A stretch of 34,899 nucleotides of DNA from Desulfobacterales bacterium (GTDB taxonomy: Bacteria > Desulfobacterota > Desulfobacteria > Desulfobacterales > SpSt-501). The stretch is from positions 1 to 34,899 of the forward strand of contig JAUQXK010000070.1 of NCBI GenBank assembly GCA_030834695.1, written 5' to 3'. The notes below the pieces were generated by a model. That model was not told the DNA's origin. It was given only the letters and a program-made list of their open reading frames with translations, and searched no databases. Shown in pieces: positions 1 through 34,899 of the stretch (within the stretch, counting starts at the first letter, position 1; every line of letters begins with the position of its first letter). The position numbers and the translations under genes are program-made.

Positions 1-2
1 GA

Positions 3-46
3 GAGGCTTCCAGCCTCGATTGTCGCGCCAAGATGCCGCTCCCACA
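3..46 (-). repeat. Dispersed palindromic repeat, copy A
   Basis: Read on the minus strand this segment begins TGTGGGAGCGGCATCTTGG and ends in GAGGCTGGAAGCCTC. It closely matches the element at 19784-19834, with a few substitutions and a two-base gap. The end near position 3 contains a small hairpin (GAGGCT/AGCCTC). It lies just beyond the 3' end of the leftward phosphorelay operon. The match to the second copy is seen directly; calling it a REP-like family is inference. It may continue outside the window. Confidence 0.6.
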
Positions 47-93
47 ACAATTAGAATTGAAACTCTAACCAACGTCTTCGGGAGTCGATTCGT

Positions 94-522
94 TTACCAG
101 CCCTTGTCGGTCAGTATTTTCTTTATTTTTTCCTGCGACCGTTTCTCCACCAGGATCATTCGGCTGGCCTTGGCGTGATGAATCTTTTCAGTTAGCTCGT
201 TCATGTCGACCGGCTTGGGGATGAAATCCATGGCGCCGAGCTTCATGGCTTCGACCCCCTTGGATACCGAGGGATGCCCCGTGACAAAAATAACCTGGAC
301 CTCGGGCTGCTTCTTGCGCATGATCTGCAGCGCCTCGATTCCCCCCATTTCCGGCATCATGAGATCCAGCAGCACGGCATCGTAAGACTCCTTTTCCAGC
401 AATTGCAGCGCCGCTGCCGCGGACTCGGCCGTGGTCACCTCCATTCCACGGTTTTGCATGCGCTCCGCCAGAATCTGCAGAAACGCCTTGTCGTCGTCAA
501 CGATCAGGACTTTTTCGACCAT
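94..522 (-). CDS. Receiver-only response regulator
   Basis: A 142-residue single-domain CheY-like receiver. The acidic cluster is DDD at residues 9-11, the predicted phospho-acceptor is D53 in LLDLMMPEM, the conserved Thr is T81 (FVTGH) and the conserved Lys is K103 (IPKPV). About 25 residues of charged tail follow the receiver and no DNA-binding or enzymatic output domain is present. The start is supported by AGGAGG a few bases upstream of the ATG. It is the last gene of the leftward TetR-SulP-phosphorelay operon, 45 nt after the H-box protein. In the family such proteins pass on phosphate or act by protein contact; the target here is unknown. Confidence 0.93.
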   Translation of the reverse strand: MVEKVLIVDDDKAFLQILAERMQNRGMEVTTAESAAAALQLLEKESYDAVLLDLMMPEMGGIEALQIMRKKQPEVQVIFVTGHPSVSKGVEAMKLGAMDFIPKPVDMNELTEKIHHAKASRMILVEKRSQEKIKKILTDKGW

Positions 523-567
523 GTCTTGCCTCCTATCGTGGCTCCTTGGTTTCGGGTAAAAACGTTT

Positions 568-1230
568 TTACGCTTCCTGGGCCCCGCCAGGCAGTGATAC
601 AGCGATTTCCTGGGAATCGGGATCAAGCTGTATATGCGCATTCAGCACGCGCATCAGGGCGTTTTCCGGTTCGGCCGGAAACGAAGCCGCCGCGGTGCCC
701 ATCCCCGCCAGGTTTCGGAAGTGCAGCCGGGCACCGCCGGCCGTCTTTTCGGCCGCAAGCGCAACCGTTTTGCTGGAACCCGCCGCCGTCATGGCAAAAT
801 CCAGGCAGACCCACAGCAGGTTCAGCAGGATGAATGGAGAGGTCGTGACCATAATGGAATCGGAGAGCCGATCGAACTCAAGGCTTACCCCCCGCATGGA
901 AGCATGCCTCAAAGAAAGGTCCACCAAAAGGCCCAGCAGCTCCCGAAGATCAATGGCCACGGATTCCCTGTCCGCACTGTGGGCGAACATGTTCATGGAG
1001 GAGATGATCCGATCCCCTCGGCGGATCTGATTCTTAACGTCTCCGGCAAGCCGTTTCATCCGCGCCGGGTCAAGGGATTTGCCCTTCTCGGCCATGAGGC
1101 AAAGGTCTTCCAACAGCCCCGCATTTTCGTTGATGACGGCCAAAACGTTTTTCAGGTCGTGTGAAATGGATGCGGACATTTTCCCAAAAAATTGAATCCC
1201 GCTGAGACCAATGAGATCCAAATGAGCCAT
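568..1230 (-). CDS. H-box (DHp-like) protein without recognisable kinase ATPase motifs
   Basis: A 220-residue protein with no membrane segment. Residues about 15-45 form a histidine-kinase H-box helix (SASISHDLKNVLAVI), followed by a second helix as in dimerisation/histidine-phosphotransfer domains. Where a catalytic ATPase domain would carry the N-box asparagine and glycine-rich G1/G2 motifs, this protein has LLNLLWVCLDFAM and no DxGxG or GxGLGL. It therefore resembles degenerate kinases or phosphotransferases of the ChpT/Spo0B type rather than an autophosphorylating kinase. An AGGAGG precedes the ATG, 12 nt after the upstream receiver gene stops. The likely role, relaying phosphate between receivers encoded on either side, is inference. 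Alternatively it could be a decayed kinase. Confidence 0.75.
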   Translation of the reverse strand: MAHLDLIGLSGIQFFGKMSASISHDLKNVLAVINENAGLLEDLCLMAEKGKSLDPARMKRLAGDVKNQIRRGDRIISSMNMFAHSADRESVAIDLRELLGLLVDLSLRHASMRGVSLEFDRLSDSIMVTTSPFILLNLLWVCLDFAMTAAGSSKTVALAAEKTAGGARLHFRNLAGMGTAAASFPAEPENALMRVLNAHIQLDPDSQEIAVSLPGGAQEA

Positions 1231-1241
1231 GGCCGGCCTCC

Positions 1242-1601
1242 TCAGCGCTGCAGCGCTTCCCTGATTTTGGCGATCAGGTCGTCAATTTTCAGAGGCTTGA
1301 CGAGATAGTAATCTGAGCCCACCTCTGAAGCGCCTGCCATAAAATCCTGGTTCGACCCATGGCCGGTGACGAAGATAAATTTCATCGTCGGGCAGCGATC
1401 CTGCATCTGCTTCTTCAGGAGCAGGCCGTCCATTTTGGGCATTTTGACATCCAGCACCGCCATATCGAAAGATTCCGTTTGCAGCCGGCTCAGCGCTGCC
1501 TCGGCAGACGTGGCCCACTGAGCTTCGATGCCCCGCAAGTTCAAGCGTTCGGCCAGCGTGGCCACCAGCTCTTTTTCATCATCCACAAGTAGGACTTTCA
1601 T
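1242..1601 (-). CDS. Receiver-only response regulator
   Basis: A 119-residue minimal CheY-like receiver: acidic pair DDE at residues 7-9, predicted phospho-acceptor D51 (VLDVKMPKMDG), conserved T79 (FVTGH) and K102 (LVKPL). There is nothing beyond the receiver fold. Its start lies inside the 3' end of the dCache histidine kinase gene, overlapping it by 23 nt in another frame, which indicates translational coupling to that kinase, its most likely phosphodonor. The next gene, the H-box protein, starts 12 nt after its stop. It has no output domain. Confidence 0.94.
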   Translation of the reverse strand: MKVLLVDDEKELVATLAERLNLRGIEAQWATSAEAALSRLQTESFDMAVLDVKMPKMDGLLLKKQMQDRCPTMKFIFVTGHGSNQDFMAGASEVGSDYYLVKPLKIDDLIAKIREALQR

Positions 1602-3333
1602 TTTTCTTTTCCCCGGATGGGTTCATCTTGACCGGCAACCGTACGGTAAATTCCGTTCCCTTCCCGACTTCACTGTGGACGCTGACGCTTCCGCCGAGTT
1701 CCTGTATCAGTCCGTAGGTGATGGAAAGCCCGAGCCCGGTTCCGCCTTTTCCTGTCTTCGTAGAGAAGAAAGGTTCGAAAATGCGCTTCATGTCGGATTC
1801 CGATATCCCGCAGCCGTTGTCGGACACGGTCGCGGCAATGAAATCCGTGTCCGCCCGCCTGACGGTAATGGCAAGACGACCGCCGTTGCTCATGGCGGCA
1901 AAGGAATTGTTGATCAGATTCAGAAAAATTTCCTGAAGCCGGCCTCGGTCGCTTTCAATGCACGGTAGCTCTCCAAGGGCGTCCACGGAAAGGGTAATCG
2001 AGCGGTATTCAGCTTCCTTGCCCAAAAAACCCAGTACCTCATTTATCACTTCGGCAATATTCACTTGTTGCGGTTTGGAATCCACGTGCCGTGCGAAACC
2101 CAGCAACCGCTGGGTGATCTTGGCGCAGCGTTCGACGGAATAGATAATAGCATCCGCCAGCCCTATCAGTTTCGGGTCTTCGGCATAAGACCGCTGCAAC
2201 ATGAAAAGGTCTTTAATTAGGCCGGCCTTCTCGTTGATGATCGCCAGGGGGTTGTTGATCTCATGGGCGACACCTGCCGAAAGCCGACCGAGCGAAGCCA
2301 TCTTGTTCGCGTATTCCACCCGGTGCAGGGCGGTGACCCGTCTGTGATCGGCTTCGAAAATTTGATTCACCAGGTAGGTTGAAACACCTAATACCACCAG
2401 CAGAATCGCGGTGACGCTGATCGCCAGAAAGGCAACCAACTGCCGGCGTGTGGCATCCCAGCCTTTCATGAGTTCGGTCTTTTGTTTCACGACCATCAGC
2501 ACGAACGGTGTGTCTTGAAGATACGCATAGCCGACGACCAGTGGTTCGGCCGGCAGGCGGGTTTCCACCACCTGGGTTTTGTCTGAAAACGCCGGAACTT
2601 CCAGCGGCAGGCGGTCCAGCGCGCGGCCATAAAAGCGTGACGGCGTTTGCAGCACCCCTTCGCGACTCACCAGGAAAATATCGCCCCTGCCACTGACTTC
2701 CACCTCGGCCAGCAACTCGTTGAATTGTTGCATGTCGATGGACGCCCGCAGGACATAAAAGCCGCCATTCGGTAAATTGTGTTTGACGGCCACGACCAGG
2801 TGGGGTTGCTGCCGAAAGCCTAGAAACACTTCACTGATGTACGCTCCGCTTTCCTTCAGGGCTTGGAACCAATCCTGGTCGCTGTAGACGATTCCGCCCA
2901 GGTTGTAAGGCCCTACATAGGTATGTTGCAGCCCGTTGGCGTCGATCACCCCCAGATCCGTAAAGCCGCCGAAGCCTTTCTTGAGATTGTCCAGCAATAC
3001 CGTCATGCGCAGCGGGTCGCTCAGTACCGCGTACGAGTTGTCCTTATCGATGAAATTCAGGGCTGATTTGCGTTCGGAGAGGAAAAACGAAATGCTGCGG
3101 CGGGTGTTCGATACCAGCCGGGCGGTTTGATAATGGATGTCGGCTTCAATGGCCTTCTGGCTGACGTTGTAATCAATCGCCGTCATAAAAAGCAGCGGCG
3201 CCAGCGCAACCAGGGCGGTCAGAAGAACCGCCGACTTCCATATGCGACGGAAATTGAAGAGATGCTTGTGCGGCCCGGCCGCCACATCGGTGTGGTCCCA
3301 AAAAGCGGGTTTGAGCATCGACCAATAACTCAT
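1579..3333 (-). CDS. dCache-domain transmembrane sensor histidine kinase
   Basis: About 584 residues. A membrane helix near residues 34-53 precedes a periplasmic double-Cache-like sensor (about 55-290) with YVGPY, DWF, ISEVFLGFR and VLRASIDM. A second membrane helix lies near 298-322. The H-box is [15 protein letters not shown] (His about 357), the N-box is LNLINNSFAAM, and the ATPase motifs are DNGCGI, FEPFFSTK and GTGLGLS, so it looks fully active. ATG at 3333 is preferred because AAGAG lies at good spacing; an ATG two codons upstream is possible. It is closely similar in layout and sensor motifs to the kinase at 11220-12986. The ligand is unknown; an anion or carboxylate fits the neighbouring transporter but is inference. 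Confidence 0.93.
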   Translation of the reverse strand: MSYWSMLKPAFWDHTDVAAGPHKHLFNFRRIWKSAVLLTALVALAPLLFMTAIDYNVSQKAIEADIHYQTARLVSNTRRSISFFLSERKSALNFIDKDNSYAVLSDPLRMTVLLDNLKKGFGGFTDLGVIDANGLQHTYVGPYNLGGIVYSDQDWFQALKESGAYISEVFLGFRQQPHLVVAVKHNLPNGGFYVLRASIDMQQFNELLAEVEVSGRGDIFLVSREGVLQTPSRFYGRALDRLPLEVPAFSDKTQVVETRLPAEPLVVGYAYLQDTPFVLMVVKQKTELMKGWDATRRQLVAFLAISVTAILLVVLGVSTYLVNQIFEADHRRVTALHRVEYANKMASLGRLSAGVAHEINNPLAIINEKAGLIKDLFMLQRSYAEDPKLIGLADAIIYSVERCAKITQRLLGFARHVDSKPQQVNIAEVINEVLGFLGKEAEYRSITLSVDALGELPCIESDRGRLQEIFLNLINNSFAAMSNGGRLAITVRRADTDFIAATVSDNGCGISESDMKRIFEPFFSTKTGKGGTGLGLSITYGLIQELGGSVSVHSEVGKGTEFTVRLPVKMNPSGEKKNESPTCG

Positions 3334-3362
3334 GGGCATCTCTTTGCTGCAGCGATTGAGCC

Positions 3363-4598
3363 TCAGGCTGTCTTTCGGGCCACCAGATTTTGACGCATTT
3401 TTTCGTTGGCCTTCTTGAGGGTCTCGGTGAGGAGTTCGATGTCCACCGGTTTCTGGAGATAAGCAAAAGCGCCGAGTTCCACGCAGGTTTTGCGGTCTTG
3501 GTCCGAACCATGGCCGGTGAGAATGATCACCTCGATTTCAGGCCGCGTCTGCTTGACGCGTTTCAATACCTCGATGCCGTCGATTCCCGGCATTTTAAGG
3601 TCCAGAATCATCACTTCCGGCTCGTCTTCCTGCTCATGGATCATTGCCAGAGCGGATTCCCCGTCGTAGGCCACGGCGGACCCCATGTCGCGCATGAGCA
3701 GGCGCTCGGAAAGGGTTTGAGCGAATTCGCGCTCGTCGTCCACCAGCAGCACCTTCGACGGCAGTTCGAAATCATACCGCCGGTAGACATCGGCCTGGTG
3801 GAAGTTTTTGCCCACCCGGGTCTCGAGCGAGCGGACACCCGGCAGCTGGCCGGCGATGGATTTGAGCTCTTCCTCCAGGCGGCTCAGCATCAACACGTGC
3901 TTGTTGATCGTCAGAAAGACTGCGCCGTTTTCGGCCTCTACCTGCAAGCTGTGCCCTTCCCTCGCCAGCGCCACCTCGACCTTGGCGGCCAGCAGGAAAT
4001 CCTCGACGGCCTGGCGCGATTCAGGTGTTGGCCGTACGACATCCCGTCCGTAGTGCTTGAGGATGAGCTGGGCGGCTTCAGGGACCGCCACTTTGTCCAT
4101 GGGGATGAGGATATCGTAAAGAGACGGTGTCCAAGGGTCGCTGGCCTCAGTGAGGGTTTTAACCCACGCGGCGATGTTTTCATCCAGCTGGCGGATGTGC
4201 TTAGCAGCCTCCTTCCCGGTCCCGTCAGCTGCCTGGGCGGTCTTGGTGCGCCATTTGAGGTCGGCGATCAAGCATACCCGCAGGGCATGGGAGATCTTCT
4301 TCGGAGTCAGATGCGTTACAAGGCCCGTAAGAATCAGGTTGTCAGCGGAGAGCATCTCGGCCAGGGCGAGCTTCAAATAAGCGATCGAGCGCTCGCGCTC
4401 GTGGGTGAATGAGTTGAATACCGATGCCTTGCCGCTGAAGGCCTTGGCGATTTTGCCCGGTCCCAATCCGGACTGCCGACTGGCAGCTGAGACCACCTCT
4501 GCATCGCCGACTGTGCGGTAACCGGTGTGATCGGCGAGGCTTTTGACCACGTCGTTCTCGTTGCAGTAACTTCCGCTGAAAAGGCTAATTAGCGACAT
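3363..4598 (-). CDS. Cytidylate-kinase-like / BON-like / receiver fusion protein
   Basis: 411 residues, cytoplasmic. Residues 1 to about 185 resemble the cytidylate-kinase-like (Cytidylate_kin2) family, but the expected P-loop is replaced by SLFSGSYCNENDV, with no GxxGxGK[ST], so catalysis is doubtful. Residues about 200-263 look BON-like (NGAVFLTIN ... LPGVRSLETRVG). Residues about 281-405 are a complete receiver: DDE at 287-289, D333 phospho-acceptor, T361, K383. ATG at 4598 is chosen because GAGG precedes it and the frame upstream merely shadows the SulP gene, whose stop it overlaps by 14 nt. It probably couples kinase signalling to the SulP transporter or to nucleotide sensing; that is inference. 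Confidence 0.82.
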   Translation of the reverse strand: MSLISLFSGSYCNENDVVKSLADHTGYRTVGDAEVVSAASRQSGLGPGKIAKAFSGKASVFNSFTHERERSIAYLKLALAEMLSADNLILTGLVTHLTPKKISHALRVCLIADLKWRTKTAQAADGTGKEAAKHIRQLDENIAAWVKTLTEASDPWTPSLYDILIPMDKVAVPEAAQLILKHYGRDVVRPTPESRQAVEDFLLAAKVEVALAREGHSLQVEAENGAVFLTINKHVLMLSRLEEELKSIAGQLPGVRSLETRVGKNFHQADVYRRYDFELPSKVLLVDDEREFAQTLSERLLMRDMGSAVAYDGESALAMIHEQEDEPEVMILDLKMPGIDGIEVLKRVKQTRPEIEVIILTGHGSDQDRKTCVELGAFAYLQKPVDIELLTETLKKANEKMRQNLVARKTA

Positions 4599-6753
4599 AG
4601 GAAACCTCTTCTGTCTGAGTGGTGCCGGGCAAGTAGCACACGGTTTTGAGCGGGCACTCCAGCTCATTTGAATCCAGATGCGCCCCGGGGTGAATTTTCT
4701 CGATCGCTTTTTCCATGGTTGGGAAGAGATGATCTTCGCCGATTTTGGCATCTAGGTGGGTTCGTTTCAACACGCTCATGACCGATTCATTCACGCCAGT
4801 GAGAGAGATGTCTATGCCGGCGCTCCGAATCCGGTCAACCAGGAGCGAGAGCACCTCCTCGCCGGAGGCATCAATGTCGTTGATGCCGTTGGCCACGATA
4901 ACGATATGCTTCAAGTTTTTTTTGACCTGCATCCGCGCCGTTACCTGGTCTTCCAGGAAGCTCGCGTTGGCGAAGAACAGGGGAGCGTCGAAGCGCACCA
5001 GCGCGATGTGTTCGCATTCCCGTAGCCCGTGGGTCACGCTGCAGCGCAGAGCCTGGTCTTCGTGCCGCGCCAGGGTAGCCACTTTCGGCCGCATGACCTT
5101 ATAGAGGAAGACCAGGAGGGAGAGCACCACTCCGACCATGATGCCCTTGTCCAGGTGAGGCGCGAACCACAGCGTGCAGACGAAGGCGATCACGGAGATG
5201 ATTCCGTCGGCCGGCTGCGCTTTCCAGGCGTGGATGAAACCGGAAACGTTGAGCAGCCCGATAACGGCCATCATGATTACGGCCGCCAGCACCGACTGCG
5301 GCAAGTGGTAGAGCAGCGGCGTGAGAAAAAGCAGCATGATGACCACCGCAAGACTGGTGAAGACACTTGAAAACCCGGTGAAGGCTCCTGCCTGGAGGTT
5401 CACGGCCGAGCGCGAGAAGGAGCCGGATACGGGATAGCTTTTGCCGATGCACCCCAGAAGGTTGGCCAACCCCTGTCCGACCAGTTCCTGATTGGGGTCG
5501 AGCCGCTGGCCGGTTTTGGCGGCCATGGCCTTGGCGATGGATATCGCCTCCATGAAACCCAAGAACGATATGATAGCGGCATAGGGGAGGAGATTCAACA
5601 TCATGGACAAATCGAATCTGGGAAGCGAGAACGCCGGCAGCCCCTTGGGTACGTCTCCCACGACATCGCCTCCGCCGATCAGCCGCAGCCCGTCGGTGTT
5701 GATTTGATTCTCCCCTATCCGGATGCGCCAGCGGTAACCGTCATCGCCTGCTCCGGACGGGACGGCACCGGCAGGGAAAAACGTGGCGGCACCGCCCGCC
5801 TGCGGCACGCGTTTGAGGATGAGCTTGCGGAGCTCCTCCCGGTAGATGTGGGCTTTTTCCTTGAGATCCTCGATCTTCAGTGAGACGATTTCCGCCTCGT
5901 GCCGGGCATCCAGCAAGGCGATGGGGTCCCCGGAGCCCTTGAGGCTTTCGAGGCGTCGGGCGGCCTCCACGCGATCCTCCCCCAGCCGGGTGATCTCCAC
6001 CAGAGACGCATTGAAGCTGCGGATCATCTCCCGCGTCTCCGGGCTGGCGATCGCCGTGAGCGGCGCATTCGTGTTGTGCTGGTAGTTGGTGGCCCATGAG
6101 ATAAGAGTCGTCAACGCCACCGCCACCAGAACGTTGGGCACACGTGGAATCATCCGTTTGAGGGCGTACATGATGCCGAAGGCCAGCACCCCCAGAAAAA
6201 AAGTTGGCCAATGAGTGAAGCGGAAAGCGGCCTGGACCACGCGGAGGATCGTTTCGTAATGGTGCTCCGCCGTGTCCACGTGCACGCCGAAGAGCTTTGA
6301 GAGCTGGGACGTGGCAATGATAAGGGCGGCCGCGTTGGTGAATCCATTCACAACCGGGTGGGAAAGGAAGTTGACTACCACACCCAGCCGCAGAAGCCCC
6401 AAGGCCAGCTGGACCACGCCGACCATCATGGCCAGGACAATGGCATACTCGATGAAGCGTTCGCTGCCGGTCGTCGCCAGCGGGGCGAGCGAGGCGAACG
6501 TCATGAGCGAGACGACCGCCACGGGGCCGGTCGCCAGCTGCCGGCTCGAGCCGAAAAGCGCCGCAATCATCGGCGGCAGGAAGGCGGCATAAAGCCCGTA
6601 AAAGGGAGGCAGTCCGGCGAGCTGAGCGTATGCCATGGACTGCGGGATGAGAACCAGCGCCACGGTCAGCCCCGCAATCGCATCGGTTTGCAGACGGCTG
6701 AGACTGTAACCCTCCGCCCATGCAACAAATGGGAAAATCTTCTTCAGCACCAT
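4585..6753 (-). CDS. SulP-family anion transporter with large extramembrane insert and STAS domain
   Basis: 722 residues, longer than most SulP proteins (about 550-600). Typical SulP segments are visible: AGLTVALVLIPQSMAYA (about 27-43), GLPPFYGLYAAF, NGFTNAAALI, and NQELVGQGLANLLG with SGSFSRSAVN (421-452). Residues about 224-365 form an unusual hydrophilic insert between membrane segments, with a charged helical, coiled-coil-like stretch (about 240-312). The STAS domain (about 580-690) has IDASG at the usual regulatory site. A short tail with two cysteines follows. The start abuts the TetR stop (TGAATG) and has AAGGAG upstream. Substrate (sulfate, bicarbonate or dicarboxylate) cannot be told from sequence. 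Confidence 0.93.
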   Translation of the reverse strand: MVLKKIFPFVAWAEGYSLSRLQTDAIAGLTVALVLIPQSMAYAQLAGLPPFYGLYAAFLPPMIAALFGSSRQLATGPVAVVSLMTFASLAPLATTGSERFIEYAIVLAMMVGVVQLALGLLRLGVVVNFLSHPVVNGFTNAAALIIATSQLSKLFGVHVDTAEHHYETILRVVQAAFRFTHWPTFFLGVLAFGIMYALKRMIPRVPNVLVAVALTTLISWATNYQHNTNAPLTAIASPETREMIRSFNASLVEITRLGEDRVEAARRLESLKGSGDPIALLDARHEAEIVSLKIEDLKEKAHIYREELRKLILKRVPQAGGAATFFPAGAVPSGAGDDGYRWRIRIGENQINTDGLRLIGGGDVVGDVPKGLPAFSLPRFDLSMMLNLLPYAAIISFLGFMEAISIAKAMAAKTGQRLDPNQELVGQGLANLLGCIGKSYPVSGSFSRSAVNLQAGAFTGFSSVFTSLAVVIMLLFLTPLLYHLPQSVLAAVIMMAVIGLLNVSGFIHAWKAQPADGIISVIAFVCTLWFAPHLDKGIMVGVVLSLLVFLYKVMRPKVATLARHEDQALRCSVTHGLRECEHIALVRFDAPLFFANASFLEDQVTARMQVKKNLKHIVIVANGINDIDASGEEVLSLLVDRIRSAGIDISLTGVNESVMSVLKRTHLDAKIGEDHLFPTMEKAIEKIHPGAHLDSNELECPLKTVCYLPGTTQTEEVSYVAN

Positions 6754-7353
6754 TCACTCCTTTTCGGGGTTGCGAGTTGATCCAAGCATCCTCCTGCAGG
6801 AAACAAGCAACTCGTCGTATAGGGTGCCCGCGTCGTAAAGCTGATACGTATTGAATCGCACCAAACCGTCGATCATCGCAAAAACAATCATGGCGGATTT
6901 GCGGGCGGAATTCGGGACAACAGAGCCGTCGATCTGGCCGGCCCGGATGGCGGTTTCGAACAGATCGACGAAGCAGTTGTAAATGGCTTCGAGATGTTCG
7001 CGGCAGACAGGGTTCACGGCCGCGAGTTCGTACGGGAAGCGGTGGTGGAGGAGCAGAAAGGTTTCGGGCCGTGAGCCGGAAAGGTGGAAATAGAAGGCGA
7101 TGGTGTCTTCGAGTTGCGCAAGCCCATTGTTGAATGCCCGGCCTTGGCTGTGAGCTTCGAATTCGAGCAAGAGCTCTTCGCGGATCTTCTTCAGAACGGC
7201 TAGCAGCACCTCCTCTTTGGTTTTGAAATGATAAAAGATAGTGCTTTCGGCTGCATCGATCATGGCCGCCATCTCCGCCGTTGAGGTTTCCTTGAAACCC
7301 TTGGTAGCGAAGAGGTGGGTGGCTGCTCGCAATATTTCTGGTTTTTTTGACAT
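6754..7353 (-). CDS. TetR/AcrR-family transcriptional regulator
   Basis: 199 residues from the ATG at 7353 (MSKKPEILRAATHLF). The N-terminal helix-turn-helix is typical: ATKGFKETSTAEMAAMIDAA followed by the recognition-helix region STIFYHFKTKEEVL. The rest is an all-helical ligand-binding and dimerisation domain. An upstream in-frame ATG exists at 7413 but would lie within the promoter, so the internal start is chosen. It is the first gene of the leftward operon and its stop abuts the SulP start. A 20-bp near-perfect palindrome sits directly downstream of the -10 box, so autorepression of the operon is very likely. The inducer is unknown. Confidence 0.93.
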   Translation of the reverse strand: MSKKPEILRAATHLFATKGFKETSTAEMAAMIDAAESTIFYHFKTKEEVLLAVLKKIREELLLEFEAHSQGRAFNNGLAQLEDTIAFYFHLSGSRPETFLLLHHRFPYELAAVNPVCREHLEAIYNCFVDLFETAIRAGQIDGSVVPNSARKSAMIVFAMIDGLVRFNTYQLYDAGTLYDELLVSCRRMLGSTRNPEKE

Positions 7354-7363
7354 AGGCTTAAAC

Positions 7364-7383
7364 CTGACTGAGTACTCGGTCAG
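7364..7383. promoter_or_regulatory. Probable TetR operator palindrome
   Basis: CTGACTGAGTACTCGGTCAG is a 20-bp dyad with a single mismatched pair, centred between 7373 and 7374. It starts one base downstream of the -10 element of the TetR-SulP promoter and covers the expected transcription start. This is the standard geometry for autorepression by a TetR protein. The palindrome and spacing are seen; binding by the adjacent TetR is inference. Confidence 0.8.
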
Positions 7384-7384
7384 T

Positions 7385-7413
7385 ATTATAAAAACACTGT
7401 CAGCCGATGTCAA
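7385..7413 (-). promoter_or_regulatory. Consensus sigma70 promoter of the TetR-SulP-phosphorelay operon
   Basis: On the minus strand there is a perfect -35 box TTGACA (7413-7408), a 17-bp spacer and a perfect -10 box TATAAT (7390-7385). Transcription should start around 7378, inside the palindromic operator. Such a strong promoter fits a tightly repressed operon. It would serve TetR, SulP and the downstream signalling genes, which are tightly spaced with no obvious internal terminator. Confidence 0.85.
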
Positions 7414-7529
7414 GTATTTTTAAACAGGCTTTTGATTGTTACAATGACACCACGAATAACATCTTGAATCCCTTATAACGATATGTTACGGAGCGCCACT
7501 TCGACCTACCGCTGAAACGGAGGATCCTC

Positions 7530-8093
7530 ATGAAAGAATTCAAAATTTCCCAACTTTTGGTTCCGCTCTCGGAATATGCCACCGTCAGCGACGATGCCAC
7601 GCTTTACGATGCCGTAATGGCGCTTGAGAGGGCCCAGGAAAAATACACTTACAAGCATTCCGAGTACCGCCATCGGGCCATCCTGGTGCTCGATAAAGGC
7701 GGCAAGGTCGTGGGGAAAATCAGCCAAATCGATGTTCTCAGGGCGCTGGAGCCGAAATACAAGGAGATCCTTGAGGGCCAGGGGCTGAGAGGCCTCGGGT
7801 TCAGCAAGAAGTTCCTTAAAACCATGTTGAAGGACTATGTCCTCTTTGACAGTCCGCTCCACGACATCTGCCGCAAGGCTTCCGAACAGCCCGTAACCAA
7901 ATTCATGGAAACACCCAGCGAGGGCGAAATCATCGCCGAGACGGCCAGCCTCGACGAAGCCATCCATCAGTTTGTCATCGGGCACCACCAGTCGCTTCTG
8001 GTCACCCGCGGCGAGGACGTCATCGGTATTGTGCGGCTGACCGACGTGTTTACGGCTGTTTTTCATATGATGAAGGAGTGCAAGCTGAACTAA
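7530..8093 (+). CDS. CBS-domain pair protein
   Basis: 187 residues with two CBS motifs. The first spans about residues 4-72 (ATLYDAVMALERA ... AILVLDKGGKVVGKISQIDVLRAL) and the second about 122-183 (TASLDEAIHQFVIGHHQSLLVTRGEDVIGIVRLTDVF). No other domain is present, so it is a stand-alone Bateman module, a fold that often binds adenine nucleotides and controls a partner. GGAGG precedes the ATG. It is the first gene of the rightward operon and lies 68 nt before the DASS transporter gene, so regulation of that transporter by energy charge or a nucleotide is a reasonable inference. No clear promoter could be assigned in the 116 nt upstream of it. Confidence 0.88.
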   Translation: MKEFKISQLLVPLSEYATVSDDATLYDAVMALERAQEKYTYKHSEYRHRAILVLDKGGKVVGKISQIDVLRALEPKYKEILEGQGLRGLGFSKKFLKTMLKDYVLFDSPLHDICRKASEQPVTKFMETPSEGEIIAETASLDEAIHQFVIGHHQSLLVTRGEDVIGIVRLTDVFTAVFHMMKECKLN

Positions 8094-8161
8094 GCCTTTT
8101 AGGCCATTGCACCGGGCTGTGTGGCGAATTCAAGCGGGATTCAAAAAGGAGGGGGACGTCC

Positions 8162-9640
8162 ATGACCGATTACGCCGGGGCGGTCGCTGAAGGAACACCC
8201 GTCAATTGGAAACGCATCATTTTTCTCTTCTTTGGAATCTTTCTTTTCGCAATCATCTATTATTCCCCGCCCTGGCCCGACGCCGTGGATCCCATGGGCA
8301 AGCACTTCCCCCTGTCCCGGGAGGCCAAAGGCGCCCTCGCGGTTTTCATGCTGGCCGGAACCTGGTGGGTGTTCGAGGTGCTGCCGATCGGCATCACGAG
8401 CATCGCGATCGGGGTGCTCCAGGCCCTCTTTCTGATCCGCACTCCCGAGGAGGCGTTCAAGGACTTCATGGACCCCTCGGTCCTGTTCATTTTTGCCTCT
8501 GTGATGATCGGCCTCGTTTTCACCAAGACCGGCCTCACCAAACGCATGGCATATACTATGCTGGGGGTGGTCGGTGAAAAGACCAGCATGATCCTGCTCG
8601 GCTGTTTTGTCGTCGAGGTTGCGCTCACTCACATCATGGCGCATACGGCCGTGGCCGCCACCGTCTTTCCGTTGTTCATGTCGATTTACGCGTTATACGG
8701 CGAGGGCAGCAAACCGACCAGGTTCGGCAAGGCGCTTTTCATCGGGATGGCCTACGTGGCCGGCGCCGGCAGCGTCATCACCCTTCTGGGCGCTGCGCGA
8801 GGAGCCGTCGCCGTAGGTTTTTTCAAGGATATCGCCGGGAAAAGCGTGAGCTTTTTTGAGCTTTCCTATTACATGGCACCGCTCGGCTGGCTGATGATGT
8901 TTCTGCTGTGGCTATTCTTTATGGTGTTCTTCAAACCCGAGAAAAAAGAGATCCCCGGCTTGAGGGCCAAAGCCAAACAGCTTAACAAGGAGCTCGGCCC
9001 CTTGAGCCGCAAGGAGCTGCTGGCGGCTGCTATCGTGCTTCTCTGCGTGGCGACCCTTTCCCTACGGTCTTTCATCCCGGCGTTGAACGCCGTCGACAAG
9101 ACGGCCATTATTTTGATATCGACACTGCTTTTCTTCATCCTCAACATCCTGGACATCGACGATCTCGAGGATATTCCCTGGAATATCATTCTGCTTTTCG
9201 GCGGCGCTATGAGCATCGGTTTCTGCCTGTGGCAGACCGAGGCAGCCAAGTGGCTTGCGGTGAACTGGCTGGTGCTTTTCGAGAAGGCCAACTGGTTCGT
9301 CTTCATCATGAGCATCGGTTTTTTCGTGCTGGTGATGACCAACTTCATCATGAACGTGGCGGCTATTGCCATTTCCCTGCCAGTGGCCCTGGTTATCGCC
9401 CCTTATTTGGGAGTGACTCCAGAGGTGATTTTGTTTGTTTCCCTGGCCACGGCCGGCATGCCGTTTGTGCTCCTGGTGGGGGCTGCTCCCAACGCCATTG
9501 CATACGACTCCAAGCTGTTTACGGCCGGGGAGTTCTTCAAATACGGGGTGATCGCAAGCGTCATTTTAATGGTGGTGCTGGCTGCTTTTATCGTGGTCGT
9601 CTGGCCGCTCATGGGGATGCCGGTGACTCTTCCAAAATGA
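8162..9640 (+). CDS. DASS/SLC13-family anion:sodium symporter-like permease
   Basis: 492 residues, about 11-13 hydrophobic segments. Features of the divalent-anion:Na+ symporter / ArsB-NhaD superfamily include AVFMLAGTWWVFEVLPIGITS, the re-entrant-type segment HTAVAATVFPLF, TNFIMNVAAIAISLPVAL and AGMPFVLLVGAAPNAIAYDS near the C-terminus. The ATG at 8162 is chosen for its strong AAGGAGGGGG; an in-frame upstream ATG overlapping the CBS gene has no good ribosome site. Family substrates are di- and tricarboxylates, sulfate or related anions; which one applies is not visible. The context (CBS protein before it, sensor kinase after) suggests a transporter whose activity or expression is signal-controlled. 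Confidence 0.92.
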   Translation: MTDYAGAVAEGTPVNWKRIIFLFFGIFLFAIIYYSPPWPDAVDPMGKHFPLSREAKGALAVFMLAGTWWVFEVLPIGITSIAIGVLQALFLIRTPEEAFKDFMDPSVLFIFASVMIGLVFTKTGLTKRMAYTMLGVVGEKTSMILLGCFVVEVALTHIMAHTAVAATVFPLFMSIYALYGEGSKPTRFGKALFIGMAYVAGAGSVITLLGAARGAVAVGFFKDIAGKSVSFFELSYYMAPLGWLMMFLLWLFFMVFFKPEKKEIPGLRAKAKQLNKELGPLSRKELLAAAIVLLCVATLSLRSFIPALNAVDKTAIILISTLLFFILNILDIDDLEDIPWNIILLFGGAMSIGFCLWQTEAAKWLAVNWLVLFEKANWFVFIMSIGFFVLVMTNFIMNVAAIAISLPVALVIAPYLGVTPEVILFVSLATAGMPFVLLVGAAPNAIAYDSKLFTAGEFFKYGVIASVILMVVLAAFIVVVWPLMGMPVTLPK

Positions 9641-9734
9641 GGCCGGCGGGCGCGGCTAGGTTCATGGGTGGGCAACGGCTGATTCGCGGACATTCTCAGG
9701 TGGTGCACCCAAAAAATAGGAAGTACCTGGGCGC

Positions 9735-11156
9735 ATGAAAAAGCTGGAAAAGCTCCTTGACCGCATCCTTCGACGGGTCAACATAAACCTGAAGGTTCAG
9801 AAGTTTGAAGTTGACCCCTTCCTGAGGCCATCTGTGCCCTTTCGGAAGCTTTCCCAGTTCTATGCCTTTTATGGGGTTACCGGACAGCACCCGCTTCACT
9901 TTCACTTCAGCCATTCCAACCTGGCCGGCAGTTACTTTTTAGGCAAATGCCGAGTCGATGGGTCTATCCTCTATAAGAGTGATATCCGCGGAGACGAACT
10001 GAGGTCCAAAGGGGAAAGCTTGAATCTCAGGGGTATTCGCATGACGCTGGATCAGGATGAAATCATATCGATTTCCGACAGCCTGCTCGTGAAGACGCTT
10101 GTGCACAGCCGCTCCCACGATCCTGAAAATCCCGAAGTCTTCAACATCAAGAATTCCGCTTCCTGCCCGTTTGCCAATATCCATGGGTCTCCTCTCGAGG
10201 GCAGTTTCCTCGGCGCATTTGCAACGGCGGACCTGACAACCCTGCACGGTTGCGTCGTCGGCCCCTTTGCTTATGTGCAAGTGGGGGAGCTTTGGCATGA
10301 AAAAGTCGAGCCAGGTCAGATCTGGATCAACCAGACGGAGGTCTTTGACTTCCGCTACCGGTTTCCGGAAGACGTCCTAAAAAAATACATCCGGATTGAG
10401 CCTGGAGGGCTGCCGGGGGGCCGCTTCATGGAATTTCTGAACTCCCGGAAAGCAGACTTCCGCAGGGTCTTCGACGTCGTTCACCTGGAGCCGGTCCCCT
10501 CCGTACCCAGAACCACCTCCTTGAGCCGCTACGCGGTCGTCAAGCCCAAGACCCGCTTCGGAGCTAACGTTCTGATAGCCCAGCGGGCCTATATCGAGAA
10601 TTCTATCCTCGGCAAGGGCTCCAACGCCCAGGAAAACTGCTTCATCATCAACTCTCATTTAAAGGGTAACAATGTCACCGCCCACGGCGCAAAATTGATC
10701 AACACCCACTTGCAGGAAAATGTCTTTGTGGGCTTCAATTCCTTCCTGCACGGGCTGGCGGAGGCGCCGCTCGTCGTTGGGCGGGGCAGCATCATCATGC
10801 CCCACACCATCATCGATATCAGAGAACCGCTTTCCATCCCTGAAGATCATCTGGTGTGGGGGATTATCACCAGCCCTTACGACCTGCGATTGCATAGCAT
10901 TTCGCTGGAGGCCCTCGCCGCCGTGACCCGAATGAAAACCATCGGGCGAATGGAATTCTGCGGTTCCGGGGAAAAATTTGTTGCGGCGTTCAAACAGCGG
11001 ATCAATCATATTCTTGAAGCCAACGGCGCTTACTACGACGGGCGCAAGAATAAGGGCCACGCCCAGAAGGGCCAGAACATTGCCTACAACATCATCCAAC
11101 CTTATCGGATGGGCGCCCAGAAGGGCATCTACCCGACCATCGACATTCAGCCTTGA
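9735..11156 (+). CDS. Left-handed beta-helix (hexapeptide-repeat-like) protein of unknown function
   Basis: 473 residues, soluble, no signal peptide. From about residue 265 onward there are irregular hexapeptide-like coils (YAVVKPKTRFGANVLIAQRAYIEN..., SILGKGSNAQENCFIINSHL, VGRGSIIMPHTII), typical of left-handed parallel beta-helix acyl- or nucleotidyl-transferases. The N-terminal half also has beta-helix-like turns (LAGSYFLGKCRVDGSILY, LTTLHGCVVGPFAYV). No specific catalytic motif was recognised. It lies in the rightward operon between the DASS transporter (94 nt upstream) and the sensor kinase (63 nt downstream). Its ribosome site is weak. It could be an enzyme acting on the transported compound or a structural partner; neither can be decided. 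Confidence 0.75.
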   Translation: MKKLEKLLDRILRRVNINLKVQKFEVDPFLRPSVPFRKLSQFYAFYGVTGQHPLHFHFSHSNLAGSYFLGKCRVDGSILYKSDIRGDELRSKGESLNLRGIRMTLDQDEIISISDSLLVKTLVHSRSHDPENPEVFNIKNSASCPFANIHGSPLEGSFLGAFATADLTTLHGCVVGPFAYVQVGELWHEKVEPGQIWINQTEVFDFRYRFPEDVLKKYIRIEPGGLPGGRFMEFLNSRKADFRRVFDVVHLEPVPSVPRTTSLSRYAVVKPKTRFGANVLIAQRAYIENSILGKGSNAQENCFIINSHLKGNNVTAHGAKLINTHLQENVFVGFNSFLHGLAEAPLVVGRGSIIMPHTIIDIREPLSIPEDHLVWGIITSPYDLRLHSISLEALAAVTRMKTIGRMEFCGSGEKFVAAFKQRINHILEANGAYYDGRKNKGHAQKGQNIAYNIIQPYRMGAQKGIYPTIDIQP

Positions 11157-11219
11157 CGGAGAGCGGGTTGCATCGAACCCGCCTCCGGATTTGCTTTTGC
11201 TTAATCGAGTGGACAACAG

Positions 11220-12986
11220 ATGGCATTGGACATAATCATAAACCGGCTGTTTCCCGAAAGACTCACCCGGGACAAATATTACCGTTCACTGATCCGGAAC
11301 ATGGTCCTGACCATCATTATCGTATCGATGGTCCCGATGATCCTCGTTAGCAGCACGCTTTATCTTCAATTCCGCCATTCCTACCAGGAAAAGGTCGACG
11401 ACCACCTCCGCGAGCTGGTGCAGAAACACAAGCAGAACATCGACAATTATCTTCAGGAACGCTTGACCGACATCCGCCTGATGACGGCCCGATATGGCTA
11501 TGAACGGCTGAAAGAAGAAGATCTGCTGCAGCAAAATCTGGACCTGCTGAAGGAGGAATATGAGAAGGCCTTCGTCGATCTGGGCGTGGTCGACGGGCAT
11601 GGCCATCAGAAGGCCTATGTGGGGCCGTTCAAGCTGGCCGACGCTTACTACGGGGATGCCGATTGGTTCAAGGATGCCAGCCAGAAGGACTATGTGATCA
11701 GCGATGTCTTTCTCGGGCTGCGCGGCCTGCCGCATTTCATCGTCGCCGTTCGGTCCGAAGCGGCAGGCCGTCCGTGGATTTTACGGGCGACCATCGATTT
11801 CGTTGCCTTCAATGCCCTGGTTCAGAATATCCGGATCGGCGAAACCGGCTTTGCCTATATATTGAACCGTCAGGGAAAGCTTCAAACGACCCCCTTTACA
11901 CAAACGTCCCCCCCCGGCGTTATCGACACCAGTGCCCCGCAAGAGCTCTGGAAGCGGATGCCTTCCGAGGGAAACGACGTCCAGGTATTCTTAAGGAGGG
12001 ACAAGACCGGCCAGGATTACATCTATGCGGAGGCCTCTCTTAAAAACGGAGACTGGCTCCTCGTCTATCAGCAGCGGGCATCGGATGCTTTCGTCGATTT
12101 AAACCGATCCTTTGCAATCACGACGCTGATCATGGCGCTGGGGGCTGCTGCCGTAATCATCATGGCCCTGGTGCTGTCGCGCCGGATGGTGATGCGAATT
12201 GCCATGGCGGATGAAGAAAAGCACCTGATGGATGAAAAAGTGGTCGAGACCGGCAAGCTAGCCTCCATCGGGGAACTGGCCTCCGGGGTGGCACATGAGA
12301 TCAACAACCCCGTGGCCATCATGGTCGAAGAGGCCGGTTGGATGGGGGACCTGCTTGAGGAGGAAGAATTCCAGGATAGCAAGTACATCGATGAACTGCG
12401 CCGCTCTCTTGCCCAGATCAAGACCCAGGGAAAGCGCTGCAAGGAGATCACTCGCAAGCTGCTGAGTTTCGCCCGCAAGACATCCCTCTCGGTCCAGGAC
12501 ATCCAGGTCAACGAAATGATAGAGGAAATCGTGGGGATATCCGCTCAGCGGGCGAAATACGGCATGGTGGAGATAACGACCCGTCTCCAGGAAGGCCTGC
12601 CGTTCGTCCGGGTGTCGCTCTCCGAGCTGCAGCAGGTGATCTTGAACTTGATCAACAACGCGCTTGACGCTATGGAAAAGAAGGGGGGCAAGCTGACGCT
12701 GTCCACCTGCAGCAAGGACGGCTTCGTGGTGGTGGAGGTCGCCGACACCGGCGCCGGCATTCCCGCGGCCAACCTCCGCCGCATTTTCGACCCGTTTTTT
12801 ACCACCAAGGCGGTCGGCAAGGGCACGGGACTCGGCCTGTCGATCTGCTACGGCATCATCGAAAACATGGGTGGACGGATCGAGGTGCAGAGCACGGTGG
12901 ATGTCGGCACCGCAATTTCGGTGTATATCCCCTCCGTTGGTAGCGAACCCGAAAACGCCCCAAACGAGAAAAACCAAGATGCTTAA
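11220..12986 (+). CDS. dCache-domain transmembrane sensor histidine kinase, paralogue of the leftward one
   Basis: 588 residues. First membrane helix about 28-49, periplasmic double-Cache-like sensor about 50-295 ([45 protein letters not shown]), second helix about 298-320. The H-box is [15 protein letters not shown] (His359), the N-box [11 protein letters not shown], with [14 protein letters not shown] and GKGTGLGLS, so all kinase motifs are present. Length, domain boundaries and even the H-box position match the kinase at 1579-3333, indicating a paralogous pair on the two arms of the divergent locus. Two receiver genes follow immediately. The N-terminal sensor differs enough that the ligands may not be the same. 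Confidence 0.94.
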
Positions 12987-13005
12987 GGGATAAAGGAGTG
13001 CTACG

Positions 13006-13437
13006 ATGAGTATAGCCAACGTTCTGTTTGTGGACGACGAAGTTCCCTTTGTGGAAACCATGACCAAGCGCCTGACTCGGAGGGACCTTGAGATCATTCC
13101 GGCCCACAGCGGGGACGAAGCACTGAAAAGGCTGAAGGAGCACCCCGGCATTGAGGTCATCATCCTCGACGTCAAGATGCCGGGAATGGACGGCATCGAA
13201 ACGCTGCGGGAGGTCAAGCGCCAGTTCCCGCTGGTCGAGGTGATTATGCTGACCGGGCATGCCACGGTGGAATCCGCTATAGAGGGCATGAAGATCGGCG
13301 CATTCGACTACTTGATGAAGCCCTCCGAAATCGAAATACTGGTGGCGAAGGTCACGGAGGCGGCGGCTAAAAAGCGCCAGCACGAGGAAAAAATCATGCA
13401 AGCGCGTTTGAAGGCAATCACCACCCGACGCGCATGA
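13006..13437 (+). CDS. Receiver-only response regulator
   Basis: 143 residues. Acidic residues DDE at 10-12, phospho-acceptor D55 (IILDVKMPGMDG), the conserved Thr in MLTGHATV and the conserved Lys in YLMKP are all present. A basic, helical tail of about 25 residues (AAKKRQHEEKIMQARLKAIT) follows the receiver; it is too short for a known DNA-binding domain. AAAGGAG lies at good spacing before the ATG. The gene is 19 nt after the dCache kinase, its likely partner, and 12 nt before a second receiver gene. Confidence 0.94.
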   Translation: MSIANVLFVDDEVPFVETMTKRLTRRDLEIIPAHSGDEALKRLKEHPGIEVIILDVKMPGMDGIETLREVKRQFPLVEVIMLTGHATVESAIEGMKIGAFDYLMKPSEIEILVAKVTEAAAKKRQHEEKIMQARLKAITTRRA

Positions 13438-13449
13438 GACATTGCCGAA

Positions 13450-13848
13450 ATGAGCATCGATAATCAGGAGCCGTCCAAGCGGATTCGCCTGATCCTCATT
13501 GACGACGAAGTTGGCTTTACGACGGTCATGGCCAAGCGCCTGACTCGCCGGGGCTTGGACGTGACGAGCGCCTTCAGCGGCTCGGAAGCAATCCAGGCCA
13601 TGCGCAAAGCTGAATTCGATGTGGCCGTGCTAGATCTCAAAATGGAGGATATGGACGGCATCGAGGTCCTCAAGATTTTTAAAAAGATGGACCCGGACAT
13701 GCCGGTCATCATGCTGACCGGGCACGGATCCGAAAAATCGGCCGGCGAGGGAATGGAATACGGCGCCTACGACTACCTGTTCAAGCCCTATGAATTCGAG
13801 GAACTCCTCGAGAAAATTCGTTCGGCGGCGAGCAGCAAGAAAAAGTGA
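13450..13848 (+). CDS. Receiver-only response regulator, second of a tandem pair
   Basis: 132 residues. An N-terminal extension of about 12 residues precedes the receiver with DDE (18-20), phospho-acceptor D62 (VLDLKMEDMDG, where the usual Pro after the Met is Glu), Thr in MLTGHGSE and Lys in YLFKPYE. It is related to, but clearly diverged from, the preceding receiver, so the kinase may phosphorylate two different targets. The last codons overlap the GTG start of the nitrilase-family gene (GTGA), indicating translational coupling. There is no output domain. Confidence 0.93.
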   Translation: MSIDNQEPSKRIRLILIDDEVGFTTVMAKRLTRRGLDVTSAFSGSEAIQAMRKAEFDVAVLDLKMEDMDGIEVLKIFKKMDPDMPVIMLTGHGSEKSAGEGMEYGAYDYLFKPYEFEELLEKIRSAASSKKK

Positions 13849-14657
13849 AACTCGCCGTTTGCCAGGAGCAAGGCTCGGCGGGAGACGCAGCGGGCGCGCT
13901 CGCCCGCATGAGGCGTCAGGCATTGGCGGCGGCGGAGGCAGCCGCCGCTTTGGTGATCTTTCCCGAGATGTTCCTGACCGGCTACAACATCGGCGAGGCC
14001 GTTTTCAGCCTGGCCGAGCCGGCGGACGGACCTTCGGCGGCCGCCGTTGAAAAAATCGCCAGGGATTCCGGGGTCTCCATCCTCTACGGCTACCCCGAGC
14101 GTTCCGGCCACCGGATTTTCAACTCGGCACGCCTCGTCCATCCCGGCCGCGGCGCGATCGCCAACTACCGCAAGACGCATCTCTACGGCCGCGAGGAAAA
14201 AAAGCTGTTTGCGCCGGGAGATGGTCTGGTGATGGCGGAAGTGGAGGGCCTGAAGCTCGGTATCCTGATCTGCTACGACGTGGAGTTCCCCGAGGCGGTG
14301 CGGACGCTGGCGCTGGCCGGCGCTGAGTTGATCGCCGTGCCCACGGCGCTGATTCAACCGTTCGACATCGTCGCCCGCACGCTGGTTCCGGCCCGGGCGT
14401 TTGAAAACCAGGTCTACGTCGCCTATGCGGGCCTATGCGGCCGCGAGGGGAATCTGGGCTACTGCGGGCTTTCCTGCATCGTCGGCCCCGACGGGCTGGA
14501 CATCGCTCGGGCGGGCGCCGTCCCCACCCTGCTTTTCGCCGAAATCGATTCTTCCGCCATCCAAGAAGGCAGAGAGGCAAACCCCTACCTGGCCGACCGC
14601 CGCTCCGAAATCTATGCCGCGCTCGTCAAAGCGGTCGGGCCGCCCTCATCAAAATGA
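13845..14657 (+). CDS. Carbon-nitrogen hydrolase (nitrilase superfamily)
   Basis: 270 residues. The nitrilase-superfamily catalytic triad is visible: E41 (VIFPEMFLTGYN), K110 (NYRKTHLYG) and C143 (GILICYDVEFPE), each in its usual sequence setting. Members hydrolyse amides, nitriles or N-carbamoyl compounds in the cytoplasm; this one is of the small aliphatic-amidase/omega-amidase/N-carbamoyl type, but the substrate cannot be assigned. It begins with GTG, overlapping the stop of the preceding receiver gene by four bases, so it is translationally coupled to signalling genes. It ends 5 nt from the stop of a convergent nucleotidyltransferase gene. It is the last gene of the rightward operon. Confidence 0.92.
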   Translation: MKLAVCQEQGSAGDAAGALARMRRQALAAAEAAAALVIFPEMFLTGYNIGEAVFSLAEPADGPSAAAVEKIARDSGVSILYGYPERSGHRIFNSARLVHPGRGAIANYRKTHLYGREEKKLFAPGDGLVMAEVEGLKLGILICYDVEFPEAVRTLALAGAELIAVPTALIQPFDIVARTLVPARAFENQVYVAYAGLCGREGNLGYCGLSCIVGPDGLDIARAGAVPTLLFAEIDSSAIQEGREANPYLADRRSEIYAALVKAVGPPSSK

Positions 14658-14662
14658 AGTGC

Positions 14663-15229
14663 TCATTCCCTAAGACGCCTTGCCGCCCGCCACTCTTCTT
14701 GAAGCTGCCGTTCAGCGATCTGCTCCTCCAACCAAGCCATGTTGACCTGAGCGTCTGACACTTCAAGCATGCCGGCAATGTCTTTCAAGTGCTTTTCGGA
14801 CCGCCCCTCTCGGTAATATTCGAGCTTGCGTAGAATCACGTATTCTATCGGCGCTACCCAAACGGCCTGATCTTCCACCTGCACGGACTTCCTTTTCGCC
14901 AAACCCCAATGGTGCAACGGGTCTTTGCCTGCAAGATAAACATCCGCCCGAAAACCGGTCTCGTGGTGGATCAGATTGAAATGGCCGCGCACGGGGCGCA
15001 TGACCTCCAGGATAATGACCTCCTCCGGCGGGCAGTAAAATTCTTCCGGCGGAAACGCCTGCGAAAATCCAGGGACATCGCCTTTCTTTAAATCGAGAAT
15101 CAGATCAAGGTCATTGGTCAGCCGAGGCTCACCGTAGATGATGCTGGCCGTAGCGCCGGTGATCATGTAGGGGCACCGAGTCAAGTTGAGACGGCGGATG
15201 AAGGTGAGGAGGAAATCAGGTGGCTGCAT
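14663..15229 (-). CDS. Nucleotidyltransferase-fold protein (AbiEii/MNT-like), complete copy
   Basis: 188 residues. The N-terminal half carries a nucleotidyltransferase-type signature: MITGATASIIYGEPRLT followed by NDLDLIL, corresponding to the G-[GS]...DxD motif that binds metal and nucleotide. A later aspartate (FRADVYLAG) could be the third acidic residue. The remainder is helical and charged. The ATG overlaps the end of the upstream 61-residue gene by 14 nt, an arrangement common for toxin-antitoxin or paired NTase modules. Toxin activity is inference only. A second copy truncated after 75 matching residues is present at 17222-17455. Confidence 0.75.
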   Translation of the reverse strand: MQPPDFLLTFIRRLNLTRCPYMITGATASIIYGEPRLTNDLDLILDLKKGDVPGFSQAFPPEEFYCPPEEVIILEVMRPVRGHFNLIHHETGFRADVYLAGKDPLHHWGLAKRKSVQVEDQAVWVAPIEYVILRKLEYYREGRSEKHLKDIAGMLEVSDAQVNMAWLEEQIAERQLQEEWRAARRLRE

Positions 15230-15401
15230 GCAGGAAAGCCTTTTTGACGGCTTGAAGGATTTGTTTTTCCTCCCAGTCCGGGTGCAGTTTCTTAATGGCA
15301 GCCATCTTGAGTGCCCTGGCTGCTTGATAGAGCGATAGAGACACTCGCAGTTTCTGTTCGGGCGTCATCCTGCGATAGATTTCTCTTTGCAAGGGGTGCA
15401 T
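15216..15401 (-). CDS. Small helical protein paired with the nucleotidyltransferase
   Basis: 61 residues (MHPLQREIYRRMTPEQKLRV...), predicted entirely helical and rich in Arg/Lys. It has no recognised domain. It overlaps the nucleotidyltransferase gene by 14 nt, and a paralogue of identical length with the same overlap occurs at 17442-17627, which supports it as a real gene. An antitoxin or partner role is inference. No ribosome site is clear: the putative promoter upstream ends only 5 nt before the ATG, so the message could be leaderless. Confidence 0.7.
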   Translation of the reverse strand: MHPLQREIYRRMTPEQKLRVSLSLYQAARALKMAAIKKLHPDWEEKQILQAVKKAFLHAAT

Positions 15402-15406
15402 GGTTC

Positions 15407-15435
15407 ATCTTAAGTTGTGAATTTTTCAAAATCAA
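15407..15435 (-). promoter_or_regulatory. Putative promoter of the complete NTase cassette
   Basis: On the minus strand TTGATT (15435-15430), a 17-bp spacer and TAAGAT (15412-15407) form a plausible sigma70 promoter. The whole segment 15406-15444 is repeated with one base change at 17656-17694 upstream of the second cassette. Transcription would start at or next to the ATG at 15401. Conservation is seen; promoter function is inferred. Confidence 0.45.
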
Positions 15436-15567
15436 GCGATATCGGTTTAGTGCAGCGGCCGGATCGGTAGACATCCGGGATCGATTGTGCCTTTATCCCG
15501 ATCCGAATATAGCCGGCACCCAACGGGACCTTTCCCGGCGTGCGGAGCGTTACGGTCGATCCGTCGT

Positions 15568-17214
15568 TTAGGAGGCGGCTTGCGATTCCCGGCGTCGCCG
15601 GTGCGCCGGCGTCTTGCGAAGGTAGGCCAGGGCCAGCTGAACCGCCTTGTGGTAGTCCACCTGGATGCCGTCTTCGCCCAGGAGGTCAGCGCAGCCCAGG
15701 CCGTTCAGCAGGCGGCGCAGCCCCAGCCCCTCCGTAACGACCAGAATCGGCTTGATGCCGTCTTTTTTCAGCTTGTCTACCATTTCGCTAAGGGCAAAGG
15801 CGGCGGAAATGTCCATGAAGGGAACATCGAGGCAATTGATGATCACGACTTGGGTTCCGATCAGTTTGTTGACCTTGTCCTGCATCTGAGCGGTGGTGCC
15901 GAAGAAGAAGGCGCCCCGCACCGATATGGTCCGCATGCGATACTCACTCTCCTCCTGCAGCCCCTTTTCGATGTCCCGCTGCCACTCGGCGGACGGGACC
16001 TCCAACACATTGATCTGGGTCTGCCGCGCAATACGGTAGGTGAGCATCAGCGCTGCCAAGGTTACGCCGGTGGTTACGGCGACGATCAAATCGACGAAGA
16101 CGGTGATGACGAAGACCGTCAGCATGACCACCAGGTCCTGGCGCGGCGCACGGCGCAGCACCTTGAGCATTCGGTAATCGAGAATGTCCACTCCGACTTT
16201 CATCAGGATTCCGGCCAGGACCGGCATGGGAATGTGAGCCGTGTATTTGCCGAGGCCGAGCAGAACGGCCACCAGGAAAACGGAGTGGATCATGCCGGAA
16301 AGCCGCGTCGTCCCCCCGGCTTTGATGTTGACCACCGTGCGCATGGTCGCTCCAGCCCCAGGCAGTCCGCCGATGAGAGCCGATACCATGTTTCCGACGC
16401 CCTGCCCGATGAGTTCCTGGTTCGAGTCGTGGCGTTCTTTGGTCATCGAATCGGCTACGATGGAGGTCAGCAGCGAGTCGATCACTCCCAATACCGACAG
16501 GGCCAGCGCCATCGCCAGAATTTTGGGTAATTTTTCAGGCGAAAACGTCGGAAGCACCAATTCCGGCAGTCCCGAAGGAATTTCGCCGATCGTCTGAACG
16601 GGAAAGGAGAATGCGGCCGACAACAGGCTCATGCTGAGAAGAGCGATCAACGGTGATGGCAGCACTCTGGAGATGCGCCCCGGGGTGATAAAGACAATCA
16701 GCATGGTCATTCCGGCCAACAGCAGGCTGTAGCCGTTGGCAGCGGAAACCGCTTGGGGCAGCTCGAGCAGGGCGACGAGCGGCGAGCCCACGCTGGCGCT
16801 GCCGAGCAACGGGTGGAGCTGGAGCAGGATGATGATCACCCCGATCCCGCTCATGAAGCCGGATATCACCGGATACGGAATATAGCGCACGAACACGCCG
16901 GCCTTGATCACGCCGAATACGATCTGCAGCGCCCCCGCAATCAGCACAACCGTGAAAACGGCCTGCAGATCGCCGGGGAATCCAGCCACGGCTGCGGCCG
17001 TTATCACGGTCATGGGGCCGGTCGGCCCGGAAACCTGCGAGGGCGTTCCTCCGAGAAGGGCGGCGAAAAATCCCAGGGCGATGGCGCCATAGAGCCCGGC
17101 AATGGCGCCAGCGCCACTCGCCACCCCGAAGGCCAGCGCCAGCGGCAGCGCCACGACCCCGGCAGTAAGGCCGCCGAACAGATCTCCCCGCAGCTGAAAC
17201 AGGGAATAGGTCAT
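15568..17214 (-). CDS. SulP-family anion transporter with STAS domain
   Basis: 548 residues, normal SulP length. The N-terminus reads GDLFGGLTAGVVALPLALAFG, followed by AGAIAGLYGAI and VSGPTGPMTVI, the typical SulP core. Later come SNQELIGQGVGNMVSALIGGLPGAGATMRTVVN and a C-terminal STAS domain (about 420-535) with MDISAAFAL at the regulatory position. It resembles bicarbonate/sulfate SulP proteins more than the long SulP at 4585-6753. ATG at 17214 is chosen for AGGAAA upstream; an ATG seven codons earlier would overlap the truncated nucleotidyltransferase frame. It is flanked by two copies of the NTase cassette. The substrate is not evident. Confidence 0.93.
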   Translation of the reverse strand: MTYSLFQLRGDLFGGLTAGVVALPLALAFGVASGAGAIAGLYGAIALGFFAALLGGTPSQVSGPTGPMTVITAAAVAGFPGDLQAVFTVVLIAGALQIVFGVIKAGVFVRYIPYPVISGFMSGIGVIIILLQLHPLLGSASVGSPLVALLELPQAVSAANGYSLLLAGMTMLIVFITPGRISRVLPSPLIALLSMSLLSAAFSFPVQTIGEIPSGLPELVLPTFSPEKLPKILAMALALSVLGVIDSLLTSIVADSMTKERHDSNQELIGQGVGNMVSALIGGLPGAGATMRTVVNIKAGGTTRLSGMIHSVFLVAVLLGLGKYTAHIPMPVLAGILMKVGVDILDYRMLKVLRRAPRQDLVVMLTVFVITVFVDLIVAVTTGVTLAALMLTYRIARQTQINVLEVPSAEWQRDIEKGLQEESEYRMRTISVRGAFFFGTTAQMQDKVNKLIGTQVVIINCLDVPFMDISAAFALSEMVDKLKKDGIKPILVVTEGLGLRRLLNGLGCADLLGEDGIQVDYHKAVQLALAYLRKTPAHRRRRESQAAS

Positions 17215-17221
17215 GCGTTTC

Positions 17222-17455
17222 CTATTCATTTTCAAGAATAATAACCTCCTCCGGCAAGCAGTAGAATTCCTCCAGTGGAAACGCCTTTACAAATCCAGAG
17301 ACCTCGGCTTTCTTTAAATCGAGAATCAGATCAAGATCATTGGTCAGCCGAGGCTCTCCATAGATTATGCTGGCTGTAGCACCGGCAATCATATAAGGGC
17401 ATCGCGTCAGGTTTAGGCGGCGGATAAAAGCGAGAAAAAAATCAGGTAACTGCAT
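17222..17455 (-). pseudogene. Truncated nucleotidyltransferase-fold gene, second copy
   Basis: 77 codons from the ATG at 17455. The first 75 residues align with the complete copy (GATASIIYGEPRLTNDLDLIL identical), then after EVIILE the reading ends with two unrelated residues and a stop. About 110 C-terminal residues are missing. The break lies at about 17231, immediately before the SulP start. The start overlaps the upstream 61-residue gene by 14 nt, exactly as in the complete copy. It is probably a remnant; a short functional fragment cannot be excluded because the NTase signature remains intact. Confidence 0.8.
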
Positions 17456-17627
17456 ACAGGAGAGCCTTTTTACCGGCTGGAAGAACTTGTTTATCCCCCC
17501 TTTCCGGATGCTGCTTTTCAATGGCTGCTCTGTTGAGCATATAAGCGGAATGATACAACGCCAAACAAACCTTCAGCTTCTGCTCAGGCGTCATCTTGCG
17601 GTAGATTTCTCTTTGCAAGGGATCCAT
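17442..17627 (-). CDS. Small helical protein paired with the truncated nucleotidyltransferase
   Basis: 61 residues from the ATG at 17627 (MDPLQREIYRKMTPEQKLKV...). It is a paralogue of the protein at 15216-15401 with equal length; an upstream in-frame ATG at 17654 is less likely because similarity begins at MDPLQ. It is helical and basic, with no recognised domain. Compared with the left copy, about 25 extra bases lie between the putative promoter and the start. If the pair is a toxin-antitoxin unit, this would be an antitoxin left without a complete partner; this is inference. Confidence 0.6.
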   Translation of the reverse strand: MDPLQREIYRKMTPEQKLKVCLALYHSAYMLNRAAIEKQHPERGDKQVLPAGKKALLYAVT

Positions 17628-17656
17628 GAAAGCAACCGTTGGGAGAGAATGCAATC

Positions 17657-17685
17657 ATCTTAAGTTGCGAATTTTTCAAAATCAA
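17657..17685 (-). promoter_or_regulatory. Putative promoter of the truncated NTase cassette
   Basis: TTGATT (17685-17680), a 17-bp spacer and TAAGAT (17662-17657) on the minus strand, identical boxes to those at 15407-15435. It could also supply transcription for the SulP gene downstream, since no other promoter or terminator was seen before the SulP start. Confidence 0.45.
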
Positions 17686-17732
17686 GCGATATCGCCACCC
17701 GTGAGATGATATTAATCGTCTCGAAATAGTAC

Positions 17733-17860
17733 CGTCATGCCGGCCGTAATAAGCCTGCCCCGTACCACGATACGGGGGCGTACAGAACGGGTTGAATTCA
17801 CTGGATTCCGGCTAAGAGCCAGTCCCGGAAATTGGTAATCCGGGGCATGCCGGAATGACG
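17733..17860. repeat. 128-bp palindrome-ended element (MITE/REP-like)
   Basis: The ends are CGTCATGCCGG (17733-17743) and CCGGAATGACG (17850-17860), inverted repeats with one mismatch. The interior contains further short inverted pieces (CCCCGTACCACGATACGGGG). It has no coding capacity. The terminal motif CGTCATtCCGG also forms the inner arms of the element at 22821-22926, so both belong to the same broad family of dispersed palindromes. Mobility is inference. Confidence 0.6.
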
Positions 17861-17991
17861 ATGTAAAGACAATTATGAGACCCTTAAAGTAAGATGGATA
17901 GACATCCGGATTTGATTTTGCCTTTATCCGGAATCCAGAATCAGGTATCCAGTATCCGAATAATTGATGACGCCCATGGATGGAGGAAATC

Positions 17992-18792
17992 ATGGCTGGT
18001 ATTCAGGTCGATGTCCGGTTGAGCGGGATCTGGCAGATGACGAGCACCGTTGTTCGATGTGGGTCGAGCTGCCTGGTGGTGGACCCCGGCTATTTCCCCC
18101 GGGAGCTCGCAGACTTGGCCGGGTTGGTTCCCAAAGGGGCGAAGGTGGAGGCCGTTTTTTTTACCCACAGCCACTGGGACCACGTGGTGGGTCACGGGAT
18201 CTTCCCCGGCGTGCCGGTCTACACCAGCTCGGCGCTGGCCCGATCCGTCCGGGAGGGCGGCCTTCTGGCCACCGAGGCCATAAATAAAGCTCGGGAATAC
18301 GATTCCCAGTGGTATGTCGAGCGCCCCTGGGGCTATGGCTGGCCGAGGGATGTCCGTGGGATCGACGACGGCGGATGGTTCAACATCGGCGACCTCGACA
18401 TCGAAGGGTTTCTTGTTCCCGGGCATGCACCGGACGGCATGGCCATCCGCGTCGAGAACCACCTACTGGTGGGAGACTACCTTTCCCCCTGCGAAATCCC
18501 CTTTGTGGACAATTTACCGGACTACCGCCGCACCCTGCAGCGCCTGCTGACGATTATCAACTCCGGCGTGGAACACGTTATCCCGGGTCACGGCCCCATG
18601 CTCTCGACCGAGGAGGCCTGCCGCATCGGCCGGGAAGACCTGCGCTACCTCGACGCCATTGCACGCTGCGCCGAGCGCAACGATGGGGTCGCCGCGAACG
18701 CCATAACTCTTCCCCGCGCCGGGGACGTAGCCGGCATGCGCAACCATCACGTCGAAAACTGCCGCAAGGCCGGGCTGACGGCGCCCTCTTGA
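17992..18792 (+). CDS. Metallo-beta-lactamase-fold hydrolase
   Basis: 266 residues. The HxHxDH metal motif is present as THSHWDHVVGHG (H59, H61, D63, H64). Further metal ligands are suggested by VPGHAPDGMA, LLVGDYLSP and VIPGHGPML, giving a complete two-metal site. There is no signal peptide, so it acts in the cytoplasm. Members include glyoxalase II, lactonases and RNases; nothing here fixes the substrate. The ATG at 17992 is chosen for GGAGG upstream; an ATG four codons earlier lacks one. It is monocistronic and convergent with the NYN-domain gene, with only one base between the two stops. Confidence 0.9.
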   Translation: MAGIQVDVRLSGIWQMTSTVVRCGSSCLVVDPGYFPRELADLAGLVPKGAKVEAVFFTHSHWDHVVGHGIFPGVPVYTSSALARSVREGGLLATEAINKAREYDSQWYVERPWGYGWPRDVRGIDDGGWFNIGDLDIEGFLVPGHAPDGMAIRVENHLLVGDYLSPCEIPFVDNLPDYRRTLQRLLTIINSGVEHVIPGHGPMLSTEEACRIGREDLRYLDAIARCAERNDGVAANAITLPRAGDVAGMRNHHVENCRKAGLTAPS

Positions 18793-18793
18793 G

Positions 18794-19627
18794 TTAGTCT
18801 TCCTGGCGGGATAGGCGGATGACGTAACCGCCGGACTTCTCGTCGGGGTCGAGCTCCAGCAGGCCGCGGGCGGCTGCTTCCTCCAGGAGGCGGTTGAAGG
18901 AGCGGAAGCCGTAGTAGGATTCGTTGAAGCCGGGACTGCGCCGTTTGAGCGTCTGCTTGACGAGCGAGCCCCACACCTTTTCCTCCGAACCGCGCTCCTC
19001 GGCCAGGGCTTCCAGCGTTTCCATGATCAGGTCTAAGGCGGCCTGGCTGCGTTCCTCGGCGTCCTTGTCCTCCTTGGGTTCCTTGGCGGGAGATGCCGCT
19101 GCTCCTCGCACGGCCGGGGCCTTGCGCGCAGGGCGCTTGCGCGTCTGCTTTTTACGCACGAGGTCGTCGTAGTAGATGAATTCATCGCAGTTGGCGATCA
19201 GAAGATCCGAACTCGAGCTCTTGACGCCCACGCCGATCACGATCTTGTTGTTCTCGCGCAGCTTGCTCACCAGCGGCGAGAAGTCGGAGTCGCCGCTGAC
19301 GATCACGAAGGTATCGACGTGCGCCTTGGTGTAGCAGAGGTCCAGCGCGTCCACGACCATGCGGATGTCGGCCGAGTTCTTTCCGGACTGGCGCACGTGC
19401 GGGATTTCGATGAGCTCGAATGCGGCTTCGTGCATGGCGGCCTTGAACTCCTTGTAGCGTTCCCAGTCGCAGTAAGCCTTTTTGACCACGATGCTGCCCT
19501 TGAGCAGCAACCGCTCCAGCACCTTGCGGATGTCGAACTGCGCGTAACGCGCGTCCCGCACGCCGAGCGCAACATTCTCAAAATCGCAAAAAACGGCCAG
19601 GTTTTCGGTTTCCGGCGCTTTCCCCAT
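18794..19627 (-). CDS. NYN (LabA/PIN-like) RNase with C-terminal OST-HTH/LOTUS domain
   Basis: 277 residues. The N-terminal NYN domain (about 8-155) shows the acidic active site of PIN-like nucleases: AVFCDFENVALG, NSADIRMVVDALD and VIVSGDSDFSPLV. A Lys/Arg-rich linker (KKQTRKRPARKAP) leads to a C-terminal winged-helix OST-HTH region (about 195-272; SYYGFRSFNRLLEEAAARGLLEL). This NYN plus LOTUS arrangement is known in LabA-like proteins and suggests RNA binding and cleavage. GGAGG precedes the ATG. It has no operon partner. The target RNA is unknown. Confidence 0.9.
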   Translation of the reverse strand: MGKAPETENLAVFCDFENVALGVRDARYAQFDIRKVLERLLLKGSIVVKKAYCDWERYKEFKAAMHEAAFELIEIPHVRQSGKNSADIRMVVDALDLCYTKAHVDTFVIVSGDSDFSPLVSKLRENNKIVIGVGVKSSSSDLLIANCDEFIYYDDLVRKKQTRKRPARKAPAVRGAAASPAKEPKEDKDAEERSQAALDLIMETLEALAEERGSEEKVWGSLVKQTLKRRSPGFNESYYGFRSFNRLLEEAAARGLLELDPDEKSGGYVIRLSRQED

Positions 19628-19783
19628 CCTGTCCTCCTAGTCTGAAACAGCCTGACTCTCGGCGAAAACGCGGCAGCGGTCAAGAGCAATCTTTCCCAGG
19701 GAGGGTTTATACCTATCTGCAAATTATGATAGAGGTATCCTAGAAAGATCTTGCAGCGCCTCCATGAAAGAAAGTTTTTTATT

Positions 19784-19834
19784 GTGGGAGCGGCATCCTG
19801 CCGCGATGCAATCGTGGCTGAAAGCCACTCCCAA
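19784..19834 (+). repeat. Dispersed palindromic repeat, copy B
   Basis: GTGGGAGCGGC at the left and GCCACTCCCA at the right form an imperfect hairpin. The element matches the one at 3-46 (reverse orientation) over about 44 bases. It lies in the 279-bp gap between the divergent NYN and YwbE genes, where no other gene was seen. Confidence 0.65.
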
Positions 19835-19906
19835 ATGGGCGAAACTCCGTTGCCGATCAATATGAGGCTATGCGCCATCACCTGCTTTTTATAAGGAAAT
19901 AAACTG

Positions 19907-20128
19907 ATGGACGGAACCTGTCGCGACAAGATCAGAGCCGGGCAATCGGTATTGATCGTATTGAAGAAGGATCAGCGGTCCGGAAAGCTGACCCAAGGGA
20001 TCGTGAAAGATATTCTGACCAAATCGCCGACCCATCCGCACGGCATCAAAGTTCGATTGGAAAGTGGCGAAATCGGCCGGGTGAAACAGGTTGTCAGCAT
20101 GGGCAGGCGGCTCGAAGCCGATCAATAG
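19907..20128 (+). CDS. ywbE: YwbE family protein (DUF2196)
   Basis: 73 residues, full length for the family. The conserved core is recognisable: IRAGQSVLIVLKKDQRSGKLTQGIVKDILT, then SPTHPHGIKVRLESGEIGRVKQV. It is a small predicted beta-rich cytoplasmic protein, possibly nucleic-acid binding, but the family has no established function. AAGGA lies upstream of the ATG. It stands alone between the palindromic repeat and the convergent EamA gene. Confidence 0.9.
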   Translation: MDGTCRDKIRAGQSVLIVLKKDQRSGKLTQGIVKDILTKSPTHPHGIKVRLESGEIGRVKQVVSMGRRLEADQ

Positions 20129-20188
20129 AAAAAACGAAAAGGGCCGGCCCGTTGGAAGATGATCTATGCAGGGCGCTATCTTTTCGTT

Positions 20189-20617
20189 TCAGCGCGAAAG
20201 GCGGCCCAGGATCGATGCCCCGGAGACGATCATCAGGATGGAAACGGCTTTTAGCCAGGTAATCTTCTCGCCCAAAAAAAGGCCCACCAGCGTCACCACC
20301 ACGATGCTGCCGCCGATGATGATGGGCCCGCCGACGGAAATCGGCACTCCCTGCTTGTAAGCCTTGAGAATGAAGAAGTCGGCCAGCAGCACGGAGAGCC
20401 CGGCCAGCATGCACATGATCACGGCCCTGAGCGAAACCCTGGGAAAGCCGGAACTCAACACCGGCAGAAATATCAAAGCGCCTGCGCTGAAGGCCGTCAA
20501 TTCGGTGATCAGCGCGCCCAGCAGCGGATGCATCTGCCGCGAGGCGGACGATATGAAGACGTTCCAGAGCCCCGTTCCTAAAGCGCCGATGATGACGTAC
20601 ACGATGCTTGTCGACAT
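20189..20617 (-). CDS. Half-size EamA/DMT-family membrane transporter
   Basis: About 142 residues from the ATG at 20617 (MSTSIVYVIIGALGTGLWNVF); starts at 20635 or 20698 are possible but add a hydrophilic leader. It has about five hydrophobic segments and the EamA-repeat ending VGLFLGEKITWLKAVSILMIVSGASIL. It contains only one EamA repeat where most family members have two, so it probably works as a dimer. It follows the ornithine carbamoyltransferase gene by 77 nt on the same strand and may be co-transcribed. The substrate is unknown. Confidence 0.85.
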   Translation of the reverse strand: MSTSIVYVIIGALGTGLWNVFISSASRQMHPLLGALITELTAFSAGALIFLPVLSSGFPRVSLRAVIMCMLAGLSVLLADFFILKAYKQGVPISVGGPIIIGGSIVVVTLVGLFLGEKITWLKAVSILMIVSGASILGRLSR

Positions 20618-20694
20618 TTGCTCCGTCTCTTTCATGGCGGGGTTATGCCGCGACACGGATGCTCGATCCCGTATCTTGCCTTCATCTCGGCGCA

Positions 20695-21696
20695 TCAAAC
20701 GCCGAGCGTGGCCACCATGACCGCCTTGATGGTATGCAGCCGGTTTTCAGCCTGGTCGAAAACGATGGAAGCCGGCGATTCGAACACCTCGTCGGTGACC
20801 TCCATGGCTTCCAGGCCGAACTGTCTGAAAATCGCTTCGCCGATTTCCGTCCGCCGGTCATGGAACGCCGGCAGGCAATGAAGAAATTTGACATCGGGGT
20901 TTCCGGTCTTCCCCATGGCGGCCGCGTTGACCTGGTAAGGTTCGAGCAGGCGGACGCGCTCGGCCCAAACGGTATCGGGCTCACCCATGGACACCCAGAC
21001 GTCGGTATAGAGAAAGTCACAGCCCGCGACACCCTGGCCCACGTTCGGGGTAATTGAGATTTTGGCGCCGGTGGTGCCGGCGATGTCCCGTGCGGTTTTC
21101 ACCAGCTCGGGGTTGGGATGCAGCTCGCCGGGGGCGACGATGCGGCAGTCCATGCCCATCTTGGCGGCGGCCACGATCAGCGAGTTGGCCACGTTGTTGC
21201 GGCCGTCCCCCATAAACGCGAAGGCGATCCGGTTCAGCGGCTTGGTGCTGTGTTCCTGCATGGTCAGGATATCGGCCAGCGCCTGGGTGGGGTGAAATTC
21301 GTTGGTGAGGCCATTCCAGACCGGCACACCGGCGTATTTCGCCAACTCCTCCACCCGCCACTGCTCGAAGCCGCGGTATTCGATGCCGTGGTACATGCGG
21401 CCCAGCACGCGCGCGGTGTCGCGGATGGATTCCTTCTTGCCGAGTTGCGATCCGGTCGGGCCAAGATAGGTCACGCGGGCGCCCTGGTCGTAGGCGGCGA
21501 CCTCGAAGGCGCAGCGCGTGCGGGTCGAGGTCTTCTCGAAGATGAGGGCCATACTCTTGCCCCTGAGATGCTGTTCCTCGGCGCCGGATTTCTTGGCTTT
21601 CTTCAGGTCCGCCGATCGTCGCAGCAAATAGCTTATTTCTTCCGGGCTGAAGTCCAGGAGCTTGAGGAAATGTCGGTTGCGAAGATCGATGGCCAT
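20695..21696 (-). CDS. argF: Ornithine carbamoyltransferase
   Basis: 333 residues, the usual length. The carbamoyl-phosphate site is STRTR (57-61) in [15 protein letters not shown], with HPTQ at 135-138; the ornithine-loop region DVWVSMGE and the catalytic [10 protein letters not shown] are present. It converts ornithine and carbamoyl phosphate to citrulline in arginine synthesis. The sequence is of the Enterobacteria ArgI/ArcB type, so a catabolic role cannot be ruled out, but no arginine deiminase or carbamate kinase gene is nearby. The ATG at 21696 is chosen because GGGGG precedes it and the family starts there. A half-size EamA transporter follows downstream. Confidence 0.95.
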
Positions 21697-21724
21697 GCGT
21701 CCCCCCATAGAACGATAGAAAATG

Positions 21725-21760
21725 GATAAGGGCCATCTCACGGTGGAAACAGCCCTTATC
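21725..21760. promoter_or_regulatory. Inverted repeat upstream of argF
   Basis: GATAAGGGC (21725-21733) and GCCCTTATC (21752-21760) form a perfect 9-bp dyad with an 18-bp loop, ending 28 bp upstream of the argF start. It could be an operator or a leader hairpin. It does not resemble the usual ARG box. Function is unknown. Confidence 0.35.
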
Positions 21761-21930
21761 AAACCAGGGGGCCCAGGCTACCAGAAACCGCTTTTGGTTT
21801 CAATCGGCCGTGAACCCGGATCCGGGTGCGGCGGCGGCAGCGGGAGATGCAGCCCTATTCCCCCACCGCACCGCTCATGGTATAAGGTGCGCCGAAACGA
21901 TGGATCATCTTCCACGAAAGGATGGCTGAC

Positions 21931-22461
21931 ATGGGAGTACCGAAGCCGTTGATTAAAGACCAGGCTGAAGCCGGCGTACAGGCGATTTACGACGAGATGC
22001 ATTCGGCCATCGGCAAAATGCCCAACATCTTTGCCGTTATGGCCCATTTCCCGGCGGCACTGAAGCGGTTCATCCCCCTTTACACCGCTGTCATGACCCG
22101 GGGCAAGGTGCCCGCCAGGCTCAAGGAGCTGGCCTATCTAAAAACCGCCAGCATCAATGCCTGCCAATATTGACTGCGCGCTCACATTGCTTCGGCGAAG
22201 CAAGCCGGCGTCAATGACCGGCAAATCGAGGACCTTCGGTTTTATCAGACCAGCGATGCCTACGACGAGAAGGAGCGGGCCACCGTGCGTTTCGCCGACC
22301 TCGTCACCCGCGGGGCGGCGGCCGTCGACGCGTCGGTGCTCACCTGGCTGGGAACTTACTATTCCGATTCCGAGATCGTGGAGCTGGTCATGGTGATCGG
22401 CCTGGCCAATCTGGTCAACCGATTCAACGACACGTTGCAGATTCAACCGGATTTGGGATAG
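21931..22461 (+). CDS. AhpD-like (carboxymuconolactone decarboxylase family) protein, probable selenoprotein
   Basis: Read through one in-frame TGA (22171-22173) this gives 176 residues. The family motif is LKELAYLKTASINACQY-U-LRAH: Cys78 is normal, the second residue of the CxxC pair is encoded by TGA (residue 81), and the conserved His (85) follows. The sequence after TGA continues without disruption (AKQAGVNDRQIEDL ... LVMVIGLANLVNRFND) to TAG at 22459-22461. A hairpin starts soon after the TGA. AhpD-like CxxU selenoproteins are known, and Sec is common in Desulfobacterota. Role: thiol/selenol redox or peroxide reduction. The ATG at 21931 has AAAGGA at good spacing; an ATG at 21922 is too close to it. 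A standard gene caller would stop at residue 80. Confidence 0.85.
22174..22211 (+). promoter_or_regulatory. Candidate bacterial SECIS hairpin
   Basis: Starting 13 nt after the TGA, TTGCTTC (22187-22193) pairs perfectly with GAAGCAA (22197-22203), leaving loop GGC that begins 20 nt after TGA with G in its first two positions. A lower stem GCGC (22178-22181) with GCGT (22208-22211) extends it across an internal loop. This fits the general bacterial SECIS layout. The fold is derived by eye and lies within the coding sequence. Confidence 0.65.
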
Positions 22462-22514
22462 GCAGGATGGCTTGGCAATTCGGCCTCGTCTCATCAACAG
22501 GAAAGGAGAAGGAT

Positions 22515-22817
22515 ATGGGTCTGAACCGCGTGTTGATTCTTGCGGTGGTATTGGCGATGGCGGGAGGAATGATTCAGCCGGCCGGACTGGGAGCCCAGAC
22601 AAAGGGGCCGCCGGTGGAGATGGTCAAGAGCGCTTATCAGGAAATCCTGCGATCCTGCGACGCCAACAAGGACGGCCAGCTCAGCGCGCAGGAATGCCTG
22701 GGGGCATGGAAAGACAAGGCCAAGGCCGAAAAGGAATGCAAATACTGGGATGCCAACGGTGACGGCACGATCACCGAGGGGGAATACGTCGACCAAGTTC
22801 GGAAAATGATGAAATAA
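22515..22817 (+). CDS. Secreted EF-hand calcium-binding protein
   Basis: 100 residues. An N-terminal signal peptide (about 1-28: MGLNRVLILAVVLAMAGG, ending near GLGAQ) is followed by two EF-hand loops, DANKDGQLSAQE and DANGDGTITEGE, each with the D-x-[DN]-x-DG pattern. Two cysteines (in RSCDA and KECKYW) sit next to the loops and could form a disulfide after export. The ATG at 22515 has AAGGAG upstream. It lies 53 nt after the probable selenoprotein gene on the same strand and may be co-transcribed. A function beyond calcium binding is not visible. Confidence 0.87.
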   Translation: MGLNRVLILAVVLAMAGGMIQPAGLGAQTKGPPVEMVKSAYQEILRSCDANKDGQLSAQECLGAWKDKAKAEKECKYWDANGDGTITEGEYVDQVRKMMK

Positions 22818-22820
22818 AGA

Positions 22821-22926
22821 TTGATGGATCCGTAAAAAATCTGAAAATGCTGTTTTCGGTCATTCCGGCGGGCACTGGACCTGGTCCAGGGTCTGCCGGA
22901 ATGACGACTTTTTACGAGTCCATCAA
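22821..22926. repeat. 106-bp nested palindromic element (MITE-like, possible terminator)
   Basis: The outer arms TTGATGGATCCGTAAAAA and TTTTTACGAGTCCATCAA pair with a few mismatches. The inner arms GTCATTCCGGCGGGC and GTCTGCCGGAATGAC surround a central GGACCTGGTCC. It starts 3 nt after the EF-hand stop, so its RNA could form a long hairpin that ends or stabilises the transcript. The inner arm matches the ends of the element at 17733-17860. Confidence 0.65.
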
Positions 22927-22975
22927 GATTACCGCTGGATCAGGTCTTAAACGCGCTGCTCCGTAAACGCGGCGT

Positions 22976-24085
22976 TTACCCTGCCAAGGGCAGTGCCTCC
23001 GCCCCCGCATAAGTGCGCATCGCTGCGCCATATTCCTGCTTGAGGGTCGTGATCAATTCCTTGACCGAGATAATCCGGTCGACCCGGTAGGCATTCTGCC
23101 CGGAAAAGACAAATCCGCGCTTGAGGTTGCCCCGCTTGGCTTGGATCAGGGCCAGGGCGATGCAATAAGGGCTTTGGCGGTGATCGCAGGTCCGGATGCA
23201 ATGGTAGGGGCATGTGAATGGAATTTTCTCCCCGCGTTTGACGGCTTCCAGGAACTCGTTGTTGATGGCGCGGCCGGGAAGCCCCACCGGGCTATTGATG
23301 ATGACGATATCTTCCTTGTTGGCGTTGACGTAAGCCTGCTTGAACACGGGGCTCGCGTCGCACTCGTGGGTTGCCACAAAGCGAGTCGCCATCTGCACAC
23401 CGGCGGCCCCCATCTCCAGAAACTTGCGGATATCCGCTCCGGTGTACACGCCGCCGGCCGCAATCACGGGGATGGCCCGCCCGGATTCCGCTTCGAACGG
23501 TTTCACGGCTGCCAGCACTTCCGCGACCAGTTTTTCCAGGGTGAATTCCGGGGCGAAAATCTGTTCCGGCTTCAACCCCAGATGGCCGCCGGCCATGGGG
23601 CCCTCGACCACGAAGGCATCGGGCAGATAGGAAAGCTTCGCCCATTTCTTGCAGAGTACCTCGGCGGCCCGGCCCGAGGAAACGATGGGGACCAGCTTGG
23701 GCTTGGTTCGGCGGCCGAGGTATTTCGGAAGATCGAGCGGCAGGCCGGCGCCGGAAAAGATGAAATCGATCCCTTCCTCGATAGCGGCGATGACCAGGTT
23801 GGAGAAGTGGGTCAGCGCCACCATGATGTTGACGCCCAGGAGTCCTTTGGTCAGGGCGCGCGCCTTGCGGATCTCATTCTTGAGAGCGCGAATGTTTGCT
23901 TCCAGCGGGTTGGACCCGATGTCGGGTTCACCCATGCCGATCATGGCGGCGGCAATGACACCGATGCCGCCTTCATTGGCAACGGCAGAGGCCAGACCGG
24001 ACAGGGAGATGCCGACCCCCATTCCGCCCTGGATAATCGGGATATTGGCGATCAGGTCGCCGATACGTAATTTGGGTAGTTGCAT
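22976..24085 (-). CDS. Nitronate monooxygenase / enoyl-reductase-like flavoprotein
   Basis: 369 residues, TIM-barrel FMN family of 2-nitropropane dioxygenase/FabK. Landmarks are IPIIQGGMGVGISLSGLASAVANEGG at the N-terminus, GPMAGGHLG with the usual active-site His, PVIAAGGVYTGADI and MGAAGVQMATRFVATHEC for phosphate binding. The C-terminal part carries a cysteine-rich segment (TCPYHCIRTCDHRQSPYC) seen in one subgroup of these proteins; a metal or disulfide role is possible. The substrate (nitronate, or a fatty-acyl thioester as in FabK) cannot be chosen. It is on the same strand as the aldo/keto reductase gene, 105 nt away, and convergent with the EF-hand gene. Confidence 0.9.
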   Translation of the reverse strand: MQLPKLRIGDLIANIPIIQGGMGVGISLSGLASAVANEGGIGVIAAAMIGMGEPDIGSNPLEANIRALKNEIRKARALTKGLLGVNIMVALTHFSNLVIAAIEEGIDFIFSGAGLPLDLPKYLGRRTKPKLVPIVSSGRAAEVLCKKWAKLSYLPDAFVVEGPMAGGHLGLKPEQIFAPEFTLEKLVAEVLAAVKPFEAESGRAIPVIAAGGVYTGADIRKFLEMGAAGVQMATRFVATHECDASPVFKQAYVNANKEDIVIINSPVGLPGRAINNEFLEAVKRGEKIPFTCPYHCIRTCDHRQSPYCIALALIQAKRGNLKRGFVFSGQNAYRVDRIISVKELITTLKQEYGAAMRTYAGAEALPLAG

Positions 24086-24190
24086 AAGCTCAGGCCCTCT
24101 TCTTCTTTATAAGGCAGATCTCTTTCTATCGTTCCGGTTTGGGCCTCAAGCGCATGCAGGCTTATCTCCAGGCGGTAGGATTCAATCCGC

Positions 24191-25162
24191 CTATTTTTTA
24201 TCTTCGCTCCGGTCGGTTGCCGGCGGCGGCGAAGGCGCCAACGCACTCAGCCGCTGATATAATTCAGCGGTCAATTGATTTTCGGAAGCCTTGAGCGCCG
24301 GTTCAAGCTGCTCGACGCTGCGGGCACCGAGGATGGGGCAGGTCACAGCCGGGTGACGTGCCGCCCAGGCGACCGCCAGGCTCACCGGTGCCTCGCCGAC
24401 TTCATTCCCAATGTTTTTCAAACCCTGTGCGGCCTCGAACATCCAGGCCTCGGCGTAGCGCCTGCGGTACATGGCGTTCTCCGTCAGGCGTCCCGCAGCC
24501 TGATCGGGTGCGAGACCGTATTTTCCGCTCAGTACCCCGCCGCCCAGCGGGTTGTAGGCCATGACTCCCAGGCCGGCGGCTTGCGCGAGCGGAAACAACT
24601 CCACCTCCGCCTGGCGCTTCACCATGTTGTACATGGGTTGGATCACGCGAATGGGTTGGAAACCCTTTAACGCGCATGCGCCGAGGGCGACCGCAATCTG
24701 CCAGGCCGCCCAGTTACTTACCCCAATGTATCGCACCTTGCCCTGTTGTACAAGCATATCGAATGCGTGCAGGCTTTCCTCGACCGGCACGAGCGGATCG
24801 AAGCGGTGGGCGAAATAGACGTCGATCCAGTCCGTGTTGAGGCGCCGCAGGCTGGCTTCGCATTCCTGGAGGATGTGGCGGCGGGAGAGCCCTTCGCGGT
24901 TGGGGCCGGCGCCCATGGAGCCGCCGACTTTGCTCGTCACGATCAACTGGTCCCGCTCGCCGGTGATCAGGTCGCCGAGGATGCGCTCCGCCTCGCCGCT
25001 GGAGTAAACATTGGCGCAGTCGAAAAAGTTGATGCCGGCGTCGCGGCAGCGCCGGTAGATGGCCCGGCTGGTGCGGCGGTCGGCCTCCTTGCCGAAGGTC
25101 ATGGTCCCCAGGCAAAGCTCCGACACCTGCACGCCGGTGGTTCCGAGATGGACATATTTCAT
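24191..25162 (-). CDS. Aldo/keto reductase
   Basis: 323 residues, (beta/alpha)8 NADPH-dependent oxidoreductase. The tetrad is visible: Asp and Tyr in FFDCANVYSSGEAE, Lys in VTSKVGG and His in VYFAHRFDP. Cofactor-binding segments include IGVSNWAAWQ and, near the C-terminus, CPILGARSVEQLEPAL. The sequence resembles the general-stress/YajO-like AKR group; the carbonyl substrate is unknown. Its ATG overlaps the stop of the upstream BtpA-family gene (ATGA), so the two are translationally coupled. Confidence 0.93.
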   Translation of the reverse strand: MKYVHLGTTGVQVSELCLGTMTFGKEADRRTSRAIYRRCRDAGINFFDCANVYSSGEAERILGDLITGERDQLIVTSKVGGSMGAGPNREGLSRRHILQECEASLRRLNTDWIDVYFAHRFDPLVPVEESLHAFDMLVQQGKVRYIGVSNWAAWQIAVALGACALKGFQPIRVIQPMYNMVKRQAEVELFPLAQAAGLGVMAYNPLGGGVLSGKYGLAPDQAAGRLTENAMYRRRYAEAWMFEAAQGLKNIGNEVGEAPVSLAVAWAARHPAVTCPILGARSVEQLEPALKASENQLTAELYQRLSALAPSPPPATDRSEDKK

Positions 25163-25971
25163 TTCAGGCGACCTCCAGACAAGGTTTCGAATTTGCGCAT
25201 GAAGGCGTTCACGCGTTTCGCCTCCACCCGGTTTTCACCCCGGCCGTCTTTCTTGAAATAGCTGCCGACGATGAACCCGTCGGCTTTGGCGAAGACCTTG
25301 TGGAGGTTTTCGGGGGTGGTGCCGCTGCCGATGAGGATGGGCAGGCGCGTGTGGGCGGCCACGATGCCCACGTCTTCCGGTTTGGTTTCGGCCCCGGTCA
25401 GCTCGCCCGATACGATGACGGCATCCGCCATCCCCCGTTCGGCGAGGTCCCGGGTTTCGGCCGCCAGCCCGCGGTCGGCGAGCGGCGCGGCGTGCTTCAC
25501 CCCCACGTCGGCGAAGATCAGGGCTTTCGAGCGCAGCGCCGCGCGCAGGCGCAGGGTCTCGTGGCTCACCCCCTGGATGACGCCTTGCTCGGAGACCACC
25601 GCACCCATGTGGACGTTGACCCGGATGAAGTGGGCTTCGGCTGCCGCGGCAATGGCGATGGCCGCAAGAGCGTCGTTGCGCAGGGCATTCACCCCTACGG
25701 GCAGGGCCGTCGCCTTGACGACTTCACGCGTGACCGCCGCCAGGGCCGCGACCGTTTCGGCCGGGATTCGTCCCGGGTAAAATGGTTTGTCCCGGAAGTT
25801 CTCGACGATCAGGCCGTCCACGCCCCGGCGTTTGAAAATATCGGCTTCGGCCAGTGCCGCGTCGTAAACCGCGCGCATGTCGCCGGCAAACCGCGGGGCT
25901 CCCGGCAGCGCCAGCAGGTGGACGCAGGCGATGACCGGTTTTTTCCGGCCGAACAAATCCTGAAAATTCAT
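25159..25971 (-). CDS. BtpA/SgcQ family protein
   Basis: 270 residues. A TIM-barrel-like protein recognisable by VIACVHLLALPGAPRF near the N-terminus, VDGLIVENFRDKPFYP, ALPVGVNALRNDALAAIAIA, FIRVNVHMGA and the C-terminal PILIGSGTTPENL and ADGFIVGSYFKKDG. BtpA is linked to photosystem I in cyanobacteria, and SgcQ lies in a sugar operon in E. coli; in other bacteria the function is unknown, though the fold suggests a phosphate-binding aldolase-like enzyme. The ATG at 25971 begins the homologous region; the open frame further upstream merely shadows the lipoprotein gene. It is coupled to the downstream aldo/keto reductase. Confidence 0.88.
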   Translation of the reverse strand: MNFQDLFGRKKPVIACVHLLALPGAPRFAGDMRAVYDAALAEADIFKRRGVDGLIVENFRDKPFYPGRIPAETVAALAAVTREVVKATALPVGVNALRNDALAAIAIAAAAEAHFIRVNVHMGAVVSEQGVIQGVSHETLRLRAALRSKALIFADVGVKHAAPLADRGLAAETRDLAERGMADAVIVSGELTGAETKPEDVGIVAAHTRLPILIGSGTTPENLHKVFAKADGFIVGSYFKKDGRGENRVEAKRVNAFMRKFETLSGGRLK

Positions 25972-26036
25972 CGCATTTCCAATCAAAAATGCATGGGCGG
26001 CTCCCCATCGAGCAAAAGAACCTGCCGCCGAGCGCC

Positions 26037-27815
26037 TTACAAGCCGTTGGTGTTGGGCTGCCCCATGCGCAGCGGGCCGCCGCGGCCGGTCGGCCAGGGC
26101 GCGCAGTTTACGGCCGAGCCGGGCACGGTGAAAACGTCCATCCCGTGCTCGAAGGTCTGCACGAAAATCTCGAGCTGGCCGTCGCCGTCCAGGTCGCCCA
26201 CGGCCGGCGCCGCCGGCGCGCCGTTGCCGTTGCCGTTGCCGTTTTGGTCGGGGTTCGGAAGAGCGATGTCGTGCAGCAGGCTGCCGTTCGCTCCCAGGAT
26301 GACCAGGTAGCCGGAGTCCAGAACGTCTGGCGCGCCGTAGGTGCTGAAAAGGATTTCCGGCGAGCCGTCCTGGTTCAGGTCGGCCACCGTGGCCTCGGAG
26401 GCATACATGACGGCCTTGCCGTGGGTGTAGTCCCAGCGCCACAGCTCGGCGCCCTGGGCCGTGAACGCCCGCATGAACCCGTCGTTCAGGGACACGACGA
26501 TTTCGGGCGCCGAATCCCCCTGGATGTCCACGGTGACGGCGGCCGGAACGCCGTTCGGCGGATACCATCCGGCGACGGAGATGGGCGCCCCGCCCCGCGG
26601 AAGGGTTTCCCAGCCGGACTTGCGCATGGCCGAGCGGCTGCCGTCGCCGTGCGCTCCCTCGAGCACCATGATGGCGTAGGCCTGGGTTTCGTAGGGGATA
26701 TTCACTTCGACGTTGGGTACGCCCAGGACCTCGTTGAGTCCGTCCCCGTCCAGGTCCACGATGTTGGGCGGCGAGGCCGTCCACTGCAGCCACTCCTGCC
26801 CGGTGCCGGGATTGGGCCAGGCCCCGGTGTGCAGGTGATAGTGGTTATCCTCGACCTGCGGGTCGGCCCAGCGGATGAACTGCCCCCAGGTCATCCGCTC
26901 GCCGGAATAATTGCTGTCGCGGTTGGTGAACCAGGCGGACGCATTGATGGCGACCCCGTTCGGGTCGAAGGCCTGGATGTGGTGGTTGTCGTAAGTGACG
27001 ATGACCTCCAGCTCGGGGTCGTCGTCGATGTTGCCGATGCCGACGTTCAGTCCGTAGCAGCCGAAGCCGTTGTGGCCCATTTCGTTGCGGTCGGCGTCGC
27101 CGCCGTCGCCGATGCCGGAGAGGTTGTTGTAGCGCGGCCAGGCTGGGTAGCTCAATCCGGCGGGCTGGAAAAGGGTGCCGTCGTAAGCAAAGACATAGAC
27201 CTGCGCTCCGGCGCCCTCGGTGGTGGTCGCTACAACTTCAATAAGACCGTCGCCGTCGAGGTCGGCCGCGGCCAAGCCGCGGACTTCTACATCCGACGAT
27301 GTCGTATCGGCCGGCCAACCGGTTTTGAGAGCCAGACCGCCGTTGCGCCATTCATAAGCATACACCAGGTTGCCCGCACCGAAGACCACCTCGGGCACCC
27401 CGTCGCCCTCGAGGTCCACGACGACGTGGGGGGCGTACACGCGGCCGCTGCCGTGATCAACCTGGTCCAGCAACTGGCCCTGGCTGTCGAACACAAAGAT
27501 TGAGTAATAGGCGGCGATCAGCTCGTTGTTGCCGTCGCCGTCCAAATCCGCGACCACCGGCGAGGCGTACCAGCTGGTTTCGCCGGCGAGATTCATCAGA
27601 AATACCGGCTCCTGGACTTCGCCGGCGCTCTGGCCGGCGCTGCAGACCACATTGCGCACCCCGCCCGTGGCGTTGCCCTGGACCGGCGCGCTTCCGCTTC
27701 CGCCGGCGTCCCCGCCGCTGCTCCCTGAGCCGGACCCGCCCCCACCGCCGCAGCTGAGCGCCAGCAGCGACAGGCAGATCAATCCGATCCAGCATCCTAC
27801 TTTAGAGAGTTTCAT
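26037..27815 (-). CDS. Large VCBS/FG-GAP beta-propeller lipoprotein
   Basis: 592 residues. Lipoprotein signal with lipobox LALSC (Cys22), followed by a Gly/Ser-rich flexible linker of about 25 residues. The body holds about eight FG-GAP/VCBS-type calcium loops, for example VADLDGDGNNELI, VVDLEGDGVPEVV, AADLDGDGLIEVV, IVDLDGDGLNEVL and VGDLDGDGQLEIF, which implies a beta-propeller on the outer envelope. No enzyme domain is seen. The ATG at 27815 is chosen because the signal peptide starts there and GGGGAGC precedes it. Possible roles are adhesion or polymer binding (inference). It lies 33 nt after the PLP-enzyme gene and 65 nt before btpA on the same strand. Confidence 0.92.
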   Translation of the reverse strand: MKLSKVGCWIGLICLSLLALSCGGGGGSGSGSSGGDAGGSGSAPVQGNATGGVRNVVCSAGQSAGEVQEPVFLMNLAGETSWYASPVVADLDGDGNNELIAAYYSIFVFDSQGQLLDQVDHGSGRVYAPHVVVDLEGDGVPEVVFGAGNLVYAYEWRNGGLALKTGWPADTTSSDVEVRGLAAADLDGDGLIEVVATTTEGAGAQVYVFAYDGTLFQPAGLSYPAWPRYNNLSGIGDGGDADRNEMGHNGFGCYGLNVGIGNIDDDPELEVIVTYDNHHIQAFDPNGVAINASAWFTNRDSNYSGERMTWGQFIRWADPQVEDNHYHLHTGAWPNPGTGQEWLQWTASPPNIVDLDGDGLNEVLGVPNVEVNIPYETQAYAIMVLEGAHGDGSRSAMRKSGWETLPRGGAPISVAGWYPPNGVPAAVTVDIQGDSAPEIVVSLNDGFMRAFTAQGAELWRWDYTHGKAVMYASEATVADLNQDGSPEILFSTYGAPDVLDSGYLVILGANGSLLHDIALPNPDQNGNGNGNGAPAAPAVGDLDGDGQLEIFVQTFEHGMDVFTVPGSAVNCAPWPTGRGGPLRMGQPNTNGL

Positions 27816-27848
27816 AACTGCTCCCCTTTCCCCCATGCGCCATCCACG

Positions 27849-28982
27849 TTATTGGCAGCGGCCGCGCAGGTCGATCGGCCAGACGTCCACCACCTTGCCG
27901 GCCTGCGTGATGTGCAGGCGGTCGAACAGGTTCACGGTGGGGTCGCAGTGCGATACGACCATCTCCAGGACCATACCGAGCTCCGGCAGGAGCGTTGCCC
28001 GGTTCGGTGCGGACAGCTTGCCGTATTCGTCCCCGAACCAGTCGTAGTGCAGTCCGCCGTATCGGGGATCCAGCACCCGGGGCCGTCCGCCGTCCCGGTA
28101 AAGCGCCTTCAGCCCGGCGTCGAGGGTCACCTGCCGGCCGTGCGGTCCGCTCACCACCGTGGTCAGCATCGTGAGGGCGGGGTGGTAGTCGGCGGCATCC
28201 GGACCGTCCGCCGATTCGACGGCCAGGTACTCGGCATCCATCAGGGCGTAGGAGCCGGCCTGCAGTTCGGTCAGCTCCGCCGAAGACAGGTCGATCCGGG
28301 CGGTGCCGGTACCCGAGGCGCTGAAGATGGTGCAGGACTCCGTGCGGCTCTGCAGCTGCCTGAAAACCGCTGCGGCCTTGCGAAGGGCCTCGCGCGATGC
28401 GGATTTGCGGTCCTCGTAGCGGGGGATGTGCTGCACGTGCCCGGCGTAGGCCTGGATGCCGCGCAGCCGGAGGCGGCTGCCGGAGAGGATGCTCCCGGCC
28501 ACATCCATGGCCTTTGCCGGCGGAACCCCGGTCCGGCGCTGGCCGACGTCGATGTCCAGCAGCACGTCGAGCTGCCGGTCTTTTTCGGCCAGGCGGCTTT
28601 GCAGAAGCCGGATGGTGGCAGGATGGTCGACGACCGCCATCAGAAACGGCGCCCGGCCCAGGAGCGAGACCAGGCGGTTGACCTTTTCCCGGCCGGCCAC
28701 GGGGCCGGTAATGAGGACCCCGGACATCCCGGCATCCACCAGGGCCTCGGCCTCGGAGATCTTGGCCGCGCAGACCCCGATGGCGCCGTTGGCGACCTGC
28801 ATCTTGGCGAGGGTGGAGCACTTGTGGGTCTTGGCGTGCGGCCGCAGGGACTTGCCGGCCGTTTTGACCCGTGTCTGCATTTTCTGCAGGTTTTCGTCCA
28901 GGAGGTCGAGATCCACCACCAGGCAGGGGGTGTCCAACTCCAGCTTTTTTCTGCCGATCAATTCCTTTTTGGGATCATGCAT
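27849..28982 (-). CDS. D-threonine aldolase / D-serine dehydratase-like PLP enzyme
   Basis: 377 residues, fold type III (alanine racemase-like). The PLP lysine is in LRPHAKTHK (about residue 52), after the typical N-terminal LDTPCLVVDLDLLDENL. FSASGTGT binds the phosphate, and the C-terminal HCDPTVNL carries the His-x-Asp metal pair of the D-threonine aldolase/DSD1 group. It likely cleaves or dehydrates a D-hydroxyamino acid; which one is not decided. AGGAG precedes the ATG. It follows the YeeE/YedE pair with 3 nt between stop and start, so it is probably in the same operon, although a link to sulfur transport is unclear. Confidence 0.9.
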   Translation of the reverse strand: MHDPKKELIGRKKLELDTPCLVVDLDLLDENLQKMQTRVKTAGKSLRPHAKTHKCSTLAKMQVANGAIGVCAAKISEAEALVDAGMSGVLITGPVAGREKVNRLVSLLGRAPFLMAVVDHPATIRLLQSRLAEKDRQLDVLLDIDVGQRRTGVPPAKAMDVAGSILSGSRLRLRGIQAYAGHVQHIPRYEDRKSASREALRKAAAVFRQLQSRTESCTIFSASGTGTARIDLSSAELTELQAGSYALMDAEYLAVESADGPDAADYHPALTMLTTVVSGPHGRQVTLDAGLKALYRDGGRPRVLDPRYGGLHYDWFGDEYGKLSAPNRATLLPELGMVLEMVVSHCDPTVNLFDRLHITQAGKVVDVWPIDLRGRCQ

Positions 28983-28985
28983 CGG

Positions 28986-29513
28986 TCACAGCTCCTTTTT
29001 TTCAAAGAAGACAAAGACCAGGATGAAGGCCAGCCCCAGAACCGGGATGACCGCCCAGGCGTTCACGTCCAGAACTCCCGGCAGGGTCAGCTTTCCGAGC
29101 CCTCCGACTGCCAGCAGGTTTTTTTCGAGATACGGGTAGGCTTCGGCGTAGAGGGCCGCTCCGGCCAGCATGCCGGCAACGGCGAAGAGCGCATGCCAGC
29201 GGCCCTCGGCCACGGCTCCGATCGATGTCCCCGGGCAGAATCCCATGACGGCCCAGCCCAGACCGAACAAAATGCCGCCCACCAAGTTGGCCCCGATCTG
29301 GGTCGCCTTGGGGCTGAGCTGGGCGAGGCCTAATGCGACGGCCAGATGGATGCCGACCATTCCAACCAGGATGGCCGACATCATGAACTTCATGATCGTC
29401 ATGTCCTGGAGCAGCATGGCGCCGACCTGTTTTTCGAAGCGCAGCACGCGTCCCTGCTGAAGCAGCGCGCCGAAGCAGATCCCCGTGATCAAACCGAGCC
29501 ATTGTTCGTTCAT
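28986..29513 (-). CDS. YeeE/YedE-family membrane protein (sulfur/selenium-compound transporter half), second of pair
   Basis: 175 residues with about five membrane helices. The YeeE/YedE signature is present: GICFGALLQQGR near the N-terminus and GGILFGLGWAVMGFCPGTSIGAVAEGR, with the conserved Cys in FCPGT. Proteins of this family (for example TsuA) import thiosulfate, and some are proposed selenium transporters. The ATG overlaps the stop of the preceding half by four bases (ATGA), so the two halves are coupled and probably form one transporter. Confidence 0.92.
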   Translation of the reverse strand: MNEQWLGLITGICFGALLQQGRVLRFEKQVGAMLLQDMTIMKFMMSAILVGMVGIHLAVALGLAQLSPKATQIGANLVGGILFGLGWAVMGFCPGTSIGAVAEGRWHALFAVAGMLAGAALYAEAYPYLEKNLLAVGGLGKLTLPGVLDVNAWAVIPVLGLAFILVFVFFEKKEL

Positions 29514-30049
29514 CGCACACCTCTCTTTCCGCGATAGACCAGGGCGGCCATCAGGACCCCCGCACCGAAGAAACAGGCCAGGGCGATGAATCCGCTCAGG
29601 GACAGCTGCATCAGTCCGCTCAGGCCGTGGCCGCTCGGGCAGCCGTCGGCCATGCGTGCACCGAACATGGCGACAATGCCGCCCGCAAAGGCGCCGACGG
29701 CGCGCCGAACCACACTGTCGCCGAAGCGTTCGCGCCAGACGGGCGGCACGGCCTCGAATTTGAAGCTGCCGTCGATCAGCGCGGCCCCCAGCGCACCGAT
29801 GAAGATGCCGACGATCAGCATGAACTGCCAGTCGATCTTCACTTTTTCCTTGATGAAATAAAGATTCGCTTTGACATGCTCCGGGTTGACCGACTGTTCG
29901 ATGAACCCGGCCCCTCGCACGAAGGTAGTGGAGGCGCCCAGAAACTGCGTTTTCCCAAGGACCTGGGTCGAGGCAATGACCGAAAGGGTGGCCAGCACCC
30001 CGACCAGCGCCCCAGCAATATAAGGCCTTAAATTGACACGTTTTTTCAT
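29510..30049 (-). CDS. YeeE/YedE-family membrane protein, first of pair
   Basis: 179 residues from the ATG at 30049, which has GGGGG upstream; a longer start at 30103 would add an unlikely leader. Membrane helices flank a periplasmic stretch (about 35-80). The family core GAFAGGIVAMFGARMADGCPSGHGLSGLMQLSLSG holds the conserved Cys in GCPSGHG. With the next gene it makes a split transporter for a sulfur or selenium compound. Rhodanese, TusA or persulfide genes, which often accompany this family, are not seen nearby. Confidence 0.92.
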   Translation of the reverse strand: MKKRVNLRPYIAGALVGVLATLSVIASTQVLGKTQFLGASTTFVRGAGFIEQSVNPEHVKANLYFIKEKVKIDWQFMLIVGIFIGALGAALIDGSFKFEAVPPVWRERFGDSVVRRAVGAFAGGIVAMFGARMADGCPSGHGLSGLMQLSLSGFIALACFFGAGVLMAALVYRGKRGVR

Positions 30050-30219
30050 ATCATGCCCCCCTCGGTTGCAGAGGCACCTCCTAACGGGAGCAGCCCCCTT
30101 CATGGCATCTAAATTTGATCATAGTACGATTTGCAGAACGGCTCAAGAATATTGGCAGGCAGGCACGCGTTGACCTGAAAAATGGATGGGAAAACGGGAA
30201 GCGGGACGGCAGGCTACGT

Positions 30220-30738
30220 TTAGGAAGAAAGTCCGGCCGAGCGCCGGATCGTATCGATCAAGCGCTGATAAGTTTCATCTCCCAGGCGCAGCCTGGGCAG
30301 CACGATGGCGTATTCGCCGTCGATCGCCACGAACGTACGCTCCGGCGTGATTTCGATCCCGTTGACGCGATCCCAGGTTCGGGTCGTCGTCGAACCGCTG
30401 CCGACCATCTCCAGGCCCTCCGGGGTGACCCGGAGGGTCCGGACGGCCAGGGCTTTCGGATTGAGGCGAGCGCCCACGATTCTGTGCATGGTTCGCGCGA
30501 CCAGCCAGCGATAATAGTAAGGGTAAAAGACCAGAAAGAAGGCGGCAGATGCGCATAGGTAGATGGCCGGCGCTTTTAGCGCGAGAAAGACGTAGAGCAG
30601 CGCGCCCATGAGCGCAATGCCCAGGGAAACCCCGATCCAGCGGATGCGGTAGCGCCGCCGGATGGCCGGGGAGTGCTCCATGTGGTGCCTGGCGAGCGCC
30701 ACCAGGTCGGCTTCATCCAGCGCAAACTCGACTTCCAT
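30220..30738 (-). CDS. YcxB-like membrane protein
   Basis: 172 residues. The N-terminal helical cytoplasmic part (EVEFALDEADLVALARHHMEHSPAIRR) precedes two membrane helices (about 33-75), followed by a beta-rich cytoplasmic domain (RVTPEGLEMVGSGSTTTRTWDRVNGIEI ... AIVLPRLRLGDETYQRLID), the layout of YcxB-type proteins. The function of the family is unknown. The ATG at 30738 is chosen; a TTG three codons earlier is also possible. It appears monocistronic, preceded by a palindromic repeat. Confidence 0.75.
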   Translation of the reverse strand: MEVEFALDEADLVALARHHMEHSPAIRRRYRIRWIGVSLGIALMGALLYVFLALKAPAIYLCASAAFFLVFYPYYYRWLVARTMHRIVGARLNPKALAVRTLRVTPEGLEMVGSGSTTTRTWDRVNGIEITPERTFVAIDGEYAIVLPRLRLGDETYQRLIDTIRRSAGLSS

Positions 30739-30793
30739 CTCCTGCAATTTCCTGAATCAAACTAAGGCGCGTTGCGCCATGCCCTGTGGACCG

Positions 30794-30847
30794 AAATCCC
30801 CCCGCCCCCTTTTCAAAGGGGGAGAGACGCAGGGGCTGGGGGGATTT
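30794..30847. repeat. Palindromic repeat with AAATCCCCC ends
   Basis: AAATCCCCCC (30794-30803) and GGGGGGATTT (30838-30847) are perfect 10-base inverted arms. Inside, CCCCCTTTTCAAAGGGGG is a second palindrome. Elements of this form are widespread in bacterial genomes. It lies between the DUF3100-like stop and the YcxB-like start. Confidence 0.65.
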
Positions 30848-30877
30848 TGCATTCGGCATGTGACCCGTTCCATCCCA

Positions 30878-32215
30878 TCAGCGCGGAAAGCCCTGGATCC
30901 GCAGGCACACCTCGGCGATGATGACCGCGCTGAAGAAGACGCAGAACAGCGTGATCAGGGCCGCCACCACGATGCGCCAGCCCTGCTTGCGGAACGCGTC
31001 CAGGTCCTTGGCGATCGAAAGGCTCGTGAAGGCGATGATCGGGGTGGCCAGCGCCAGGAAGTTGACCTTACCCACCGCCGCCAGGATCTCTTTGGAGTAG
31101 GGCATCCCCGGCATGGTGAGAATCAGCGAAATGGTGCCGATGTATGCGATGGTCGGGACGTAGATCGGCACGAAGCGCGCCAGCAGCACGCCCACGACGC
31201 AGATAACGAATATGAACAGCATGCCGGGCAGCGCCGTCACGGGGTCGACCTTGGTGGCCACCCAGTTGCCGATCAGGGTCAGGATGCAGATCAGAACCAG
31301 ATGGAAGAAAGTCCATTGGAGATCGATCTTGGGGCGCTCCTGCTTCTGCGTCAGCGAGAAGGTCTTGGCTCCCGGCTCCCTCTTTTTGCCCATGATGCGG
31401 TAGATCCATTCCGCGAACGGCAGGCCGATCAGCCAGGAGGCGTAAAGCCCGGTGATGCCGGTGATCAGGTTGCTGGCGGCCGCGAAGGCCAGAATCTGAT
31501 CCTTCCACTGGGGCAGGGCCTCGCCCAGGGTCGCAGCACCGGCGGTCATCATGCTGGCGCTGCCGATGCCCATGGCCATGGCCAGGGCCAGGGGGTGGAA
31601 GATGGCCGGCGCCGTCAGGGCGAACACGCTGCCGATGATGCTGAAGAAGGCGGTGCCCAGGACGGTTCCGGTGATGTAGGTCCCGATCACGCCGCGGCCC
31701 TCGGGCGAATCCAGGCCGTAGATGTCGGCGATGAGGCTCAGGTTGGGCTCCCGAGCGACCGAGTAGCAGGCGCCGATGACCTCGCGCCGCAGTCCCAGCA
31801 GGATGCCGATGGGCATGGCCATGACGATGGCTCCCCAGTTGTTGCCGGCTTCCTGCAGGATTAGGGCAATGCCGGCCTGCAGGAGCTTGGGAACGTTGGG
31901 GCCGACCAGCGTGCCGTAGCGGACCATCAACGGGTAGGTGGCTGTCAGGATGAGCCCGGCGGCCCAGGCGGAATCGCTGAGCGTGTAGACCTTGACCCAG
32001 CGGCCGGCGGCCTGGGGCGCGAAGAGAACCGCCAGCCAAATGGTGTGCACGAAGGGAACCAGCAGGATGGTGATCTTCTCGATGGGCGTCCAGCGCACGA
32101 AGCCGATCAGCTCGGCCAGGACGACCAGGACCAAAGCAACGACATAGACCTTCACCAACTGGGGCGAGACCAGCCCCGGCGACGCCTGGGGTGAGGACTT
32201 GGCTGTTTCTGCCAT
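30878..32215 (-). CDS. DUF3100-like multi-pass membrane protein, putative transporter
   Basis: 445 residues with about ten membrane helices. Notable segments are FVRWTPIEKITILLVPFVHTIWLAVL, LILQEAGNNWGAIVMAMPIGILLGLRRE, EPNLSLIADIYGLDSPEGRGVIGTYITGTVLG and MGIGSASMMTAGAATLGEALP, which resemble the DUF3100 family. AAAGGAGG precedes the ATG. It follows an M20D amidohydrolase gene by 71 nt on the same strand. The pairing of DUF3100 proteins with M20 amidohydrolases suggests uptake of an N-acyl or aminobenzoyl amino acid that the enzyme then cleaves; the transport role is inferred. Confidence 0.8.
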   Translation of the reverse strand: MAETAKSSPQASPGLVSPQLVKVYVVALVLVVLAELIGFVRWTPIEKITILLVPFVHTIWLAVLFAPQAAGRWVKVYTLSDSAWAAGLILTATYPLMVRYGTLVGPNVPKLLQAGIALILQEAGNNWGAIVMAMPIGILLGLRREVIGACYSVAREPNLSLIADIYGLDSPEGRGVIGTYITGTVLGTAFFSIIGSVFALTAPAIFHPLALAMAMGIGSASMMTAGAATLGEALPQWKDQILAFAAASNLITGITGLYASWLIGLPFAEWIYRIMGKKREPGAKTFSLTQKQERPKIDLQWTFFHLVLICILTLIGNWVATKVDPVTALPGMLFIFVICVVGVLLARFVPIYVPTIAYIGTISLILTMPGMPYSKEILAAVGKVNFLALATPIIAFTSLSIAKDLDAFRKQGWRIVVAALITLFCVFFSAVIIAEVCLRIQGFPR

Positions 32216-32286
32216 GAAGAACCTCCTTTGAGTTCAGGGTGTGTTCGGGAGTTGCGTGACCCTCAGCAACCGAAACCCGATTGGGT

Positions 32287-33594
32287 CTATTGGCTCAGAC
32301 GCTGCATGAGCTCAAGGTATTGCTGTTTGGTGAGGCGCGGCTGGAATTCGTTTTTCACGCGCCGGGCCTCCCTCCCGCCCTCGGCCAGCAGGTCGATGAC
32401 GCACATGGCCATGAGCTTGGCCGGCAGCACCACCGCCGCCTCGTAGTCCGTGACGCAGAACTCGGCAGTGTGCAGATGGCCTTTGGTCCCGGTCGCGAAC
32501 GGGTGGACGACGGGGATGAGGTGCGACAGGTCGCCCACATCAAACGACCCGCCCATGAAGCCGGCCTCCAGGGCGCCCCGCTCGCCCAGGAGGGCCCGTC
32601 CGTTCCTGCCGGCGATCTCGGTGAGGTTCCGGTCCTGGAAAATCGGCAGGTATCCGGGGATGTTGGTGATCTTCGCGGCCGCGCCGACTGCGTCGCCGCC
32701 GGCCTTGAAGGCCCGGTCCACCTTGGCCGAGGCGTCGAGGATGGCCTCGAGGCGCTTGCCGCGCACATAGGTCTCGAGCCGCACGTCCGAAGGCACCACA
32801 TTGACCACGTCCCCGCCCCGGGTGATGATCGGGTGCACCCGGATGGCGTCGTCGTCCTGGAACGTCTCGCGCTGGGCGTGGACCGCCATGATGCCGATGC
32901 AGGCCGCGTTGAGGGCGTTGATCCCACGGTGGGGGGCGGCCCCGGCATGCGAAGGCCTGCCTTCGTAGCGGATGAACTTGGCCATGAAGCCGTTGCCGGC
33001 GGCGTTCATCAGGAAAGCCGGCTCGGGCGTGTCGGCAAAGGCGTGCACCATCATGGCCGCGTCCACGTCGTCGAAGTAGCCGAGCTTGATCAGCTCCTGC
33101 TTGCCGCCCAGGAAGCTGATCTTGCCCTCGGCCACGAGCCCCAGCCGGTATTCGATCTCCAGGTACTCTTCGGCCGGGCAGCCCAGGAATTTTACCTTCC
33201 CGGACAGGAAGGGGGCGATGCCCGCGCCGACCAGACCCATAGCGACGCCCAGCATGCTCGCCACTTGAATGTGATGGCCGCAGAGGTGGGCGGCGCCCGT
33301 GACCGGATCGGCCATGGGCGATGTTTTCTCCATCACCGAATCGAGCTCGCCCATCACCACCACCGTGGGGCCGGCCGCCCTGCCGGGCAGCGTACCCTCG
33401 ATCCCGGTGAGGGCAAGGCCTTCCCGGATGGGCAGGTTCAGTTTCTCCAGCTCCGCTTTGACCAGCGCAGCGGTCTTGACTTCACGGTATCCCAGCTCGG
33501 GCTGCTTGAGCACCCGTTGAGCGATCCCAATCATGTCCTCACGGCGCCGGTCGATGTGTTCGCATACCTTGTTTTTCAACGCTTGCGTGTCCAT
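32287..33594 (-). CDS. M20D-family amidohydrolase (AbgB-like)
   Basis: 435 residues. The M20 metal site is recognisable: VVMGELDSVMEK, LCGHHIQVASMLG (Cys-Gly-His), CPAEEYLE with the catalytic Glu pair, and SHAGAAPHRGINALNA from the dimerisation domain. The layout is that of p-aminobenzoyl-glutamate hydrolase subunit B and related N-acyl-amino-acid hydrolases. The position after CGH is His where many members have Asp. The ATG at 33594 is chosen for AGGAAAGGAA; an ATG at 33612 would overlap the upstream gene by four bases. It lies between another M20 peptidase gene and the DUF3100-like transporter gene. Confidence 0.9.
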   Translation of the reverse strand: MDTQALKNKVCEHIDRRREDMIGIAQRVLKQPELGYREVKTAALVKAELEKLNLPIREGLALTGIEGTLPGRAAGPTVVVMGELDSVMEKTSPMADPVTGAAHLCGHHIQVASMLGVAMGLVGAGIAPFLSGKVKFLGCPAEEYLEIEYRLGLVAEGKISFLGGKQELIKLGYFDDVDAAMMVHAFADTPEPAFLMNAAGNGFMAKFIRYEGRPSHAGAAPHRGINALNAACIGIMAVHAQRETFQDDDAIRVHPIITRGGDVVNVVPSDVRLETYVRGKRLEAILDASAKVDRAFKAGGDAVGAAAKITNIPGYLPIFQDRNLTEIAGRNGRALLGERGALEAGFMGGSFDVGDLSHLIPVVHPFATGTKGHLHTAEFCVTDYEAAVVLPAKLMAMCVIDLLAEGGREARRVKNEFQPRLTKQQYLELMQRLSQ

Positions 33595-33608
33595 GCCGAT
33601 TCCTTTCC

Positions 33609-34796
33609 TCATCCAAGCAGTTGCAGGACCGCGTGCAGGTACAGGCGGGCGGCGTCCGCCACTTCCTGCAGGTCCACAAATTCGCAGGTGGTGTGGGCCT
33701 GGGCGATGCCTCCCGGTCCGCAGATCACGGTGGGGAATCCCATGTAGGGCGCATCAGAGCCGGCCACGAATGCCTCCACGCCCGGGTCTTTGCCGAAGAT
33801 CCTCTGGTGAGCCGCCCGCAAAGCGGTCACCACCGGCTCCTCCGGGGAGATATCGTTGGGTGCGATCAGCCAGGTTGGCGCGGTGATCTCATAGACGAAA
33901 TCCGGGTCGCCCTCGGCCGCCCGGCGAATGCGCTCATGGAACTCGGCATAGACGCTTTCGCGGGACTCGCCCGGTAGCGTCCGGCGGTCCACTTCGAGTT
34001 CGCAGACGTCCGGCACCATGTTGACCTGGACGCCCCCGTGGATCACCCCCGGCGTGAACCGGCCGTGGCCGCAGAGGGGGTGCGGCGTGCGCCCGAGCAG
34101 TTCCCGGTTGTAGTCCCCAAAGGCCCGAATTACCTTCGCCATCTGGTCGATGGCGTTGATTCCCTTTTCGGGCACGCTCGAATGCGCGGCCCGGCCGCGC
34201 GTAATGATCTTGGTGCTGACGCGGCCCTTGTTGGCTGGGCAGACGTTAAGATGCGTGGGCTCGCCGATGATGCCCTGGTCGGCCATGCGGCCGGCTTGGC
34301 CGATGGCTTTGGAGCCGAGCATCTGATACTCCTCGTCGACGATGCCGCAGACGATCAGGTCGCCGTTCAGCCGCATGCCGGTATCCCTGAGCGCCCGGAC
34401 GACGCCGAGATAGGCGGCGAGCGCCGCCTTCATGTCGCAGGCACCGCGGCCGTACATCCGGCCGTTCGTTTCTTTGACGTCGTAGGCCTCCGGATAGCCC
34501 GTGGTGCGGGCGGTGTCCATGTGGCCGGCCAGCATCAGGGCGCTCCGGCCCTGCTTCCCCTTGAGCCTTCCGAACACATTCGGCCGCCCGGGCCGCACCT
34601 CCCGGGTTTCGACTTCCAGCCCCAGGGTCGAGAGCTGCCCGGCCAGGTAGCCGGCCATCTCCGTTTCGCGATAGCCCTCGGCCGGCGCGTCGTCGAAGGG
34701 GTTTTCGCTGCGGATCAGGATCATTTCCCGCAAGGACCGGAACATCCATTCTCGGTCGATGGCTTTCTGGACGTCCTCGAAACGATCGCCGGCCAC
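33609..34796 (-). CDS. M20-family peptidase/deacylase (ArgE/DapE/CPG2-like)
   Basis: 395 residues. The metal-binding motif LMLAGHMDTA, the GACDMKAALAAYLG motif, the catalytic IVDEEYQMLGS and the late metal ligand in IAQAHTTCEFVD are all present, with a dimerisation domain between (AAHSSVPEKGINAID). It hydrolyses an N-acyl or peptide bond of an amino acid derivative; the exact substrate is open. It begins with GTG at 34796, preceded by GGAGG, two bases after the upstream gene ends. Together with the next M20D enzyme and the DUF3100-like protein it forms a tight leftward operon. Confidence 0.92.
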   Translation of the reverse strand: MAGDRFEDVQKAIDREWMFRSLREMILIRSENPFDDAPAEGYRETEMAGYLAGQLSTLGLEVETREVRPGRPNVFGRLKGKQGRSALMLAGHMDTARTTGYPEAYDVKETNGRMYGRGACDMKAALAAYLGVVRALRDTGMRLNGDLIVCGIVDEEYQMLGSKAIGQAGRMADQGIIGEPTHLNVCPANKGRVSTKIITRGRAAHSSVPEKGINAIDQMAKVIRAFGDYNRELLGRTPHPLCGHGRFTPGVIHGGVQVNMVPDVCELEVDRRTLPGESRESVYAEFHERIRRAAEGDPDFVYEITAPTWLIAPNDISPEEPVVTALRAAHQRIFGKDPGVEAFVAGSDAPYMGFPTVICGPGGIAQAHTTCEFVDLQEVADAARLYLHAVLQLLG

Positions 34797-34798
34797 GG

Positions 34799-34899
34799 TC
34801 AGCCCTCCAGACGGTCGCGCAAGGGAAAGCGGCGGCAGAGATCCGCGACCATCGCGGCCACGTTTTTCTGGATGGACGGATCATCGGGTTTGGAGAGAA
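34799..34899 (-). CDS. 3' end of an unassigned gene, possibly serine hydroxymethyltransferase-like
   Basis: Only the last 33 codons are inside the window: SKPDDPSIQKNVAAMVADLC, then RRFPLRDRLEG and TGA at 34801-34799. The form (DDxxI...V..LC..FPL near the C-terminus) resembles the tail of glycine/serine hydroxymethyltransferases, but this is too little to be sure. It ends 2 nt before the GTG of the M20 peptidase gene, so it is probably the same operon. Confidence 0.45.
   Translation of the reverse strand, partial: LSKPDDPSIQKNVAAMVADLCRRFPLRDRLEG

Follow-up and report, generated by a model that had tools for sequence, protein, structure and literature searches.

Selenoproteins of the AhpD-like type, with selenocysteine (Sec) at the second position of a CxxU motif, have been in print since their description from the Sargasso Sea in 2005 (PMC1088965; papers given by PMC accession are cited here from partial texts). 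The GOS AhpD-like 1 and 2 selenoproteins are covered by PMC2398784, and PMC13188914 lists both an "AhpD-like protein TIGR01926" and a "CMD-like protein PF02627". PA0269, a peroxidase-related protein of this fold, has a five-residue proton relay and weakly reduces H2O2 (PMC3141380). The gene examined here, located in a 34,899-nucleotide stretch of Desulfobacterales DNA (the window), very probably joins these already known AhpD-like CxxU selenoproteins. It shares with them the CMD/AhpD domain, predicted Sec as the second residue of CxxU, and a predicted SECIS element just downstream; it differs in that the members of its subfamily that were scanned lie below the cut-offs of TIGR01926 (except L048) and NF053654, the published selenoproteins being compared by description only. 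The window protein scored 72.2 bits against the TIGR01926 (peroxidase-related enzyme) cut-off of 81.8, which L048 passes with 87.6, and 75.5 bits against the NF053654 (YciW-related (seleno)protein) cut-off of 310.

A second described system, the selC*/selB*/cysS* cassette, is reportedly due to Mukai et al. 2017. A description of the cassette in Desulfobacterales is given in the review PMC7609411, where the A1:U72 pair of the tRNA is linked to recognition by CysRS*. It has been proposed that the cassette supplies Cys at UGA codons for Sec under selenium scarcity (PMC9437257), and CysRS* itself is described as uncharacterised (PMC11415595).

The reading frame (Table 1) is interrupted once, by the TGA at codon 81. 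The surrounding motif is NACQY-U-LRAH, and 95 residues follow before the stop. Translation from 21922 instead would lengthen the protein by three residues; the start at 21931 was preferred by eye for its better spacing from the probable ribosome-binding site. Residues 41-123, which span the TGA, match the CMD model of Pfam (PF02627) with an E value of 2.2e-17 (63.2 bits against a gathering score of 23). The alignment to the solved chain 2ijc (PA0269) likewise runs through the TGA and puts a Cys opposite codon 81. Because of these two alignments and the preservation of the frame on both sides of codon 81 in 14 of 14 close homologues (described below), the AhpD-like frame across the TGA is not attributable to chance. 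The first-pass annotation had placed the TGA on the second catalytic cysteine of the CMD/AhpD motif and had noted 95 uninterrupted residues between it and the TAG; direct reading bore out both points, as did the Cys found at this position in homologues and the open downstream frame in all 14. Under ordinary annotation the protein would end at residue 80. Immediately downstream, in the same orientation, lies a gene for a small protein with an EF-hand motif, which has a counterpart in G005 alone among the loci compared.

Table 1. Features of the window and of the related cassette loci. G000 is the genome from which the window comes; G002 is another genome of its genus.
Feature	Location	Strand	Remarks
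AhpD-like (CMD family) selenoprotein gene, predicted	21931..22461	+	176 residues with Sec81 if read through; ATG at 21931, stop TAG at 22459-22461
In-frame TGA	22171..22173	+	codon 81, second position of CxxU
Probable ribosome-binding site GAAAGG	21916..21921	+	from sequence only, spacing by eye
Predicted SECIS hairpin	22187..22203	+	7-bp stem, loop GGC at 22194-22196
Small protein with EF-hand motif	22467..22817	+	just downstream
selC* + selB*	L050, G000 contig C11, 4805-6342		selB* cut at contig end after 473 residues
selC* + selB* + CysRS	L061, G002, 9700-13068		

The AlphaFold model of the protein (mean pLDDT 81.8) has an AhpD-like fold and superposes on Bmp8 (6ohi) with a TM score of 0.86 at 24% identity; other AhpD-like structures also match. 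Residues E66, C78, Y80, position 81, and H85 are invariant in the 14 close homologues. E66, C78, Y80, U81, and H85 correspond to the relay residues of PA0269, and the catalytic Glu, CxxC/CxxU, and His that define the family are thus all present. PA0269 and the other peroxidase-related AhpD-like proteins compared (2ijc, 2o4d, and Bmp8 6ohi; 21-30% identity) share the fold and the five relay residues but have Cys where the window gene has UGA. In place of the second Cys, Sec would be the stronger nucleophile.

Homologues were sought in 146 relatives, among them the six other members (G001-G006) of the seven-genome genus to which G000 belongs. Nineteen genomes gave a match at E 1e-12: ten close ones (at least 60% identity), including the window's own genome and all six other members of the genus, and nine at 24-36% identity. 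A contig scan yielded seven loci, of which L045-L048 come from Acidobacteriota and Rokubacteria, L043 and L044 repeat G005 and G006, and L049 is distant and partial. The 14-row alignment comprises the ten close genes and L045-L048, leaving out L043, L044, L049, and the distant matches. Codon 81 is TGA in nine of the 14 (G000, G002, G080, G120, G059, and L045-L048) and Cys in five (G001, G003, G004, G005, and G006), with no other state. The TGA genes extend beyond the genus to other families of the order and to Acidobacteriota and Rokubacteria, giving the combination by which bacterial selenoproteins are recognized, namely a TGA within the frame at a position where homologues have Cys, together with homologues from other organisms that likewise have TGA. 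The first-pass annotation had looked to homologues with Cys or Sec at residue 81 for confirmation and to close relatives with neither for refutation; every close homologue carries one or the other, and Glu predominates at this position in the distant (24-36%) matches only. There the counts are seven Glu, one Cys, and one TGA. The distant TGA case (L041 1501-1989 in G074, 27% identical) has the motif NACAY-TGA-VDAH. A draw of 395 genomes from the phylum gave five matches besides the window's own at E 1e-30, all of them distant, with Glu in three, Gly in one, and Cys in one. Within the genus, the G005 protein is 94% identical to that of G000 and its codon 81 is TGC. The surroundings of the gene are partly kept in each of the six other genus genomes, which have one or more of its flanking genes in common with G000: the OTCase gene upstream, or the aldo/keto-reductase or BtpA-type gene on the opposite flank.

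In G000 the hairpin stem begins 13 nt, and its loop 20 nt, beyond the UGA. A 7-bp stem with a GGC loop stands at the same 13-nt distance in each of the nine TGA genes, and 62 of the 63 pair cells across them are formed, the unpaired one being in G059. Two stem pairs show changes on both sides, and RNAalifold recovered the same stem independently and unprompted. Of 500 shuffles run as a control, 4 attained the observed percentage paired and covariation score and 49 the observed count of two doubly changed pairs, so covariation alone is modest evidence. Codon choice is the stronger point. Among the TGA genes, five of 45 residue-invariant columns (Met and Trp excluded) are also codon-invariant, and four of these five are codons 87-90, the core of the hairpin; the chance of such clustering is 3.4e-5 with kinship ignored. 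The five Cys genes are more closely related, and 31 of their 107 comparable columns keep a single codon; codons 87-90 are not among these. The Cys genes can form two to four of the seven stem pairs in four cases and all seven in G005. Published rules for bacterial SECIS elements, in the part of PMC13188914 available, ask for a loop of 3-9 nt with G in the first two positions, lying 16-37 nt beyond the UGA, a stem of 4-16 bp, and an MFE of at most -7.5; the G000 hairpin has a GGC loop, seven possible base pairs (six of which form in the MFE fold), a distance of 20 nt, and an energy of -15.5 kcal/mol, all within these limits. Single-sequence folding of six of the 14 genes gave no stability beyond that of shuffles (G000, z -0.97) and no separation of Sec from Cys genes by energy; the Cys gene G004 folds at a lower z (-2.19) in a different shape. 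Conservation of the hairpin, like the Cys forms in the genus and the second UGA-reading cassette, lay outside what the first-pass reader could see.

The genome of the window encodes selA, selB, two selD, and tRNA-Sec, all above family cut-offs; the first-pass annotation had named selA, selB, selC, and selD as the genes to look for and their absence as grounds for rejection. The two selD genes (L010 on contig C65 and L011 on contig C5) each have an in-frame TGA near the start. Among the other genomes with TGA genes, SelB of G059 and G146-G149 is of the ordinary type (39-67% identity to ordinary SelB against 30-32% to selB*), and tRNA-Sec was identified by ARAGORN in G120, G059, G146, G147, and G148. 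No convincing tRNA-Sec candidate was found in G080 or G149, and no SelB at E 1e-50 in G080 or G120. G080 and G120 belong to one genus and keep the TGA gene and its hairpin, G120 together with tRNA-Sec; incomplete assemblies are the only explanation offered for their missing SelB. The Sec trait also persists in genomes with the Cys form: ordinary SelB is present in G001, G003, G004, and G005 (not found in G006) and tRNA-Sec in G001, G003, and G004 (not found in G005 or G006). Cys in the genus therefore does not simply follow from loss of the Sec trait.

Beside its ordinary selB, G000 has a second selB gene, which lies directly after a second tRNA with a UCA anticodon. Within the genus this selC*-selB* pair was found in G000 and G002 only; among the 146 relatives, cassette-type SelB occurs in 14, with an adjoining tRNA at 12 of the 14 loci, and 11 of the 12 cassette genomes outside the genus also have ordinary SelB, the exception being G011. 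The selC* of both G000 and G002 has the UCA anticodon, U73, A1:U72, and an 8-bp acceptor stem, with an A bulge in the T-stem read by eye. Among the 12 selC*-type tRNAs, U73 and the UCA loop are present in all, eight acceptor pairs in 11, and A1:U72 in nine; the other three (L073, L079, and L080) have G1:C72 instead. In G002, selB* is followed by a 436-residue CysRS that matches positions 2-384 of the 466 in TIGR00435, the end of the family model being unmatched; the cysS* of the cassette is recognised by its lack of the anticodon-binding domain. A UCA tRNA with U73, a second SelB, and a CysRS thus stand in a row in G002 as in the published cassette, and a new second selenocysteine system, considered as an alternative, was dropped because U73 and the cysS gene identify the published one. 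The cassette lies outside the window, separate from the AhpD-like gene, and is proposed here as a possible second reader of its UGA. Contamination was considered as an origin of the selC* and selB* genes and rejected. Contig C11, which carries them, measures 6.3 kb and the assembly is 4.96% contaminated (G002, 5%), but selB* is 74% identical between G000 and G002 over 473 residues, close to the 79% of their ordinary SelBs, and the single- or two-contig genomes G016, G121, and G054 carry cassette-type SelB too. Contamination of both G000 and G002 by one related organism is a residual alternative.

The open frame, the exchange of Sec and Cys among homologues, the conserved hairpin, and the Sec machinery genes are direct observations, and they support the selenoprotein (CxxU) assignment already made in the first-pass annotation. 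The gene very probably encodes an AhpD-like, peroxidase-family selenoprotein in which UGA 81 is read as Sec by means of ordinary SelB and the downstream hairpin. Sec-tRNA(Sec) brought by SelB would read the codon, with the hairpin directing insertion, and Sec81 would take the place of the second catalytic cysteine; through a Cys78-Sec81 selenenylsulfide the enzyme would most likely reduce a hydroperoxide or some other substrate that is oxidised or halogenated. That the TGA arose by sequencing error, or by nonsense mutation of a gene in decay, is very improbable. The codon is one base from TGC and the close relative G005, 94% identical, has TGC, but eight of the other 13 close homologues, in other genomes, have TGA at the same codon, as does the distant L041, the hairpin is common to the nine close TGA genes, and the frame is open past codon 81 in all 14. 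A nonsense mutation had been judged unlikely, and a miscalled TGC or TGT named as a possible objection, in the first-pass annotation; the eight further TGA genes and their common hairpin argue strongly for the former view and against the latter.

The UGA could also be read mainly as Cys, with selC* as a tRNA-Cys(UCA) charged by CysRS* and delivered by selB*, making the protein an ordinary CxxC enzyme. Reviews, in the parts available, state that the charged selC* tRNA places Cys at Sec UGA codons; selC* and selB*, with U73, A1:U72, and the UCA anticodon, are present in G000 and G002, and these are the same two genus genomes that keep TGA (2/2 against 0/5). The same TGA and hairpin, however, are also present where ordinary SelB was the only SelB detected in the genome, G000 has the full Sec machinery, and cysS* was seen in G002 alone, the G000 contig ending inside selB*. 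Reading mainly as Cys is accordingly considered improbable, though less so than an error or decay. As selC* and selB* are present alongside the Sec machinery, some of the predicted selenoprotein may nevertheless carry Cys at position 81, for instance under selenium shortage.

Within the genus, TGA occurs with the cassette in two of two genomes and Cys without a detected cassette in five of five (Fisher 0.048, uncorrected, post hoc, and with kinship ignored), and three of the latter five are incomplete (G001, G005, and G006, 80-87% complete); the association is suggestive only. The TGA genomes outside the genus yielded no selB*, and the idea that selB* is a required decoder of the AhpD-like UGA is unsupported. 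The SelB tree firmly joins G000 with G005 and G003 with G004, its deeper branches not being firm; of these pairs, the AhpD tree supports G003-G004 alone. Outgroups suggest that TGA is ancestral, which would require at least two switches to Cys. What is new here is that the window genome and one other of its genus combine a TGA AhpD-like gene with the published cassette; the literature searched (most subscription papers lying outside it) gave no link between Sec in AhpD and selC*. A tentative, rather speculative reading is that the UGA is decoded two ways, as Sec through SelB and as Cys through selC*/selB*/cysS*, and that the Cys backup lets a lineage keep Sec in AhpD, Cys being fixed soon after loss of the cassette. 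G005, with Cys, an intact hairpin, and no selB* found, might then be such a switch caught early.

In this genus a single enzyme at a shared locus occurs in closely related predicted-Sec and Cys forms, and its hairpin, still whole in one of the Cys genes and degraded in the other four, provides a natural series for the loss of selenocysteine. Because two of the genus genomes also carry a cysteine-type reader of UGA, the gene offers a ready test of the cassette as a selenoprotein backup.
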